Of a stretch of DNA of 64,000 bases, positions 1-64,000 are shown piece by piece. Where the stretch lies: the NCBI GenBank assembly GCA_938009235.1, contig CALLIK010000006.1, forward strand, positions 1 through 64,000, written 5' to 3'. Origin of the DNA: an uncultured Caulobacterales bacterium (GTDB taxonomy: Bacteria > Pseudomonadota > Alphaproteobacteria > Caulobacterales > Maricaulaceae). The position numbers and the translations under genes were made by a program. Each line of letters begins with the position of its first letter. The stretch's first letter is position 1. Under the pieces are notes generated by a model. It made no database searches. It saw only the letters and a list, made by a program, of their open reading frames with translations, and was not told where the DNA came from.

Positions 1-67
1 CGCCGCGTTTCCAGCGATCCCATATCTCCGAACGCTGCTCTGTTGAATAATATATACGTCGTCTCAT
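1..67 (-). CDS. IS30-family transposase, N-terminal fragment (cut by window start)
   Basis: The minus strand opens an ATG at position 67 and reads MRRRIYYSTEQRSEIWDRW then KRG up to the window edge. This matches the N-terminal helix-turn-helix start of IS30-family transposases of alphaproteobacteria, where a Tyr-Tyr-Ser start and an 'IWxRWxRGES' segment are typical (family knowledge). Only about 22 codons are visible, so integrity cannot be judged. The start is preceded on the minus strand by CTGGAGTGAGCAG, which offers a GGAG ribosome site about 8 bases upstream. Confidence 0.65.
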   Translation of the reverse strand, partial: MRRRIYYSTEQRSEIWDRWKRG

Positions 68-125
68 CTGCTCACTCCAGTTTAGTAAAATACTAAAGTG
101 TTGCGACGACCGATTGAAACCGCAC
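1..125 (-). mobile_element. Right end of an IS30-like insertion sequence
   Basis: Upstream of the transposase start there is a perfect palindrome, TTTAGTA-AAA-TACTAAA (81-97), followed by a GTGTTGCGACGACC stretch (98-111) resembling the TGTTGC-type terminal repeat often found at IS30-family ends. The exact outer end is inferred, because the opposite inverted repeat lies outside the window. The following lipoprotein gene (208-879) is intact, so the element seems to have landed in its downstream flank. Confidence 0.4.
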
Positions 126-207
126 CCAAAATAAGCCGCTCAAATAATAAGGCTTCGGTTAAAGTTATGCTTGTGTTGATTCTATGGAATCCAAATTGAA
201 ATCAGGC

Positions 208-879
208 CTAATTACGATCGTGCAACAGGGTCTTTCCAGCTCGTAATTCGGATACAAAAAAATATTTTTGATCATCAAAATATTTTTGATCATCAAAATA
301 TTTCTGAGCATGGAGACTAGGTATGATCCATTCACCATTATATATTTCAAATTTTTCGGGAAATATCTTCACTGGGTAGACACTTGTTTTAAAAGTCCTG
401 TTATTACGACTGACTTCCAATAGGTACGCCTCTCTCGAGTTATGATGAGTTGGGGCCAGGATAATAAGTGTAGTATTTCCGTCCGTCATCACATCAATTG
501 GATTAGTAAAATCGTCATCACGAATGACCTCGTAACCCCCATTTTTATCTATCCAGAACAGAACCCCGCCCCACTCGCCATATCCTGAAGCTATTAACCA
601 GCCGTCAGCGTATTCGACATAAGCTGCTACATCATATAATTTCATCTTCGCTTCAGGAATGCCGCCAATTATTTTCAGCTCTGCGGGGTCTACGTTGAAT
701 TTTAAAGCTAATAGAGATTCGGTTAGAGCCGACGGGAGATCGTCATACCGATGAGAGTTTTCCGGCATCATTACGACCTTGTACACGGTGTCTTTTGTGG
801 ACAGGTCGGGACCATTTTCCTTACAGGCTGTGAGCATGCAAAGGATTATCAAGCTAAGAATTATCGACCAGACGCGCAT
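208..879 (-). CDS. Hypothetical lipoprotein with a C-terminal 6-residue tandem repeat
   Basis: A 223-residue protein with a lipoprotein signal: a short charged start, a hydrophobic core (IILSLIILCMLTAC) and a lipobox ending at Cys19. The rest is soluble, with motifs such as 'GGVLFWIDKNGGYEVI', compatible with a periplasmic beta-rich domain, but I recognise no family. Near the C-terminus the peptide QKYFDD occurs twice in tandem plus a partial third copy, encoded by 18-bp DNA repeats. It stands alone on the minus strand, between an IS end and a secreted protein. Lineage-specific; function unknown. Confidence 0.7.
   Translation of the reverse strand: MRVWSIILSLIILCMLTACKENGPDLSTKDTVYKVVMMPENSHRYDDLPSALTESLLALKFNVDPAELKIIGGIPEAKMKLYDVAAYVEYADGWLIASGYGEWGGVLFWIDKNGGYEVIRDDDFTNPIDVMTDGNTTLIILAPTHHNSREAYLLEVSRNNRTFKTSVYPVKIFPEKFEIYNGEWIIPSLHAQKYFDDQKYFDDQKYFFVSELRAGKTLLHDRN
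260..303 (+). repeat. 18-bp tandem repeat inside the lipoprotein gene
   Basis: Two exact 18-bp units (260-277 and 278-295; unit AAATATTTTTGATCATCA) plus a partial third to 303. The unit length is a multiple of three, so copy-number change would add or remove QKYFDD peptides without changing frame. The unit is also nearly palindromic around TTGATCATCAA. It is very AT-rich compared with neighbouring coding sequence. Confidence 0.85.
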
Positions 880-1054
880 CAGAATTAAGTTGACTGAATT
901 TGTATCAAAATGGAAGCTTATTTCCGAATTGTGTAAAGTGTTATTAGTTTCACTCTATGGAAGTTCTAGTTTGCCCACGAATTAATAAATCCGAGCGACT
1001 AAAAATCGCCTCAAATATGCCGTTGAGTTAAGGTTCGAACTTAGGGATATTCTT

Positions 1055-1858
1055 TCAGTCTTCAGCGGCCTTATCCAAACTCTTATCTTTTGGAGGCGTC
1101 AAATATTTCCACGCACAGGCGTAGTCGAGATTTTTGTTTGAAGCCAAAAACACGTATTCAGAAAACTCTTCAATCACGCCCTCTTTATTTTTGACGAGGC
1201 CGTAGTTTTCGCCCGATAAATTTACCTGACGGGTTGAGGGCGTTTCAATTATTTTGGTGTCGACGCCTGAGCCGTCTTTTCGACAGACCGCTACGGCGCG
1301 TCTATCTGTCATATAGAGCGTGAACGTACGCCGCTTCATTCCGGGTTTAATCCAGCTACAATTCGGCGCGGCGGTTATTTGGGCATAGGCATCTGCGTAG
1401 CCATCGCGCAGTTGGATCGGGGTTTCTGAGGGGTGGTCTCTATCATCAAAAAACCGCCTCGCGCCCATGCCGTCTTCTAGAACTTGCGTAGGTCTGGCCG
1501 TTTCAACATTTTGCCCTGTTTCAACCCAGCCGTAGGTTTGAGAATTTAGCGTACGCCGCACTCTTGCACTGCACATGGAAGGGAATTCGCGGAGAAGTAC
1601 GTTTTTGGGAATAGTGACGTCATCTATCATATGTGCGGGTTGGTAAAAGTAACCCTCAGAAGACTGGCACACATAAGGGTCCCCCTTTTTTGAAACCGTT
1701 CTATATTGCGGCTCAAACAAAACGGCCCGCCGCCCAGTTTTATCTGGAGGGCAGACCTCTTGTATTTTTGGGGTATTATTTGCTGTAACCGCGCTCGCCA
1801 TGAAAGGCAGAGATAGCGCGGCCAGACAGCCTCTTGTTATAAAGAGACTAAACCTCAT
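1055..1858 (-). CDS. Hypothetical secreted protein
   Basis: A 267-residue protein with a signal peptide (cleavage probably after the ASAVTA region, residues 21-27) and several cysteines in the mature part (for example CPPDK, YVCQSS, MCSARVR, PNCSWIK, VAVCRKD, YACAWKY), suggesting disulphide bonds in the periplasm. No recognised domain. Its ATG overlaps the fabI stop by 4 bases (TCAT on the plus strand), so it is translationally coupled to fabI and probably co-transcribed. That link says little about function, since fabI operons in this group carry variable partners. Confidence 0.7.
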   Translation of the reverse strand: MRFSLFITRGCLAALSLPFMASAVTANNTPKIQEVCPPDKTGRRAVLFEPQYRTVSKKGDPYVCQSSEGYFYQPAHMIDDVTIPKNVLLREFPSMCSARVRRTLNSQTYGWVETGQNVETARPTQVLEDGMGARRFFDDRDHPSETPIQLRDGYADAYAQITAAPNCSWIKPGMKRRTFTLYMTDRRAVAVCRKDGSGVDTKIIETPSTRQVNLSGENYGLVKNKEGVIEEFSEYVFLASNKNLDYACAWKYLTPPKDKSLDKAAED

Positions 1859-2685
1859 TCAGCCAAGCTAGCGCGCAGGGAGTCTTCTTGCGGCATTCCG
1901 ATGGCATGGAAGCCTCCGTCGACATGATGCGTTTCGCCCGTACAGGACAGGCCGAGGTCGGACAGCAGGTAAAGCGCTGCGCCTGCGACGCCTTTGGAGT
2001 CTGTGTTGTCCTGCATGGCGCTGGCGGCCTTGTTAAAGCGGAACATGTGACGGCCAGAGCCGATACCCGCCGCGGCCAATGTTTTGATCGGGCCAGCGGA
2101 GATGGCGTTGACGCGGATACCGCGCGGGCCAAGGTCTGCGGCCATGTAACGCGTACACGCTTCGAGTGCGGCTTTGGCGACGCCCATGACGTTATAATTC
2201 GGGATGACGCGTTCCGAGCCGAGATAGGTCAGCGTGATCATCGCGCCGTCGTCATTCATAATGGCGCTAGCGCGGCGGCCTGCGTCAACAAAACTATAGG
2301 CCGAAATGTCGAGCGCAGATTTGAAGCCTTCGCGCGTGGTTTGATCAATGAATGATCCTGCAAGTTGGTCTTTACCTGCAAAGGCAATCGCGTGGACGAG
2401 GAAGTCAATCTTACCCCATTTGGATTCTAGGGCCGCGAAGGTTGCGTCCATGTGTTCGTCATTCGTGACATCGCAGTCGAGGAATGTGTCAGAGCCGAGG
2501 CTTTCGCCCAGAGGTTTGACGCGGCGCAGGAGTTTGTCGCCTTGGTAGGTGAAGGCAATTTCTGCGCCTTGAGCGGCGAGTTGTTGAGCAATTGCCCACG
2601 CGATTGAGTTCTTATTCGCGACGCCCATAATGAGGCCGCGTTTGCCTGCCATGAGGGTTCCAGTTGGGAAGGATTGGTCTGCCAT
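1855..2685 (-). CDS. fabI: Enoyl-[acyl-carrier-protein] reductase [NADH] FabI
   Basis: A 276-residue protein of the short-chain dehydrogenase superfamily that performs the last reduction of each fatty-acid elongation cycle in the cytoplasm. The FabI signature is visible: the divergent cofactor loop GKRGLIMGVANKNSIAWAIA (residues 14-33) and the catalytic Tyr-x6-Lys in NYNVMGVAKAALEACTRYMA, followed by RVNAISAGPIKTLAA. Length is normal for FabI. It starts 226 bases after the end of fabB, behind two hairpins, so it likely has its own promoter. It overlaps the following secreted-protein gene by 4 bases. Confidence 0.97.
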   Translation of the reverse strand: MADQSFPTGTLMAGKRGLIMGVANKNSIAWAIAQQLAAQGAEIAFTYQGDKLLRRVKPLGESLGSDTFLDCDVTNDEHMDATFAALESKWGKIDFLVHAIAFAGKDQLAGSFIDQTTREGFKSALDISAYSFVDAGRRASAIMNDDGAMITLTYLGSERVIPNYNVMGVAKAALEACTRYMAADLGPRGIRVNAISAGPIKTLAAAGIGSGRHMFRFNKAASAMQDNTDSKGVAGAALYLLSDLGLSCTGETHHVDGGFHAIGMPQEDSLRASLAE

Positions 2686-2786
2686 GCGATTACTCTTTTC
2701 TACTCGGTTTTAGTCGTGGGCTGAATATCAGTGATAAAGATAGGCAGTCTGGGGGCTTAACACCAGTGCCGATGTGCTGTGCGCAT

Positions 2787-2828
2787 AAAAAAGGCGCGTT
2801 CACATCTGTGGCCAGAGGTGAACGCGCC
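2787..2828 (-). terminator. Rho-independent terminator behind fabAB (distal hairpin)
   Basis: Stem GGCGCGTTCACATCTG (2793-2808) pairs with CAGAGGTGAACGCGCC (2813-2828) around a TGGC loop, with one G-U/mismatch position. Read on the minus strand the hairpin is followed directly by TTTTTT (2787-2792). This is a textbook intrinsic terminator for the fabA-fabB transcript. Confidence 0.88.
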
Positions 2829-2840
2829 ACAAATGAAAAC

Positions 2841-2878
2841 GGCGCGGTCAATTCTGAAGTTTCAGACATGACCGCGCC
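2841..2878 (-). terminator. Second hairpin directly behind fabB
   Basis: GGCGCGGTCA (2841-2850) pairs perfectly with TGACCGCGCC (2869-2878); inside the loop TCTGAA/TTCAGA gives a second stem, so the whole 38 bases fold into one long rod. On the minus strand it is followed by GTTTTCATTTG, a weaker U-rich tail. It lies 33 bases behind the fabB stop and only 12 bases before the next terminator, so it may act as first terminator or as an mRNA 3'-end stabiliser. Confidence 0.65.
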
Positions 2879-2911
2879 GATATATTAGGCGTAGGACTTT
2901 GGTAGCACGTG

Positions 2912-4126
2912 TTAGACTTTCGCGAAAATCACGCTGCCATTTGTGCCGCCAAAGCCGAAACTATTGGACATGGCCGTGTTGATGTCAGTCTCAACCATAT
3001 CATAGGCTATGTTGATCGCAGGAATTTCCGGATCGCGTGTCCCAACATTGATCGAAGGGGCGACAAAGCCGCCATCCATCATTAAGAGTGTATAGATCGC
3101 TTCTTGTACGCCCGCCGCGCCGAGGCTGTGGCCTGTGAGGCATTTCGTGGCGGAGATATAAGGCCCGTCTAATCCGAACACGCGCTCTATTGCATTTGTT
3201 TCCGCGATATCGCCAACGGGTGTGCTGGTCGCATGTGGGTTGATGTAATCGACTGTTTCCAAATTCGCGCTTTCTAACGCTAGGCGCATGGCGCGTTCAG
3301 CGCCTTCGCCAGATGGAGCAACCATGTCATAACCATCCGATGTCGCAGCATAGCCAACGACTTCAGCGTAAATTTTTGCGCCGCGCGCTTTGGCGTGCTC
3401 ATATTCTTCGAGAACCAACATGCCTGCACCGCCTGCGATGACAAAACCGTCGCGGTCCGTGTCGAATGCGCGGCTAGCTTGTTTAGGCGTGTCATTATAC
3501 TTGCTGCTCATCGCGCCCATCGCGTCAAAGAGAGAGGACATGGTCCACTCGAGTTCTTCGCCGCCGCCCGCAAACATGATGTCTTGCTTGCCCCATTGGA
3601 TTTGCTCCACGGAGGCACCGATACAATGCAAAGACGTTGTGCAAGCTGAGGTGATCGTAAAGTTCACGCCGCGAATTTTGAAATGTGTCGCGAGCGTTGC
3701 AGAGACGGTCGAGGACATCGCCTTTGGTACCGCGAATGGCCCGATACGCTTTGGGCTGTTGTTTTTACGCGTGACGTCTGCGGAACGTACAATTTCGAGT
3801 GAAGATGGGCCGCCAGAACCAGCAATAATGCCTGTGCGTTCATGGGAAACTTGGTCTTCATTCAGGCCAGCATCTTCAATCGCATTCGTCATAGCAACGG
3901 CAGCCCAACCGGCGGCATCGCCCATAAAGCGGTAGGAACGTTTGGATATGATCTCTTTATAATCGCAAACAGGACGACCAGAAATTTGGCTACGGAAGCC
4001 AAGTTCAGTCATTTTTTCGTCTCGTGCAATGCCCGAGTTTCCTGCTTTCAGGTTAGCTGCGACAGTGTCCGCATCATTGCCGATGCAAGATACAATGCCC
4101 AGTCCAGTAACAACAACACGCCGCAT
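2912..4126 (-). CDS. fabB: Beta-ketoacyl-ACP synthase I FabB
   Basis: A 404-residue condensing enzyme for elongation of unsaturated fatty acids. The Cys-His-His triad is visible: the nucleophile in FTITSACTTSLHCIGASVEQ (around residue 163), first His in NPHATSTPVGDIAETNAIE and second in KCLTGHSLGAAGVQEAIY; the C-terminal glycine-rich NSFGFGGTNGSVIF is also present. The pairing with fabA, two bases upstream, identifies it as FabB rather than FabF. It is the last gene of the fabAB transcript and is followed by two hairpins. Confidence 0.97.
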   Translation of the reverse strand: MRRVVVTGLGIVSCIGNDADTVAANLKAGNSGIARDEKMTELGFRSQISGRPVCDYKEIISKRSYRFMGDAAGWAAVAMTNAIEDAGLNEDQVSHERTGIIAGSGGPSSLEIVRSADVTRKNNSPKRIGPFAVPKAMSSTVSATLATHFKIRGVNFTITSACTTSLHCIGASVEQIQWGKQDIMFAGGGEELEWTMSSLFDAMGAMSSKYNDTPKQASRAFDTDRDGFVIAGGAGMLVLEEYEHAKARGAKIYAEVVGYAATSDGYDMVAPSGEGAERAMRLALESANLETVDYINPHATSTPVGDIAETNAIERVFGLDGPYISATKCLTGHSLGAAGVQEAIYTLLMMDGGFVAPSINVGTRDPEIPAINIAYDMVETDINTAMSNSFGFGGTNGSVIFAKV

Positions 4127-4128
4127 GA

Positions 4129-4662
4129 TTATGCCTCTTTCTCTGCAGTTTCAGTCGGGGGAACGAATAGTCCGACACGTAGGTCTTTGGCTTGATAGAT
4201 GAGTTCATCGTCAGCATACATTCTGCCATCGGCAATGCCTAGAACAAGCTTACGGCGGATCGCACGTTTAATGTCGATCTCGTAGCGTACTTTCTTGACG
4301 TCTGGTGTGACTTGGCCAGTAAATTTGACCTCGCCGACGCCCAATGCGCGTCCGCGACCTTGACCACCGCTCCAACCGAGCCAGAAGCCGACGAGCTGCC
4401 ACATGGCATCTAGGCCCAAGCAACCTGGCATCACTGGATCACCTTTGAAGTGACATTCAAAGAACCAAAGGTCTGGATTAATGTCGAGTTCGGCGCGGAC
4501 TTGGCCTTTGCCATATCCGCCGCCATCAACGTCCATGACTGAAATGCGATCAAGCATCAACATTGGAGGCAAAGGCAGTTTTGCATTGCCTGGCCCAAAG
4601 AGGGATTTCTCACCACTGACGATCAAGTCGTCATAAGTATATGAAGGTTGGATTTTAATCAT
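4129..4662 (-). CDS. fabA: 3-hydroxydecanoyl-ACP dehydratase/isomerase FabA
   Basis: A 177-residue hot-dog-fold enzyme that makes trans-2- and cis-3-decenoyl-ACP, the entry into anaerobic-type unsaturated fatty acids. Active-site residues are visible in [27 protein letters not shown] (His at about residue 71 and Asp at about 85). Length is normal. It is separated from fabB by 2 bases, so the two are one translational unit. The TPR gene lies 70 bases upstream on the same strand; that gap could hold a promoter, but I see no clear box. Confidence 0.97.
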
Positions 4663-4732
4663 GAATCAAAGGCCCGTGTAACGTCCGATGTTCATAAGGG
4701 CTTAGGCCCGTCAAGGCAAAGCGAAATGGGCT

Positions 4733-5293
4733 TTAACCTGCAGGTTGTACTTCGTACCTCGAAATCATGGAAATCGCGGGTTCCCACTCAGGGCGAAGGA
4801 CAAGGGCGGCTTTCAAATCCTTATACGCGCCGCGGTAGTTTTCTTTGCGGTCCAGAATGATCGCGCGGTTGAATAGAGCTTCTGGGCGTTTTGTACTATC
4901 TGCGTCAGCTAAGGCTGTATTTAACGCGATTAGCGCATCGTCCAATTTGTCCTGTCTAATCAAAGAGGCCGCGAAGTTGATATGGGCCTCTGTTAGGTTC
5001 GGCATAATGTCCAGAGCTGCTTTATAATCAGCAGACGCACGAACCTGATCTCCGCGCCGCATGTAGAGTACTCCGCGATTCACATAGGTCGCGGCTTCAT
5101 CTTTGTTCGTGTTGAATTGTTTGAGGGCATTGGAGCAGGTTTGCAGCGTAGAGCGCGACCCCTGATTTCCCGTCAATGTGTGCTGATAGCAAATCGCGGC
5201 ATCCCCTTCGCCTTGGACGACGAGCTGGGCCTGCGCAGTTTGCGCGAAAGCTGTGACTGAAAGGGCGAGGATGACGGTGCGAAGGTGTTTCAT
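4733..5293 (-). CDS. Periplasmic tetratricopeptide-repeat protein
   Basis: A 186-residue protein starting at the second Met (MKHLRTVILALSVTAFAQTA), which gives a clean signal peptide ending AQA; a start 18 bases upstream would add a polar MCYEKH that spoils it. The mature part has about three TPR helix pairs (for example NRGVLYMRRGDQVRASADYKAAL and FNRAIILDRKENYRGAYKDLKAALVLRP). TPR proteins serve as protein-binding scaffolds; no partner is evident. Last gene of the run that begins at trmL, 52 bases behind the HAD gene. Confidence 0.82.
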   Translation of the reverse strand: MKHLRTVILALSVTAFAQTAQAQLVVQGEGDAAICYQHTLTGNQGSRSTLQTCSNALKQFNTNKDEAATYVNRGVLYMRRGDQVRASADYKAALDIMPNLTEAHINFAASLIRQDKLDDALIALNTALADADSTKRPEALFNRAIILDRKENYRGAYKDLKAALVLRPEWEPAISMISRYEVQPAG

Positions 5294-5345
5294 GTGTTTC
5301 TCATAACACACTCAAAGATGTTTCCCTAATCACGTTATTGAAGCC

Positions 5346-5945
5346 TCATTCAATGAGGCCAAGCTCTCGCAGTGTCGACAAGACACCGACGGCGCGATCA
5401 ACATGATACGTTGTGATACCCACCGCTCGGGCGCCCTCTACATTTGCAAGCGTGTCGTCAAAGAACCAGACGTCCTCTGCGGCAACGCCCATACGCTCTA
5501 GCGGCAAAGTATAACTCGCCGCGTCAGGCTTAGCTTCATAAATTTCGTGAGAGGCAAAGGCGTGATGGAATGTGCCGCTGGTGCTGAACATCGTGTTCAA
5601 ATGCGCCCAATGCAGCGGGTTGGTGTTGGACAAGCAGGCTGTCGTGAACTGTGTTTTCAATTCGGCCAAGGCGTCCAATGTCCCAGTGTAAGGTTCATGT
5701 ACCCAGCTATTCCACAGCGCGGGAATATCCGTGTCGGGCAGATCGAAAATACGACCAAGCTCTGCGGTGAACGCATCCGCGCTCGCATGACCACGTTCGA
5801 ATTTGCAGAAAATTTCGCTGTCATCAAAACGGTCAGACACTTCGGCGCGGGTGATGCCATTGGACGCCGCCAAAGCCTCCATCCCAACCCAAGGCACAAT
5901 AACCCCGCCAAGGTCGAAGAGGAGGACTTTGGGTTTATGAGGCAT
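5346..5945 (-). CDS. HAD-superfamily hydrolase (YihX-like)
   Basis: A 199-residue cytoplasmic phosphatase-type HAD protein. Motif I is LLFDLGGVIVPW with the YihX-like D-L-G-G-V form in place of DxDxT; motif II/III region shows ACLSNTNPLHW; motif IV is DVWFFDDTLANVEGARAVGI. The small alpha-helical cap sits between motifs I and II. Substrate probably a small phosphorylated metabolite; not predictable. The start is ATG at 5945; a TTG codon immediately upstream makes a TTG-ATG double start possible. It begins 3 bases behind the preceding lipoprotein gene's stop, so it is in the trmL-hemF run. Confidence 0.85.
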   Translation of the reverse strand: MPHKPKVLLFDLGGVIVPWVGMEALAASNGITRAEVSDRFDDSEIFCKFERGHASADAFTAELGRIFDLPDTDIPALWNSWVHEPYTGTLDALAELKTQFTTACLSNTNPLHWAHLNTMFSTSGTFHHAFASHEIYEAKPDAASYTLPLERMGVAAEDVWFFDDTLANVEGARAVGITTYHVDRAVGVLSTLRELGLIE

Positions 5946-5948
5946 CAA

Positions 5949-6377
5949 TTACCTGTTGCGGCATTTAAACGCGGCGGGCGTAAAGTGGAGTTTCTTTTTG
6001 GAGGTTTTTTGATGCTCAGGAATTGCGAATAATTTGTAAGGGATATTTCCTTTTAGAGTTTCGCCTGCCTCAATTTTGTGAGTCCCGCAGCCTTTTGGGC
6101 AATACCCTAAATTACTATCGAAAATTGGATATGTGTCTGATGCGATTTCAATATATAGTATATCGGCAGCATAGTGGAGTTCGCCAATGTTATTGGGCCA
6201 GTTTTCTACGCTAATGCAGACTGCTTTCGCGGTGGTGTTCTGCATTGAGATATCAAATTTTTGTTCTTCAGCATTGTCTTGGACAACCACGGGGAAGTGC
6301 TGAGGTTTAGGAGACGTTGTTTTGCATCCACATAAAGTGAAGCCGAGAATAGAGAGTATAATTAAGTGTGTTTTCAT
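5949..6377 (-). CDS. Small hypothetical lipoprotein
   Basis: A 142-residue protein from MKTHLIILSILGFTLCGC, with a lipobox LCGC at residues 15-18. A longer reading frame extends upstream into hemF but would bury the signal sequence, so the ATG at 6377 is chosen; it lies 8 bases behind the hemF stop. The mature part is short, with several cysteines and a basic C-terminus (HQKTSKKKLHFTPAAFKCRNR). No family recognised. Confidence 0.72.
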   Translation of the reverse strand: MKTHLIILSILGFTLCGCKTTSPKPQHFPVVVQDNAEEQKFDISMQNTTAKAVCISVENWPNNIGELHYAADILYIEIASDTYPIFDSNLGYCPKGCGTHKIEAGETLKGNIPYKLFAIPEHQKTSKKKLHFTPAAFKCRNR

Positions 6378-6385
6378 TTCCAAAC

Positions 6386-7270
6386 TCACGGCCATTTCAC
6401 AACGGGCGGCATGCTGCTCAAAATCGTTTTCACATTCCCGCCTGTCTTCAAACCAAATGTAGTGCCGCGATCCCAGAGGAGGTTGAACTCCACATAGCGT
6501 CCTCGCGTAATGAGTTGTTCTTCGCGTTCGTCTTCGGTCCACGGCTCATGCATGCGGCCTCGCACAATATCGGCGTAAGATTTGATGAAGTGTCGCCCGA
6601 CGTCTTGGGTGAAGGCAAAGTCTGCGTCCCACCCCCCTTTTTCGGCACCACTGTTCAGGCGATCATAGAATATCCCGCCTGTGCCGCGGGGTTCGTCGCG
6701 ATGTTTCAGGTGGAAATACTCATCGCACCAGTTTTTATATTTGTCATAATCCGCGACGTCGTGTGCATCACAGGCAGCTTTCATGCCTTTGTGAAAAGCT
6801 TGCGTGTCAGGCGCATCTTGGCTGCGATCTACATCTAATGTTGGCGTTAAATCGCCGCCGCCGCCGAACCAGTCTTTCGTGGTCACGATATAGCGCGTAT
6901 TCATATGTACGGCAGGTACACGGGGATTTCGAAGATGCGCAATTAACGATACGCCCGCCGCCCAAAAGCTTGGGTCTTCATCTGCACCGGGAACGCGCGC
7001 GGCCATCTCTGGCGTGAACTCGCCTTTGACGACACTGATGTGCACGCCGCATTTTTCGAACAGGCGTCCGCGCAACATACCGCCTGTGCCGCCGCCGCCA
7101 TTTTGTACTTTGCGTTGCCAATCTTCATAGACAAATGTGCCAGGTTCGCCGGGATAGAGATCGCTCGGGGCTTCGCGTTCTAACGCTTCAAACTCAGCGC
7201 AGATCGTGTCGCGTAGGCTTTTGAACCATGCGGCTGCGGTTTGTTTTTTATGGGCAAAGGGGTCGGTCAT
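6386..7270 (-). CDS. hemF: Oxygen-dependent coproporphyrinogen-III oxidase HemF
   Basis: A 294-residue enzyme that decarboxylates two propionates of coproporphyrinogen III in heme synthesis, using O2. Family signatures are visible: [26 protein letters not shown] and [11 protein letters not shown]-type segment ([20 protein letters not shown]), and near the C-terminus [19 protein letters not shown]. Length matches the family. It starts 4 bases downstream of the DUF2891 gene stop. Proximity to the cytochrome bc1 operon on the other strand fits heme demand. Confidence 0.97.
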
Positions 7271-7274
7271 GTCT

Positions 7275-8411
7275 TTACTCGGTCCAACCTGTGTCGGTCA
7301 TAAGATAAGTCGAAAAACTTGCGAGCCAATGACTGCCAGAATAATGCTCGGCACTGACGGCGGCGACGCCTAGGTCGGCATGGATTTTCGCAGCGGCAAC
7401 AAGGCTCGCTTTGCGGGCATCGTCTTCGGGCAACGCGCGGGCGACATTATAGAGGTTCCACGCCCGAGACGAATTTACGCCGTCCAAATGCACAAGCTTG
7501 CCGTCACTCGCGTCTTTCACAATCGCAGGGGCAAGCCAGTCAGCAGACCCATCTGTCGGGATGCTCGGCAGGAACGCATCTAGCCAGTTGGCGAAATCTT
7601 CAGGGCCCATAAAGCGGCGCATTAAGTCCGCTTCCATGAAGCAGGGCGAGAGGAAGTCTTCGCCTGATGGCTCATAGGCGAGTGGACAGTTTTTGTCATC
7701 TATATGGAAGCCGCGCGCGCGGGATTCGATCAAGTTTGAAAATTCTGTATCGCCTGCCGTCACGGCCCAATCGTGCATGAGGCCAAGCGCAAACGCGCTC
7801 TGGTTATGTGTGCCGAGGCGAATGGGGTAGGCGAGTTTCGGTAGCCACGCTTTTGTGGCGCTGACAATATCGGCCTCTAATGGCTCAAGCGCCGCCAACC
7901 ATTGCTTGGCTTTAGGGTCATCATATTGACGAAGCTCTGCCGTGAGTTGCAACACCCACGCCCACCCATAAGGACGTTCCCAAGATCCACGTGCTGCACG
8001 GCGGAAATTGTCAAGCTCGCCCGCGACATTTTCTGGCGTGATATTGGCGTCTAATTTGGCGATGGCCTCATCGCGCCACGCGGCGTCTTGCGGACCAACA
8101 TGCAGCAGGCGCACAAGCAGCCAATGTCCATGCACTGCGCTGTGCCAATCAAAACAACCATAGAAGACAGGGAACAGCTCTTTGGGTGTTCCAATCTCTT
8201 CGGCCGTATCTGTTGTGCGCGAAATTTTGTTTGGAAACTCTTTGCCAACGCAATCCATCGCAAGGCGAGAAAACCGAGTGGCCAATTCAGGTTGAATGTC
8301 CGTCGGGTAGCTCAAGGCAACCGTTGATGTTGGTGAAGGGGCGTCGGCCTGTGAACAGGCCACAAGTATAGAGGCGGACAGAAGGAGGGCAGGTAGGACA
8401 ATATATTTCAT
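7275..8411 (-). CDS. DUF2891-family lipoprotein
   Basis: A 378-residue protein with lipoprotein signal [19 protein letters not shown] (Cys19). The mature part matches the DUF2891 pattern: [19 protein letters not shown] near the start, [18 protein letters not shown] in the first third, and [15 protein letters not shown] and [10 protein letters not shown] further on. Members are predicted alpha/alpha-toroid-like periplasmic proteins of unknown activity; conserved Trp/His residues hint at a carbohydrate-active fold (inference). It lies between trmL (9 bases) and hemF (4 bases) in one operon. Confidence 0.85.
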
Positions 8412-8420
8412 AATCTGGAC

Positions 8421-8882
8421 CTAAGGCAAAGTCTGGGTCTGCCGCAAGGCTTCGAATAAAGTCACGGCAACTGAATTGGAGAGATTGAGGGACCTTGCGC
8501 CTTCCATCATCGGTATAACTACGCGGGCATCAACGCTGTCGTGGACTTCATCAGGAACGCCAGAACCCTCTGCGCCAAAAATCAACGTATCGCCCGGCTT
8601 GAACGTGAACGCGGACATAGAGGTCGCGCCTTTGGTTGTCAGCAAAACGCGGCGTGCTGTTGTTGGCTGCGCGAGATATTCATCCCACCCGAGCGCGGTT
8701 TGCAGCCCGCCCGCAACTTTGTAATCCATCGCGGCGCGGCGCATGCGTTTATCGCCGAGGGGAAACCCGCAAGGTTCGATGAGCGTCAGGCCTGCACCGA
8801 AACACGCGCAGGATCGCATGACGGCCCCGACATTTCCGGCGATTTCGGGTTGGTAGAGAACGACGTTGAGGGGTGTAGACAT
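8421..8882 (-). CDS. trmL: tRNA (cytidine/uridine-34 2'-O)-methyltransferase TrmL
   Basis: A 153-residue SPOUT methyltransferase that methylates the wobble ribose of tRNA-Leu isoacceptors. The knot motifs are visible: motif 1 PEIAGNVGAVMRSCACFGAG, motif 2 DTLIFGAEGSGVPDEV and motif 3 MEGARSLNLSNSVAVTLFEALRQ. Length is typical for TrmL, which lacks the extra N-terminal domain of TrmH. It is first of the minus-strand run and is divergent from petA across a 243-base spacer. Confidence 0.95.
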   Translation of the reverse strand: MSTPLNVVLYQPEIAGNVGAVMRSCACFGAGLTLIEPCGFPLGDKRMRRAAMDYKVAGGLQTALGWDEYLAQPTTARRVLLTTKGATSMSAFTFKPGDTLIFGAEGSGVPDEVHDSVDARVVIPMMEGARSLNLSNSVAVTLFEALRQTQTLP

Positions 8883-8949
8883 GACGCGCCCTTAGCCCCC
8901 GCGCATTTGAATTGCAAAAATGAAGCTTTCGGAAGTCGGGGATATGTTG

Positions 8950-9053
8950 TTAGAGGTCTTTAAAATGATCGTTCTGTCCGAGGAGGGGAGGCCTCTAACT
9001 GCAATCCATCCCTAAATTGCGTCGGATTGCCGCGAAAACTCGCTGGCAATCCG
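8950..9053 (+). promoter_or_regulatory. Structured leader/promoter region of petABC
   Basis: Two inverted repeats lie in the trmL-petA spacer. The first pairs TTAGAGG (8950-8956) with CCTCTAA (8992-8998). The second is a long hairpin: CGGATTGCCGCG (9023-9034) with CGC-T-GGCAATCCG (9041-9053), 12 pairs with one bulged T and an AAAACT loop, followed at once by CATTATATAAG, which could hold the -10. No U-run follows on either strand, so it is not a standard terminator. It may be an operator or a leader structure controlling the bc1 operon (inference). Confidence 0.5.
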
Positions 9054-9125
9054 CATTATATAAGTCTAAACACCGCCCCGATTATGAACGTGCCTTATTG
9101 AGGCTAACAAGGAGTGGACGCCCGC

Positions 9126-9665
9126 ATGTCCGACAACCAACCCGACGACGGTTCAAAACGCGATTTTATCTTTTTGGCTACAGGCGCTGTAGCTGCCGCT
9201 GGCGGTGCGTCTCTTGCGTGGCCGCTCGTAGCACAAATGGGTAAGGCTGCTGATACACTCGCAGCTGGCTCAATCGAAATCGATTTATCCAAAATTGCCG
9301 AAGGCCAACAGCTCAAGATGCTATGGCGCGGTAAGCCTGTCTTTGTACGTCACCGTACGGCAGCTGAGATTGAGGTTGCTGAAGCTGTTGAGCTTACTGA
9401 GCTTAAAGATCCAGAAGCTGACGTTGATCGTTTGATTGCAGGCCCGAGTGGCGCTGTTAATCAGAAGTACCTCGTGATGGTGGGTGTCTGTACGCACTTC
9501 GGGTGTGTTCCAGTGGGTGAAGCTGGCGATTTCGAAGGCTGGTACTGCCCATGTCACGGATCACATTACGATACGTCGGGACGCATCCGTAAAGGGCCCG
9601 CACCGAAGAACATGGTGATCCCACCTTATGAATATATTTCCGATAACGTTATCAAGGTAGGATAA
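9126..9665 (+). CDS. petA: Ubiquinol-cytochrome c reductase Rieske iron-sulfur subunit PetA
   Basis: A 179-residue subunit of the cytochrome bc1 complex carrying the [2Fe-2S] cluster. The start is the ATG at 9126, 11 bases behind AAGGAG; an in-frame GTG at 9114 overlaps that ribosome site and is unlikely. An N-terminal twin-arginine-independent anchor ([20 protein letters not shown]) is followed by the hinge and by the cluster motifs CTHFGC and CPCHGSHYD. The RDF before the anchor resembles the single-Arg/Lys Tat-like signal (KRDFIFL) known in Rieske proteins. First gene of petABC. Confidence 0.97.
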
Positions 9666-9669
9666 GACT

Positions 9670-10947
9670 ATGTCCGGACATCCTTCGACTTACGAACCTA
9701 AATACGCCGCAGCTAAATGGATGGATCAGCGTTTGCCGATCATCCGTATGGGCGCAGACTTCATGACGTTCCCGTCTCCGCGTAACCTGAACTATTGGTA
9801 CACATTTGGCGGCATCTTGGCGCTTTGCCTCGTTGTTCAAATTCTATCAGGCGTGATTTTGGCGATGCATTATGTTGCAGACGTCGACAAAGCCTTTGCT
9901 TCTGTTCAACGTATTCGCCGTGACGTTCCATTTGGTTGGTTACTACAATCCATGCATGCCGTCGGCGCGTCGATGTTCTTCCTCGCCGTCTATATGCATA
10001 TGTTCCGTGGTCTTTATTATGGGTCTTACAAAGCCCCACGCGAAGTCATCTGGATTTTGGGCTGTGCGATCTATCTTGCGATGATGGCAACGGCGTTCTT
10101 GGGCTATACATTGCCTTGGGGTCAAATGTCTTTCTGGGGTGCGACCGTGATTACAGGCTTCTTTGGCGCGGTTCCCGTTGTCGGTGAAAGCCTGCAACAG
10201 TGGCTCTTGGGTGGGTATTCCGTCGATAATGCGACGCTGAACCGCTTCTTTGCTCTACATTACTTACTTCCATTCGTCATTGCGGCCCTTGTTGGTTTGC
10301 ATGTTTGGGCTTTGCATCACGTTGGGCAAAACAACCCAATCGGTATTTCTGCGAAGACAAAAGAAGATACATTGTCTTTCCATCCGTTCTACACGGTTAA
10401 AGATGCATTCGCGATTGCCGTGTTCTTCGTTATCTTTGCGATCTTCCTCTTCTATCTCCCAGACGCTCTGGGACATGCGGATAACTATATCGAAGCTGAC
10501 CCAATGAAAACACCACCGCATATTGTGCCTGAATGGTATTTCCTACCGTTCTACGCGATCTTGCGGGCTGTACCGTCGAAACTGTTCGGTATTTTGTTGA
10601 TGCTAGGCGCGATTGTTGTGCTCTTTGTCTTGCCTTGGCTCGATACGCATAAGGTTCGCTCCATGCGCTTCCGTCCAATCGCGAAATGGTTCTTCATCAT
10701 TTTCATCGTTATGTGCTTTATACTTGGCTGGTGTGGCGCGGGAACACCGTCCGACGTAGCTATTCCTATCGGTAAGGGCATGACGTTCTATGTGTTGTCT
10801 CAAATCGCTACGGTTTACTACTTCGCCTATTTCCTCATAATTTTGCCAGTTCTTGGTTTGGTTGAGAAGCCACTCAAACGACCTGACTCGATTACAAAAG
10901 CCGTTCTCGGTGAGCAGAAAAGTGATGCGGATTTGGCTTCGGCCTAA
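9670..10947 (+). CDS. petB: Cytochrome b subunit of the bc1 complex PetB
   Basis: A 425-residue polytopic membrane protein that binds two hemes b and forms the quinol sites. Segments such as [39 protein letters not shown] with its heme His, [18 protein letters not shown] and the Qo-site [15 protein letters not shown] (PEWY motif) are all present. It follows petA after 4 bases. About eight or nine membrane helices are predicted by eye, ending with a short polar tail. Confidence 0.97.
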
Positions 10948-10984
10948 TCCTCGCGGCACATTAGATTTACTGGAGAGCGTAGAC

Positions 10985-11848
10985 ATGGCGTTCATGAAAT
11001 TAAAAACACTCATTATTGGTAGCGTCGTCGCGGCGGCCTCTGTTGCGGGACTTGCATTTGCAGCCGGCGGTGGCGGCACTGGCGATTACCATATGGAGCA
11101 TAAGGACTGGTCGTTTAACGGCGCGTTCGGTAAATATGACCGCGCAGCCGCGCAACGTGGATACCAAGTGTACCGCGAAGTTTGCTCATCTTGCCATCAG
11201 TTGAAATTCCTCGCGTTCCGTCATCTCGGCGACAAGGGCGCACCTTTCTATCTTGAGGATTTCCCAAACCCGAACGACAATCCATATGTGAAAAACTTCG
11301 CAGCGGATTGGAATGTCGAAGATATTGATTCTGATAATGGCGACACGATTGAACGCCCTGGTATCCCAGCGGATTACTTCCCGCCAATCTTTCCGAATGA
11401 TGCCGCTGCACGCGCATCAAATGGTGGCGCGCTGCCACCTGAATTGTCCGTTATAGCTAAAGCTCGTACGAACGGTCCAGATTACATCTATAATTTGATG
11501 CTCGCCTACAGCGCGCACAAACCAGATGATGTCGAATTGACACCTGGTTTGTACTACAACCCAGTGATGGATGGCGGTAAAATTGCGATGGCTGCTCCAC
11601 TGTCCGATGGACTTGTTGAGTATGAAGCCATCGAAGTTGAAGACCACGGTAAGATCAAAACAATTCCTGCGCCCGAAGCGACTGTTGAGCAAATGTCGTC
11701 CGACTTGGTTCAATTTCTCGCATGGTCCGCTGATCCTAAAATGGAACAACGTAAGAGCACAGGTTTGATGACGATCATCTATCTGCTGATCCTCTCGCTC
11801 CTTCTCTTCTTGTCCTACAAGCGCGTTTGGCGGAATGTGAAGCATTAG
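10985..11848 (+). CDS. petC: Cytochrome c1 PetC
   Basis: A 287-residue membrane-anchored cytochrome. The ATG at 10985 follows TGGAGAG and gives a Sec signal (LIIGSVVAAASVAGLAFAAG); a longer frame upstream overlaps petB and is rejected. Heme-binding CSSCHQL occurs at about residue 61, the axial Met segment lies in the second half (NPVMDGGKIAMAAPLSDG), and a C-terminal membrane anchor (TIIYLLILSLLLFLSYKRVW) is visible. Last gene of petABC, followed by a terminator. Confidence 0.96.
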   Translation: MAFMKLKTLIIGSVVAAASVAGLAFAAGGGGTGDYHMEHKDWSFNGAFGKYDRAAAQRGYQVYREVCSSCHQLKFLAFRHLGDKGAPFYLEDFPNPNDNPYVKNFAADWNVEDIDSDNGDTIERPGIPADYFPPIFPNDAAARASNGGALPPELSVIAKARTNGPDYIYNLMLAYSAHKPDDVELTPGLYYNPVMDGGKIAMAAPLSDGLVEYEAIEVEDHGKIKTIPAPEATVEQMSSDLVQFLAWSADPKMEQRKSTGLMTIIYLLILSLLLFLSYKRVWRNVKH

Positions 11849-11872
11849 GGCCTCACTCTTTCTTGATTGAAG

Positions 11873-11898
11873 AACCCAGTCTGAGGCTGGGTTTTTTA
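11873..11898 (+). terminator. Rho-independent terminator of petABC
   Basis: AACCCAGTC (11873-11881) pairs with GGCTGGGTT (11885-11893) around TGA, with one T-G pair, followed by TTTTTATT. It lies 25 bases behind petC and ahead of mtnP. Confidence 0.9.
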
Positions 11899-11945
11899 TT
11901 GTCCTGCGTTCTAAGGTGAGCGAAAAGCGAGCTACGGAGACAATT

Positions 11946-12857
11946 ATGACCAATTCAAAAAACTCACAATGGACACTTGGCGTTCTTGGTGGTTCAGGCC
12001 TCTATGATCTGGAAGGGCTTGAGAACCCTGAATGGGTGTCAATTGATACGCCTTGGGGCGCGCCGTCTGACGATATTCTTTTCGCTGAGATGAATGGCGT
12101 GCGGCTGCGGTTCTTGCCGCGTCATGGTCGGGGTCATGCGCTTGCGCCGTCTGATGTGAATTACCGCGCCAATATTGATGCGTTAAAACGTGCAGGCTGT
12201 ACGGATCTATTGTCGATCTCCGCCGTGGGCAGTTTACAGGCAGACTACGCGCCGGGTGATTTCGTCATGGTCAATCAATTCATTGACCGCACATTCGCGC
12301 GCGAAAAAAGCTTCTTTGGCGAAGGTTGTGTGGCCCATGTCAGTGTTGCTGATCCTGTCTGTGTGCGGCTATCTGGTCTGGCTGGTGACGCGGCTATTCG
12401 TGCGGGCGTAAAGGTCCACCGTCCTGATGCAGGGGCGTTAATGACCTATCTCGCAATGGAAGGGCCGCAATTCTCAACCAAAGCGGAAAGCCATATGTAT
12501 CGTCAATGGGGGTGCGATGTGATTGGTATGACAAATATGCCAGAAGCCAAACTCGCGCGCGAAGCCGAGCTGCCTTATGCGACAATAGCGATGGTGACAG
12601 ACTTTGACTGTTGGCACGAAGGCCACGGCAATGTGGATGTCGCGAGTGTGATTGCGGTGATGCAGAAGAACTCTGCGATGGCGCAAACAGCTATTCTGGA
12701 TTTGATTGAAACGCTCGCAAAGATACCGCGCACGGCCTGTCCATCAGGCATTGATACCAATCTCGATGTTGCGGTTATTACGCCTCCGCAGGCGCGAGAT
12801 CCAAAACGTATGGCGATGTTGGATGCTGTGGCGAAACGCTATTTAGCGCAGGGTTAA
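11946..12857 (+). CDS. mtnP: 5'-methylthioadenosine phosphorylase
   Basis: A 303-residue purine nucleoside phosphorylase-fold enzyme that cleaves 5'-methylthioadenosine to adenine and methylthioribose-1-phosphate for methionine salvage. The start is ATG 11946 behind a GGAG; an upstream GTG adds an untypical tail. Signatures: GVLGGSGLYDLEGL, the phosphate-binding RHGRGHALAPSDVNYRANI, the nucleoside-site MEGPQFSTKAESHMYRQWG, and DVIGMTNMPEAKLAREAELPYA. The position next to petABC is recurrent in alphaproteobacteria. It converges with the SH3 gene, 3 bases apart. Confidence 0.93.
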   Translation: MTNSKNSQWTLGVLGGSGLYDLEGLENPEWVSIDTPWGAPSDDILFAEMNGVRLRFLPRHGRGHALAPSDVNYRANIDALKRAGCTDLLSISAVGSLQADYAPGDFVMVNQFIDRTFAREKSFFGEGCVAHVSVADPVCVRLSGLAGDAAIRAGVKVHRPDAGALMTYLAMEGPQFSTKAESHMYRQWGCDVIGMTNMPEAKLAREAELPYATIAMVTDFDCWHEGHGNVDVASVIAVMQKNSAMAQTAILDLIETLAKIPRTACPSGIDTNLDVAVITPPQARDPKRMAMLDAVAKRYLAQG

Positions 12858-12860
12858 AGA

Positions 12861-13406
12861 TTAAGGGCGGGAGGCACCCCAGAGCAAGTTTTGTCTAGCC
12901 CACCCTTTTAACCCGTTTTCGGCCTTCACTTCACACCATCCATCACGGCACTCTTCTAGACGTAGAAGGGCGCGATTATCTGTGCGGGCTACTTCGCGTC
13001 CGCGCGCATCAGGCTTAGACCGTAATGTGACTTGGCGTGTCGCGAGAACAGTGCGTGATCCAGATAATGCTGGTTTGTGAACCCATGCTTCATCACCCGA
13101 TATATCGCGAACTTTACGCCACATTTCTGTTTCAGCAACGATCAGTAAGGGCAGGTCGCGCCGTTGATATTGCCACGCAACGGGATGGTCACGGCTTGGG
13201 CCTGTGCGTCCGTTTACTTTAGAAAATTTCAAGCTCACAAACCGCGGTACATTAAAGCCCGACGGGGTGCGATCCGCACTGACGCGGTAAAGATCTGCAG
13301 TCGTTGCGGCGGGTATAGGCTCAACAACGCGTTTCACACCATCTTGTGCAAAGGCTGGACCTGCGAGTGTGAGGCTGAACAGAAGGGGGAGAATAATTGT
13401 GCGCAT
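12861..13406 (-). CDS. Secreted bacterial SH3-domain protein
   Basis: A 181-residue protein starting at MRTIILPLLFSLTLAGPAFA, a clean signal peptide; a TTG-initiated longer form would hide it. Two SH3_4-type domains are visible: VSLKFSKVNGRTGPSRDHP with EMWRKVRD, and VTLRSKPDARGREVARTDN with GWCEVKAENGLKGWARQNLLWG. Such proteins are periplasmic and thought to bind peptidoglycan or to act in targeting; exact role unknown. It ends 3 bases from mtnP and is divergent from the dehydrogenase gene. Confidence 0.88.
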   Translation of the reverse strand: MRTIILPLLFSLTLAGPAFAQDGVKRVVEPIPAATTADLYRVSADRTPSGFNVPRFVSLKFSKVNGRTGPSRDHPVAWQYQRRDLPLLIVAETEMWRKVRDISGDEAWVHKPALSGSRTVLATRQVTLRSKPDARGREVARTDNRALLRLEECRDGWCEVKAENGLKGWARQNLLWGASRP

Positions 13407-13499
13407 AGACTTAGATGTGCCCTTGATTTGGTTAAGCAATGCCTAATTCGTGACAACGTCTGCATTGCAATTCCGCACCGCTCAGTCCAACAGTGGTTT

Positions 13500-14501
13500 A
13501 TGAAATCAAAGCCTAAGGTCGTTGTCACTCGCCGTCTCCCACAGGAGGTCGAAGCGCGTATGTCGGATATGTTTGAGACCGTCCTACGTTCAGACGATAC
13601 GCCGATGACGCAAAATGAGTTGGCAGCTGCTATCGCGGATTGCGATATCTTTGTACCAACCGTCACAGACCGCATAGATGCAGATGTGATTGCAAAAGCC
13701 TCGCCACATCTGCGTTTAATTGCAAATTTTGGTGCAGGAACAGATCATATTGATGTGGCTTGTGCGCACGCGAAAGGTATCAGCGTTTCTAACACGCCGG
13801 GAGTTCTGACGGAAGATACGGCTGATCTGGCGATGGCTCTGATCTTGGCCGTCTCGCGCCGCCTCGTCGAAGGAGACCGCCATCTGCGCGCAGGTGACTT
13901 TAAAGGCTGGGCCCCGACCCATATGCTAGGCCATCGTGTTCGTGGCGGGAAATTAGGGATCATCGGTATGGGCCGTATTGGGCAAGCCTTGGCACGCCGC
14001 GCACATGCCTTTGGCCTAGATGTGCATTATCATAACCGCAGACGTATTCCCAAAGCCATAGAAGATGAGTTGGGCGCGACGTGGCATGAAAATCTAGATG
14101 CGATGTTGAGCGATATGAATTTCGTGTCTATTCATTGTCCTTCCACGCCTGACACACACCATATGATCAACGCAGAGCGCATCGCTATTATGAGGCCTGA
14201 CAGTTATATCGTGAACACGGCACGAGGCGAGATTATTGACGAAGCCGCTTTGGCCGCCGCCATCCGTAATGGGACGATTTCTGGCGCAGGCCTTGATGTT
14301 TACGAAGCCGAGCCGAAACCTCATCCTGATTTACTCGATCTTCCTAATGTCATCCTCGCCCCGCATATTGGGTCCGCAACTCATCAAAGCCGCCGCGAAA
14401 TGGGCGAAGTTGTTTTGATCAATATACGGGCAATGATGGATCATCATGCGTGTCCAAACCGCGTCCTGCCACCCGGCGCGAGTTTCCAGACTGTTTCATA
14501 G
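13500..14501 (+). CDS. D-2-hydroxyacid dehydrogenase (glyoxylate/hydroxypyruvate reductase type)
   Basis: A 333-residue NAD(P)-dependent dehydrogenase. ATG 13500 begins MKSKPKVVVTRRLPQEVE, the normal family start; the open frame runs further upstream but there overlaps the divergent SH3 gene. The Rossmann motif is GGKLGIIGMGRIGQALARRA; the catalytic Arg is in NTARGEIIDEAAL, Glu in YEAEPKPHPDLL and His in LAPHIGSATHQSR. The GMGRIGQ form and overall length fit GyaR-like glyoxylate reductases. Monocistronic on the plus strand. Confidence 0.92.
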   Translation: MKSKPKVVVTRRLPQEVEARMSDMFETVLRSDDTPMTQNELAAAIADCDIFVPTVTDRIDADVIAKASPHLRLIANFGAGTDHIDVACAHAKGISVSNTPGVLTEDTADLAMALILAVSRRLVEGDRHLRAGDFKGWAPTHMLGHRVRGGKLGIIGMGRIGQALARRAHAFGLDVHYHNRRRIPKAIEDELGATWHENLDAMLSDMNFVSIHCPSTPDTHHMINAERIAIMRPDSYIVNTARGEIIDEAALAAAIRNGTISGAGLDVYEAEPKPHPDLLDLPNVILAPHIGSATHQSRREMGEVVLINIRAMMDHHACPNRVLPPGASFQTVS

Positions 14502-14601
14502 CCACTAGTACCGTGCTCTAACTATGTCCGCGCAGGCGTTAAAAGTGTAGCGTAGCATTACAATTCGCCCCTTGGGCGCAAGCGATTGCGAAAACGAAAG
14601 G

Positions 14602-14616
14602 TTAATGAAAGGTTAA
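14602..14616 (+). promoter_or_regulatory. CtrA-type box TTAA-N7-TTAA
   Basis: The tandem 11-bp repeat GAAAGGTTAAT (14596-14606 and 14607-14617) creates TTAA, seven bases, TTAA, which is exactly the recognition pattern of the cell-cycle regulator CtrA in alphaproteobacteria. It lies 21 bases before the ATG of the small secreted protein at 14637, close enough to overlap a promoter or the start of transcription. Confidence 0.55.
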
Positions 14617-14636
14617 TTCCTACAGGAGTAACCTTT

Positions 14637-15023
14637 ATGACCCGCACAACAATTTTCATCGCCAGCCTTATCGCCGCATTGGCGTTTCCTGCCATCGCAT
14701 CTGCATCTTGCGGTACAAGCGAGGGTAGCTTTACAGTTACATGCGAAAAAGGCGTCAAAGTCTTTCGGCATAATTCACTGTCTGCCAGACCGCGTGGTTT
14801 GTCTGCGTCACGGTTAAAAGCAAAAGCAATAGAAGCACGTCAAGACGCTGATAAGGCACGTTTAGAATCCAAGGACCGTTATAATCTTCGGAAACTAGCT
14901 CTACAAGAACGGGCGCTTGATATTAAAGAACGTCAGCTTGAGGTTTCCCAACGTAGTACGCGTCGCCGATTTGCCTATAGCATTGCCCGCCCTATTCGGG
15001 TCAAAAGCACGCATGCAAAATAA
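14637..15023 (+). CDS. Small secreted coiled-coil protein, possibly CtrA-regulated
   Basis: A 128-residue protein beginning MTRTTIFIASLIAALAFPAIASA behind ACAGGAG, a good ribosome site and a clean signal peptide. The mature part has two cysteines (SCGTSEGSFTVTCEKG) and then a long charged helix (about residues 55-105, rich in Lys, Arg, Glu, Ala) that looks like a coiled coil. No family recognised. It converges with moeB, one base apart. The CtrA-like box in front is the only functional hint. Confidence 0.7.
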   Translation: MTRTTIFIASLIAALAFPAIASASCGTSEGSFTVTCEKGVKVFRHNSLSARPRGLSASRLKAKAIEARQDADKARLESKDRYNLRKLALQERALDIKERQLEVSQRSTRRRFAYSIARPIRVKSTHAK

Positions 15024-15024
15024 T

Positions 15025-15768
15025 TTACTGACAGGTCGAGCAATTCGGATCGCGCGCGAGACGGATGGTTCGACCTTCACTGTTTAGGGCATCAAAGACG
15101 TAAAGACGCCCATCTAAAACATCCCCCGCGCCCGTGATTTGTTTAATGGCCTCCATGGCCATCATCGATCCGCCCATTCCCGCCATCGCCCCTAAGACGC
15201 CATGCGTTGAGCAATCTTGTTCGATGTCAGGCGCTTCGTGGACAAAGCAGCGATAGCAAGGCGAGTCTACGCCAACGTTAAACACACCTAATTGTAAATC
15301 AAAACGACCCAAGGCCCCTGACACCAGTGGAATGCCAAGCGTTCGCGAGGCAGCATTAATTGCAAAACGCGCCGCAAAACTATCAGTACCGTCCAAGATA
15401 ACATCATGCCCACGGAGCAACGCCTTCGCATTGTCAGGCGTTAGGCGAATGGGTTGCCGCGTGACATGGCAATCAGGATTCAAGTCCTCCAACGTATCAC
15501 CCATGATTTGGGCTTTCCCCATGCCGATGTCGGTATGGATGAATTGGACTTGGCGTTGTAGGTTTGAAGCCTCGACCACATCATCATCGATGATGGTGAC
15601 GCGGCCTACGCCTGCTGCCGCCAAATATAGGCCTGCAGGACCGCCCAATCCGCCTGCACCCACAATAGCGACATTCGCGGACAGCAGAGCATTTTGCCCA
15701 GGTCCGCCAATCTCGCGTAAGGTGAGGTGCCGCGCGTAACGCGAAATTTGGGAGGCGTTGAGCGCCAT
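15025..15768 (-). CDS. moeB: HesA/MoeB/ThiF-family adenylyltransferase
   Basis: A 247-residue E1-like enzyme that adenylates the C-terminal glycine of a sulfur-carrier protein (MoaD or ThiS). Visible: nucleotide loop AIVGAGGLGGPAGLYLAAAGVG, DDDVVEASNLQRQVQF with the conserved Arg, and two zinc CxxC pairs (CYRCF near residue 180 and CSTC at the C-terminus). No rhodanese domain is fused. It begins 3 bases behind cysK; a sulfur-related pair is sensible. MoeB versus ThiF cannot be settled from this sequence alone. Confidence 0.88.
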   Translation of the reverse strand: MALNASQISRYARHLTLREIGGPGQNALLSANVAIVGAGGLGGPAGLYLAAAGVGRVTIIDDDVVEASNLQRQVQFIHTDIGMGKAQIMGDTLEDLNPDCHVTRQPIRLTPDNAKALLRGHDVILDGTDSFAARFAINAASRTLGIPLVSGALGRFDLQLGVFNVGVDSPCYRCFVHEAPDIEQDCSTHGVLGAMAGMGGSMMAMEAIKQITGAGDVLDGRLYVFDALNSEGRTIRLARDPNCSTCQ

Positions 15769-15771
15769 GTG

Positions 15772-16746
15772 TTAGTCGCTCTTTCCGCGAATCTCTGGCG
15801 TGTAGTCATTATCAAACAAAGGCGTGGAGAGGTAACGTTCTGCAAAACTTGGAATGATCGCAACGATACGCTTGCCGCGCATATTAGGCCGCGCGCCGAC
15901 AATCATAGCTGCCGCTACGGCCGCGCCAGATGAAATACCAATCGGCACACCGTCTTCGGCGGCGACATGTTTGGCCGTCCCGAATGCGGCTTCGCTCTCG
16001 ATTGTTACAACGTCGTCGATGAGGTCAGTGTCGAGATTTTCAGGAATGAAACCTGCGCCAATGCCTTGAATTTTATGCGGGCCTTTTTCGCCCGTTGAGA
16101 TCATAGGGCTACCGACAGGTTCGACAGCGATGATTTGGCAGTCAGGGTTTTTCTCTTTTAAGAAACGCCCTGCACCAGACAAGGTTCCGCCTGTGCCGAC
16201 ACCTGCGATGAAGGCATCAACTTTGCCGTCGCAATCCGCCCAAATTTCTGGACCTGTTGTGTCGTAATGGATTTGCGGATTGGCAGGATTGTCAAACTGT
16301 CCCGGCATGACAGCGCCAGGTGTTTCGGCAACGATATCTGCAGCGACTTTCATCGCGAGTGGAATGCCGCCAGACGCTTCGGTGAGGACAAGCTCTGCGC
16401 CTAGTTGACGCATCATTTTACGGCGTTCGACACTCATCTGTTCTGGCATGACCAAGATGGCTTTGTAGCCCTTAGCTGCGGCCGCGAATGCAATGGCAAT
16501 ACCTGTGTTGCCAGATGTAGATTCAACAATCGTTCCGCCAGCTTTCAACGTTCCGTCGCGTTCCATCGCTTCGATCATGGCAATCCCGATACGGTCTTTG
16601 ACTGACGCGATGGGATTGAAAAACTCTAGTTTGAAGCATAAATCCGCAGGCAAGCCTTCGGTGATACGCGGAAAACGAACAAGCGGCGTTCCGCCCATCG
16701 TTTGCATGATATTGTCATAGATACGACCACGAGGTTGGGCAGACAT
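15772..16746 (-). CDS. cysK: Cysteine synthase A (O-acetylserine sulfhydrylase)
   Basis: A 324-residue PLP enzyme making cysteine from O-acetylserine and sulfide. The PLP lysine is in NPIASVKDRIGIAMIE, the substrate loop in ESTSGNTGIAIAFAA, and the phosphate-binding glycines in GVGTGGTLSGAGRFLK. The ISSGAAVAAAM segment completes the fold. Normal length. First gene of the cysK-moeB pair. Confidence 0.95.
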   Translation of the reverse strand: MSAQPRGRIYDNIMQTMGGTPLVRFPRITEGLPADLCFKLEFFNPIASVKDRIGIAMIEAMERDGTLKAGGTIVESTSGNTGIAIAFAAAAKGYKAILVMPEQMSVERRKMMRQLGAELVLTEASGGIPLAMKVAADIVAETPGAVMPGQFDNPANPQIHYDTTGPEIWADCDGKVDAFIAGVGTGGTLSGAGRFLKEKNPDCQIIAVEPVGSPMISTGEKGPHKIQGIGAGFIPENLDTDLIDDVVTIESEAAFGTAKHVAAEDGVPIGISSGAAVAAAMIVGARPNMRGKRIVAIIPSFAERYLSTPLFDNDYTPEIRGKSD

Positions 16747-16849
16747 AAGGCTCTCCTGAGTACGGCTTTGGCGTTAAGCATTACGCGACTATTGTGCTTA
16801 GGAAAAGCCGTCATAAGCTGTCGGACTAGAGACCTTTAATTTTAGCGAA

Positions 16850-17854
16850 TTACCAGTTCCGCATTATGTCCCGCACTAAACGTCCAGATGGCGTCAGGTC
16901 GCGCTCTGTCCATCCTCCATGTGAGGACGCGCCGGGCTTGAACAATGAAGCGCCTTCCGCCTTGTCGCTGACGGACCAGTTCAAATGGCTTAATCCATGA
17001 CGCCGCGCAAAGCGCATCCATTCGTGCGTGGAGGCCACGTCCACACTTCCGTCGCCAGTATAGGTCACGGTGCCCCATTCCGAGAGGATCAACGGCAAGC
17101 CTTTGTTAATTGCATATTCGGCCCTATGGCGAAGTTCGCCCCTATGTGTCGCCGCGTAAAAATGTAGCGCGTAGAGGATGTTGGAATGGCCTCGAATTGG
17201 GTTATCGGCAGCCTTATCGACGTGCTGATCCCAACTAGGCGTTCCAACAATAATCAGGTTGTCAGGATCAACTCTGCGGATTGCCGCTATGACTGTTTCT
17301 GCATAGGGTTTGACGGTTCTGTCCCAGTCTGTCGTATCTAACGGTTCATTATAAATTTCATATATAAGGTTAGGTGTGTGGCCATAGGATTGCGCAAGAC
17401 GTGTGAAAAATTCTACGGCCTCGGCTGTATTGCGTTCGGCTTGATGGGAATGCCAATCGACAATCACATAGAGCCCATTGGCAATTGCGGCGTCGACAAC
17501 AGTTTTAACGCGGGCTGAGTTTCCGCGTTTATCTTGTAAAAAACTGCCGTCATTTTGCGCGCCTAGTGCAACGCGGACTATGCCTGCGTTCCAATCTTTG
17601 GCGAATGTTTCGACCGCGCCAGCCGTATAGAAACGATCTTGTCCCCACCCTGTATTGGACCAAAAAAAACTTGGTCCCGCGAGGGATGTAATCTGCCCGC
17701 GCTGATCTCTGATATGCGGACCGACAACAGAGAGTTGTCCGTGTTGTGAAACTGGAGTGATGCGGTTTGAAGCGAAAGGTCCTGCTGTCGTTGAGGCGCT
17801 ACCGAACATCATCACGGCGATAAGTGCGAGAATGGTTTTGAAGATGTGTGTCAT
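16850..17854 (-). CDS. Secreted glycoside hydrolase family 5 (endoglucanase-like)
   Basis: A 334-residue protein with a signal peptide (MTHIFKTILALIAVMMFGSAS, mature from about residue 25). Clan-A GH5 markers are present: GLYVIVDWHSHQ, acid/base Glu in NLIYEIYNEPLDT, YALHFYAATHRGELR, and nucleophile Glu in LPLILSEWGTVTYTGDG. The arrangement fits GH5 subfamily 2-type cellulases acting on beta-1,4-glucans. It stands alone (103 and 113 bases of spacer). It broadens the polysaccharide capacity beyond the alginate locus at 59-64 kb. Confidence 0.92.
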   Translation of the reverse strand: MTHIFKTILALIAVMMFGSASTTAGPFASNRITPVSQHGQLSVVGPHIRDQRGQITSLAGPSFFWSNTGWGQDRFYTAGAVETFAKDWNAGIVRVALGAQNDGSFLQDKRGNSARVKTVVDAAIANGLYVIVDWHSHQAERNTAEAVEFFTRLAQSYGHTPNLIYEIYNEPLDTTDWDRTVKPYAETVIAAIRRVDPDNLIIVGTPSWDQHVDKAADNPIRGHSNILYALHFYAATHRGELRHRAEYAINKGLPLILSEWGTVTYTGDGSVDVASTHEWMRFARRHGLSHLNWSVSDKAEGASLFKPGASSHGGWTERDLTPSGRLVRDIMRNW

Positions 17855-17967
17855 TCTTTACCTCTAGATATGGCATCTAAAAGATATGCCTGCCGCTCTT
17901 ATAACGGACGTGGATGTATCTAGAATGAGTGCAAAAAACATACCACTGTAGAGGTCATGTGGAGGCG

Positions 17968-18609
17968 TTATTGCGCTAGGCGGTTTTCAAGAGTTTGTGC
18001 ACGCTTCTTGTCGTGAAGTTTAATGGACCGCCAAGTTTTATAAGTTGGGTGTGCAAGCATATCTTCGCGACTAAGGGCCTTTGTGACTTGTGGGACCATC
18101 TTTTCGGACGCGATATTTACCGTCATGGATTTACCATCCATCGTATATGTAGATATTTCCGTGATGCCGCAGGACTGACAATTGACCCAAAGTAAATATC
18201 CATCCTGGGTCACGAAATAATTATAGGACATTGCATAAGTAGGAGCCGTTGGCTCAGGCGGATATTTAAAAGCGATCTTTCGCTCTAGGCCACGTTCTAA
18301 TTCATCCAACATATCAACTGTCGACACTTCATTGAAACTGTCTCCCCAGTCTATCCGAAGGTCGTTAAAGTCTGGCGGTAATATTTGCACATGTCCAATT
18401 TTAGTCGACTTTATCGCTAATTTTTGAAGTGGGTAGACGCCTAACTTGGCGTGATATTCTTCAATCAGAGCTGTCCAATATTCTAGATGGTCCAGCCGAA
18501 GGTGGTCGATATCTTCTTGCAGTCGTATTTCATCCGTTAGGTAAGGACGACCACAAGTCGCCAGAAATGGCAGGGTTAAACTAATACATGCAATGCGGAG
18601 TAACTTCAT
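17968..18609 (-). CDS. Hypothetical lipoprotein
   Basis: A 213-residue protein with signal [19 protein letters not shown] (lipobox LATC, Cys19). The mature part is mostly helical near the start ([29 protein letters not shown]), with one CQSC motif ([13 protein letters not shown]). No family recognised. Its ATG overlaps the dut stop by 4 bases, so it is the last cistron of the coaBC operon. Confidence 0.7.
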
Positions 18610-19061
18610 TTTGTTCCCGTTGACCCAAATCCACCTTCGCCGCGAGCTGTATCGTCTAGGGTTTCGACTTGTACGAAATCAGGCTGCGTGATTGGGGCGA
18701 TGACCATTTGCGCGATGCGTTCGCCGCGCGTGATCGTGAAGGCGTCTGTGCCGTGATTGATGAGCAAGACTTTGACTTCGCCCCGATAATCCGCATCAAT
18801 TGTGCCGGGCGTATTGAGGCATGTAATACCATGCTTATAGGCCAAACCAGAGCGCGGACGAATTTGCGCTTCGTAACCCGCAGGCAGTGCCATGGCGAAA
18901 CCTGTTGGAACTAAGGCCCGCGCGCCGGGCGCAAGGATCATAGGCTCAGTCTCAGGTACGGCGGCGCGAAGGTCTGCCCCTGCGGCTAAGGCCGTTTCGA
19001 AATGCGGAAGCGCGAGATCGCCGAAATGATCGAGGGCTTTAATTTGTACAGTCAGAGTCAT
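18606..19061 (-). CDS. dut: Deoxyuridine 5'-triphosphate nucleotidohydrolase (dUTPase)
   Basis: A 151-residue trimeric dUTPase that removes dUTP and supplies dUMP. All five motifs are visible: [55 protein letters not shown] and the flexible C-terminal [10 protein letters not shown]. It overlaps its upstream neighbour and its downstream neighbour by 4 bases each. coaBC-dut linkage is common in alphaproteobacteria. Confidence 0.97.
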
Positions 19062-19720
19062 TCTTGAATCTCAATTTCATGTGTGGCTTGGTTATTTATA
19101 TCTTGAGTCTCTGAGCCTAGGTCAAATATTTCTACGTCATAGGTTTCAGGAGTGCCTATGACGGGGGCATCTATACCCGTCACTACGGCGGTATTTTCAA
19201 AGTTGCCTTCAATGTCAGATGTGAGATCGGTAGTATCAAGACTGGCTTGTTTTGGTGCAATTGTAGCTAGCCCAAGGTCAGAAAAACTTGCGAGACGCTC
19301 ATCCAAAGTGGATTGAGAGTCAGACGACAGGGCTTGGCCTTTATAAACATGACCAAGGGTTCCGTCTTTCCAATACATTGTCAGGCTGTCCGTGTCTGGA
19401 CTGTCGAAATCTTGGGAAATGATAAAGGGAATACCTGTTGCGACGAGAGGGTAATCGACCTCACTAGGGATAACGCTCTGGCGTTTGCACATTAGCGCCC
19501 GAATAGGGAGTTCGCCGATATGTGTCATATGGCCGTCTTCTTCATCATAAATAGAGGTGATGTAATCAACGGCAGGACCATAAGAAGCCACTTGCGCTTC
19601 GCCTTCCACATCTGCGCCCTCAATAACTTGAAGGAGCAAAATTTCGCAAAAGGCGACATTATCCGCGAGGGCTGATGTCGAAACAGCGGCGGCGAGGAGG
19701 ACGGCTAAAACTCTACGCAT
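19058..19720 (-). CDS. Hypothetical secreted protein between coaBC and dut
   Basis: A 220-residue protein from [19 protein letters not shown], a clean signal peptide. The ATG at 19720 lies inside the end of coaBC (8-base overlap); an alternative start 18 bases upstream is possible. The mature part is acidic, has few cysteines, and ends in an Asp/Glu/Thr-rich tail ([20 protein letters not shown]). No domain recognised. Its insertion between two universally linked enzymes looks lineage-specific. Confidence 0.68.
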
Positions 19721-20939
19721 CTTTAAAAACCTCTCCAATACGACCCGCCAATTGACGGGCGATAGCGCGTTTATCTACACGCGCCCAAGTCTCTTCGGTG
19801 TCTTGCGTGATCAATGTGACGGCATTATCTGCGCCGCCCATCACATCACCAGACACATCATTGGCGACAATCCAATCACAATCTTTGCGCAGGCGCTTAG
19901 ATTTGGCCAGTTCAACCACATCATGCGTTTGTGCCGCGAAGCCAATACAAAGCGTGGGGCGCGAAGCCGAGCCGCAAATGCTCGACAGAATATCTGGGTT
20001 TTCTACCATCTCTAACGGAGGAACATCGCCCTTTGGTTTAGGCACTTTCTTGTCTTGAGGTTTCGCAGGCCGCCAATCGGCAACGGCCGCAACAGAGATA
20101 AATATATCAGACGGCAGTGCAGCCTCGACAGCGGCAAGCATATCGAGCGCGCTTTCGATACGGACTGTGCTGACGCCTAGCGGAACGGGTAGGGACGTTG
20201 GCCCTGTTACCAATGTTACCTCTGCGCCTTGATCAACCAAAGCTTGCGCAATCGCGTAACCTTGACGGCCAGACGAATGGTTTGAAATATAGCGCACAGG
20301 GTCAATCGCTTCGCGGGTCGGTCCTGCGGTGACGATCGCCTTGCGGCCCGCCAATGGTTTCTCGGCGCGTAATCCGTCCAAAGACATATCGCCCATCAAC
20401 GCGCCTTGTACGGCATCGGCAATCGCGTCGGGTTCGCTCATGCGGCCCGGTCCATATTCACCGCAGGCCATATCGCCGACATCGGGTCCAATGAACAGCG
20501 CGCCATCATTGCGTAATGTCTGCACATTGCGCTGCGTTGCGGCGGCTTCCCACATTCGCACATTCATGGCGGGCGCATAGAGAACGCGCGTGTCGGTCGC
20601 GAGGAGCGTTGTCGTCGCTAGATCATCCGCAACGCCATGCGCGGCGCGGCTCATGAGGTTCGCAGTAGCAGGCGCAACGATAATCATATCGGCAGAACGA
20701 GACAACTCGATGTGGCCCATCTCGGCTTCTCCTTCGACTGTGGGTGTCATATCCCAGAGGTCAGTGAAAACGGTCTTGCCAGATAAAGCGCCCGCAGATA
20801 GCGGCGTCACAAATTCTTCCCCGCCCTTGGTCAAGATTACCTGCGTCTCAATATCACGCCGCGCAAGTTCGCGGATGAGGAGCAAGGATTTATAAGCAGC
20901 AATACCGCCGCCAATGATGAGCAGGACTTTGTGGGTCAT
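19713..20939 (-). CDS. coaBC: Bifunctional phosphopantothenoylcysteine decarboxylase/phosphopantothenate-cysteine ligase CoaBC
   Basis: A 408-residue fusion for coenzyme A synthesis. The N-terminal FMN decarboxylase half shows VLLIIGGGIAAYKSLLLIREL, the PAMNVRMWEAAATQRN signature and the reactive Cys in VGDMACGEYGPGRMSEP. The C-terminal ligase half begins near residue 200 with GRKAIVTAGPTREAIDPVRY and contains NHSSGRQGYAIAQAL. Normal length. It heads a four-gene overlapping operon with dut. Confidence 0.96.
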   Translation of the reverse strand: MTHKVLLIIGGGIAAYKSLLLIRELARRDIETQVILTKGGEEFVTPLSAGALSGKTVFTDLWDMTPTVEGEAEMGHIELSRSADMIIVAPATANLMSRAAHGVADDLATTTLLATDTRVLYAPAMNVRMWEAAATQRNVQTLRNDGALFIGPDVGDMACGEYGPGRMSEPDAIADAVQGALMGDMSLDGLRAEKPLAGRKAIVTAGPTREAIDPVRYISNHSSGRQGYAIAQALVDQGAEVTLVTGPTSLPVPLGVSTVRIESALDMLAAVEAALPSDIFISVAAVADWRPAKPQDKKVPKPKGDVPPLEMVENPDILSSICGSASRPTLCIGFAAQTHDVVELAKSKRLRKDCDWIVANDVSGDVMGGADNAVTLITQDTEETWARVDKRAIARQLAGRIGEVFKDA

Positions 20940-21047
20940 AGTAGAATACTTTTATGGACGAAATCCGTCCATGGCAAAGCCTAATGGGAGTCGTTGACTG
21001 TTGGACGGACGTTGGTGTGGCGTGAAATTTATACCTTTGGAGGGAAC

Positions 21048-23657
21048 TTAGATGGCTTCCAAAAGGATCATGGCGCACCCCAGCCACACAGTTAGGGCGA
21101 GAGGTGTATATCCAGCAATCAACATCCAAGTTGTCCATCGGTAGGTGCCGTTTTTGGCAACTACATCGGGCTTTTCAGAATTATATTTATTTACCTGTAG
21201 AGCCACCGGAACAAGAATGAAAACTGATAGAGCCGAAATAATCGAAAGCCACTCAGGTAGGGTTGGAATTCGCATGAGAGCGCGATCAAGCACCGAAGCT
21301 GCGAAGAACATTATAGCCAAAGGAATGCTGAGTACTGAAAACCAAGGATAGCGATGTTTTGGGTCACCCTCATTTGCGATGCGTTGAAATAATGAGAAGT
21401 TCATAATGTTAGCAAAGAAAGTTCTCGGAATTGTCCAAATGTCTTCCTTCTGAACCGTTTTGATCCAAAGCCAATTTTTGTAAATCCAATATAGTTGGAA
21501 ATGACCTATTGTGATGAAGGATAGTAAAATGAATTTCGGTAGAGGCACTGGATGAAAAACGAGCTCTTCTCGCCATTCAAGATCATGATTTCGGGCAAAT
21601 GCTGCGGCAATAATTGCGGCAATAATGCCAATCACAAAAAATAAGGCGACGAATATCTGTTCCCATTGGGTGTCTGATATATCGTCCCATTTACTCGGGG
21701 TAATATTATCCATTATCGTGAGGCCGAAATCATCCCGTGTTTCATTTACAAAGCCCAATACTTCGGCGGCATCATCTGCTGCGATGAAGTCTTGTTTGGC
21801 TTCATAGGTGTAAACCTCTTTATAGAGTTGATCCTTGAACGTGTTGACTTCACGGTAATCGAAAGCTTCAGTTTCATACGGTAAATCCGCATCATCAAAT
21901 GCGTAACTTTCGCTTACCTTAAAGGCTAAGGTTTGACGATGTTTTGCTGGATAAGGAATGGCATAGGGAGCTGTTCGCGCGGCGCCACTGAAAACGGGAA
22001 AGTACGCTCGTAATTCATATGGAGTAGCCCAGATAGTTTTCTCGTTATCATCTTCATTCATTTCCCACCCATCAACAATACGGTAATAGGCTTTGATGGT
22101 GAAAACTGCATTTTCTTCATCTATCTCCACCTCAGTTGGTTTTTCAATTTTTATGGATGGGTAGAAATCTGAATAGTATTCAAAAAAACTCTTTTCGACA
22201 TCCGCAAGACCGTCGTTTAGGTACCAGTCATAGTTGGAATCTGCATTTTCGCCGTAATATCGGGCCGTCAACGTGTATAGAACATCGTCTGTGTGCGTCA
22301 CTAAATCGAATTCGTCATAGAAATCTTCGCGCCATTCATATGAGGTTTGGGGCAAGTCAATAATTTCAGAGGCTTGCTCTCGTAATCGTAAACCTTTTTG
22401 AAAACTACCTTGATCAAGCTTGTCGAGTGTTCCTAGCTGTTTACCGCGCGTGGCGTCTAAAACGTAGCCTTTCCCGTCAATATTTGCTCTGACGAGGACA
22501 TGGTCAAAGGCCCAATGATTTGGTTGCCCAATTAAAAATCCTGCACGTTCTTTGGAGTGAACCAGTACTGGATCAGCTTCAATTTTGAGAGCTTTTAAAA
22601 TTGACAACAGGAGCAGGGTCACATCCTTACAATCCCCAAATCGGCGATCAAACACTAAGGCTGGAGGACGAGGTTCATATCCGCCTATGCCCATTTCCAA
22701 TCCAAGGTAACGAATATTTTCTTGGACATAATTTAGCGCACGACGCGCTTTTTCTTTAGGGTCAGAGGTGCCTTGTAGAATACCATCAACGACCGCCTGA
22801 ATTTGAGGGTCGAGTGTGTCTGAAACACTGTAAAATGGGGCGAAATGGTTCCCGACGTCAGACCAATTTCCGTAACTCGATATTTCTAAAGCGGGATAGT
22901 CGTAATGCCATGAGGGGCTATTATCGTTGCTAGACAGGTCATCAAGATCGCGAAAGTTAGATGTGAAAATCGTCTGTCCGTTTTTATTTGTTTTAATCGC
23001 GTTTGTCGCCTCATGATGTAGTTTTGTATGAATAGGCATGTCGCTATCTATAGTGACCCGCTGATATAGGTGTTGTACTGGGGAACTATAGGCTTGCCAA
23101 TTTCTTACGAAATAGCCGTCCCCATAGGCTGGGTTTTTTCCATAGGATGTATAGGCGTAATCAAGTTGATCTCCGACCTTTAATCCTTTTATGGCGAGAC
23201 TGAATTGTAAGGTGCCATCAAATAGAAGTTTGTCCCTATCTGTCTCTGTTCGAAACAGCTCCCCGTCCGTGAGTTTTAATACATTGCGGGTTTCATCTGA
23301 ATTTGTAACGCGGATATGATGAAATTTTATTTTCTTATAGATTGGATCAAAACTTACAGTGACCGTGCCCTTGTCCTCTACAGCACTAGCGTTTTGTAAG
23401 GCTAAGACATTCCGTCGATACGTTCGTCGATCAGAGACCGAAACGCGAGTTTGAGTGCTAGCAAGTTTATAAGAAAGCTTTTGATCTGCAGATAGCGCGA
23501 AGTCTTCCTGCATGATCGTTTGAACCTCTACCCACGCTTCAGCTGGAGCGATAGAAATATAATCATCTATATTTTGTGCGTTGGCGTGTGACCCTACGGA
23601 TAATATAAAGCAAAATGCTACGAATTTTAATATAGATACCCCAAAACTTCGGCGCAT
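21048..23657 (-). CDS. DUF3857/transglutaminase-like membrane protein
   Basis: An 869-residue protein from MRRSFGVSILKFVAFCFILS (signal peptide; the Met five codons upstream is less likely). It has a DUF3857 domain (about residues 50-230), then a transglutaminase-like core with the Cys in RRFGDCKDVTLLLLSIL, His in NHWAFDHVLVRA and Asp in YVLDATRGK, so the triad is intact. After a beta-rich segment come a membrane helix (FVALFFVIGIIAAIIAAAFA) and four or five further C-terminal helices. Such proteins are predicted envelope proteins of unknown substrate. The extra C-terminal multi-helix domain is longer than in usual DUF3857 proteins. Confidence 0.85.
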   Translation of the reverse strand: MRRSFGVSILKFVAFCFILSVGSHANAQNIDDYISIAPAEAWVEVQTIMQEDFALSADQKLSYKLASTQTRVSVSDRRTYRRNVLALQNASAVEDKGTVTVSFDPIYKKIKFHHIRVTNSDETRNVLKLTDGELFRTETDRDKLLFDGTLQFSLAIKGLKVGDQLDYAYTSYGKNPAYGDGYFVRNWQAYSSPVQHLYQRVTIDSDMPIHTKLHHEATNAIKTNKNGQTIFTSNFRDLDDLSSNDNSPSWHYDYPALEISSYGNWSDVGNHFAPFYSVSDTLDPQIQAVVDGILQGTSDPKEKARRALNYVQENIRYLGLEMGIGGYEPRPPALVFDRRFGDCKDVTLLLLSILKALKIEADPVLVHSKERAGFLIGQPNHWAFDHVLVRANIDGKGYVLDATRGKQLGTLDKLDQGSFQKGLRLREQASEIIDLPQTSYEWREDFYDEFDLVTHTDDVLYTLTARYYGENADSNYDWYLNDGLADVEKSFFEYYSDFYPSIKIEKPTEVEIDEENAVFTIKAYYRIVDGWEMNEDDNEKTIWATPYELRAYFPVFSGAARTAPYAIPYPAKHRQTLAFKVSESYAFDDADLPYETEAFDYREVNTFKDQLYKEVYTYEAKQDFIAADDAAEVLGFVNETRDDFGLTIMDNITPSKWDDISDTQWEQIFVALFFVIGIIAAIIAAAFARNHDLEWREELVFHPVPLPKFILLSFITIGHFQLYWIYKNWLWIKTVQKEDIWTIPRTFFANIMNFSLFQRIANEGDPKHRYPWFSVLSIPLAIMFFAASVLDRALMRIPTLPEWLSIISALSVFILVPVALQVNKYNSEKPDVVAKNGTYRWTTWMLIAGYTPLALTVWLGCAMILLEAI

Positions 23658-23748
23658 ATGTCTCCCCAGCACTCAACTCTTTATTGCACTTTAGGAGTGA
23701 GGAAACATAACGCAAATGGTTTTATGATCTTTGAACAGGCGTCGTGAT

Positions 23749-24170
23749 CTACCTGCACTTCGCCGCGCCAAGGATAGGGCCGACACCTTCATCTATGCTT
23801 TGAAGCAGAACGGCACAGGTTTCACCTTTTCCAACGGACGGTAGTTTATAGTCCGTTGACTTCTGACCCGTTTGGCCGAGGATTTTAGCCTCCAAAACGA
23901 TGTTTTTCCCCGCGAGCTTACGGCCTTTATTTTCGCCGCCTTTTACATCGGTTTCATGTTGTTTCAGCAAGCGCACAAATAAGATATCGACATTGGCTTG
24001 GCTCGCGCCAATTTTCACGTGGCCGTCTTCAATTTGAACAGGGACTGATAATTTTGGAGCTTTATCCAACAGAGTGTTGACGGCTTGGCGGCGTTTGCCA
24101 TTAAGAGAGGTAGCCCTGCGATGACAGCTATCGTGAGAGCCAGAATTGAATATGGGGAAACGGGTTTCAT
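23749..24170 (-). pseudogene. DUF1223 protein remnant (internal deletion plus frame change)
   Basis: An ATG at 24170 starts a good signal peptide (MKPVSPYSILALTIAVIAG then LPLLMANAA), but that frame stops after about 55 codons. In another frame, from about 24095 to 23749, the C-terminal half of a DUF1223 protein is clear: EDGHVKIGASQANVDILFVR, KQHETDVKGGENKGRKLAG, and AVLLQSIDEGVGPILGAAK. The whole thioredoxin-like N-terminal domain with its FTSQGCSSCPPAD motif is missing. So signal peptide and C-terminal half are joined out of frame by a deletion of roughly 110-130 codons. A GTG/other-start ORF through the C-terminal part exists but lacks export signal. Confidence 0.72.
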
Positions 24171-24289
24171 GATAAGTCCTATGTAGTCTTATCGCTCCAG
24201 TTTCAGTCCGTTTAGTAACATGCAAATATCATTGTTGTGATTGGGGTCGTGATGTATTTTTATTGAATAGAGGCCTTCTAAGGAAGAAA

Positions 24290-25060
24290 TCACTCATCCG
24301 TGCAAACATGATGCAGGAGAAATTCCTCGGTTTCTTCCAATGAATATCCAGATTTTTCACCAATATAAAAATACTGTAAGAAAGGCTGTTTCGACATGTC
24401 TCTGCATCCGTTTATGGGAACAACATTTATAGCACCAGGCGTTACATAATTTGGCCAACGACCTTTAGCGATTATGTCTTCCGTCAAGACTCTTTCTGCT
24501 GTGCGGCTGGAACTAATGGTTATCACTTCAACCTTATCGTCAAGAAGAGCTTTACCCAAATTGCAAGTCGGGCAGTCGGAAAAATATTGATATTTCCTCC
24601 CCTTGCATGGCACGCGTTCAACTTTTTTGCAGCTAGTTCTAATAAGATCAAAAGAAGCAATCTTACGGGCTTTCGTTAAAAGCTGTGTTGCCGGAGTGAC
24701 GTCTAGGTCTGTTAGAAAGAAAGTTTCATTATCGACTGAGTAGTGACGGAAACTGACGTCGCCAAATGTCTTATCCCCTTCAGAATATAGGTCCTTAATC
24801 GCCTGCGCGACTTCGGGGTCTTTAGAAATGTCATAGATGTAAACGGGGCCTTCGGGGGTGCTGCGTAGTTTTGTGGCTTTGCCTGATGTTGTAAAATTAT
24901 TGGCTTGTTTTTAAGTGATGCCGCCAAGTTCAGAGAACGAGGATTCCGAGGTTGAGACTTCAGAGGCTAGGTCCAGTTCACGGGTTTCGTCAACATTCGC
25001 GCAAGCCATGAGCAGCGTCGCTATGCAACAAAATAAACTAGCCGTGATTTTGAACTTCAT
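24290..25060 (-). pseudogene. Lipoprotein gene interrupted by an in-frame TAA
   Basis: ATG 25060 starts a lipoprotein (MKFKITASLFCCIATLLMAC) that runs 49 residues to a TAA at 24911-24913. The same frame then stays open from KQANNFTTSGKATKLRS through VYIYDISKDPEVAQAIKDLY, SFRHYSVDNETFFLTDLD, CPTCNLGKALLDDKVEVITI to the stop at 24290. Composition after the stop is protein-like, so one 256-codon gene with a single nonsense change (possibly CAA to TAA, context ACT-TAA-AAA-CAA) is the best reading. The family is not recognised; a CPTC motif near the middle recalls thiol-redox proteins. It lies next to another broken gene on the same strand. Confidence 0.7.
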
Positions 25061-25118
25061 GGTTGAGGCTAAGAAGTGTGAAGCCATGTGTCAAATATGG
25101 GTAATCATCAACACTCCC

Positions 25119-26681
25119 TCAAAACTGCCCAACCATCCAACTCGCGGCTAGCGCAATCGCGGCGCCAATTCCTGCATAGGCCATCGGCAGCAGGGCATCG
25201 CGCTTTCGCGACTTTGGTTGCGTGCGGCGGTCTGTCGATAGATCGATGTCTCCGTCGGCCCACGCTTTAGCAAGCTTGGCGATGTTGTCCGTGGCATCAG
25301 GTAGGATGCTAAGGGTACGGCGTGTTTTGCCTAAGCCCGTTAGGAAGTCATTGAGGTAGCGTTCTGGCCCGACTTCGCGGCGAACGGCTTTTGTGACGAT
25401 AGGACGGGAGGCTTCCCACATATCAAATGCAGGGTCGAGGCGGCGCGCTACGCCTTCGGCCTGCATCATGGTCTTCTGCATGAGGATGAGTTGCGGTTGT
25501 AGCTCCATGTCGAAAATTTCGGTGATCTCGAGCAGCTGCATCAACACTTTGGCCATAGACACATCCTCGGCATTTTTACCGAAGATAGGCTCCCCTACGG
25601 CGCGGAGGGCACTGGCAAATTCTTCGACGCTGTGATGGGACGGCACATAGCCAATGTCGAAATGGACTTGCGCAATTTTATAATAATCGCGTTGTAAAAA
25701 CCCAAAGAGCGTATCGATCTCAAAGCGGATTTCGTCCTCGCCCAAACGCCCCAAAATACCGAAGTCGAGCAACACGAGTTGTCCGTCCGCATCCATGATC
25801 AGATTGCCTTCGTGCATATCCGCGTGGAAGACGCCATATTCAAATGTGGAGGCGAGGAAGGACTGAATAACTTGGGTCGCGAGTGCGCGTCTTTCCGATA
25901 GAGGTAGCTCTAGGATGGCGTCCGCAGACAGCGCGGTTCCGTCAATCCATTCACTGACCAAAACGTCTTTACCAACCAAGTCCCAATGCAGGCCTGGGAC
26001 GCGAAATAGACCCGTGTCTTCGGCGACTTCCGCCAGCTCGCTTTGGGAGGCGGCTTCAAGGCGTAGGTCAAGTTCGAGCATCACTGCGCGGCGCGCTTCT
26101 TTGACAAAATCTTTTGGACGCAAGCGGCGCAATGACGGCACGGCCCCATGTGCCAACTTGGCGACAAGCGCGATGGTGTTCATGTCATTCGTCATGCGTT
26201 TCAGGATATTGGGACGCAGGACTTTGACGGCGACGATTTCGCCCGTGTGCAGCACGCCCTTATGGACTTGTGCAACAGACGCGGCGGCGACAGGTTCCGA
26301 CAGCGATGCCAAATGTTTGGACCACGGCGCGCCCCATTCTGCGGCCATCATCTTTTCGGCGGTTTTCATCGGGAAGGGCGGAACTTTATCTTTTAAAACC
26401 GACAAACCGCGCGCAAATTCAGAGTCAAACATATCGCCGCGTGTCGCGAGGACTTGGCCGAATTTAATATAGGCAGGGCCGAGGTCTTGCAGGGCGCGCG
26501 CAAACCGCTCGCCTGCATTGCCTTTGCGGTTTCCGACTGAAAATATACGGCTGAATGCGCCGACAAACCTGACAGGCCACGGCACGAGGCTCGCATATTC
26601 GGAAGGGACCAACGCATCATGGCGTATCAGAACCCAAGCTGTGCGGAATAAGCGGAAAATTGTCGCTAAGCGTTTAAACAT
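25119..26681 (-). CDS. ubiB: UbiB/ABC1-family atypical kinase for ubiquinone biosynthesis
   Basis: A 520-residue membrane-associated ATPase/kinase-like protein needed for ubiquinone synthesis. The start MFKRLATIFRLFRTAWVLIRHD is the family-typical one; a GTG 96 bases upstream adds an unrelated tail. Key motifs: KxGQ in YIKFGQVLATRGDMF, Ala-rich loop EPVAAASVAQVHKGVL, VAVKVLRP, catalytic HADMHEGN (family consensus HADPHPGN, two substitutions) and metal-binding LLDFGILGRL. A C-terminal membrane helix (YAGIGAAIALAASWMVG) is present. ubiB-coaBC-dut is a known neighbourhood; here about 4 kb of lineage-specific and broken genes separate ubiB from coaBC. Confidence 0.95.
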   Translation of the reverse strand: MFKRLATIFRLFRTAWVLIRHDALVPSEYASLVPWPVRFVGAFSRIFSVGNRKGNAGERFARALQDLGPAYIKFGQVLATRGDMFDSEFARGLSVLKDKVPPFPMKTAEKMMAAEWGAPWSKHLASLSEPVAAASVAQVHKGVLHTGEIVAVKVLRPNILKRMTNDMNTIALVAKLAHGAVPSLRRLRPKDFVKEARRAVMLELDLRLEAASQSELAEVAEDTGLFRVPGLHWDLVGKDVLVSEWIDGTALSADAILELPLSERRALATQVIQSFLASTFEYGVFHADMHEGNLIMDADGQLVLLDFGILGRLGEDEIRFEIDTLFGFLQRDYYKIAQVHFDIGYVPSHHSVEEFASALRAVGEPIFGKNAEDVSMAKVLMQLLEITEIFDMELQPQLILMQKTMMQAEGVARRLDPAFDMWEASRPIVTKAVRREVGPERYLNDFLTGLGKTRRTLSILPDATDNIAKLAKAWADGDIDLSTDRRTQPKSRKRDALLPMAYAGIGAAIALAASWMVGQF

Positions 26682-26795
26682 GAGCGGCTTATAGATAGGC
26701 TCGCCGCGCGGGTATAGCTGCGATTTTGCAGAACAAATATACGGGCTGTAATTTTCCAGCAGGTTTAATGATATCACAACTGTTTTATGTCTACA

Positions 26796-26810
26796 TTAAG
26801 GTCACCTAAG
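26796..26810 (+). promoter_or_regulatory. Near-match CtrA box upstream of the TadG-like gene
   Basis: TTAA-GGTCACC-TAAG differs from the CtrA pattern TTAA-N7-TTAA at one base and lies 26 bases before the ATG of the TadG-like gene. Flp pilus genes are known CtrA targets in Caulobacter-type bacteria, which makes the match worth noting, but a single near-match of this kind can arise by chance. Confidence 0.35.
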
Positions 26811-26835
26811 GTAGAATTAAAGTGAGAGCTTGAAA

Positions 26836-28158
26836 ATGAAATTGAAAACAAATTTTAATAAAAGCTCGGAGCTGTGTAGAAAATATTCTTCCAACAGCAA
26901 AGGAAACGTTTCCATTATTTTCGCCATAGTTATCGGCGCATTGATCATCGGTATTGGTGTGGCCGTCGATATGAGTCGTATTGTAAGGCTGAAAAGTCAG
27001 TCCCAAAATAGTTTGGATTCAGCTGTTCTCGCAGCGGCCAATCATTATCAAGACAACGGTTTACAAGGCATGGAAACTGTAGCGAGCGAATTTTACGAGT
27101 CCAACCTTATTTCTTATACAACGGAAGCTAGCATCACACAGGTTAGTTTCTCATTTGATGCAGCCACTAACCGTGTGACGGGCACAGCAGATGTGACAAT
27201 TCCTTCAACGTTCATGGCTTTTATTGGTTATCAAGAATTCTCAGTGAATACTTTGGCCATTGTAGGTGTCGCTGAGCCAGAATTAATTGACTTGGCTATC
27301 ATGCTTGATGTGAGTGGCTCGATGGTAGGGTCAAAACTTGCGGGTCTGAAGGGTGCCGTGACGATTGTCCTTGATGCTCTTGTCGATAAGAATGTTACGG
27401 GGTCTGACACTTCAAATGTTCGCGTTGCTTTTGCGCCCTTTTCATCTTCAGTTAATGCAGGTGTATATGCAACTAACCTTATCTCAGGTTTTAGTAACAC
27501 GAACTGTGTAGGCGATAGAGTGGGGGCTGCTGCCTTCACAAACGCTGCGCCTTCACAGGATTTTTTCGATGTTGATGGGCAGTATGCTATTTCAAATGAT
27601 GAAAATTCTGGTGTTTATAGAGAGTCTTACTTCAGTCCGAGTGGTAATGGGGGCAATGCAAGCTTGGATGAATTGGATTCATCTACACTTTGTCCTGACG
27701 CGGAAATTTTACCTCTCAGCGGAGATTACACAGTTCTAAAAAATAAACTTAATGGATATCAGGCCTCTGGACTTACGGGCGGACATTTGGGTATGGCTTG
27801 GGCTTGGTACTTAGTTTCTGATGAGTGGGCTGGATTTTGGCCACAGGATAGCCGCCCTGAGCCAGCCTCTCAGAAAACTGTGATTTTGATGACGGATGGT
27901 CAGTATAATACATATTTCAATGCTGCCAACGGTCTGCCGAATGATCAAGGTGAAGAGATATGCAATAATATGAAAGCTGCCGACGTAACAATCTATTCAA
28001 TCAGCTTTGACACACAGGGCGATTCTGAAGATCTTTTGAAACGTTGCGCAAGCGTAGCTGGGAACTTTTACGATACTACGACGATCGCAGAGTTAACGGC
28101 TGCATTTGAAGATATAGCCAATAAGCTAAAAAATTCGAGTATGAGTCTTCTACGATAA
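26836..28158 (+). CDS. TadG-like pilus-assembly protein with von Willebrand A domain
   Basis: A 440-residue protein starting at ATG 26836. The N-terminus has the TadE/TadG pattern: SNSKGNVSIIFAIVIGALIIG then GIGVAVDMSRIVRLKSQ, a class-III-signal-like membrane segment followed by DSAVLAAANHY. From about residue 150 a vWA domain shows an intact MIDAS, DLAIMLDVSGSMVGSKLAGLK, and later VILMTDGQYNTYF. Such proteins are envelope parts of tight-adherence pili. It is an orphan here: no tadA-F, cpa or flp gene is in the window. Divergent from ubiB. Confidence 0.88.
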   Translation: MKLKTNFNKSSELCRKYSSNSKGNVSIIFAIVIGALIIGIGVAVDMSRIVRLKSQSQNSLDSAVLAAANHYQDNGLQGMETVASEFYESNLISYTTEASITQVSFSFDAATNRVTGTADVTIPSTFMAFIGYQEFSVNTLAIVGVAEPELIDLAIMLDVSGSMVGSKLAGLKGAVTIVLDALVDKNVTGSDTSNVRVAFAPFSSSVNAGVYATNLISGFSNTNCVGDRVGAAAFTNAAPSQDFFDVDGQYAISNDENSGVYRESYFSPSGNGGNASLDELDSSTLCPDAEILPLSGDYTVLKNKLNGYQASGLTGGHLGMAWAWYLVSDEWAGFWPQDSRPEPASQKTVILMTDGQYNTYFNAANGLPNDQGEEICNNMKAADVTIYSISFDTQGDSEDLLKRCASVAGNFYDTTTIAELTAAFEDIANKLKNSSMSLLR

Positions 28159-28302
28159 GAGGACTTAGTCGTCACTTAAAGGCGGCCTTCAATATCTAGT
28201 GATTAGTTTGCGTCTTTGTTCATAGCAGAGACGCATTCGATCATTTTAGCCATAGTGATTTGCAGACTAGGCTTGAAATTAATCTAAGCTAAAAGCTCAC
28301 GA

Positions 28303-29439
28303 TTACGGTTTCAAAGTATTGTGATTTCGGTCCATAAATTCTCTAAAGGCTATGAGGCCAGTGTCCATGTTGTCGCGGCCAAAGCCGATACGAAAACGGT
28401 CTACGGGTGTCTCCATGAGGTCTGAGGCGTAAATAGACGCCGGCAACAGTAACACGCCGTTGTCCTGAACGAGGTTTTCGCAGAAGGCTTCAACGCCGCC
28501 GCATCCTTTGAATTTCGGATAGCCGATGCAGCTGCCGTCTGGATGTTCCCAGTCAAATATATCGGGATAGTCCCCAAAAAATGCGTCGAGCTTTTTGACA
28601 TTATTGCGCGTGAGCGTGCGGGTTCTCGCGAGGAGTTTATCTTTGACGCTGAGCGCGATGACCGCGAGACGTTCACTGGGCGCAGAGTTACAGATCGAGA
28701 GATAATGTTTGTACCGCTCTAGACGGGCTAAAACCTCTTTATCTTGCGTGGCAATCCATCCAATACGCAGACCCGGCAGGCCATAGGCTTTGGACATCAC
28801 GTTCAACGACAGACCTTTTTCATAGACGTCTGCGGCCTGATCCAATCGCTTAGCTTCGTCCAATTCAATCCCGCGATACACTTCGTCGCTAAATAAATAA
28901 AGACCATGCTTGCGGCAGATATCAATGAGCGCGGCGTAGTCGGCGTGAGGCAACAGGTGGCCCGTTGGGTTATTTGGAAAGCAAACGGATATGAGCTTTG
29001 TATTGGGTCGTATGGCTTTACGAATATCGTCTAGATCCAAATGCCAATGGTTATTGGGGTCAAGCGCAATGCCAGTAACGGCGCAAATTTCGAGCGGGAT
29101 GGTTTCTGCAGCTTGATAATTTGGCACAACGACAATGGCATGATCGTCAGGTCTTAGAAGCACCCGCATAGCTGCATAGACACCTTCTTCTGCACCAGAG
29201 AAACACAAGATGTTCTCAGGCGACATATTATCATACGTCTTAGAAATAGCCTGCCGTAAATCAGGCGCGCCCCATGTTTCGGTATACCCCAAATGAAGAC
29301 TCGAGAGGTGATCTAGCGGTAGCCCCGCCAGTCTCAACAGTCCCCCCATAGACAGGCTTTGCGCATCCGACGCCGTCATATGATGGGCCGCGCTAAACTC
29401 CCATTTGGAAAAATATGTTTCTAGTGCAAAATTGCGCAT
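28303..29439 (-). CDS. Class I/II pyridoxal-phosphate aminotransferase
   Basis: A 378-residue fold-type-I PLP enzyme. Visible: GYTETWGAPDLRQAISKTY (substrate/cofactor entry), CFPNNPTGHLLPHADY, SDEVYRGIELDE with the PLP Asp/Tyr pair, the Schiff-base Lys in LSLNVMSKAYGLPGLRIGW, and a C-terminal FRIGFGRDN with the carboxylate-binding Arg. Amino-acid specificity cannot be read. It is single, with no biosynthetic neighbours; the next gene on the same strand upstream is the CBS protein. Confidence 0.88.
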   Translation of the reverse strand: MRNFALETYFSKWEFSAAHHMTASDAQSLSMGGLLRLAGLPLDHLSSLHLGYTETWGAPDLRQAISKTYDNMSPENILCFSGAEEGVYAAMRVLLRPDDHAIVVVPNYQAAETIPLEICAVTGIALDPNNHWHLDLDDIRKAIRPNTKLISVCFPNNPTGHLLPHADYAALIDICRKHGLYLFSDEVYRGIELDEAKRLDQAADVYEKGLSLNVMSKAYGLPGLRIGWIATQDKEVLARLERYKHYLSICNSAPSERLAVIALSVKDKLLARTRTLTRNNVKKLDAFFGDYPDIFDWEHPDGSCIGYPKFKGCGGVEAFCENLVQDNGVLLLPASIYASDLMETPVDRFRIGFGRDNMDTGLIAFREFMDRNHNTLKP

Positions 29440-29527
29440 CTGCGTCTCCAGTCAAGACGCCTTGTCTGGGATAATTTTATAAGTGTCTAGATGAATTTTA
29501 ATGACGACTCTGGCTGACTGCGGACGT

Positions 29528-29959
29528 TTATCCAGCGGCTATATAATTCCTCATCTCACGCGCTTCGTGTTCTACATCGGCCATCTTGCGTTTGACGATA
29601 TCTCCAATCGAGATCAGGCCTTTTATGGCATCGCCATCAAGAACAGGGACGTGGCGAATATGAGAATTTGTCATAATTTCCATCACGTCATCGACACTTG
29701 CGGAAGGCCCCACTGAAAGTACATTTTTTGTCATGGACTTGGTGACGCATTCGTCGCGAAAACCGGTTTCTTGCAATAGAGAACGGCGAACAATATCTCG
29801 CTCGGATAAAATACCCGCTAGTTTTCCATTGTCTTCAGTAATGAGAACCACGCCGATGTTTTTCTCATTGAGTATCGCGATAGCCTCGCGAAGTTTTGCC
29901 GTTTTGGGCACGGAAAAAACCGTGCGACCTTTATTGTCTAATATATTTTGAACACCCAT
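29528..29959 (-). CDS. Tandem CBS-domain protein
   Basis: A 143-residue protein made of two CBS domains: residues about 14-70 (KLREAIAILNEKNIGVVLIT, GKLAGILSERDIVRR) and 75-135 (SVDDVMEIMTNSHIRHVPVL, GLISIGDIVKRKM). These pairs bind adenine nucleotides and regulate other proteins; stand-alone forms of this size are common in alphaproteobacteria. ATG 29959 follows an AGGAGG-type sequence (TAGGAGGATAT on the minus strand), a strong ribosome site. Confidence 0.92.
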   Translation of the reverse strand: MGVQNILDNKGRTVFSVPKTAKLREAIAILNEKNIGVVLITEDNGKLAGILSERDIVRRSLLQETGFRDECVTKSMTKNVLSVGPSASVDDVMEIMTNSHIRHVPVLDGDAIKGLISIGDIVKRKMADVEHEAREMRNYIAAG

Positions 29960-30549
29960 ATATCCTCCTAAAAGTTGTAATTACCACACCTAAACGTGCG
30001 TGTCCAAAGTAGGATGAATTTTACGAGCGGCCAGCAGGAATTTTGCTACCTTGAAAGATCGAATGATCCGCCTTTTTGAGATTTAACTCCCTTATGGTTT
30101 CAGGCATTTACAAGGAAAATAGAGAGATGCGTCCCCGCACTCAAAAGCTGTGGCATTCTACACAGGTTCTTTCGGACACGGGACAGGTAGAGCTCATCTG
30201 CCGTATCGAGAGACGGTGGGGTTGAGCGTTGGGTGGTGAGACATCGAATTGTGCCGGGCCTTTTGAAGTGAGAGCCGACAGGTGCATTTTTTGTTTCCAA
30301 AAATTGCACGAACTAGGTCTAATGGCCAAACTGTAGGGACAGATGGGCCGCTTCGTCAAAAACCGCTGCCGCGTGACGTCAGTTGCGTAAACAAAACATA
30401 TAAAACTCTGGCAGCCAACGCGGCTGCCGTCACGCGGACAGTCCTAATTATTAGAGACTTCGCATTTTGGCAGTCGCCCCAAACGACAGGGAGCGGCTGC
30501 GAGCGTATACGCGTGCCGATATACCGCGCAGCTAATCAAGCCCGCTCAA
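29960..30549. other. Gene-poor 590-bp spacer
   Basis: No convincing protein gene: short open frames exist on both strands but lack start signals and protein-like composition. The middle (30369-30437) holds a strong inverted repeat listed separately. The left part contains nothing I can name. The GC-rich structured stretch from about 30330 to 30520 would fit a non-coding RNA gene, but I could not match it to tmRNA, RNase P RNA, SRP RNA or a riboswitch by their conserved blocks. Confidence 0.6.
30369..30437. repeat. Nested inverted repeats, possible structured RNA or cruciform
   Basis: CCGCGTGACG (30369-30378) is perfectly complementary to CGTCACGCGG (30428-30437). Directly inside the right arm, GGCAGCC (30410-30416) pairs with GGCTGCC (30422-30428) around AACGC. 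The intervening left part (TTGCGTAAACAAAACATATAA) is AT-rich and unpaired. No U-run follows, so this is not a simple terminator. Confidence 0.6.
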
Positions 30550-31284
30550 CTAATCAATAAGCGCGTAGCTCAAATTGACGCTAACACTCAGAGTTTGATC
30601 GCCTGCACTGATAGGCGTCACAGCACCTGAAGACATTTCCATACGTGAGCTATAGCCCATAGCAGGGCGCGGGTTCATGCCGCCTCCGCTTTCATTCATG
30701 GACAGTAGCGGACCGAGTTTGACACCTGCTGCGGCTGCCATGTTTTTGGCTTTCTCGCGAGCCTCACGAATGGCGTCTTCACGGGCTTTTTCTAACGCAG
30801 ATTTTGGATCTTTGACGGTGAAGGTCACTTGGTTGATATTGTTGACGCCCGCGCGGACCAACGCATCCAACATCGGGCCAACTTGCTCAAGATCATCCGA
30901 TTTTACCGTCACGGTGTTACGGGCTTCATAGCCTTTAATTGTCGGCTTGTTACGGTCACGGCGATCATATTGCGGTTGCAGCGAGAGTTGACTGGTCGTG
31001 ATATCAGACTTGGGTATTTTGGCCGTTTCCAATTCGTCATAGACCGCCGTCATCAATGTCGCGTTCGCCATCATGGCTTCGCGCGCAGTCTTGCCTTGCT
31101 GCACAACACCTGCGCTCACGGTGGCGCGATCAGGTGCTACATCGGCGTGGCCTGTTGCGGAGACATTCAGGCTCGATTGGGGGGCGTTGCTCGACGTAAT
31201 ATAAGTGGGTCCACCAGGGTTACAGGCGGTCATTAAAACTGCGGATGAAAAAAGGGCAGATGCCAGAAGTGCAGAACGGAGCAT
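30550..31284 (-). CDS. SIMPL-domain (DUF541) lipoprotein
   Basis: A 244-residue protein starting at MLRSALLASALFSSAVLMTAC, lipobox Cys21. The mature part is a SIMPL/DUF541 domain: LNVSATGHADVAPDRATVSAG, AYDELETAKIPKSDITTSQLSL-type segment, KGYEARNTVTVKSDDLEQVG and ALEKAREDAIREAREKAKNMA. Members form oligomeric periplasmic rings and are linked to oxidative or envelope stress; precise role unknown. Divergent from the SDR gene. Confidence 0.9.
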   Translation of the reverse strand: MLRSALLASALFSSAVLMTACNPGGPTYITSSNAPQSSLNVSATGHADVAPDRATVSAGVVQQGKTAREAMMANATLMTAVYDELETAKIPKSDITTSQLSLQPQYDRRDRNKPTIKGYEARNTVTVKSDDLEQVGPMLDALVRAGVNNINQVTFTVKDPKSALEKAREDAIREAREKAKNMAAAAGVKLGPLLSMNESGGGMNPRPAMGYSSRMEMSSGAVTPISAGDQTLSVSVNLSYALID

Positions 31285-31364
31285 AGCGGGGCCTTTCAAA
31301 ATTGAAGGGCAAACCTATTCGGATGAACCTTGCGTGGCAAGACAGTACAGGCGACAGTCATTTT

Positions 31365-32150
31365 ATGGACATTAGCGGTAAGACAGTTTTCATCACAGGT
31401 ACGACCCGAGGTATTGGGCAAGGCTTAGCTGTGGCGTTCGCCAAAGCAGGCTGCCACGTGATCGGGTGTGACCTCGGACCACAAACTGAAACAGCAGAAT
31501 TAGTCGGGGCGAATTACATCGAACTCATTGGCGATATCGCAACGCCAGAGGAGGCGAAAACCGTTGTTGAGGCCGCGATTGAAACAGGGTTTGATATCTT
31601 GATAAATAATGCGGGCATCGCGACATCAGGCACATTTGTAGATGCAGATTTCGCGCGATGGAAACGTACGATAGATGTAAACCTCATCGGGTTGATGGCG
31701 GTCACGCATGCGGCCCTTCCGCATTTGAGAGGCAAAGAAGAAGCTCATATCGTCAATCTGTCGTCTATTGCGGGCGTGTGGGGGTCTGCGGGAATGGCGG
31801 CCTATTGCGCATCTAAACATGGCGTCACAGGATTTACGCGTAGTCTTGAATACGAACTCCTAGAGACCAATATCGGGATCAGTTCAATTCACCCCTCAAT
31901 GGCGCGAACGCGGATGATTGATAATGTTCCGAATATGAAATTTACGCCCCTGATTGATATTGATGATGCCGTCAAAGGCGTGATGCGTGCGGTGAAGTTA
32001 AATAAGCCGCAGGTCTTTATTCCGGGCCGTATGCGGTGGTTAGTCGACGTTCTGCCGCGCATATTACCTAACTTTTCTAGACGCCTTATGCTGACGGATA
32101 AAAATTCTACCAGTTGGCAGCGGGCTAATAAGGGTGTCCCTGAAATATGA
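31365..32150 (+). CDS. Short-chain dehydrogenase/reductase
   Basis: A 261-residue classical SDR. I place the start at MDISGKTVFITGTTRGIGQG, which puts the Gly-rich TGTTRGIG at the usual N-terminal distance; two in-frame starts further up (31302, 31323) are possible. NNAGIATSG, the Ser in IVNLSSIAGVWG and YCASKHGVTGF (Tyr-x3-Lys) complete the site. Its stop overlaps the acyl-CoA carboxyltransferase ATG by 4 bases, so both belong to one transcript, suggesting a CoA or lipid-linked substrate. Confidence 0.9.
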   Translation: MDISGKTVFITGTTRGIGQGLAVAFAKAGCHVIGCDLGPQTETAELVGANYIELIGDIATPEEAKTVVEAAIETGFDILINNAGIATSGTFVDADFARWKRTIDVNLIGLMAVTHAALPHLRGKEEAHIVNLSSIAGVWGSAGMAAYCASKHGVTGFTRSLEYELLETNIGISSIHPSMARTRMIDNVPNMKFTPLIDIDDAVKGVMRAVKLNKPQVFIPGRMRWLVDVLPRILPNFSRRLMLTDKNSTSWQRANKGVPEI

Positions 32151-33655
32151 GTTGGCAGGCAGAATTAGATGAGCTCGCGAAACGCCGCGAGATGGCCGCG
32201 CAAATGGGCGGCGCGGATAAGCTCGAACGGCAAAAGGCGCGCGGCAAATTAAACGCGCGCGAACGTCTGGAAGGCTTGCTCGATTTTGACGGGTTCGACG
32301 AAATTGGCGGCTTGGCAGGCAAGGGCCGCTATGAAGCGGACGGCACATTCATCGACTCTGCGGCGTCGAATTTCATCTTTGGACGCGGCAAAATAAATGG
32401 CCGCACAGTCGTCGCAACGGCGGATGATTTCACAGTTCGGGGCGGTGCATCTGACGCTGCGATCTACCGCAAATTTATCGTCGCCGAACAAATGGCGCAT
32501 GAGCTACGCTTACCCATCATTCGCATGATTGACGGGACGGGCGGCGGCGGGTCCGTGAAATCATTGGAGACGATGGGCCATACATATGTGCCGATGGTGC
32601 CGGGCTGGGACCATGTTGTGAAAAATCTGGAAACAGTCCCTGTCGTCGCATTGGCGCTTGGCCCCACGGCAGGCCTCGGCGCGGCGAGGGCTGTGGCCTC
32701 GCATTATTCCGTCATGGTCAAAGGTCTCTCGCAAATCTTCACCGCAGGCCCCGCAGTCGTCGCGGCCTTGGGCGAACAACATGACAAAGAAAGCTTGGGC
32801 GGTTCGGCGATCCATACCCGCAATGGCGTCATTGATGACGAAGCCGTAGATGAAGCCGATGCCTTCGCCCGCGCTCGCGCATTCCTGTCTTATCTGCCCG
32901 ATTACGCAGGTGCGCCGCTGAAACGGGTGAAACCAAAAGACTCGCCGACACGCCGCGAAGAGACACTTTTGTCGATTGTTCCGCGGGATAAAACCAAGGC
33001 GTATAATATGCGCAAGGTCCTCGATGCGCTGTTTGATAAAGGCAGCGTCTTTGAGATGGGGCAGCAGTGGGGCCGCGCCGCGATTACGGGTTTTGCGCGT
33101 TTGGACGGATGGCCCGTTGCGGTCCTCGCGAATGACCCGATGTTCCTTGGGGGGAGTTGGACGGCGGACACAGCGGAGAAGGCGAAACGCTTTGTGGAGA
33201 CGGCGGAATTGTTCGGTCTGCCCGTCGTGAACCTTGTCGATAATCCTGGTTTTATGATCGGGCTAGAGGCCGAAAAAACCGCCACGATACGGCGCGGGGT
33301 TGAGGCCATGAATGCTGTTTATAAAACCTCTGTGCCGTGGGCGTCTGTCATCATCCGCAAAGCTTACGGCGTTGCGGGCGCGGCGATGTCTAATGCCGAA
33401 CGGTTCCCCTACCGCGTGGCATGGCCTAGCGGGGATTGGGGCAGCTTGCCGATCGATGGCGGCGTGGAGGTGGCGTACCGCTCGGAACTCGAAGCCGCAG
33501 ATGATCCAAAAGCCGAACTCGCAAAAATCAAAGCCCGCCTCGCCAATGTAAGCTCGCCCTTCCGAACGGCAGAAGCGTTTGGCGTGGAGAATATAATCGA
33601 CCCAAGAGAGACGCGGAAATGGTTGTGTGAGTTTGTGAATTTGGTGATGCGTTAG
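32147..33655 (+). CDS. Acyl-CoA carboxylase carboxyltransferase subunit
   Basis: A 502-residue member of the carboxyltransferase (crotonase-like) family that moves CO2 from biotin to an acyl-CoA. N-half: KARGKLNARERLEGLLDFDGF and IIRMIDGTGGGGSVKSLE with the oxyanion glycines; C-half: DNPGFMIGLEAEKTATIRRG and VIIRKAYGVAGAAMSNAERF. Length fits methylmalonyl/propionyl- or geranyl-type beta subunits. The biotin carboxylase partner is not nearby. Translationally coupled to the SDR gene. Confidence 0.9.
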   Translation: MSWQAELDELAKRREMAAQMGGADKLERQKARGKLNARERLEGLLDFDGFDEIGGLAGKGRYEADGTFIDSAASNFIFGRGKINGRTVVATADDFTVRGGASDAAIYRKFIVAEQMAHELRLPIIRMIDGTGGGGSVKSLETMGHTYVPMVPGWDHVVKNLETVPVVALALGPTAGLGAARAVASHYSVMVKGLSQIFTAGPAVVAALGEQHDKESLGGSAIHTRNGVIDDEAVDEADAFARARAFLSYLPDYAGAPLKRVKPKDSPTRREETLLSIVPRDKTKAYNMRKVLDALFDKGSVFEMGQQWGRAAITGFARLDGWPVAVLANDPMFLGGSWTADTAEKAKRFVETAELFGLPVVNLVDNPGFMIGLEAEKTATIRRGVEAMNAVYKTSVPWASVIIRKAYGVAGAAMSNAERFPYRVAWPSGDWGSLPIDGGVEVAYRSELEAADDPKAELAKIKARLANVSSPFRTAEAFGVENIIDPRETRKWLCEFVNLVMR

Positions 33656-34257
33656 GAATCGGCTGCAGTTTTTTCTAACCAATATTCTATTTTTGTTTTT
33701 ATTGTATCGTTATCATTACGAAGTGTGGGAGTTTGCATAATCAACCCAATTCTTATCAGTTCGCGTTTCGTGAGGTTTTCAAATGGCTTTGCAAATAAGT
33801 CTTTTGAAAGCGCTTCAACGCCATATTGACCCTTTCCAACATAGGCATTGGCGAGGAAATAAGTGCGTAATTGATGATGTGTATAATCCCTCTCAAGTCG
33901 ACAAGAAATAAAGGCGCGTTCAAGGTGGCTACGACTTTTAATAAAGTCCCTTGTTATAAAATTAGACACATGAGTTTTTTTGAAAAATATACTGCACGGT
34001 TTGTAGGTCTTTTGATCCCAACCTTGAATTCGTAGAATTAAGTTTTGATTGTTCGAGGATGGACCGGAGGGGTTAATTTTTTCAAGTTTTATGTAATTCT
34101 CTGAAAGCTTAATATGTGACCCAGCTTCGCTCCAGTTCTTCGAGCCCCATATTACAAATAACCCAATGAGGACTAACGTAAGGGACATGATTATTTTGAG
34201 CACTCGTTTCACGATTAAGTCTTTAACTGAATTTATGTCGAAATTACGTCTTCGCAA
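33652..34257 (-). CDS. Degenerate GT51 (peptidoglycan transglycosylase)-like membrane protein
   Basis: A 201-residue protein with one N-terminal membrane helix (IIMSLTLVLIGLFVIWGS, about residues 22-39). The C-terminal 75 residues resemble the end of GT51 transglycosylases of class A penicillin-binding proteins: ERAFISCRLERDYTHHQLRT, then NAYVGKGQYGVEALSKDLFA and ENLTKRELIRIGLIMQTP. The catalytic EDxxFxxHxG block that should lie before it is absent, so enzymatic activity is doubtful. Start uncertain: TTG 34257, GTG 34212 or ATG 34188. It follows the sterol-desaturase gene by 5 bases. Confidence 0.65.
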   Translation of the reverse strand: MRRRNFDINSVKDLIVKRVLKIIMSLTLVLIGLFVIWGSKNWSEAGSHIKLSENYIKLEKINPSGPSSNNQNLILRIQGWDQKTYKPCSIFFKKTHVSNFITRDFIKSRSHLERAFISCRLERDYTHHQLRTYFLANAYVGKGQYGVEALSKDLFAKPFENLTKRELIRIGLIMQTPTLRNDNDTIKTKIEYWLEKTAADS

Positions 34258-34262
34258 GCGAA

Positions 34263-35027
34263 CTAAACCAAACCCTTATCGGTCCCGCAGACCTTATCCC
34301 AAAACCTAAAATACAAACCGTAATTGCCTTTGAATTTTGTATGGTGGAGATTGTGGTGGCTGGCCGTTATTATGTGGCGGCCCCACCAGCCTTTAACCCA
34401 ACTGTCGGGATAAACTTCCCATCCCGCGTGATTGAACACGGCGTTGATGGTCATGAGCATTAGCACGAACAGCGCGACGCCAACATGCAGCGGGAGGACG
34501 AGCGCGAGAATGGGTAGCAACCACGCGGAGCTTATCGCTTCAATCGGGTCGAATGAGAAACTCGCCCACGGCGTAGGCTGCACGCTGCGGTGATGACCTT
34601 CATGGGTAAGTTTGAAAAGTTTGCGGTGGTGCATGATGCGGTGCGTGAAATAGAACCATGTGTCCTGCACGAACAAATAGATCAGCGCGGAGATTGGAAT
34701 GTAAAGCCAACCTGAAACATCAGTTGGCATCGCGATATAAAGCGCAGACCCGCCCGCTTTCCAAACCTCGATGACGAGCGCGGCGGGGAGGGCGTAGATA
34801 AAGGCGCTAATGGTCGAGAGTTTAATCTCATTGCGAATAGTTTCGGGTGTCGGGTCGCGGCGCGAAAGACGGCGGGCTTTCTTGGGTGTGCGTTTCCACA
34901 GCGCCCAATGGATCGGCCATACAATCGCGAAATAGCGCGCAATGATAATCGCGGTGAAGGCGAGGTAAGTCGCGAGCGATTGCCAGAGCGGGATAGGCGC
35001 GAGATTGAATATGTCCCCAAATGTCAT
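34263..35027 (-). CDS. Sterol desaturase/fatty acid hydroxylase-family membrane protein
   Basis: A 254-residue integral membrane di-iron protein. The His clusters are intact: HRIMHH (about residue 131), HEGHHRS (about 145) and, near the C-terminus, HHNLHHTKFKGNYGLYFRFWD. Four or five membrane helices. It hydroxylates or desaturates a lipid of unknown type. It starts 2 bases behind glpD and so is probably co-transcribed with it, which hints at glycerol(phospho)lipid or ether-lipid metabolism (inference). Confidence 0.9.
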   Translation of the reverse strand: MTFGDIFNLAPIPLWQSLATYLAFTAIIIARYFAIVWPIHWALWKRTPKKARRLSRRDPTPETIRNEIKLSTISAFIYALPAALVIEVWKAGGSALYIAMPTDVSGWLYIPISALIYLFVQDTWFYFTHRIMHHRKLFKLTHEGHHRSVQPTPWASFSFDPIEAISSAWLLPILALVLPLHVGVALFVLMLMTINAVFNHAGWEVYPDSWVKGWWGRHIITASHHNLHHTKFKGNYGLYFRFWDKVCGTDKGLV

Positions 35028-35029
35028 GG

Positions 35030-36517
35030 CTAGGCCGTATGCGCGTTGAACCAGTCCGTAAATGCGGCTTTTTCACTGTCGCTCATATGGAGGCCCAATT
35101 TACTGCGACGCCATAAAATGTCGTCGGAAGATGTGGCCCATTCGTGATTGATGAGATATTTGGCTTCTAGCTCATATAGCCCTGCGCCGAAATGCTGTCC
35201 CAGTTCTGGCTGAGATGTGCCGTCGCCCAAGAGGAGCGTGATGCGCGTGCCGTAAGCATGGCAGAGACGCCGCAGCAGATCCGTATTCATCGCGCGGTAA
35301 CGCTTGTGCATATCGGTAAAGAACAGCTCGAAGTCGGCATTGATTAAATCGCCGCCAGGCAGAAGCGCGGTCTCTGTCCAATCGCCCGTTTTGTAGTCGT
35401 AATACTCTTTGAGCTGATCCATGGCATGTTCGCCAAGCTTCCGGGAGGTCGTAATTTTTCCGCCGTAAACGGATAGGAAAGGGGCGCCTTTCGCATATTC
35501 CTCAACGTTCAACTTATAGTCTCGCGTGACTGCTGACGCATCAACGGCTTTGTCATCATAAAGCGGACGCACGCCCGCATAATCCCAGACAACATCGGCG
35601 GGCGTAATGTCATTTTCGAAATATTCACTGGCCGCGTCGCAGAGATATTCAATCTCTTCTTGGCTGATTTTTACAGGTCCGTCCGCGAGATCATATGGCT
35701 TATCCGTTGTCCCGATCAGCGTGTAATTATGCTCATAGGGGATCGCGAAAATGACGCGGTTATCTGCATTTTGGAAGAGATAGGCATGGTCGCCGTCAAA
35801 GAGTTTCTTGGTGACAATATGGCTGCCCGTAACGAGGCGTAGGGATTGCTCATTTTTGGTCGTTTTGATTTTCCCAAGAACGGCATCGACCCAAGGGCCA
35901 GCAGCATTGACGACGCCTGTGGTTGTAACGGTTTCGGTCTTGCCGTTTTGTTTGATCTCAGCCGTATAACCTTCACCTGTGGGCTTCACAGTTAAGACTT
36001 CGGTGCGGGTGCGGATATCTGCACCGCGATTGGCCGCGTCGAGGGCATAGAGCACAACAAGGCGTGCGTCTTCTACCCAGCAATCTGAATATTCAAACCC
36101 AGTTTTAAAGCGCGATTCCAAAACGCCCTTATGCGGGGCTTTGTCGAGTTTCAGAGATTTTGACCCCGGGAGTAATTCTCGCCCGCCAATGTGGTCGTAT
36201 AGGAATAGACCTGTGCGGAGCATCCAAGCAGGACGCAGCCCTTTGTCATATGGCAGCACAAAGCGCATCGGCCAGATAATATGGGGCGCAGCGCGGAGCA
36301 TGACTTCGCGTTCCTTTAGGGCATGACGCACGAGGTTGAACTCGTAATATTCCAAATAGCGCAGGCCGCCGTGAATCAATTTCGTCGAGGCCGAACTGGT
36401 GTGATTTGCGAGATCATCGCGCTCGCACAGGAGTACAGAGAGGCCGCGCCCTGCTGCATCTCGCGCAATCGCAGTTCCGTTAATGCCGCCGCCGATAATC
36501 AAAAGGTCATAATTCAT
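35030..36517 (-). CDS. glpD: Aerobic glycerol-3-phosphate dehydrogenase GlpD
   Basis: A 495-residue FAD enzyme that oxidises glycerol-3-phosphate to dihydroxyacetone phosphate and reduces ubiquinone at the inner membrane. The N-terminal dinucleotide motif is YDLLIIGGGINGTAIARDAAG; SSASTKLIHGGLRYLEYYEF is the GlpD signature; RPLYDD and the C-terminal DGTSQPELGQHFGAGLYELE domain follow. Normal length. Divergent from glpK across 90 bases, with sterol-desaturase-family and GT51-like genes downstream. Confidence 0.96.
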   Translation of the reverse strand: MNYDLLIIGGGINGTAIARDAAGRGLSVLLCERDDLANHTSSASTKLIHGGLRYLEYYEFNLVRHALKEREVMLRAAPHIIWPMRFVLPYDKGLRPAWMLRTGLFLYDHIGGRELLPGSKSLKLDKAPHKGVLESRFKTGFEYSDCWVEDARLVVLYALDAANRGADIRTRTEVLTVKPTGEGYTAEIKQNGKTETVTTTGVVNAAGPWVDAVLGKIKTTKNEQSLRLVTGSHIVTKKLFDGDHAYLFQNADNRVIFAIPYEHNYTLIGTTDKPYDLADGPVKISQEEIEYLCDAASEYFENDITPADVVWDYAGVRPLYDDKAVDASAVTRDYKLNVEEYAKGAPFLSVYGGKITTSRKLGEHAMDQLKEYYDYKTGDWTETALLPGGDLINADFELFFTDMHKRYRAMNTDLLRRLCHAYGTRITLLLGDGTSQPELGQHFGAGLYELEAKYLINHEWATSSDDILWRRSKLGLHMSDSEKAAFTDWFNAHTA

Positions 36518-36607
36518 AGCGCATCCTTAGCGGCATTCTTTGTGCGTCGCTATAAATATCAGGACCGGAACATTGCGCCGTCACAGTTTTCATTGCATCT
36601 AGGCCGC

Positions 36608-38080
36608 ATGAACACAGTTATTTTCTCAATCGACCAAGGCACAACGTCGTCTCGGACACTTGTTTTTTCGACAGACGGAAAAATTCTCTTTACCGCTCAA
36701 GAAGCCTTTCCGCAGATTTATCCCCAAGACGGCTGGGTAGAACATGACCCCGAAGCGATTTGGTCGACTGTGCTGTCCACGCTAAAGCAAGCGCAGACTT
36801 ACGCAGCAGAGAACGATCTTAATGTCGCAGCGATTGGCATTACCAACCAACGCGAGACGACTTTGGTGTGGGATCGAAAAACGGGCGAACCGATATATAA
36901 TGCGATTGTTTGGCAGGATCGTCGTACTGCCGAGCATTGCCGGAGCCTCGCCGCGAAAATGCCTGCCGAGGATTTGCAAGTTAAGACTGGACTGCTGCAT
37001 GATCCTTACTTTTCTGCGTCGAAAATGGCTTGGATTTTGGACCATGTTGAGGGCGCACGCGCGAAAGCCAAGCGCGGTGAGTTGTGTTTCGGGACCGTCG
37101 ATAGCTTCCTGATCTGGCGTCTCACGCAGGGCGTATCTCATGTGACTGATGCGACGAATGCGAGCCGTACCAATGTCTTCGATATTCATACCCAAGCGTG
37201 GGATGATGAGCTGCTCTCGCTCTTTGATGTGCCACGCGCAGGTCTTCCGACAGTTCTCGACTCTGCGGGTGATTTTGGAACCTGTACGATACTCGATACT
37301 GATATTCCGATCACTGGCGTTGCAGGTGATCAGCAAGCGGCTGCGATTGGGCAAGCGTGTTTCGCGGCTGGGGATATCAAATCCACCTATGGGACAGGCT
37401 GTTTCGTTATTCTGAACACGGGCGAAGAGGCGATCACGTCGAAAAACCGCCTCCTCACAACTGTCGCTTATCGCTTGAACGGTAAGACCACATATGCGCT
37501 GGAAGGCTCTATCTTTATGGCGGGCGCGTCCGTTCAATGGCTGCGTGACGAGATGAAGTTCGTTGAGGATGCGCGCGAAACCGAAGCCGTTTGCGAACGC
37601 TTGGACAACACAGGTGGCGTGTATCTCGTGCCGGCCTTTACAGGACTAGGCGCGCCGCATTGGGCCCCTGATGCGCGCGGAGCTATCTTCGGCATGACCC
37701 GCGATACGGGACGAGATCACGTCGTTCGCGCGACGGTCGAATCTGTGGTCTATCAGACGTACGATTTGTTTGAAGCTATGGCCAAAGACGGCGTAGAGCC
37801 GACAGCCTTGCGTGTTGATGGTGGAATGGCGGCCAATAGTTGGATGTGTGGCTACCTTTCCGACATTTTGGACATGCCGGTTTTGCGCCCGCAAGTACTA
37901 GAAACGACAGCGCTAGGCGCGGCTTATCTCGCGGGTCTGGGGGCTGGTCTTTATACGAGTTTGGATGATGTCGCGGGGCAGTGGGCGGCAGAACGTGAAT
38001 TTACCCCAACTTTAGATGCAAAGACACGTGAAACCCGTCTTGCGGATTGGTCCAAATATGTGCAGAAGCTCCTTTCCTAA
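36608..38080 (+). CDS. glpK: Glycerol kinase GlpK
   Basis: A 490-residue FGGY kinase phosphorylating glycerol. Start ATG 36608 (MNTVIFSIDQGTTSSRTLVF); the open frame upstream runs antisense to glpD and is rejected. FGGY signatures: QDGWVEHDPEAIW, AIGITNQRETTLVWDR, YNAIVWQDRRTAEHC, and the C-terminal ETTALGAAYLAGLGAGLY. No glycerol facilitator gene is in the window. Confidence 0.96.
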   Translation: MNTVIFSIDQGTTSSRTLVFSTDGKILFTAQEAFPQIYPQDGWVEHDPEAIWSTVLSTLKQAQTYAAENDLNVAAIGITNQRETTLVWDRKTGEPIYNAIVWQDRRTAEHCRSLAAKMPAEDLQVKTGLLHDPYFSASKMAWILDHVEGARAKAKRGELCFGTVDSFLIWRLTQGVSHVTDATNASRTNVFDIHTQAWDDELLSLFDVPRAGLPTVLDSAGDFGTCTILDTDIPITGVAGDQQAAAIGQACFAAGDIKSTYGTGCFVILNTGEEAITSKNRLLTTVAYRLNGKTTYALEGSIFMAGASVQWLRDEMKFVEDARETEAVCERLDNTGGVYLVPAFTGLGAPHWAPDARGAIFGMTRDTGRDHVVRATVESVVYQTYDLFEAMAKDGVEPTALRVDGGMAANSWMCGYLSDILDMPVLRPQVLETTALGAAYLAGLGAGLYTSLDDVAGQWAAEREFTPTLDAKTRETRLADWSKYVQKLLS

Positions 38081-38084
38081 ATGA

Positions 38085-38110
38085 CCGCTTCGGCGGCATT
38101 TGCCTTTTAA
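38085..38110 (+). terminator. Weak hairpin behind glpK
   Basis: CCGC-TTCG-GCGG (38085-38096), a UUCG tetraloop on a 4-bp stem, followed by CATTTGCCTTTT. It sits 4 bases behind the glpK stop and before the tRNA. The stem is short and the U-tract broken, so termination is only plausible. Confidence 0.35.
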
Positions 38111-38125
38111 CCGTTCGCGGTTTGA

Positions 38126-38202
38126 GGGGGGTTAGCTCAATTGGTTAGAGCCGTCCGCTCATAACGGATTGGTTGGGGGTTCGAGTCCCTCACCCCCTAC
38201 CA
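38126..38202 (+). tRNA. tRNA with CAT anticodon (elongator Met or lysidine-Ile2)
   Basis: A complete cloverleaf with encoded CCA. Acceptor GGGGGGT (38126-38132) pairs with ACCCCCT (38192-38198), leaving a G1-U72 pair; D arm GCTCAATTGGTTAGAGC; anticodon stem GTCCG/CGGAT with loop CTCATAA, anticodon CAT; TTCGAGT T-loop; discriminator A and CCA (38200-38202). The missing three G-C pairs in the anticodon stem and the U72 pairing argue against initiator tRNA. Elongator Met versus Ile2 (needs TilS-modified C34) cannot be settled by eye; the TTGGTTG variable/T-stem entry looks slightly more Ile2-like. Confidence 0.95.
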
Positions 38203-38414
38203 TTCTATACCCCATCATGATCCCAAGGTTTCCTCCGTTAACTCTCGTGTAAATGATGGGTATGTGCCCCTCAGGCGCTCGCTGCGTAACCTGACAAAGC
38301 CTTTACAAGTTCGCTTTAGCGTTTTACTTCCACAACAACTCAGCAATTATTCACTTTCATGTCGGTATCCGCTTTCATGATAAGATCGAATATATTGAAA
38401 ATAGGAACGATGTA

Positions 38415-39296
38415 ATGTCACAAAAAGAACTCGAAAATTTCAAGAATTTCGAACAATTCGCGCAGAAGGCTTCTAAGCTTGAAACTCAGTTTACCTATGA
38501 CTTTATGGGTACGAAAAGTGACATGAAGTTCAATGCTGCCAAGGGCGGTACAGGCGGGAAGCAACTCCCACCACCGAATGGAATGGTTGAGTTCAACAGC
38601 TTGTTATGGGCCGTCGAAACGTCAGGAAAAAAATTCACTGTTGCTGAAATGGGCGCGGGTTTTGGTATTTGGGCGTTACGCGGCGCCTCTGCTGCAAGGA
38701 ATATAGGCAAGAAATTCGAAATCATCGCCGTAGAAGGCGAGATTACGCATTATGAGTGGCTCATTGAACATTGCACAAATAATGACATTAAGCCGAAAGA
38801 TCATGAATTGCTTCATGGCGTCGTCGGGGCGCAAGATGGGTTCTGCCTATTCCCATTGGCCAGTAAACCGGACACGCAGTGGGGCTTAAGAGCTCTAAAT
38901 GTAAGCGAAGCGGAAATTGAAAATATTGAGGCCAGCAATAGGTTGATGCTCAATGCTAACGGTACATATTCGTTAAAGAAACATCCGCAATTAGAGTATG
39001 CGAGCGCGAAGTCCTATTCTGTCGAGAAGCTGATCAAAAAACATAAGATTGTTGATTTCATGCATTTTGATATTCAGGGCAGCGAACTTGATGCGATTAC
39101 TGCAAATATAGACTCCATAAATAAAAAAGTCAGAATGATGTATATCGCAACGCATTCAACAGCCATCGAAGATGGGATGCGCGTTTTGCTTGCCGATCAT
39201 GGCTGGACGAAATGGTTTGATGAGCCACAAAAAATGAGACCAAATGGTTACATGGGTGATGGCGAACAAATTTGGCATAATCCTCGCCTAGCCTAA
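38415..39296 (+). CDS. FkbM-family methyltransferase
   Basis: A 293-residue SAM-dependent methyltransferase. Motif I is FTVAEMGAGFGIWALRGA (about residues 75-92), followed by the acidic ribose-binding IIAVEGEITHYEWL; the FkbM-like catalytic region is VDFMHFDIQGSELDAITANI. FkbM enzymes usually O-methylate sugars or polyketides; next to an acyltransferase and a nucleotide-sugar epimerase, a surface-glycan target is reasonable (inference). Ribosome site AGGA lies before ATG 38415. Followed by a terminator. Confidence 0.8.
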   Translation: MSQKELENFKNFEQFAQKASKLETQFTYDFMGTKSDMKFNAAKGGTGGKQLPPPNGMVEFNSLLWAVETSGKKFTVAEMGAGFGIWALRGASAARNIGKKFEIIAVEGEITHYEWLIEHCTNNDIKPKDHELLHGVVGAQDGFCLFPLASKPDTQWGLRALNVSEAEIENIEASNRLMLNANGTYSLKKHPQLEYASAKSYSVEKLIKKHKIVDFMHFDIQGSELDAITANIDSINKKVRMMYIATHSTAIEDGMRVLLADHGWTKWFDEPQKMRPNGYMGDGEQIWHNPRLA

Positions 39297-39348
39297 TAGT
39301 GCATAGGCTCATACTGAACGGGTCTAAAACCCAGTATCAAAATTCCTA

Positions 39349-39380
39349 TCCAGTCTCTCATGAGGCTGGATTATTTTTTT
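39349..39380 (+). terminator. Rho-independent terminator overlapping a convergent stop codon
   Basis: TCCAGTCTC (39349-39357) pairs with GAGGCTGGA (39362-39370) around TCAT, with one T-G pair, then TTATTTTTTT (39371-39380). The T-tract also encodes, on the opposite strand, the TAA stop and last Lys codons of the acyltransferase gene. Confidence 0.9.
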
Positions 39381-41383
39381 GTGGTGTCTGCTTTGTGTAA
39401 TTGAATTTTTTTCATCACCTCAGCCCCTAAAACTCGAGCGCCAACCAAACTAAGATGGTTCCCGTCACGATAGAACAACTTGTCTTTCCACATTCGTCTA
39501 CACGTAGGCTCTCCGTTTTTACAAAACACTGGATTTGCATCCACATAGATACCGTCATGGGTGGCAGCTATCGTCTTGAGAAACTCCGCAACTTCAGCCG
39601 TGCGGTCGTAGGACTGTTCTTGTGAATATCCATTACACAGCTTCATTGCCGTTTCGAGTGTCCGAAATAAGGGCCGTGATAAGCATTTAACGACATCGAC
39701 CCCAGGATTGGGAACGGGACCTACGATCACGGGTGTAGCCCCCGTTTTTTGGATAGCAATTAATGCGTCTTCGATAGACCTTCGGAAGGTATTTTGTGCG
39801 CCCTCAACAGAATTATCGAAAGATGTGTCAGAAGGCGTCAGATAAATGCGTAGGTCCGTTTCATCTTGCGCCGTGACGTGCGTCGTCCAGTAAAGTGCAA
39901 ACCGAGCATGTAGAATGACATAGTTTGGGTTTTCGCTAAGAAGTGCTTCGTAATCCTTATTTCTATTGCCTCGTGGTTCACCGTTATTTCGGAAATGATC
40001 CGCGCCCAAGAAAGGCCCCATTCCGCCTCGTGAAAACGCTATTCCCGTTACTTTGCTTTCCCGAAAAGGATTGACTAATCCTGCAGCTAAGACATTCGAG
40101 TGGCTGTCGCCAATCACCGCAATGTCTACCTGCTTCCCCTGTTCTCCAAATATGCAAACTCCGGCTTGACCATTTTTGGCCGTCCGTCTGTCGCAATTAG
40201 GATTGGGTCTTTGTTGAGAGGCGGTCGTTATTGTCCGCAGCTCAAGCGACAAGCGTTTATCCCAACCCTTTTGCGCCCAGCCATGACTGGTGACGACGAC
40301 AAGGCAGGATATTATTGTCATGAAAGCGGCTGGAACCGCTAATCTTTCAAGGCGGGTCTCTGTTGTCCAAGGTTTACGGAACCGCGTTTCCACAAAGTGA
40401 TAGGAAAGACTGGAGAGAGTAAGCGTGAGCGCTAAAGCGAGAGCGATTGTAGCTGCGGACATTTCATAATCAGTATAGTATTTAATATATACGATGATTG
40501 GCCAGTGCCACAAATACAGCGAGTAGGATATTTTTCCGAGATAAACGCTGACAGGGTTAGTCAGTAAAAGACTAGATACAGCGTTTAAAGGTGTGCCGAT
40601 AACCAACAAAGTCCCAAGAACAACGGGCAAATATTGGAGTGCATAATTGTTGAATTTTTCGTGGTAAATGAATCCAAATATTATCAGCGCAAGACCAACA
40701 ATACTTAATATCCCGATGCTAGATTTACGGGTCTGAATATTTGTTGCAATCAAAGCGAGCATGGCTCCAAGCCCAAACTCCCACACGCGAAACGGCATGA
40801 GATAAAAAACAGCATCAGGGGAGTTGGTCACCAAGAAATATGAAGTGAAAAAACTAGCCGCAGATATGATTGCAATACAGGCAACCCGTCCCTTTGATTT
40901 GAAAAATTTATGACTGAAAATTAAGAGGACAGGCCAAAAAAGATAGAACTGTTCTTCAACGCTGAGTGACCAAAAATGCAAGAATGGTTTGTTTGCGCTT
41001 GAAAGGTCAAAGTAGCCTGCGGACAGCCAATGGTGAATATTCACAACAGATATTGAGGCGTATAATCCTGATTGTGAGCCCGCTTCCAGATGTTCCGGTG
41101 ACAGTAAGAGCGCGCCAAAAAACAATGTGGTCGCTATGACCAAGAACATGGTCGGAAGTAACCGGCGGGCTCTCCGAATATAAAAATTAATGAATGAGAA
41201 TGTGCTCGTGTCTTGAGACTTTTGGATCATTTTTGTGATCAAATATCCGCTTAATACAAAAAAGACATCGACGCCAAGATATCCACCGCTGAAGTTATTC
41301 AAGCCCAAGTGAAAGAACAGCACGCCAATGACGGCTATGGCGCGTAAGCCATCAAGTTCAGGGCGATAGTCTGTGGAAGTCAT
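39371..41383 (-). CDS. OafA/YrhL-type acyltransferase with SGNH domain
   Basis: A 670-residue protein. The N-terminal half (about residues 1-370) is an acyltransferase-3 membrane domain: YRPELDGLRAIAVIGVLFFH at the start, the R/K-x10-H type segment FINFYIRRARRLLPTMFLV, and HFWSLSVEEQFYLFWPVLL. The C-terminal part is a periplasmic SGNH esterase domain with the Ser block DIAVIGDSHSNVLAAGL and the C-terminal DGNHLSLVGARVLG (Asp/His). Such proteins O-acetylate lipopolysaccharide, capsule or exopolysaccharide. Single gene, convergent with the FkbM gene. Confidence 0.93.
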   Translation of the reverse strand: MTSTDYRPELDGLRAIAVIGVLFFHLGLNNFSGGYLGVDVFFVLSGYLITKMIQKSQDTSTFSFINFYIRRARRLLPTMFLVIATTLFFGALLLSPEHLEAGSQSGLYASISVVNIHHWLSAGYFDLSSANKPFLHFWSLSVEEQFYLFWPVLLIFSHKFFKSKGRVACIAIISAASFFTSYFLVTNSPDAVFYLMPFRVWEFGLGAMLALIATNIQTRKSSIGILSIVGLALIIFGFIYHEKFNNYALQYLPVVLGTLLVIGTPLNAVSSLLLTNPVSVYLGKISYSLYLWHWPIIVYIKYYTDYEMSAATIALALALTLTLSSLSYHFVETRFRKPWTTETRLERLAVPAAFMTIISCLVVVTSHGWAQKGWDKRLSLELRTITTASQQRPNPNCDRRTAKNGQAGVCIFGEQGKQVDIAVIGDSHSNVLAAGLVNPFRESKVTGIAFSRGGMGPFLGADHFRNNGEPRGNRNKDYEALLSENPNYVILHARFALYWTTHVTAQDETDLRIYLTPSDTSFDNSVEGAQNTFRRSIEDALIAIQKTGATPVIVGPVPNPGVDVVKCLSRPLFRTLETAMKLCNGYSQEQSYDRTAEVAEFLKTIAATHDGIYVDANPVFCKNGEPTCRRMWKDKLFYRDGNHLSLVGARVLGAEVMKKIQLHKADTTKK

Positions 41384-41474
41384 ATGAAAATAGAAGCTGA
41401 AATCAGCGTCCTCTAAACGGTGGTTAATTTTGGTTAGCTAGATACGTGCCGTGTTTGCTTGCGTACGGGATTCA

Positions 41475-42452
41475 TTATTCTGACTCGTTCATCCATGTAT
41501 TTTTATACCACGTCGCGAACTTATCGATTCCGTCTTGTAGAGATGTTTCTGCATTGAACCCAAAGTCCCGCAATGCAGAGGTGGCATCAGCAAAGGTATG
41601 ACTGACGTCACCCATTTGTTTTGGGAGGATTTGTTTTTCAGCAACAATCTCAAATGAATTTTCTACGGCCGTGACAAGCTCCATGAGGGTATTTGGATTG
41701 CTGTTTCCTAAGTTATAAATCGCGTGTCCGTCAGTCGGCGGCGTGTGTACGATCACGGGAAGGACGTTGGCGATGTCATCAATAAATGTGAAGTCGCGCC
41801 GCATTTCGTCTGGCGCAAAAAGTTGAATAGGTTCTCCGCGAGACATTTTTTCTGCGAAGATAAAATACGCCATATCTGGACGTCCCCATGGACCGTAAAC
41901 GGTAAAGAACCGTAAGCCCGTTTGAGGGATTCCGTAGAGTGCGCTGTAACTTTGCGCGAGCATTTCACCGCCAATTTTGGTTGCGGCATAAAGGGAGGCC
42001 GGTTTGCGAACGATGTCCGTTTCTCGAAAGGGTCCACCTTCGCGGTCGCCGTAAACAGAGCTACTACTGGCATATATGAGATGCTCCAGTGTCGATGTGT
42101 GCCGTGCCAGCTCTAAGATGTTTAAGTGACCTACGAGGTTAGTGTCGACATAAGCGCGCGGGTTTTCCAAACTATATCTAACGCCAGCTTGTGCTGCCAA
42201 ATGAAGAATATGCGTTACCGTCTCGCCGCTCACAGCTTTTTCAAGCGATGCAGGATCGCTTATGTTGGCTTTTTCAAACCTAAAATTTACTGACTTCGAG
42301 AGAACCTCGAGCCGTGCGTATTTGAGCTTGGGCGTGTAGTAATCGTTGATATTGTCAATTCCGATGACATTAAAACCAGCGTCTATGAGCTTACGAGAAG
42401 CGTGAAACCCAACGAACCCTGCGGCGCCTGTAACGAGAATGGTTTTGGTCAT
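41475..42452 (-). CDS. NAD-dependent nucleotide-sugar epimerase (UDP-glucuronate 4-epimerase-like)
   Basis: A 325-residue extended SDR from MTKTILVTGAAGFVGFHASR; nine extra residues upstream are possible but unlikely. TGAAGFVGFH binds NAD; IDNINDYYTPKLKYARLE is a hallmark of UDP-glucuronate 4-epimerases; SSSVYG and SLYAATKIGGEMLAQSY give the Ser and Tyr-x3-Lys. RFFTVYGPWGRPDMAYFIFAE also matches that subfamily. The product, UDP-galacturonate, would go into a capsule or LPS. It stands alone, 234 bases from the ovothiol cluster. Confidence 0.9.
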   Translation of the reverse strand: MTKTILVTGAAGFVGFHASRKLIDAGFNVIGIDNINDYYTPKLKYARLEVLSKSVNFRFEKANISDPASLEKAVSGETVTHILHLAAQAGVRYSLENPRAYVDTNLVGHLNILELARHTSTLEHLIYASSSSVYGDREGGPFRETDIVRKPASLYAATKIGGEMLAQSYSALYGIPQTGLRFFTVYGPWGRPDMAYFIFAEKMSRGEPIQLFAPDEMRRDFTFIDDIANVLPVIVHTPPTDGHAIYNLGNSNPNTLMELVTAVENSFEIVAEKQILPKQMGDVSHTFADATSALRDFGFNAETSLQDGIDKFATWYKNTWMNESE

Positions 42453-42686
42453 GGTCTTCCGATTAATACTCAGGTTCATAGGTGTGAAAGACCTGATTAT
42501 ATAGGGCTATGGATAGGTAAGTTAGCCAATAAAGTCGACTTAAAACTCTTGTTGTGCGCATGGCGGTTAAAGGATGTGCGGTTCGCAGATTAGCGTTTAG
42601 CCTTCCGTGACTTATTATTTTGGGTATCGTCTTTGACGTGAGAAAGCCCTTTGTTCTGTTGACTTCGATAATGCTAACCGCGTGTT

Positions 42687-43883
42687 ATGAAATTTGATTT
42701 AGAAAAAATGCGACGTGATACGCCGTCATGCACCTCAATTTTGCATTTCAACAATGCTGGCGCCTCTCTAATGCCTAAGCCTGTTTATACGGTCATGTGT
42801 GATTACTTGGCTCTTGAGCAATCTATGGGGGGGTATGAGGCTGCCACTAAATCTGCACAGGCGATTGATAGCTTTTATACAGCGTTCGCAAATTTGCTAA
42901 ATGCTGACCTTGATGAAATTGCCTATTGCGAGAACGCTACTCGGGCTTGGGATATTGCGGTAAATGCAATTCCATTTGAGGTAGGCGACCGCGTTTTAGT
43001 ACACGAAACTGAGTATTCCTCCAATTATCTAGGCTTGCTTAGATTGTCTCAAATCAAAGGCATAAAGATTGATATAATGCCAACTGACGCGAAGGGAGCG
43101 ATAAATTTTAAGGCGCTAACCGATATCGTCGATGCTAAGACGAAAGCGATTTTTTTAACCCATATTCCGTCACAGAGCGGAGCGATAAACCCGGTGAATG
43201 AAGTTGGTGAATTCGCGCGTCAGCATGGACTTATATATGTTCTGGATGCCTGCCAATCGGTTGGGCAAATGCCTGTCGATGTTAAAGCGATTGGGTGTGA
43301 TATTTTATGCGGTACGGGACGTAAGTTTTTGCGTGGCCCTCGCGGGACAGGTTTTTTATACGTCAAGAAAAGCAGGCTAACTAATATGCATCCTCCTTTT
43401 GTGGATTTGCAGGCAGCTGAATGGACATCCACACATAGCTATACATTACGAGATGACGCGAAACGCTTTGAGGGATGGGAGCGGTTTATGGCAGGACAGA
43501 TAGCGCTCGCTGAGGCGGCTCGCTATGCCATGGATATTGGGCTTAATGTAATCCAAGAGCGTATTGCTCTTGTGTCTGAAAGCCTGCGTACGCAATTACA
43601 GAACATTGATGGGGTTACATTACGTGAACGGGGCGAAGGGAAACAGTCAGGGATTGTGACGTTCGAACTCAAGGGACGTGACGCTTCGGATATTGTTCTT
43701 TTACTACGAGCCAAAAATATCAATGTATCTGCGGCGAGAGTTGAACATGCAAGGTTAGACCTAGAGGGGCGCGGCATTGTGGCACTTGTTCGTGCTTCAG
43801 TTCATTATTACAATACTCAAGATGAGATCGAACGGTTTTGTACAGCCATTCGAAATCTACGGGAGTGTTCATCCCGTATGTAA
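42687..43883 (+). CDS. ovoB: PLP-dependent sulfoxide lyase, class V aminotransferase fold (OvoB/EgtE-like)
   Basis: A 398-residue fold-type-I PLP enzyme. Visible: HFNNAGASLMPKPVYTVM, ENATRAWDIAVNA, LDACQSVGQMPVDV with the PLP Asp, and the Schiff-base Lys in CGTGRKFLRGPRGTGFLYV. This is the NifS-like class V group that includes EgtE and OvoB, which cleave the C-S bond of a histidyl-cysteine sulfoxide. The assignment to OvoB rests on ovoA lying 63 bases downstream on the same strand. AT-rich relative to the housekeeping genes. No good TATA-type promoter seen; AAAT-rich sequence precedes it. Confidence 0.82.
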   Translation: MKFDLEKMRRDTPSCTSILHFNNAGASLMPKPVYTVMCDYLALEQSMGGYEAATKSAQAIDSFYTAFANLLNADLDEIAYCENATRAWDIAVNAIPFEVGDRVLVHETEYSSNYLGLLRLSQIKGIKIDIMPTDAKGAINFKALTDIVDAKTKAIFLTHIPSQSGAINPVNEVGEFARQHGLIYVLDACQSVGQMPVDVKAIGCDILCGTGRKFLRGPRGTGFLYVKKSRLTNMHPPFVDLQAAEWTSTHSYTLRDDAKRFEGWERFMAGQIALAEAARYAMDIGLNVIQERIALVSESLRTQLQNIDGVTLRERGEGKQSGIVTFELKGRDASDIVLLLRAKNINVSAARVEHARLDLEGRGIVALVRASVHYYNTQDEIERFCTAIRNLRECSSRM

Positions 43884-43946
43884 GTCTGTAATGGTAAGGC
43901 GATTTATACTGTGAGGACATCCGAGCAGATAGAGTGAAAAGAAAAA

Positions 43947-46097
43947 ATGACACCACAAAATATGACCTCTGGTGTTTATGATGAAATTTATTTTATTACG
44001 AAAACGCTCAACCTAAAAACAGGAGCGGTTGAGGTCAAACGCCAGGAAATTTTAGAGTATTTTCACAAAACATTTTCATTATATGAAAGCTTGTTCGACT
44101 GCCTAAATGGTGATGCCGCGTTCTATGCTCGCGCCAATAACCTCCGGCACCCCCTGATTTTCTATTATGGGCATACGGCTGTTTTCTTTATGAATAAGCT
44201 CAATGTTGCGGGATTGATAAATACCCGTATTGACCCCGTTATTGAATCCACATTGGCGGTGGGTGTAGACGAAATGTCTTGGGATGATTTGAATGATAAA
44301 AACTATGATTGGCCGACGCCTGCCACGGTAAAGGCTTATCGGGATAAAGTCCGCGACAGAGTTGATGGTTTTATCCGTAATTGTAGTTTCTCTATGCCGA
44401 TAGACCAAAACAGTCCGCTCTGGATTATCATGATGAGTATTGAGCACGAACGTATCCATTTGGAAACAAGCACCGTGTTGATCCGCGAGTTACCATTGAA
44501 CATGGTGAAATCTCACCCTTTATGGAGGGCTATCTGTAATGAGAGCGGGTCTGCACCAGAGAATGAACTGATAAATGTAGACGGGGGCCTGATGCAATTG
44601 GGGAAACCCAATGACGACCCTTTCTATGGGTGGGACAATGAATATGGGGCGATGAACGCGGAAGTGCCTTCATTTAAAGCGTCTAAATATCTTGTTTCTA
44701 ATTCTGAGTATCTAAGCTTTGTGGACAACGGCGGCTACACAACAGAGAAATATTGGAGCCCTGAGGGTTGGGCGTGGATAGCCTATCAAAAGCCTGAGCA
44801 TCCAAAGTTCTGGGTAAAGTCTGACGACACATATCAATATCGTACAATGTTAGACGTGATTGAGATGCCTTGGAATTGGCCTGTCGATATTAATTACCTT
44901 GAAGCCAAAGCTTTTTGTAATTGGAAAAGCGAACAAATGGATGCTCATATACGGATGCCAACCGAAGCCGAATGGCATCAGTTAAGAACGCTGGTAAAGA
45001 CCGATCAGCCAGATTGGGAAAATGCGCCAGGGAATATAAATTTAGAGTTTGTAACGTCATCTTGCCCTGTTGATAGACATGAATTTTCAGGTGGTTTTTT
45101 CGATGTGATCGGCAATGTGTGGCAATGGACGGAAACGCCTATTGATGGGTATGATGGGTTTAAAGTGCATGAAGCGTATGATGATTTTTCTACGCCAACA
45201 TTTGATGGCAAGCATAACCTTATCAAAGGCGGGAGCTGGGCTTCGACCGGTAACATCGCTTTAGAGAAATCACGATACGCGTTCCGTCGACATTTTCATC
45301 AGCATTCAGGTTTGCGTTATGTCGAAAGTGAACCTTTGCCTGCTCCAAGCCTTAATCGCTATGAGATGGATGGTCTCGTCACGAAGGATATTGAATTCCA
45401 GTACGGACAAGAACAGTTAGGCGTTGCTAACTTCCCCGTTGCTTGCGTAAATGCTGTAGCGGAATATTTAGAGGATCACAAAACCCTGCGCGCCCTTGAT
45501 ATCGGATGCGGGACGGGGCGTGCATCCTTTGAACTCGCTAAATGCTTTAAGCATGTAGACGCCGTTGATATTTCCGTTCGCCTCATTGAACCGCCTGTAA
45601 ATTTACAAAAAACAGGCGCGCAGCGCTATGTTGTACCCGATGAAGGGGAGCTTGTTTCATACCGCGAAGTTAAACTGTCTGACTTTGAGGCATATGATTT
45701 TGTGAAAAACAAAGTGACGTTCCTTCAAGGTGACGCGTGTAACCTTGCAGACAAATTTAAAGATTATGATCTCGTCTTTGCAAGTAACTTAATTGATAAT
45801 TTGTATGATCCTGAAAAATTCTTACGTGCTATTCAGGACAGAATTCGATCTGGTGGGCTGCTTGTGATTATATCGCCTTATCATTGGACTGAAGAACATA
45901 CTGCGCGCGACAAATGGCTGGGTGGGTTTAAAGCGCATACAGGCGAGACCTATAAGACGCTTGAAGGTATAACGGATATTTTAACGGCCGAATTTGAAAG
46001 CGTTGACGTTCCACGCGAGATACCATTTGTCATTCGCGAAACAGCACGTAAATTTACGCATAGCGTTTCCGAGATGAGTGTGTGGAAAAAGAGGTAG
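43947..46097 (+). CDS. ovoA: OvoA: 5-histidylcysteine sulfoxide synthase fused to mercaptohistidine methyltransferase
   Basis: A 716-residue three-part enzyme. Residues about 30-200: DinB-like domain with the non-heme iron His set, including YYGHTAVFF and EHERIHLE (HX3HXE). Residues about 210-470: FGE-sulfatase/C-type-lectin fold (FKASKYLVSNSEYLSF, DVIGNVWQWTETP, KGGSWASTGN, RRHFHQHSGLRYV). Residues about 505-716: SAM methyltransferase with LDIGCGTGRASFELAKCF. That order is diagnostic for OvoA, which joins cysteine to histidine with O2 and, after C-S lysis, N-methylates mercaptohistidine to ovothiol A. Followed 9 bases later by the ATP-grasp gene. Confidence 0.93.
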   Translation: MTPQNMTSGVYDEIYFITKTLNLKTGAVEVKRQEILEYFHKTFSLYESLFDCLNGDAAFYARANNLRHPLIFYYGHTAVFFMNKLNVAGLINTRIDPVIESTLAVGVDEMSWDDLNDKNYDWPTPATVKAYRDKVRDRVDGFIRNCSFSMPIDQNSPLWIIMMSIEHERIHLETSTVLIRELPLNMVKSHPLWRAICNESGSAPENELINVDGGLMQLGKPNDDPFYGWDNEYGAMNAEVPSFKASKYLVSNSEYLSFVDNGGYTTEKYWSPEGWAWIAYQKPEHPKFWVKSDDTYQYRTMLDVIEMPWNWPVDINYLEAKAFCNWKSEQMDAHIRMPTEAEWHQLRTLVKTDQPDWENAPGNINLEFVTSSCPVDRHEFSGGFFDVIGNVWQWTETPIDGYDGFKVHEAYDDFSTPTFDGKHNLIKGGSWASTGNIALEKSRYAFRRHFHQHSGLRYVESEPLPAPSLNRYEMDGLVTKDIEFQYGQEQLGVANFPVACVNAVAEYLEDHKTLRALDIGCGTGRASFELAKCFKHVDAVDISVRLIEPPVNLQKTGAQRYVVPDEGELVSYREVKLSDFEAYDFVKNKVTFLQGDACNLADKFKDYDLVFASNLIDNLYDPEKFLRAIQDRIRSGGLLVIISPYHWTEEHTARDKWLGGFKAHTGETYKTLEGITDILTAEFESVDVPREIPFVIRETARKFTHSVSEMSVWKKR

Positions 46098-46106
46098 GCT
46101 TTCACA

Positions 46107-47264
46107 ATGAGTTTTAAAGACAGCCTAACCTCGTTCAAATTTCTATCTGAGTTATATCAAGCAGATGAGCCTGATGCTGTTCTCATGACGGAATATCCGT
46201 CTTCAAACAGTCGTGAAACACAATTTCAAAATAGAACACAATATATTATCCACGACCCGTATCCCGCGCCACCGATTGGTCTTTTAAAAACATTGGGTCC
46301 GCATCACCTTATGTATGGGTGGGGGAATAAAGTTCCTGTCACATCTGAAATAGAACCTCCGCGTGAGTTGGTTGATCACTGGGAAAAAATGTTTGGCGAA
46401 GCGGGGCGTCCTGACTGGCAAGGACTTGACAGTGAGCAAATATATATCACGTCATTTCCATTTGAGGCGATAGAAGCGTCCCGGCAAGTGATTGAACCTT
46501 CCGCACTTTATCATCTGCATTCCAAGGAAGCGATTGTAGAGATTCCTTGCTCGCAAGCTGAGGTGTATAAAGACGTTCAATTTCCGTGCCTCATAAAGCT
46601 GAGCCATGGCTATGCTGGCTTAGGTAATTTCTTTGTTCGGAATGAAGCTGATTTAAAAAAGGCGCAAAGCCAGATCAATGAACAATGGCCTGATGCGCCA
46701 CGTGTTATCAATCAACTACTTAGTGATATTGTTGGTGATTACGGCGTTCAATTTTACCTCAACAAACAGGGTGAGCTAACTTGGCTCGGTTTCACAGAAC
46801 AAGTCTTTAGTGCCGCAGGAAAATGGAGTGGAGGTGTTTTTAACGCTGACATTCAAGATGAGTTCTATGATGAATTTTTAAGAGTGGCTCAGCCGGTTGC
46901 TAAATACCTTCATCAGCGTGGGTATTTTGGCGTTGTTGGAATCGATATCCTGCAAAACAAAAAAAATGAATTTTTCTTGGTTGATCTCAATCCACGACTA
47001 ACGGGGATCACGCCTTTCTTGGTCGCGTCTAGGCTCTTTATAGATGAGGGGTATTCTCACGGAATTTATGCTGCGAGTGTTGAATTGTCAGGTACGTTGA
47101 GTGACATTCTTAGGCGTGTCGAGGCTGTAGCTGACACCCGTATTCTAATTCTTGGTGCCTATCAGGCTCCTGAATCTCATATAACTAAATGCCATATCTC
47201 TATTAGTGGAAAGAGTCTGCGCGATTGTGAAAAGCAGTTATCAGATTTAAAACTCAAGCACTGA
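46107..47264 (+). CDS. ATP-grasp ligase in the ovothiol cluster
   Basis: A 385-residue protein of unassigned function with an ATP-grasp domain in its second half: the ATP-binding Lys and Gly loop in VQFPCLIKLSHGYAGLGNFFV (about residues 150-171), the hinge region near RVINQLLSDIVGDYG, and the metal-binding acid/Asn in FLVDLNPRLTGITPFLV. These enzymes form amide or ester bonds by way of an acyl-phosphate. Only 9 bases separate it from ovoA, so it is very likely co-translated and could ligate ovothiol, or its precursor, to an amino acid or amine (inference). I know of no assigned enzyme of this kind in ovothiol synthesis. Confidence 0.82.
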   Translation: MSFKDSLTSFKFLSELYQADEPDAVLMTEYPSSNSRETQFQNRTQYIIHDPYPAPPIGLLKTLGPHHLMYGWGNKVPVTSEIEPPRELVDHWEKMFGEAGRPDWQGLDSEQIYITSFPFEAIEASRQVIEPSALYHLHSKEAIVEIPCSQAEVYKDVQFPCLIKLSHGYAGLGNFFVRNEADLKKAQSQINEQWPDAPRVINQLLSDIVGDYGVQFYLNKQGELTWLGFTEQVFSAAGKWSGGVFNADIQDEFYDEFLRVAQPVAKYLHQRGYFGVVGIDILQNKKNEFFLVDLNPRLTGITPFLVASRLFIDEGYSHGIYAASVELSGTLSDILRRVEAVADTRILILGAYQAPESHITKCHISISGKSLRDCEKQLSDLKLKH

Positions 47265-47295
47265 TGAAGATGTGCTTGAGTCTTTATGTTCGTAC

Positions 47296-47350
47296 CTTAG
47301 CGTAAGGCTTGAAAGTTGTCGCTAAGACGACAAACCCCTTTAGAGGTTTG
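47296..47350. repeat. Stacked inverted repeats between convergent genes
   Basis: CTTAGCG/CGCTAAG (47296-47302, 47320-47326), TTGTCG/CGACAA (47316-47321, 47328-47333) and CAAACC/GGTTTG (47331-47336, 47345-47350) overlap, so only some can form at once. No U-run follows on either strand. It separates the ATP-grasp and oxygenase-like genes and may block read-through. Confidence 0.45.
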
Positions 47351-47357
47351 GGCTGAT

Positions 47358-48293
47358 TTAGAAATTTCTTTCATAGGGTTCGACATCCACAACAGAACCT
47401 GCCGCCATCGTGTCTACTTTAAATGTTACATAATCTGCATGTTGCGAACTGACGGCAAGTTTCGTCTTTTTGAGTGCAATACCTAGAATAGATTTGCTCA
47501 ATCGGTTGATTGGAGATTGTTTCGTCCAACTCGGTGACACGCCAAATTTTTCACGTAAAGTCGCATTTGCGATCATGGCCGCATTTTTCAACGCGCTTTC
47601 TTTCGAAGAAAACTCGGTCGTTACAGATACACAAAACCCATGATTATCTACCCGATGCGGAGCACTCAAAGGCCATGAGACAGCTTGTCCTTCGGCTAGG
47701 TCAATAAAGGTAGCATCTTCATCGAATGATGGGTCATAGGGTAGGTCATCTTCAAGCATATTCGTGACGGCTTGCTCGTATGACTCATCTGAGATAAATT
47801 TTTCTTCGATGGGATAGAAAAATATGCGTTTAGGTCCTCTTACGTGCCAAAGGATAGTTTCAGTTTTATCAAAATGATACGGGGTTTTTGCGACAGGTGA
47901 TGTGATTAAAATTCCACCGTTCGCATTGAAAGGCTTCTTACCCGTATTTTTGGCGATACCACTGTACATTTGGTCCAGAACTAATGAATATTCAGGATGA
48001 ACGTTCATGGCCTTACGGAGGTTAATCCACACTTTTCCTGTTTTAGCCGCTTGGAATAGTTCCTCTGCTGTAGAGTCCCTAAAGTCTCCCGTCCGAAGTT
48101 TATTTGGATAGCGAGTATCGCTGGCCGGTCCCATCGTACAAACATCCGTGAGCTCATCAGGGTGCTTTTCTATCAGCTTAATTAAAGCGCTGTCCGTAAA
48201 GAGGCCAGTTGAGGCTAGGTCATGAGAAAAAGTAAACACACTTTTCCTAAAACTCGCACTCATCTTTTTAGTCCAGTTGGTTATAATTGTCAT
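47358..48293 (-). CDS. JmjC/cupin-like putative Fe(II) oxygenase
   Basis: A 311-residue protein. The ATG at 48293 lies 9 bases behind GGAG and is preferred over one five codons upstream. A double-stranded beta-helix oxygenase core is suggested by TPYHFDKTETILWHVRG (HxD metal ligands) followed by RIFFYPIEEKF, and FIDLAEGQAVSWPLSAPHRV with the distal His, then VSVTTEFSS. This is the pattern of cupin_8/JmjC-type 2-oxoglutarate oxygenases. Substrate unknown; its position convergent with the ovothiol operon suggests but does not prove a link. Confidence 0.68.
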   Translation of the reverse strand: MTIITNWTKKMSASFRKSVFTFSHDLASTGLFTDSALIKLIEKHPDELTDVCTMGPASDTRYPNKLRTGDFRDSTAEELFQAAKTGKVWINLRKAMNVHPEYSLVLDQMYSGIAKNTGKKPFNANGGILITSPVAKTPYHFDKTETILWHVRGPKRIFFYPIEEKFISDESYEQAVTNMLEDDLPYDPSFDEDATFIDLAEGQAVSWPLSAPHRVDNHGFCVSVTTEFSSKESALKNAAMIANATLREKFGVSPSWTKQSPINRLSKSILGIALKKTKLAVSSQHADYVTFKVDTMAAGSVVDVEPYERNF

Positions 48294-48308
48294 GTTTTGG
48301 AACTCCAT

Positions 48309-49082
48309 CTAGCTTTCATGGAGCTCCTTGCAAGAGTGATGCCAAATGGATGTATCAAAGTTATCACAACCGAGTAAAATTAACGCTTATGGGTCATATT
48401 TAGACTTGGGCTGCAGGGCTTGGCTCTCTTCGTAACTTGGTAATTGACCCTGCACCACCAAAGCCCTTTTAACTGGAATAAGATGATTGGCTACTTTGAT
48501 AACATCGTCATGAACACGTCCATCGCGGTTTGACGCGATTGCTTTGAAGAGCGTGCATTACGCATCACTGCTGCCAGACTATCTATTTCGTTACTCATGC
48601 CAGCGCCCCTTGACCTAATTCATTATCTTTTGAAGTCATTGTTTTAACCTGCACTTGATCTCGTTCATCCTCCAAGCCACCGTACCTTAAACTATGCCCA
48701 GAACCTCTGCGGCTTCGGCGAAAGTCTTCTGCTCGCCCAGTGTCGGAGCGTAAGTCCTGGGGTAAAGTTCCGAGTGCCTGTTGCAGCCATGAGAGATGTT
48801 ATTCCGTGTCCGCAGTATTCTTGAGCGAGAGGCGGATCTTCGCAGGGCACCTTTCGCGGCATTTAATACGATACAGTGCAGCCAGCTTGTGACTTTAGAT
48901 TCACCTCGCCAATTTCGTAGCTTACCGGGCAGGGATGCCCATATTTCCTGCGTGATGTCTTCTACATCGCTTTGATTACGCACAACGCTTCGCTATCCTG
49001 TTTTTGTCTAATCTTACCTATAAGACGTATCTCACTGAGCAATCCTTGGAAATATTTTAAATTTTCTTCAGTTTATCGGTTT
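48309..49082. other. 774-bp spacer holding only gene remains
   Basis: Apart from the ECF sigma remnant (48491-48995) I see nothing functional. The far end (49000-49082) is AT-rich and could carry the transcription stop of the AGE gene, but no clear hairpin was found. The near end (48309-48360) is the upstream region of the oxygenase-like gene. Confidence 0.6.
48491..48995 (-). pseudogene. Decayed ECF RNA polymerase sigma factor and possible partner
   Basis: Recognisable sigma pieces lie in order on the minus strand: region 2 (QSDVEDITQEIWASLPGKLR, then GESKVTSWLHCIVLNAAKGA) in frame from GTG 48983; the start of region 4 (WLQQALGTLPQDLR) in another frame; and its end (FAEAAEVLGI, then after a TAA at 48687 GTVAWRMNEIKCRLKQ to a TGA at 48636) in the first frame again. 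The start of region 2 is missing behind stop codons. So at least two frameshifts, one nonsense and a 5' loss. A 35-codon ORF follows (48598 to 48491, MSNEIDSLAAVMRNARSSKQ), where an anti-sigma gene would be expected. Confidence 0.75.
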
Positions 49083-50276
49083 TTACTGTTTTGCGGATAC
49101 GGCCAAAACGTCCCAGCAGGCACCCATGGTGTGATAATCAGTTTTGCCTAGAGGTGATTTTCTGTTGTCGATGACAGACCCGTTACGGTTTCTAACGCGG
49201 AACCATGCACCATGTTCATGGTCGACTAAATGGGTCCAACTCCATCGCCATATACGGCGGTAATCCATGAGGTAGGTTTCCTCGCCAGTCGCTTTGTAGA
49301 GCCTCCAAGCCGTCGCAAAGGCTTCAGATTGGACCCAGAAATACTTTTCGCTCGCGCAATAACGTCCATCAGGGGCCACGCCATAAACAATGCCGCCAAA
49401 TTCATCATCCCATCCCGTTGCCATAGCTTTGGAATATAGGCTTTGGGCTTTAGTGATCCATTTGTCGTTAGGGCGTTCGCCGTTCAAAATAAGGAGGAGC
49501 TTACTCCATTCTAACTGATGACCGGGTTGGAAGCCCCAAGGTTTGTACCGATCATTGGGGAGGTCAATATTGAATTCCATGTCGACGTTCCAGTCGGTAT
49601 CGTAATGCTCCCAAATCTGTCCGTCTGATTGAGCTGCGAGATCAAAAGCGAAACGGTTTGCCAGCTGCTCGGCGCGATCAAGAAAACGAATATCTACTGT
49701 CGCTTGCCACGCGGCGAGCAGGGCTTCGCACATATGCATATTCGCGTTCTGACCACGATAGGGCGAGAGGGTCTCAAGCGTGTCATCACGTTCATCACTA
49801 TATGCGCCTGACGTCTCGTCCCAAAAATGGGCCTCCATAAAGTCGAATGTTTCGTTCAATGTTTGCAACGCGGTTGAGATACCAATTTGGTGGCAGGCTG
49901 CGGCCGCTAAAAGAACGAAGGCGTGACCATAGGCCATGACGCGCGTGTCCGTGACGACAGACTTTTCGAGTAACCACGCATAGTGACCATTGGGTTGTTT
50001 ATGCACGCGCGTGAGAAAGTTCAGCCCCCATTGCGCCCAGTCCAGATGTTTAGGCTCGCCATAAAGACGGTAGGCCGTTGCGTAATTAAGGACATATCTT
50101 GCGGAGCCGACAAGTTGCCGACTGTCAGGGTCAAAGCAGGTCCCATCGTCCAAGAAACATCCGTAGAAACCGCCGTCATCGGAGAACACACGCGAGTCAT
50201 AAAATTTGAGTGTGGCCGTGATGTGTTGCTCTAAAAAATCAGGGCGTTCGAAAACGGAGTCGTCTTGGATATTCAT
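49083..50276 (-). CDS. AGE-family epimerase/isomerase (mannose isomerase-like)
   Basis: A 397-residue (alpha/alpha)6-barrel enzyme of the N-acylglucosamine 2-epimerase/YihS family. Barrel hallmarks: SARYVLNYATAYRLYGE, VMAYGHAFVLLAAAAC, NANMHMCEALLAAW, PWGFQPGHQLEWSKLLL with the catalytic His, and KYFWVQSEAFATAWRLY. Family members interconvert aldoses and ketoses or epimerise C2. In this locus a 6-carbon uronate such as mannuronate or glucuronate (to fructuronate) is a possible substrate (inference). It lies 20 bases behind the Nramp-like gene and forms an operon with it. Confidence 0.9.
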   Translation of the reverse strand: MNIQDDSVFERPDFLEQHITATLKFYDSRVFSDDGGFYGCFLDDGTCFDPDSRQLVGSARYVLNYATAYRLYGEPKHLDWAQWGLNFLTRVHKQPNGHYAWLLEKSVVTDTRVMAYGHAFVLLAAAACHQIGISTALQTLNETFDFMEAHFWDETSGAYSDERDDTLETLSPYRGQNANMHMCEALLAAWQATVDIRFLDRAEQLANRFAFDLAAQSDGQIWEHYDTDWNVDMEFNIDLPNDRYKPWGFQPGHQLEWSKLLLILNGERPNDKWITKAQSLYSKAMATGWDDEFGGIVYGVAPDGRYCASEKYFWVQSEAFATAWRLYKATGEETYLMDYRRIWRWSWTHLVDHEHGAWFRVRNRNGSVIDNRKSPLGKTDYHTMGACWDVLAVSAKQ

Positions 50277-50296
50277 GGATGTTCCCCGAGTGACTA

Positions 50297-51604
50297 TCAG
50301 GCTTTAGATTGCACAAGTTCCGCAAAACGCGATTGGACACCAGTAAAGCCCATATATGCGATTAAGAGAGAGAAGAGCAAGATGGCAACTAGGATCAGAT
50401 TGGATGCCACCCCATTTTTATGCTTTCCCATCAATTTAGTCTGATTGGTGAGGTAAAAAATGCAGAGCACTGTTGCTGGAAGAATGATGGCGCCAAAGGC
50501 TTGTGAAACAAGCATGACCAATACGGGTCTGGCCCCTATCAAAGGCACAACCAGTCCCAGCAGAGAAATGAGGAACACCATAATTCGGAAATGCCCGAGC
50601 GTCATATCCCGCTCTGTTTCTCTGTAATCACAGATCAACCACGGCAGCATGAGCACATTGGGGAATTGTGAAGACACACCAGCCGAAATAATGCCAATGG
50701 CAAATATTGATGTCGCAAAAGACCCTGCAAGTGGTTCAAGGAGAGTAATCATTTGGGACGCTTCTGTGAGTTGTTTGCCTGCGACATGTAAAGTTCCAGC
50801 AGCAGCAGCCATGATGGCTGCGCTAATCATGAACATTAACCCTACGGAGACGAGCGCATCATTACGCTGGGTTTTCTCATCTTTAAGCGTCCAGCCAGCT
50901 TCTTTCACTAGCGTTGTACGGATGATAAAAAGTCCCGAGAAGACTGTCGTTCCCACCATAGAGGCGATGACGAGCAAAGATCCTTTTTTTGCATTTGCAT
51001 CCACCTCAGGAATGCTCGGAACCAAGCCTTTAAGAATATCGACGGGGGGCGGCATCATGATAAAGAAATTTATCAAAAAACAAGCCGACATGAGCGCGAC
51101 AATGACGGCAAGGGCGCGTTCAAAGAAATGCGTTTTACCGTTCCAGAAAATAAAGAAGACCAGCGCAGAGAAGGTGGCTGCAAAATAAATTGGCGCAATG
51201 CCGCCATCCACCATCGTCTTTGACCATTCATAACATATGTCTGCCACGATACCCATCACGCCCATAACACTACCTGCGACACCGAACGTCAATGCAGCGA
51301 TAAAGTAGATGCCAACCCCAGGGTGAATATGTTTTTTAAAAGCCTGAAGGGCTGTTTCGCCAGTGACCAAAGTGTAGCGACCATAAAGGTTGATCATGAA
51401 ATACGTACACAGACAGGATGCGACGAGTGTCCAAAGGAGGGTCATCCCATAATCGGCCCCAGCCTTGGCCATAGCGGTGACGCTACCCGTGCCTAGGTTG
51501 AAACCGAGAAGGAATATTCCAGGAAGAAAGAGCGCGAGACCGCGAGAGAATTTTTGACGGAAGCTAAGTGTGGAGATTTTATCTGGATTGGCTGCGTCTG
51601 TCAT
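50297..51604 (-). CDS. Nramp-fold transporter lacking the metal-binding motifs
   Basis: A 435-residue protein with about 11 membrane helices and Nramp-like organisation (LPGIFLLGFNLGTGSVTAMA in helix 1, AGADYGMTLLWTLVAS next). The canonical helix-1 DPGN is NLGT (residues 36-39) and the helix-6 MPH position reads VFSG (about 221-224), so neither metal-ligand set is present. Classical manganese/iron transport is therefore unlikely. Its operon with the AGE isomerase and its place beside uxuBA suggest transport of a sugar acid or related organic ion (inference). Divergent from uxuB. Confidence 0.82.
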   Translation of the reverse strand: MTDAANPDKISTLSFRQKFSRGLALFLPGIFLLGFNLGTGSVTAMAKAGADYGMTLLWTLVASCLCTYFMINLYGRYTLVTGETALQAFKKHIHPGVGIYFIAALTFGVAGSVMGVMGIVADICYEWSKTMVDGGIAPIYFAATFSALVFFIFWNGKTHFFERALAVIVALMSACFLINFFIMMPPPVDILKGLVPSIPEVDANAKKGSLLVIASMVGTTVFSGLFIIRTTLVKEAGWTLKDEKTQRNDALVSVGLMFMISAAIMAAAAGTLHVAGKQLTEASQMITLLEPLAGSFATSIFAIGIISAGVSSQFPNVLMLPWLICDYRETERDMTLGHFRIMVFLISLLGLVVPLIGARPVLVMLVSQAFGAIILPATVLCIFYLTNQTKLMGKHKNGVASNLILVAILLFSLLIAYMGFTGVQSRFAELVQSKA

Positions 51605-51821
51605 ATCTCTGCCTCAAAGCCTGCGCAGGAAACTGTGGTCACGCCTGCATTATTTGAAGACGCTAGAGTGAACGCAGAACTATGTCCATTGTGCATACAA
51701 ATCACCCAGGTTCAACTTGGGCGTTCCTAATGCCAGCATGAGAGTGGTTTGAACGTGACATTTCTCGTAAGGTCACTTACCTCAATTCCGCCCTTACTCA
51801 CATGGATGCATTGATACTAAT
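51605..51821. promoter_or_regulatory. Divergent control region of the Nramp/AGE and uxuBA operons
   Basis: Three symmetric elements: ATTGTGCATACAAAT (51688-51702), a diverged form of the ATTGGT-N3-ACCAAT palindrome found ahead of the receptor gene; CCCAGGTT-C-AACTTGGG (51705-51721), one mismatch; and GTGAC-N12-GTCAC (51755-51776). They cluster in the middle of the 217-base spacer between divergent operons, as operators would. Which regulator binds which site cannot be told. Confidence 0.5.
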
Positions 51822-53297
51822 ATGAGCCTGTTATCCGCCAATAACTTACCTGAAGGCATTCGAACTTTCGAATATGATCGGGACACCGTGACATCTGGCA
51901 TCGTTCACTTTGGTATTGGTAATTTTCATCGCGCACACCAAGCCGTGTATTGCGATGATTTGTTGAATCAGGGTGCGACAAAATGGGGTATAACAGGGGT
52001 GTCATTGCGGTCGTCTTCGATGAAGGACGCACTGGAGCCACAAGATTACCTCTACACACTTGCGACATTAGGGCAGACGACAGAGTACCGCATCATCGGG
52101 TCCATCAAACATGTTTTAGTCGCACCAGACGCGCCAAATGAGGTGATTGATTTGATCGCCAAAACTTCAACCCAACTTGTTAGCTCGACCATTACCGAGA
52201 AGGGGTATTGTCTGACCTCAGGCAAGGTGGATTTTGATCACCCTGATTTACAGTTAGAGTTAGCTTCTTTGGACGCACCGAAAACAATATACGGATTTCT
52301 GGCGTGTGGACTTATTCAACGCGCTCAAGACGATAGCGCGCGCGCAAAGCTTACAATCATGTGCTGCGATAATATTTCAAAGGGTGGAGAGCTTCTGAAA
52401 GCTGGTGTCAGTCGTCTGTTACTTCAGCATAGTCCGATCACCCTCGAGTGGGCGCAAACTCATGTAGGATTTATCTCATCAATGGTTGACCGCGTTTGCC
52501 CGGCTACTGATGACGCATTGCGAACATCAGTACGCTGCGACACGGGGCGAGACGATGCCTGGCCTGTTTCGGCAGAGCCATTTACGCAGTGGATTATTGA
52601 AGATGGTTTCGTGGGTGAGCGTCCGAACTTCAACCAAGTCGGTGCTGTCTTCGTCGATGACATTGCTCCGTTTGAGCAGATGAAATTACGTTACCTAAAT
52701 GCCGCGCATACTATGGCGTCGACCTTGGGGTATTTGAGCGGCGATACATTCGTTCACGAAGCACTACTGCGGCCTGAGGTTTTAGACTTTATGCGCCAGG
52801 CCTTGCGGCAAAATGTACTGCCTCATGCTGCAGTTCCGAGCGGTTATAATGGGTCCGACTATATCGAAGAGGTGATTAAGAGGTTCCAGAATGGAAATCT
52901 GCCATATGCCAATCTACAAGTTGGAACGGACAGTTCTCAGAAGATTCAACAGCGATGGTTTCCGACGATAAACATCGCGGTGGCCGCAAGTGCGAACATC
53001 CCATATTTTGAATTCTGCCTCGGGGCGTGGGTTGTTTTCATTCACATTGCGCTCGAAAATGACGTCTTGAATGATCCAAAATTGGAGCAATTCACGCAAG
53101 TTGAAACTGATGATATGAACCAACGCGTCTTGTCCTATTTGACGATTGCATCGGCGAATGATTTTTCCTTTTTCAATCAGCCTGAATTCCTGCAGGCCGT
53201 GACACAACATGCGGAAACCATTCGTGCGAATGGCGTAGCATCAACCTTGACGGAATTTCTCGTCTTGCAAACTCAGAAAGAGCCAAATCATGCGTGA
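51822..53297 (+). CDS. uxuB: Mannitol dehydrogenase-family oxidoreductase, probable fructuronate reductase
   Basis: A 491-residue polyol-specific long-chain dehydrogenase. The N-terminal cofactor segment GIVHFGIGNFHRAHQAVYCD and the C-terminal catalytic KLRYLNAAHTMASTLGYLSG (K-x4-N-x2-H) are diagnostic. UxuB (D-fructuronate to D-mannonate) and mannitol 2-dehydrogenase belong to the same family; the 8-base overlap with uxuA, the mannonate dehydratase, decides for fructuronate reductase. First gene of the uxuBA pair. Confidence 0.88.
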   Translation: MSLLSANNLPEGIRTFEYDRDTVTSGIVHFGIGNFHRAHQAVYCDDLLNQGATKWGITGVSLRSSSMKDALEPQDYLYTLATLGQTTEYRIIGSIKHVLVAPDAPNEVIDLIAKTSTQLVSSTITEKGYCLTSGKVDFDHPDLQLELASLDAPKTIYGFLACGLIQRAQDDSARAKLTIMCCDNISKGGELLKAGVSRLLLQHSPITLEWAQTHVGFISSMVDRVCPATDDALRTSVRCDTGRDDAWPVSAEPFTQWIIEDGFVGERPNFNQVGAVFVDDIAPFEQMKLRYLNAAHTMASTLGYLSGDTFVHEALLRPEVLDFMRQALRQNVLPHAAVPSGYNGSDYIEEVIKRFQNGNLPYANLQVGTDSSQKIQQRWFPTINIAVAASANIPYFEFCLGAWVVFIHIALENDVLNDPKLEQFTQVETDDMNQRVLSYLTIASANDFSFFNQPEFLQAVTQHAETIRANGVASTLTEFLVLQTQKEPNHA

Positions 53298-54489
53298 GTC
53301 TTGGAGGTGGTTTGGCACGGATGACCCTGTCAGCTTGAATGAAATTCGCCAGACAGGTGCGACTGATATTGTCAGCGCGTTACATGCTGTGCCTGCGGGC
53401 GAAGTTTGGACAATGGAGGCTATTCAAGACTATAAAAACCTTATCGAAAACACGCCTGAAAATATGAGGTCTTTGCGCTGGACTGTGGTGGAGAGTATTC
53501 CTGTGCATGAAGATATCAAATTAGGAAAACCTGGCTGCGAGAAGTATATTGAGGCTTGGGCGACGTCGATGGTGAATTTGGCGCGATGTGGTGTGAAAAC
53601 CATCTGTTATAATTTCATGCCTGTCATCGATTGGACACGGACAGATTTGAAGTTTCAACTGCCGAGCGGGGCCTATGCGCTACGTTTCGATCAGGATAAA
53701 TTTGCGGCCTTTGATTTATATATTTTGAAGCGCGAAAATGCCGAAGCGGATTACTCATCCAAAGAGTTAGAGACAGCGAAAGCGGTCTTTGTAAATATGA
53801 GCGCCGCGGAGAAATCACAGCTCACAAATAACATCATTGCAGGCCTTCCAGGTAAAATGACGGATAGCTATAGTCTGGAGAGTTTCAGGGAGCAGCTTGC
53901 GCAGTATCAAGCGATTAGCAGCGAACAGCTTCGCGCAAACCTGCTTCGCTTCTTGGAAGTCGTTTTGCCGCTCGCGGAAGAACAGGATGTAAAACTTGCG
54001 ATTCATCCAGATGATCCGCCGCGCGACATGTTCGGTCTGCCGCGTATTATTTGCACAGCAGACGATTTGAATATGTTGTTTGACCTCGCGCCGAGTCCTG
54101 CAAATGGAATTACTTTATGTGTCGGCACCTATGGAAGTCGTCCTGATAATGATTTGCCGCAAATGGCAAAGGACTTTGGGTCGCGTATCCACTTCTCTCA
54201 TCTTCGTGGCGTTAGTCGTGACGCTAATGAGCAACGCTCTTTTTACGAAGCTAATCACCTAGATAGTGATATTGATATGGTGAGTGTCATTCGGAACCTG
54301 CTTCTTGAAGAGAAAAAACGTCGTCAATCGGGCGATGAGGGTGCAGAGATATTTATCCGCCCAGATCACGGCCATCAGATGATGGGTGATATCGGTAAGG
54401 CCAATAACCCTGGTTATTCTGGCGTGGGTCGATTGAAGGGATTAGCCGAAGTCCGCGGCGTTATTCACGCCTTATCTGCGGATCTCTAA
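53290..54489 (+). CDS. uxuA: D-mannonate dehydratase UxuA
   Basis: A 399-residue TIM-barrel enzyme that dehydrates D-mannonate to 2-keto-3-deoxygluconate. Seen: SLRWTVVESIPVHEDIKLG, MPVIDWTRTDLKF, VKLAIHPDDPPRDMFGLPRI with metal-site residues, LCVGTYGSRPDNDL and IRPDHGHQMMGDIG with the His near the C-terminus. Length matches the family. It overlaps uxuB by 8 bases. Its product joins the same pool as the end product of alginate breakdown. Confidence 0.96.
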   Translation: MRESWRWFGTDDPVSLNEIRQTGATDIVSALHAVPAGEVWTMEAIQDYKNLIENTPENMRSLRWTVVESIPVHEDIKLGKPGCEKYIEAWATSMVNLARCGVKTICYNFMPVIDWTRTDLKFQLPSGAYALRFDQDKFAAFDLYILKRENAEADYSSKELETAKAVFVNMSAAEKSQLTNNIIAGLPGKMTDSYSLESFREQLAQYQAISSEQLRANLLRFLEVVLPLAEEQDVKLAIHPDDPPRDMFGLPRIICTADDLNMLFDLAPSPANGITLCVGTYGSRPDNDLPQMAKDFGSRIHFSHLRGVSRDANEQRSFYEANHLDSDIDMVSVIRNLLLEEKKRRQSGDEGAEIFIRPDHGHQMMGDIGKANNPGYSGVGRLKGLAEVRGVIHALSADL

Positions 54490-54788
54490 CTCTCATTGTT
54501 AAAGGTCTTCAGTGTCGAGAGGCAGGCCTTTATAAATGACGCAGGTTTTACTTTGTGTTCTGATAGAGGGCTCAAACTTTGACACGCATTGATATACCCT
54601 CCTGATTTTCAGAGTTCAGATGCTCAATCTGTGGCAAGAATAACACAGTTCAAATATTTACGCACATTGGTAGGACCAATTACCTTAAAACGGTTCATTT
54701 AAATGGTTGACGTTTGCGTTATCGTGGGTCCAATACTAACCGAAAATCAATGTTACCGACTAAATTTGCAAACCAAGGGGATAGACTA
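54490..54788 (+). promoter_or_regulatory. Promoter region of the TonB-dependent receptor with a perfect operator palindrome
   Basis: ATTGGT-AGG-ACCAAT (54666-54680) is a perfect 6-bp-arm palindrome of the TTGGT/ACCAA type bound by FadR-subfamily GntR regulators such as UxuR/ExuR. A TTGACG (54707-54712) downstream could be a -35 with a weak -10 (CCAATA or TACTAA) 17-21 bases later. A ribosome site AAGGGGA precedes ATG 54789. The rest of the spacer behind uxuA shows no clear terminator. Confidence 0.7.
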
Positions 54789-57700
54789 ATGTCTAACGAT
54801 TTCACCACACGCGCGACTCCATCGCGTTTTTACACTGGGATTAAGCGCAGTTTTGGCGCGTCAACGTCCATTTTAGTCCTAAGTCTGATGGCTCAACCTG
54901 CTTTTGCGCAAAGCTCTGATGTTGAAGATGAAGTCATTGCTGTTGGTACACGTCAGGTCATTCAAGACACGATCGCGTTGAAGCGTGAAAGCACGCAGAT
55001 CGTTGACGGTTTTACGGCTGACGAAATTGGCGATATTCCAGCTCTTTCAATTGGTGAAGCTTTGGAAAATATCACAGGCGTCGCGTCGCATCGCGAAAAT
55101 GGCGGAGCTACTGAAGTTTCCATTCGTGGTCTTGGGCCGTTTTTGTCTTCAACTGTCGTAAATGGCCGCGCCGCAACAAATGGCTCTGGCGACAGATCAG
55201 TTAATTTCTCTCAGTTCCCATCTGAGTTGGTCAACAAATTGGCTGTTTTTAAAACGCAAGACGCTAGCCAGATTGAAGGCGGCGTTGCCGGTCAAATCCA
55301 AATCGAGACAGTTAAGCCACTGGATTTTGGTAAAAAGCGTATTCAGTTTGAAGTTAAGGGTAATGTAAACCCTGATCAATTGAAGCAAGATGATACTGAA
55401 GCGGGTGACATTGGTTACCGTCTTACAGGCAGCTATATTGATCAGTTCGAGCTTGGTGGCGGTGATGTGGGTTTCTCAATCGGTGTTCAGACAAGTGATA
55501 TTTCACAGCCAGAAGCAGAAGCGCGTCAAACAAGCTCTACAAGTTCTTCACGTCCAGCTTGTTTGATTACAGATGGTCTCTCTCAATTTACAGATCAGAC
55601 AAATGGCGGTACTTTCACTGGGTTCTCTAATGACCCAGAGACAACAGATCGTGGTGATGATGATTGTGATGATTTCAATGATCGCCGTAACTCCGAAAAC
55701 CTTGATACAAGAGGGTCTGATGTAGAAGGTGTTGATACAACGATAACGGATAATGGCACGAGTGTTGATGGCTCTACGCCATTCGTCTTTGCGCCATCCC
55801 AGCGTCACTATCGTCAAAATGATACGCGTGATCAACGCGATGCGATTTTTGGTGCGATACAGTGGGCGCCTAGCGATCGCTTGGACATCAATTTGGACGG
55901 GCAGTGGTCTGAACGTTTGCAGACTGAGCAGCGTAGTGATCTTACGTTCAATGGCGGTCGTCGTAATGATACCAGCTTAGGTGCGGATGGCTTGGAATTC
56001 GATACAACTTTGGACTCACTTCAAGCAACGGATAGTGGAGCAATCCTCTTTGCTGCGACTGACGGTAACATTGAAGTTCAAGGCGGTGATTTCGAACGTA
56101 AGGAAACTTACCTAGGTCTCGGCGCTAATGTCGAATATGAAATTTCTGATCGCCTAATCGTTGAAGCAGATTATGGATTTTCCGAAACGAAGCGTGTCGA
56201 AAGCAATCGCGAGTTCCGCATTCAGTCAGATCTGTCACCTGTCATTACGTATGACAACACGGATGGCAGTGTCCCATTGTATGGTCTTTATGGTGATGAC
56301 GCATTTGATGTGAATGACCCGACCAATTATGTGGATCGTCTTCGCGTTCGCATTGATAATGATGTTGATCGTACAAATACGATTAATTCAGCGAAATTTG
56401 ACACAACTTATGAGTTAGATGGAAAGTTCTTTAAGGATATCAAAGCTGGTATCCGTTGGGCTGACCAAGACTATGTTGATCTAGGTGGAGCTGGCGGCGT
56501 TGATTCCGGTGATCCATTGAGTGCAGATCAAGGTCGTTTCTCTTTTGAGATCGAAAATGATGGTGAGCTGACAGTTAACGGTCAGGAAGTTATCGATGAT
56601 AGCGACGATGATCTCTACGATACGGCTGAATTTGCAAACTTCCAGTCCAACCTTGTAAACGTTATCGCGTCGACGCGGGACGCCTGTTACAACGAATTTG
56701 TTGAAGGGGATTCTTTCCTAAGCAGCGTGCGTAGCGGCGATCTTATTACGACTTATGATGACAATGGAGACGTTGCTTCTTCTACCAACTCTTGGGCGCA
56801 ATTTGATGCGGGCTGTGTTGCGGATACTGCTGTGGCTTCATTGAATTCGCTTTTGGGCGATATTAATTCGTTCTTGACGAATGCTGATGCCAGCGAAAAT
56901 TCTTTTGCGGAGGCTTTGAACGCTTTCTCAAGTACTGGCCCTACGCTTGCGGATGAGAGCTTGGATGTCATTGATGTCCAGGAAGTGACAAAGTCTCTGT
57001 ACTTTATGACGAATTACGAAACGACTCTTGATGGTACTTTGCCTATCTCAGGAAACATTGGTGTTCGCATTGTCGATACCGATGTAAAGGCAACTGGCTA
57101 CAGAGCTGCCTTGAATGTTGACACGGCTGATGATGGTGAATTGACGCTATCTTTCGGAGATCTAGAGCGAGTTACCGCTGAGCATTCTTACACTCGGGTT
57201 TTACCTAGTGTGAACCTGATTATGGAAGTTGCGGATGACAAGGTTGTTCGTCTCGGTGCTTTCCGTGCGATGTCTCGTGCTGACCCTGCTGATATGGGCT
57301 TCAGTCGGACAATTTCATCTAATTCCGGTGATGGTGATGAGGCTATTACAACACTTGATGGATTGATTGGAACTGTTAGTGCGAACGGTAACCCTGAAAT
57401 CGATCCTCTAATGTCTTGGAACTATGATGCCAGTTTTGAGTGGTATCCAAATGCAGACACGATCCTAGCGCTTGGCGGGTACTATAAGTCCTTTCAGGGT
57501 GGGTTCGAAAACATTCGTCAGAATGAGACATATAGTGTGAATGGAGAGGACATCACACGCGATGTTTCTGTATCGCAGGTGAGTGATGATGAGAGTGCTC
57601 TCTTCGGTATCGAGCTAACGGCTTCACATGCCTTTACTTACCTTCCTGGTATTTTGAGCGGCCTTGGTGCAAAAGTTAGCTATAACTACGTGACGTCTGA

Positions 57701-58118
57701 CTTTGAATTTGAAGACAGTCGCTACGGAGATGTTTACGAGCGTCAATTGGATGGTACGGTTATTCAAACAAATGAGGGCATTATTGCTCCTGCTGGTTTG
57801 CCGGGTCTCTCTGAGAATACTATGTCCGCGCAAGTCTATTATGATATAGGTGCTCTCGACCTGTCTGTGCGCTACAAGTATCGTGATAACTACTTCCAGC
57901 CATTTACATCTGATGGAACACGTCTTCGCTACATCGGTGAAGTTGGTGTATGGGAAGCACGAGCAGCCTATAAGCTGAATGACAACTTCCGCCTATCAGC
58001 TGAAATCATTAACATTGGCAGCGAAACTAAAGATCAATACGCTTATGTTGAAGATGATCTCTACGAAGTGAATGATTACGGTCCACGGATCTTCTTCGGT
58101 CTTCGTGGTCGCTTCTAA
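54789..58118 (+). CDS. TonB-dependent outer-membrane receptor (Xanthomonas/Caulobacter class), probable alginate-oligomer importer
   Basis: A 1109-residue receptor. ATG 54789 (MSNDFTTRATPSRFYTGIKR) is followed by a signal peptide ending QPAFAQS; an upstream start would add 25 untypical residues. The plug has the TonB-box-like EVIAVGTRQVIQDTIALKR, then SIGEALENITGVASHRENGG and VSIRGLGPFLSSTVVNGRAA. The C-terminus ends in Phe (FFGLRGRF), as outer-membrane barrels do. An Asp-rich loop (RGDDDCDDFNDRRNSENLDT, about residues 290-310) may bind Ca2+. Flanking lyase and uronate genes suggest an alginate or uronate-oligomer ligand (inference). Confidence 0.92.
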   Translation: MSNDFTTRATPSRFYTGIKRSFGASTSILVLSLMAQPAFAQSSDVEDEVIAVGTRQVIQDTIALKRESTQIVDGFTADEIGDIPALSIGEALENITGVASHRENGGATEVSIRGLGPFLSSTVVNGRAATNGSGDRSVNFSQFPSELVNKLAVFKTQDASQIEGGVAGQIQIETVKPLDFGKKRIQFEVKGNVNPDQLKQDDTEAGDIGYRLTGSYIDQFELGGGDVGFSIGVQTSDISQPEAEARQTSSTSSSRPACLITDGLSQFTDQTNGGTFTGFSNDPETTDRGDDDCDDFNDRRNSENLDTRGSDVEGVDTTITDNGTSVDGSTPFVFAPSQRHYRQNDTRDQRDAIFGAIQWAPSDRLDINLDGQWSERLQTEQRSDLTFNGGRRNDTSLGADGLEFDTTLDSLQATDSGAILFAATDGNIEVQGGDFERKETYLGLGANVEYEISDRLIVEADYGFSETKRVESNREFRIQSDLSPVITYDNTDGSVPLYGLYGDDAFDVNDPTNYVDRLRVRIDNDVDRTNTINSAKFDTTYELDGKFFKDIKAGIRWADQDYVDLGGAGGVDSGDPLSADQGRFSFEIENDGELTVNGQEVIDDSDDDLYDTAEFANFQSNLVNVIASTRDACYNEFVEGDSFLSSVRSGDLITTYDDNGDVASSTNSWAQFDAGCVADTAVASLNSLLGDINSFLTNADASENSFAEALNAFSSTGPTLADESLDVIDVQEVTKSLYFMTNYETTLDGTLPISGNIGVRIVDTDVKATGYRAALNVDTADDGELTLSFGDLERVTAEHSYTRVLPSVNLIMEVADDKVVRLGAFRAMSRADPADMGFSRTISSNSGDGDEAITTLDGLIGTVSANGNPEIDPLMSWNYDASFEWYPNADTILALGGYYKSFQGGFENIRQNETYSVNGEDITRDVSVSQVSDDESALFGIELTASHAFTYLPGILSGLGAKVSYNYVTSDFEFEDSRYGDVYERQLDGTVIQTNEGIIAPAGLPGLSENTMSAQVYYDIGALDLSVRYKYRDNYFQPFTSDGTRLRYIGEVGVWEARAAYKLNDNFRLSAEIINIGSETKDQYAYVEDDLYEVNDYGPRIFFGLRGRF

Positions 58119-58136
58119 GAGCCACGTATAATTCTA

Positions 58137-58165
58137 AAAGGTCGTCATTTTGGCGGCCTTTTTTT
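58137..58165 (+). terminator. Rho-independent terminator of the receptor gene
   Basis: AAAGGTCGTC (58137-58146) pairs with GGCGGCCTTT (58152-58161) around ATTTT, with two T-G pairs, then TTTT into TATGG. It begins 18 bases behind the stop. Confidence 0.9.
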
Positions 58166-58200
58166 ATGGACCGATTACAAAAAGACAGCGATGTCATTTT

Positions 58201-58216
58201 AAATTGGTATGGACAT
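58201..58216 (+). promoter_or_regulatory. Operator half-site in front of the GntR gene
   Basis: AAATTGGTATGGACAT carries the left half (ATTGGT) of the palindrome seen at 54666, with a degenerate right half. It is 59 bases before the regulator's ATG, consistent with autoregulation. Confidence 0.4.
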
Positions 58217-58274
58217 ATGAGTCAGGGCCCTCATAACAGCTAATAAGCATATTGGGCATGGCGGGGCTTGGGTT

Positions 58275-59021
58275 ATGACGGAAAAAAGACTGTATCATAC
58301 TGTTGCGAATAAGCTGTTGGAGCTCATCGACTCGGGTGTCTTTCCGCCTGGTTCGCGTTTGCCTGGAGAGCGTGATTTGGCAAAGCGCTTTGGCGTGAGT
58401 CGAGTGTCTATCCGTGAGGCAGGCATTGCGCTTCAGGCTCAGGGCCGCGTAGAGATCAAAGTTGGCTCTGGCGTCTATGTTCTCGATCGCTCTAATTTGC
58501 CCGTATATGGCTTACCTAAAGTTGGTCCTTTTGAGCTAACTGAGGCGCGTGCGCTTTATGAGGGTGAAGCTGCAGCGCTGGCTGCTTCCATGATCACGGA
58601 TGAGGATTTAGCCAGCCTAGAGCGTTTAATTGATATTATGACAGGGAAAGTTGAGGATGAGCTTAGTCCTGATGAAGCTGATGCTGAATTTCATCTAACT
58701 ATTGCCCGCGCAACCAATAATCATGCAATTTTATTTGTTGTCGACAGTCTCTGGCGTATGCGGAAGGAGGCTTCGCAGCTGCAAGAGGTTTACAAAACTG
58801 TGTGTTCCAAGGATTCGAGCCACAGAGAGGATGAACATGTGTTGATTTTGGAAGCCCTTAAGCGAAGGGACTCTTCTGCGGCAAGATTTGCTATGCGGGC
58901 GCATTTTACACGCATGACTGAGGCGCTTTTAGTGGAGTCAGAGGCGCAGGCCCTTCGAGAGGTTCAGCGCAAGGCGTCAGAAAGCCGGTCCCGCTATACT
59001 TTATCACAACAAATCGAGTAG
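58275..59021 (+). CDS. FadR-subfamily GntR transcriptional regulator (UxuR/ExuR-like)
   Basis: A 248-residue regulator. The N-terminal winged helix-turn-helix is typical: SGVFPPGSRLPGERDLAKRF then GVSRVSIREAGIALQAQGRV. The C-terminal FCD ligand domain shows the metal-site residues in DAEFHLTIARATNNHAI, HREDEHVLILEAL and RAHFTRM. FadR-type members of sugar-acid loci respond to uronates or their breakdown products. The palindromes at 54666, 58201 and 59039 are its likely targets. Lies between the receptor and the lyase genes. Confidence 0.93.
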   Translation: MTEKRLYHTVANKLLELIDSGVFPPGSRLPGERDLAKRFGVSRVSIREAGIALQAQGRVEIKVGSGVYVLDRSNLPVYGLPKVGPFELTEARALYEGEAAALAASMITDEDLASLERLIDIMTGKVEDELSPDEADAEFHLTIARATNNHAILFVVDSLWRMRKEASQLQEVYKTVCSKDSSHREDEHVLILEALKRRDSSAARFAMRAHFTRMTEALLVESEAQALREVQRKASESRSRYTLSQQIE

Positions 59022-59038
59022 AGTGTCATGGAGATTAT

Positions 59039-59100
59039 ACCAATTGTTGAAATTGGTTGTAATAATTGGTTGACATCACCCTGTTTTGTGGGGCTAAACT
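59039..59100 (+). promoter_or_regulatory. Operator and promoter of the alginate-lyase operon
   Basis: ACCAATT-GTTGA-AATTGGT (59039-59057) is a perfect 7-bp inverted repeat. AATTGGTTG recurs 13 bases later (59051-59059 and 59064-59072), and the second copy overlaps a consensus -35, TTGACA (59070-59075). A -10 of GCTAAA (59093-59098, 17-base spacer) or TAAACT follows. The order operator-on-minus-35 fits repression by the neighbouring GntR protein. Confidence 0.68.
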
Positions 59101-59171
59101 AAATCGATGAAGGTCATGCAAATAAATCTCATATAAGAGTTTTTGTTGGTCTGAATTTATAGGGGATCAAT

Positions 59172-61523
59172 ATGCACAAGCCTGGACATCAACTAGATAT
59201 ACGTACTGTGTTCAAACCAATCGCTTGGACGGCGTTTTTGCTTTTATCTGGCGCTGTCGTTGCTTGCGCCCCGGCGGCTTCTGAAAAACTCCCAGCCAGC
59301 ACTGCTGCTGATATCCCTGCAAACACGAATACATCTGATACGGCTGTAGGTGAACGTTATTTGGTGTCCACTCAGGATGAATACGCAGATGCTGTTAAGT
59401 CTCTGGTGCCAGGTGATACGCTTGTACTCGCCGATGGTGAGTGGAAAGACTTTGAGATCCTCTTTACGGGTGAAGGCAGCGAAGACGCGCCAATTCATCT
59501 CGCCGCAGAAACGCCGGGTAAAGTATTCCTTACAGGGCAATCTAACCTTCGCATCGCCGGTGAATGGCTGGACGTGTCTGGTCTCGTTTTCACTGAAGGT
59601 TTCACGCCGACGCGCGAGGTTATTTCATTCCGCCGCACAAAAGGCGATTTAGCCAACAACTCTCGCGTCCATAATGTCGTCATTGATGATTATAACCCGA
59701 CAGAGCGCACATCTGCTGATTTCTGGGTCATGATCTACGGTAAGAATAATCGGTTCGATCACAACACTTTGGTGAACAAACGAAATCGCGGCGTAACAAT
59801 GGCCGTCCGAATGGACACCGAAGAGAGCCGAAAGAACAACCACCGCATTGACCATAACTATTTTGGACCGCGCCCAATCTTGGGGTCGAATGGCGGTGAG
59901 ACCTTGCGTATCGGGACGAGCCATTATTCACGCAGTGAGAGTTTAACGCTCATTGAGAACAATTACTTTGACCGTTGTGATGGCGAAGTCGAAATCATCT
60001 CATCGAAATCCGGTGGCAATATCATCCGGAACAATACGTTTTACAAATCACGTGGAACGCTAACGCTACGTCATGGGAATGACAGTCTTGTTGAGCGCAA
60101 TGTTTTCCTTGGCGAAGGCGAGGACCACACTGGCGGTTTCCGTGTTATCAATGCACGCCAAACCGTCCGCGATAATTACATGGAGGGCATAACTGGCTCA
60201 CGTTTCGGCGGCGCATTGGTTGTCATGAACGGCGTGCCGAACGGCCCAATCAATAGATACGACCCCGTCATTTCTTCTGTCATCACGAATAACTCACTTA
60301 TCAATAGTGATAATATTCAACTTGGCGCGGGCAGTGATGCTGAACGCAGCGCTCCGCCGACCGATACGCGTATGGAAAATAACCTCGTCGTGCATGAGCA
60401 GGGCCGTAACAGCATGACTGTCTATGATGATATGTCAGGTATCGCGTTTAAGGATAACGTCAGCAATGTAGCACTGGAGCCGTTGGAAGATAAATTCGAT
60501 ATTCAGGACGTGAAAGTAAAGCGCGCCAAAAATGGCCTGCTTTACCCAACTGGAGATATTAAAGCCGGCGCGCCAAGAGATCTTGTCGTGACCCAGCTGT
60601 CGGACACTGGCGCATCCTTTTACCCTAAGGCAGGTGTCGCGACTGTTTTCGGATCCGGAAAAACCCACAACATAAAACCCGGTGAAGGAAATCTCGCCAA
60701 ACTCGTAGCTGAAGCTCAAGATGGCGATACGATCCGTTTGCTGGCTGGGACACACACAGCAGACCGCGTCATCACGATCACAAATACACTTAAGTTTGAA
60801 GGTGTAGGCGGCGCGACGCTTTTGTATGAACGCGATGCACTGTTTGAAATTAAGGACGGTGGTAGTTTGCGCATAGAAGGACTGACAATTTCTGGGGCTG
60901 ATACGCCTGACAGTGCCGGCAATGTTGTTATCCGCACTGGCCCATATTCTATGTTGAAAAATTATCGATTGGAAATCGCGGATACGGTCTTTGAAGACCT
61001 TGACGTCAATCATTCCTTCGACGTGATTTCAGCGGCCAAAGGGACCTTTGCTAATCATATTACATTAGAACGCGTGAAGGTTTCCGACGCGACAGGTCAT
61101 GTTTTGAGGCTTGACCGCGAAACAGATGATAACGGAATTTACGGCTCCGAGTATTTGACGATTTCTGACTCAGAATTTTCAAACATTGGCGGTAAAGTTG
61201 CGGATGTTTACCGCGGCGGCACGGACGAGAGTACATTTGGCCCGCACGTCACCGTCACAAACTCCAGCTTTGATAATATTGGCGGGAATAAGCGCAATAA
61301 GACAGGTGGCAGTTTCCGTTTGCACGGCGTGCAAGTCACGCTCCTTGAAGGCAACTTATTCAAAAATTCAAAGCCAGTTATCATCGATCACACAGTCGGT
61401 GAACCAAAGACGCGTTTATTGAATAATGATTTTGGAGGCTCTGCAGCGCCGCGTATCATTGAATTAAATAGCGACGAAAAAGATACGGCTATTCTGTCTG
61501 GTAATAAAGGCATTTCAAAATGA
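59172..61523 (+). CDS. Polysaccharide lyase family 6 (alginate lyase), lipoprotein
   Basis: A 783-residue two-domain parallel beta-helix protein with a lipoprotein signal (lipobox AVVAC, about residue 32), so likely anchored in the outer membrane. The N-terminal helix carries PL6 catalytic residues: Lys in EIISSKSGGNIIRNNTFYK (about residue 279) and Arg in TLTLRHGNDSLVERNVFLG (about 300). A second beta-helix from about residue 500 begins GDTIRLLAGTHTADRVITIT, as in two-domain PL6 enzymes. It degrades alginate, often polyMG or polyG. Ribosome site AGGGGAT precedes the ATG. Stop overlaps the PL17 start. Confidence 0.93.
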   Translation: MHKPGHQLDIRTVFKPIAWTAFLLLSGAVVACAPAASEKLPASTAADIPANTNTSDTAVGERYLVSTQDEYADAVKSLVPGDTLVLADGEWKDFEILFTGEGSEDAPIHLAAETPGKVFLTGQSNLRIAGEWLDVSGLVFTEGFTPTREVISFRRTKGDLANNSRVHNVVIDDYNPTERTSADFWVMIYGKNNRFDHNTLVNKRNRGVTMAVRMDTEESRKNNHRIDHNYFGPRPILGSNGGETLRIGTSHYSRSESLTLIENNYFDRCDGEVEIISSKSGGNIIRNNTFYKSRGTLTLRHGNDSLVERNVFLGEGEDHTGGFRVINARQTVRDNYMEGITGSRFGGALVVMNGVPNGPINRYDPVISSVITNNSLINSDNIQLGAGSDAERSAPPTDTRMENNLVVHEQGRNSMTVYDDMSGIAFKDNVSNVALEPLEDKFDIQDVKVKRAKNGLLYPTGDIKAGAPRDLVVTQLSDTGASFYPKAGVATVFGSGKTHNIKPGEGNLAKLVAEAQDGDTIRLLAGTHTADRVITITNTLKFEGVGGATLLYERDALFEIKDGGSLRIEGLTISGADTPDSAGNVVIRTGPYSMLKNYRLEIADTVFEDLDVNHSFDVISAAKGTFANHITLERVKVSDATGHVLRLDRETDDNGIYGSEYLTISDSEFSNIGGKVADVYRGGTDESTFGPHVTVTNSSFDNIGGNKRNKTGGSFRLHGVQVTLLEGNLFKNSKPVIIDHTVGEPKTRLLNNDFGGSAAPRIIELNSDEKDTAILSGNKGISK

Positions 61524-63685
61524 TGAGAACGGCTACACTCGCTGCGGCGATCATGGGTCTTGCGGCCTGCGCTCCGCAAGCCAATCAGACTGCGCCGTCA
61601 AATGCAGTGCAGGGCTCTGGCTTCGATCAGACACTCGCGGCAGCGCAAGCGAAGATAAACGCCGCGATGGCTGCGCCTTTGACTGTGCCCGTTCCAAAAG
61701 ATCCGGGCGGGGGCTATACCCACGAAACCCACAAAGCGAATGGGTTTATGCTCTATGATGTTGGACAGCTCTACAAACTGACCGGTGATAAGAAATATGC
61801 AGAGTTCGCAGGGCAAGCCATCCTGGACTATGCAGACGTTTATCCAAGTTGGGGTCTCCATCCAGCGGCGAAAGAACAATCCCCAGGACGTATGTTCTGG
61901 CAGAACTTAAATGAAAGCATGTTTCTGCTGAATATCTCTCAAACCTATGATGCCATAAAAGATACGCTCGCAGACGAACAGCGAGAGAAAATTGAAACGG
62001 ACTTGCTCCGAAATATGGCTGACTTCTTATCCGTAGGCGCGCCAGAAACATTCAATAAGGTCCATAATCATGGGACATGGGCAACAGCGGCCGTTGGCCT
62101 AACTGGCTATGCGATTGGTGATGATGAGTATGTTGAACAGGCTTTGTTGGGTTTAGATAAATCCGGAGATGCGGGCTTCATTAAGCAAATGGATGTTCTG
62201 TTTTCCCCTGATGGGTATTACAATGAGGGACCATATTACCACCGTTTCGCACTCAAGCCATTTATTATATTCGCACAAGCCGTGCAGAAAAATAATCCAG
62301 AACGTAAGATTTTTGAAAAACGTGACGGCATCCTAAAAACAGCGACATACTCTTTAGTTCATCAGAGTTACGGCGGTCTGTTCTTCCCGATCAATGATGC
62401 CATCAAAGAAAAAGGCATTCGGACAGATGAACTTTTGAACGCTGTAGCCATTGTGTATGACCTAACGGGCGATACGGGATTGCTCTCAATTGCCGCCGAA
62501 CAGGACACTTTTGTTCTGACACCGGAAAGCCGAAAATTAGCACGGGATTTAGCCGCAGGTAAGGCGACGCCATTTGAATATAAATCCATGCGGCTTGGTG
62601 ACGGGCAACAAGGCACCGAAGGCGCACTTGATATTTTGCGGGCTTCTGCGGATCCAAAGGGATTGGCTGTTGTCGCAAAGAATACATCCCAAGGTCTTGG
62701 ACATGGGCATTTCGATAAAATGGGCTTGATTGTCTATGATGCTGGCTATGAAATATTGCGAGATTATGGCGCAGCGCGTTTCTTGAATATTGAAGCCAAA
62801 TATGGCGGACATTATCTGCCTGAAAACAACAGTTACGCAAAACAAACCGTCGCGCATAATGCGCTCGTCGTAGACGAGACGAGCCATTTCAATGGCAGTG
62901 TGGCACTTGGCAATCAACATGCTCCTACGCTCGGTAGTTTCGTCAATGAAGACGGTTTGAAGATTACATCAGCAGAAATTTCGACAGCCTATAAGGATGT
63001 CAGAATTGGCCGTACGGTTGCTATGATCGAAGATGCGGCTTTCTCTGGACCTGTCATTATTGATCTCATGGAAGCGCATGCAGACGGCACGCATACGTAT
63101 GATTTGCCGTTCCATTATAATGGTCATTTGATTGAAACGAATTTCAAGGTTCAAGCCGATCCTTTAACCCGTGCTCCGCTCGGTGATAAGAATGGCTATC
63201 AGTATCTTTGGAATGTTGCAGAGGCCAAGCCAGTTGATGGTTTGTCGCAAGTGACATGGTTGCTCGATAGAAAATTCTATAGTGTCTCTTCCGCTGTTCC
63301 TGCGGGCACGAAAGTTGTGTTTACGCAAATTGGTGCGAATGATCCGAATTTCAATTTGAAACCTGAGCCTGGATTTATGCTCCGCGCGAAAACGAATGAT
63401 GGCGTATCTTTTGTGTCAGTCATCGAACCGCATGGGGATTATAACCCAACTGTCGAATATACGATTGGCAGCCATAGCGCGGTGAAATCTGTTTCGCATT
63501 TTGAGGCGGGCCGGGATGAGCTTGTCGTCATTGAGACGAAAGATGGCCAAACGGTCGCACTTGGTCTCGCGGGTGATGAAAATCCATCCTTGACGCACAG
63601 TGTTGATGTGAACGGAAAGACGATGAGTTGGACTGGGGCTTACAAGCTCTTTAATTCTGAAGCGCATCTTGCGGCTCAAGAATAA
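61520..63685 (+). CDS. Polysaccharide lyase family 17 (oligoalginate lyase), lipoprotein
   Basis: A 721-residue exolytic alginate lyase with lipoprotein signal MMRTATLAAAIMGLAAC. The (alpha/alpha) toroid domain has the Asn-His pair in FNKVHNHGTWATAAVGLTGY (about residue 184) and the catalytic Tyr in FSPDGYYNEGPYYHRFALKP (about 239); a further active-site His is in GLGHGHFDKMGLIVYD (about 394). A heparinase II/III-like beta-sandwich follows. PL17 enzymes release 4-deoxy-L-erythro-5-hexoseulose uronate from oligomers made by PL6. The ATG overlaps the PL6 stop by 4 bases. Confidence 0.95.
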   Translation: MMRTATLAAAIMGLAACAPQANQTAPSNAVQGSGFDQTLAAAQAKINAAMAAPLTVPVPKDPGGGYTHETHKANGFMLYDVGQLYKLTGDKKYAEFAGQAILDYADVYPSWGLHPAAKEQSPGRMFWQNLNESMFLLNISQTYDAIKDTLADEQREKIETDLLRNMADFLSVGAPETFNKVHNHGTWATAAVGLTGYAIGDDEYVEQALLGLDKSGDAGFIKQMDVLFSPDGYYNEGPYYHRFALKPFIIFAQAVQKNNPERKIFEKRDGILKTATYSLVHQSYGGLFFPINDAIKEKGIRTDELLNAVAIVYDLTGDTGLLSIAAEQDTFVLTPESRKLARDLAAGKATPFEYKSMRLGDGQQGTEGALDILRASADPKGLAVVAKNTSQGLGHGHFDKMGLIVYDAGYEILRDYGAARFLNIEAKYGGHYLPENNSYAKQTVAHNALVVDETSHFNGSVALGNQHAPTLGSFVNEDGLKITSAEISTAYKDVRIGRTVAMIEDAAFSGPVIIDLMEAHADGTHTYDLPFHYNGHLIETNFKVQADPLTRAPLGDKNGYQYLWNVAEAKPVDGLSQVTWLLDRKFYSVSSAVPAGTKVVFTQIGANDPNFNLKPEPGFMLRAKTNDGVSFVSVIEPHGDYNPTVEYTIGSHSAVKSVSHFEAGRDELVVIETKDGQTVALGLAGDENPSLTHSVDVNGKTMSWTGAYKLFNSEAHLAAQE

Positions 63686-63734
63686 TGAAGTACATAGTCA
63701 TGGATTATAAGAAAAATAAAAAAGGGGAAGTGTA

Positions 63735-64000
63735 ATGAAAGTTGCAAATGACACGACAGACGGAGGAGGCAAAAAACGCTTCTTATCGGGAAAACTTCGT
63801 TGGGCCGTTGTTGGCCTGGTCGCACTCGCTACCGTAATCAATTACATTGACCGCCAAACACTAAGCGTGCTCTGGCCAACAGAGATCGCACCAGAGTTGT
63901 TCCCTGATATGGATGCAGATGGGCATAAAAGTATATATGCGACAATCTCAATTGTCTTCGTCTTTGCCTACGCTTTTGGCCAAGCAATTTTCGGTAAAAT
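63735..64000 (+). CDS. MFS transporter of the hexuronate (ExuT-like) type, N-terminal part (cut by window end)
   Basis: ATG 63735, 9 bases behind AAAGGGGAAG, opens a frame that runs off the window. The first 88 residues show a short polar N-terminus, then LRWAVVGLVALATVINYIDR QTLSVLW, the typical first helix and 'NYIDRQTLSV' signature of anion:cation symporters such as ExuT and DgoT, and a second helix (ISIVFVFAYAFGQAIFGK). Expected to import monomeric uronates released by the lyases into the cytoplasm. Third gene of the PL6-PL17 operon. Confidence 0.88.
   Translation, partial: MKVANDTTDGGGKKRFLSGKLRWAVVGLVALATVINYIDRQTLSVLWPTEIAPELFPDMDADGHKSIYATISIVFVFAYAFGQAIFGK

Follow-up and report, generated by a model that had tools for sequence, protein, structure and literature searches.

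An ovothiol-type operon with a probable ATP-grasp amide ligase in a Maricaulaceae bacterium

The window analyzed here, a stretch of 64,000 nucleotides from contig CALLIK010000006.1 of an uncultured Caulobacterales bacterium (family Maricaulaceae), contains three genes in line, for a class-V PLP-dependent lyase, the sulfoxide synthase OvoA and an ATP-grasp protein (Table 1). An initial annotation of the window had described a lyase, an OvoA with a built-in methyltransferase and an ATP-grasp protein in this order, with only 9 bases between the last two, and both the open reading frames and the family matches agree with it. The lyase and ovoA genes are 63 bases apart. At the ovoA/ATP-grasp junction, the AGAGG sequence resembles a ribosome site by inspection only, and is not seen at the corresponding junction of the Hellea locus described below. 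A JmjC/cupin-like gene converges on the three, as had been annotated, but its assigned end at 48293 is an internal ATG, and the frame continues to 48308; the alignment to its homologue in the same-genus genome G053 also begins at this internal ATG. On the minus strand at 48687-48983, a 98-aa frame matched only sigma-70 region 2, and is possibly a broken ECF sigma factor gene.

Table 1. Positions of the features discussed; those without a locus prefix refer to the window.
Feature	Position	Strand	Remarks
Class-V PLP-dependent lyase gene	42687-43883	+	398 aa; ORF confirmed
ovoA, sulfoxide synthase with fused mercaptohistidine N-methyltransferase	43947-46097	+	716 aa
ATP-grasp protein gene, probable amide (dipeptide-type) ligase	46107-47264	+	385 aa
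JmjC/cupin-like gene	47358-48308	-	316 aa; convergent on the other three
ovoA/ATP-grasp junction	46086-46109	+	9-base gap; AGAGG in last ovoA codons
tRNA-Met(CAT), left border of variable region	38126-38202	+	ARAGORN
A3 family members behind ovoA without methyltransferase domain	L062:4264-5319, L063:5065-6120		
A3 family members directly upstream of ovoA, same strand	L118:7338-8477, L120:4846-5970, L121:4820-5965, L122:7447-8574		
PF03747 members	L110:4137-5255, L111:4080-5255, L113:8057-9190, L124:9280-10362		L110 seen directly, others placed by sequence likeness

Judged by its sequence, the OvoA of this cluster is a complete, full-length and canonical member of TIGR04344. The sulfoxide synthase domain scores 670.8 bits against this model (curated cut-off 400), and the C-terminal N-methyltransferase domain 303.2 bits against TIGR04345 (curated cut-off 170). 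Among solved structures, the closest is that of the bifunctional enzyme in PDB entry 8khq, aligned over residues 19-715 with an E-value of 2.8e-239. The motif HX3HXE, which I take to be the OvoA iron motif, is present as HERIHLE at residues 167-173.

The lyase belongs to PF00266 (aminotransferase class V, 226.5 bits), but lies below the equivalog level for both SufS (NCBIfam, 198.7 bits, cut-off 475.1) and EgtE (TIGR04343, 140.2 bits, cut-off 400). Its Ala355 aligns with the catalytic cysteine of the desulfurase 5b7s, so the desulfurase cysteine is missing, while the stretch GRKFLRG is kept, with the presumed Schiff-base Lys213. For these reasons a C-S lyase is a better fit for the protein than a desulfurase, and it probably cleaves the OvoA sulfoxide, in the role of OvoB or EgtE. 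With EgtE, the hercynylcysteine sulfoxide lyase of the ergothioneine pathway, it would share the class-V PLP fold and, likely, the C-S cleavage role, although it scores under the EgtE cut-off. By inspection, the Hellea lyase has the same residues at the Lys and Ala positions; in the lyase of genome G002, GRKFLRG was found, and neither a VEH nor an EHA motif. I scanned with Pfam 69 neighbours of ovoA, hand-picked, mostly on the same strand and at most two places from ovoA, from loci other than L060, L063 and L064. PF00155 (class I/II) occurs in 12 of them, these being the PLP genes of ovoA loci outside the class. The lyase here is a class-V, EgtE/SufS-like protein, unlike the class I/II proteins beside ovoA outside the class.

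The third protein matches PF02655 (ATP-grasp_3) at 35.9 bits, above the gathering score of 23.2, which places it in the ATP-grasp superfamily. Its best solved relative is PDB entry 7r8p, which I take to be LdmS, with an E-value of 6.4e-10 for the single sequence and 2e-20 for a four-row profile. The best NCBIfam model is likewise LdmS (NF047900), at 67.9 bits, far below the equivalog cut-off of 475. NCBIfam names LdmS L-aspartate--L-methionine ligase, and the 7r8p entry is titled 'ATP-grasp domain-containing protein'; no paper on either was found in the literature searched. Positions K164, D280, D293 and N295 are identical in all four rows of the profile alignment (A2: window, Hellea, Gloeothece and Kovacikia), and R297 is kept in the first three and in 7r8p, with Q in the Kovacikia row. 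Catalytic roles for these five residues are assumed from known ATP-grasp enzymes. The motif GVVGIDIL...DLNPRLTGIT corresponds to GVAGFDLL...DLNFRQNGST in 7r8p, with D..L...DLNxRxxGxT in common. An AlphaFold model from a two-row alignment had a mean pLDDT of 35.6, too low for use. The ATP-grasp signature, motif and profile match shared with LdmS make ligase chemistry plausible, as had been proposed, and the protein is a probable amide (dipeptide-type) ligase.

The same three genes, in the same order, are found in one genome of another genus of the family, at a different site: the Hellea MAG G018 (JALZWM010000063.1, locus L002), which NCBI assigns to the Robiginitomaculaceae. There, the gaps are 76 bases between lyase and ovoA and 8 bases between ovoA and the ATP-grasp gene, and identities to the window are ∼79% (lyase), ∼80% (OvoA) and ∼82% (ATP-grasp). 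The ATP-grasp partner is therefore conserved beside ovoA in a second genus, and since the order recurs with other flanks, the cluster is more than a chance arrangement. Between the two copies (Nei-Gojobori), dN is 0.120, 0.114 and 0.118 for lyase, ovoA and ATP-grasp, with dN/dS of 0.064, 0.091 and 0.089; dS is 1.88, 1.25 and 1.32, which is near saturation. All three genes are under strong purifying selection. Of 18 reciprocal-best pairs between the two genomes, drawn from parts of both that were sampled for convenience, these three also have the highest similarity. The other 15 pairs are 27 to 78% identical (RecJ is 59% identical between the two genomes), with dS of 2.49 to 5.23 in six and undefined in nine, and several of the lowest-identity pairs are probably non-orthologs. 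Fourfold-site identity ranges over 0.39-0.51 in the cluster genes and 0.20-0.56 in the other pairs, three of which overlap the cluster's range (0.405, 0.452 and 0.559, the last on 34 sites). That the cluster simply makes ovothiol A, with an inactive or vestigial ATP-grasp protein, is highly improbable: the activities of OvoA, a lyase and the methyltransferase domain do suffice for this product in other organisms, according to the accessible text of PMC12631010, but the ATP-grasp gene shows its low dN/dS over 385 aligned codons and keeps recognisable catalytic positions.

The JmjC/cupin-like gene is a different case. Its Pfam matches are below threshold (Cupin_8, 16.7 of 27.4 bits; JmjC, 13.6 of 24 bits), and no PDB relative was found at an E-value of 1. 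Homologues (E 1e-5) are present in 128 of 136 family genomes, few of which have ovoA, and the window's own genome has a second copy, 55% identical. The nearest homologues, in G053 and G052, are flanked by genes that have no relatives in the vicinity of the window's cluster. No trace of the gene was found in the 515 bases between the Hellea cluster and the end of its contig, where a short frame resembles what is presumably a TIGR03643-type protein. With this spread, these other contexts and its absence behind the Hellea cluster, I rejected the gene as a pathway member; it most likely belongs to the resident genes of the lineage and lies outside the system. The suggestion that an oxygenase modifies the thiol further is not supported, the gene being widespread in the family and showing no linkage to ovoA in the other contexts compared.

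The ATP-grasp gene is rare. A full-length homologue was found in 2 of 137 family genomes, and OvoA over its cut-off in 5; both ATP-grasp genomes fall among the five with OvoA, which has a chance of 0.001 if the two are treated as independent. In the class sample the counts are 1 of 385 (the window's own genome) for the ATP-grasp gene and 3 for OvoA, and in the phylum sample 1 of 398 (no genome beyond the window's own) and 24. The ATP-grasp searches used E 0.001 for the family and 1e-8 for class and phylum, and the samples overlap in genomes. The family search also returned 24 weak rows, one in each of 24 genomes: 23 of these genomes have no full-length gene, and the remaining row is a second one in the Hellea MAG. 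The rows span ∼150-190 residues at 22-27% identity. They lie in open frames of ∼450 or 700-1200 aa, and by this length would be biotin carboxylases and carbamoyl-phosphate synthases. A plasmid collection yielded three distant matches, from Gloeothece, Kovacikia and a Staphylococcus, and viral contigs held no relatives of the ATP-grasp alignment A1. The two cyanobacterial plasmid relatives, from Gloeothece and Kovacikia, are 27% identical, and neither has an ovoA gene closer than 8 kb; the family at large is thus not specific to ovothiol.

I then compiled 29 ovoA loci, namely the 24 of the phylum sample, window included, and those of G018, G002, G128, G121 and the sub-threshold G043. A profile HMM of the ATP-grasp family, run on all six frames, matched only the window and the Hellea locus, with E-values under 1e-190; the next two matches were short frames (0.035 and 0.22). 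This ATP-grasp family is thus absent from 27 of the 29 loci, the sister G002 included, with L119 and L064 among those cut by contig ends. The initial annotation had proposed counting the co-occurrence of the two genes, and the answer is mixed: a close homologue adjoins ovoA in both genomes that have one, but the cyanobacterial relatives stand away from it. Such relatives, the restriction to two genomes and the name of LdmS, given for joining ordinary amino acids, would suit a ligase whose product, some dipeptide or amide serving as osmolyte, cofactor or signal, has nothing to do with thiohistidine, and which is carried with the ovo genes as a passenger of an island operon. I regard this as unlikely, given the gaps of 9 and 8 bases, the nearly equal dN values and the fact that the three genes have stayed together at two sites whose flanks differ.

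A variable region of ∼33 kb, which spans contig positions ∼38.2 to ∼71.2 kb and is bordered on the left by a tRNA-Met gene, contains the cluster. The gene at 36323, presumably glycerol-kinase-like, and this tRNA are adjacent in all four same-genus stretches compared (G053, G059, G045 and G060), these being the ones that extend far enough out of six. In G053, the next conserved gene after the tRNA, which I take to encode an ABC-F-like ATPase, is 94% identical to the one at ∼71.2 kb of the window's contig; the two landmarks are ∼1.4 kb apart there, against ∼33 kb, with the ovo cluster, here. The corresponding interval in G059, ∼9 kb long, is occupied by different genes; for two of these, the window's contig has relatives at 34-45% past 64 kb. 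The ABC-F-like gene did not turn up in the stretches compared from G045 and G060. The Hellea cluster sits after a tRNA-Pro and a dehydrogenase gene, and at the matching tRNA-Pro site of the window's genome the cluster is missing. A search of 38-52 kb for repeats of at least 25 bases found none. The AT-richness noted earlier is true but mild: the GC content of 42687-47264 is 44.1%, compared to a mean of 48.9% (sd 2.5%) for 50 same-size pieces from sampled parts of the genome, two of which are as low. Acquisition, also proposed earlier, gains support from the place of the cluster in this variable region behind tRNA-Met, and a horizontal origin of the operon is supported.

As far as the genes allow the chemistry to be predicted, the cluster represents a genuine and conserved variation on the ovothiol operon, a known pathway. 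OvoA would couple cysteine and histidine to a sulfoxide, from which the class-V lyase would free 5-thiohistidine, and the C-terminal domain of OvoA could N-methylate this product. The ATP-grasp enzyme would then use ATP to form an acyl phosphate, and release ADP and phosphate as an amide is made, joining the thiohistidine to another small molecule, most probably an amino acid, to give a peptide-like mercaptohistidine thiol. On balance, I consider it somewhat more likely than not that this is a horizontally acquired ovothiol-type operon with a dedicated ligase making an amide of 5-thiohistidine or ovothiol. This is suggested by the three-gene order in two genera, the similar dN and dN/dS, the kinship to LdmS and the restriction of the ATP-grasp gene, within the family, to genomes with OvoA, as well as by the other operon partners of ovoA in relatives and the 5THNAT precedent (both below). 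Against it stand the two genomes only, perhaps with one transfer history, such that the association may be a single event, the low score to LdmS, the plasmid relatives without ovoA, and the many ovoA loci without the ligase. I only infer the ligase substrate (thiohistidine or ovothiol), the joined end and the partner molecule.

The ligase could also act before OvoA, by making a Cys- or His-containing dipeptide as its substrate. EgtB-type enzymes use gamma-Glu-Cys (gamma-glutamylcysteine), which provides a precedent, and the shared operon and selection would fit as well. I nonetheless consider this order improbable, because this OvoA is canonical at 670.8 bits, PMC12631010 (accessible text) describes OvoA as an enzyme that couples histidine with cysteine, and 27 of the 29 ovoA loci, including the sister G002, lack this ligase.

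Returning to an amide made on the thiohistidine, the cluster has the full two-domain OvoA and a PLP lyase in common with ovothiol A biosynthesis, but the lyase is of class V and an ATP-grasp protein is added. There is also a likeness to the 5THNAT clusters of Bacteroidota, in which, according to the accessible text of PMC12631010, 5-thiohistidine is converted to an amide by an additional enzyme encoded together with ovoA. This ovoA-neighbour enzyme was shown to modify 5-thiohistidine, but it is a GNAT-type acyltransferase using acetyl-CoA, from another phylum, whereas the enzyme here is a predicted ATP-dependent ligase. The same text, of 2025, names OvoA as the only other known enzyme that recognises a 5-thiohistidine derivative, and the word ligase does not appear in it. 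No report of an ovothiol or 5-thiohistidine ligase was found in the literature searched, which is weak evidence of absence as subscription papers were largely outside the search; in the accessible part of an archaeal review naming both ovothiol and ATP-grasp, the two terms are unrelated. If such a ligase does build on thiohistidine, ovothiol would be an intermediate as well as an end product, and the conjugate would give a concrete target for LC-MS. It would also raise the question of why a second, conjugated thiol is kept in a bacterium that already has a gene for glutathione synthetase (GshB, 396.3 bits, cut-off 299.05). The presence of GshB makes it unlikely that the thiol stands in for missing glutathione.

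In a tree of the 29 OvoA sequences, the window and Hellea proteins pair with support of 100/100, G002 joins them at 98/97, and then G128 and G121 at 88/99, under the level starred by the tool. The partners of ovoA differ among these relatives. In G002, a 232-aa gene with sub-threshold methyltransferase matches (L061:225-923) lies 9 bases behind ovoA; it may encode the alpha-N-methyltransferase, so far missing, of ovothiol B and C. The OvoA proteins of G128 and G121 have no methyltransferase domain (470 and 478 aa), and ovoA is followed by a gene for a 351-residue protein and then by two more, which in G128, the one scanned for families, encode a class-III aminotransferase and a BKACE enzyme. 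Genes of the family to which the 351-residue protein belongs (alignment A3; 350-380 aa) adjoin ovoA in 6 of the 29 loci; four of these (L118, L120, L121 and L122) come from a single further family of the phylum that lies outside the class. The OvoA proteins of these four group together, apart from those of G128 and G121, in a tree with a weak backbone, and the association of A3 with ovoA may have one single origin.

The A3 family has the invariant stretches FELEG, HIPNA and EHRLGA, and no match in Pfam (four members), NCBIfam (one member) or PDB profiles to an E-value of 10; none was found in plasmids, with the L120 member as query, nor in viral contigs. Its motifs ExE, GxHxxS and RxExR...NPYL would recall glutamine synthetase. 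This assignment is unsupported by the Pfam and PDB searches and by HMMER without filters, and hhalign against one glutamine synthetase-like protein gave a probability of 0.2 (E 0.31). As a separate observation, the 94.8% complete assembly G000 has no glutamine synthetase (PF00120) at an E-value of 0.001, while all 14 control genomes have one.

The neighbour counts cover the 25 commonest of 80 families, and a lone ATP-grasp protein of another family could be missed. According to PMC12631010 (accessible text), 5THNAT also accompanies some of the OvoA homologues that lack the methyltransferase module. The varied partners, together with 5THNAT, support, without proving, the notion that genes in an operon with ovoA often modify the thiohistidine. 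A broader proposal, which I hold as tentative, is that ovoA operons swap unrelated tailoring genes and that 5-thiohistidine serves as a scaffold for conjugated low-molecular-weight thiols, here an aminoacyl- or peptidyl-ovothiol made by the first ATP-grasp thiohistidine amide ligase. It is weighed slightly lower because the A3 gene lies upstream of, and not behind, ovoA in the four loci outside the class.

Two further neighbours of ovoA were observed. RavA-type AAA and VWA genes directly precede ovoA in L104, L108 and L109, all from one family, with a LARA domain in 3 of the 69 neighbours scanned and L104 seen directly, and a PF03747 ADP-ribosylglycohydrolase gene stands beside or near ovoA in 4 of the 69 neighbours scanned (Table 1).
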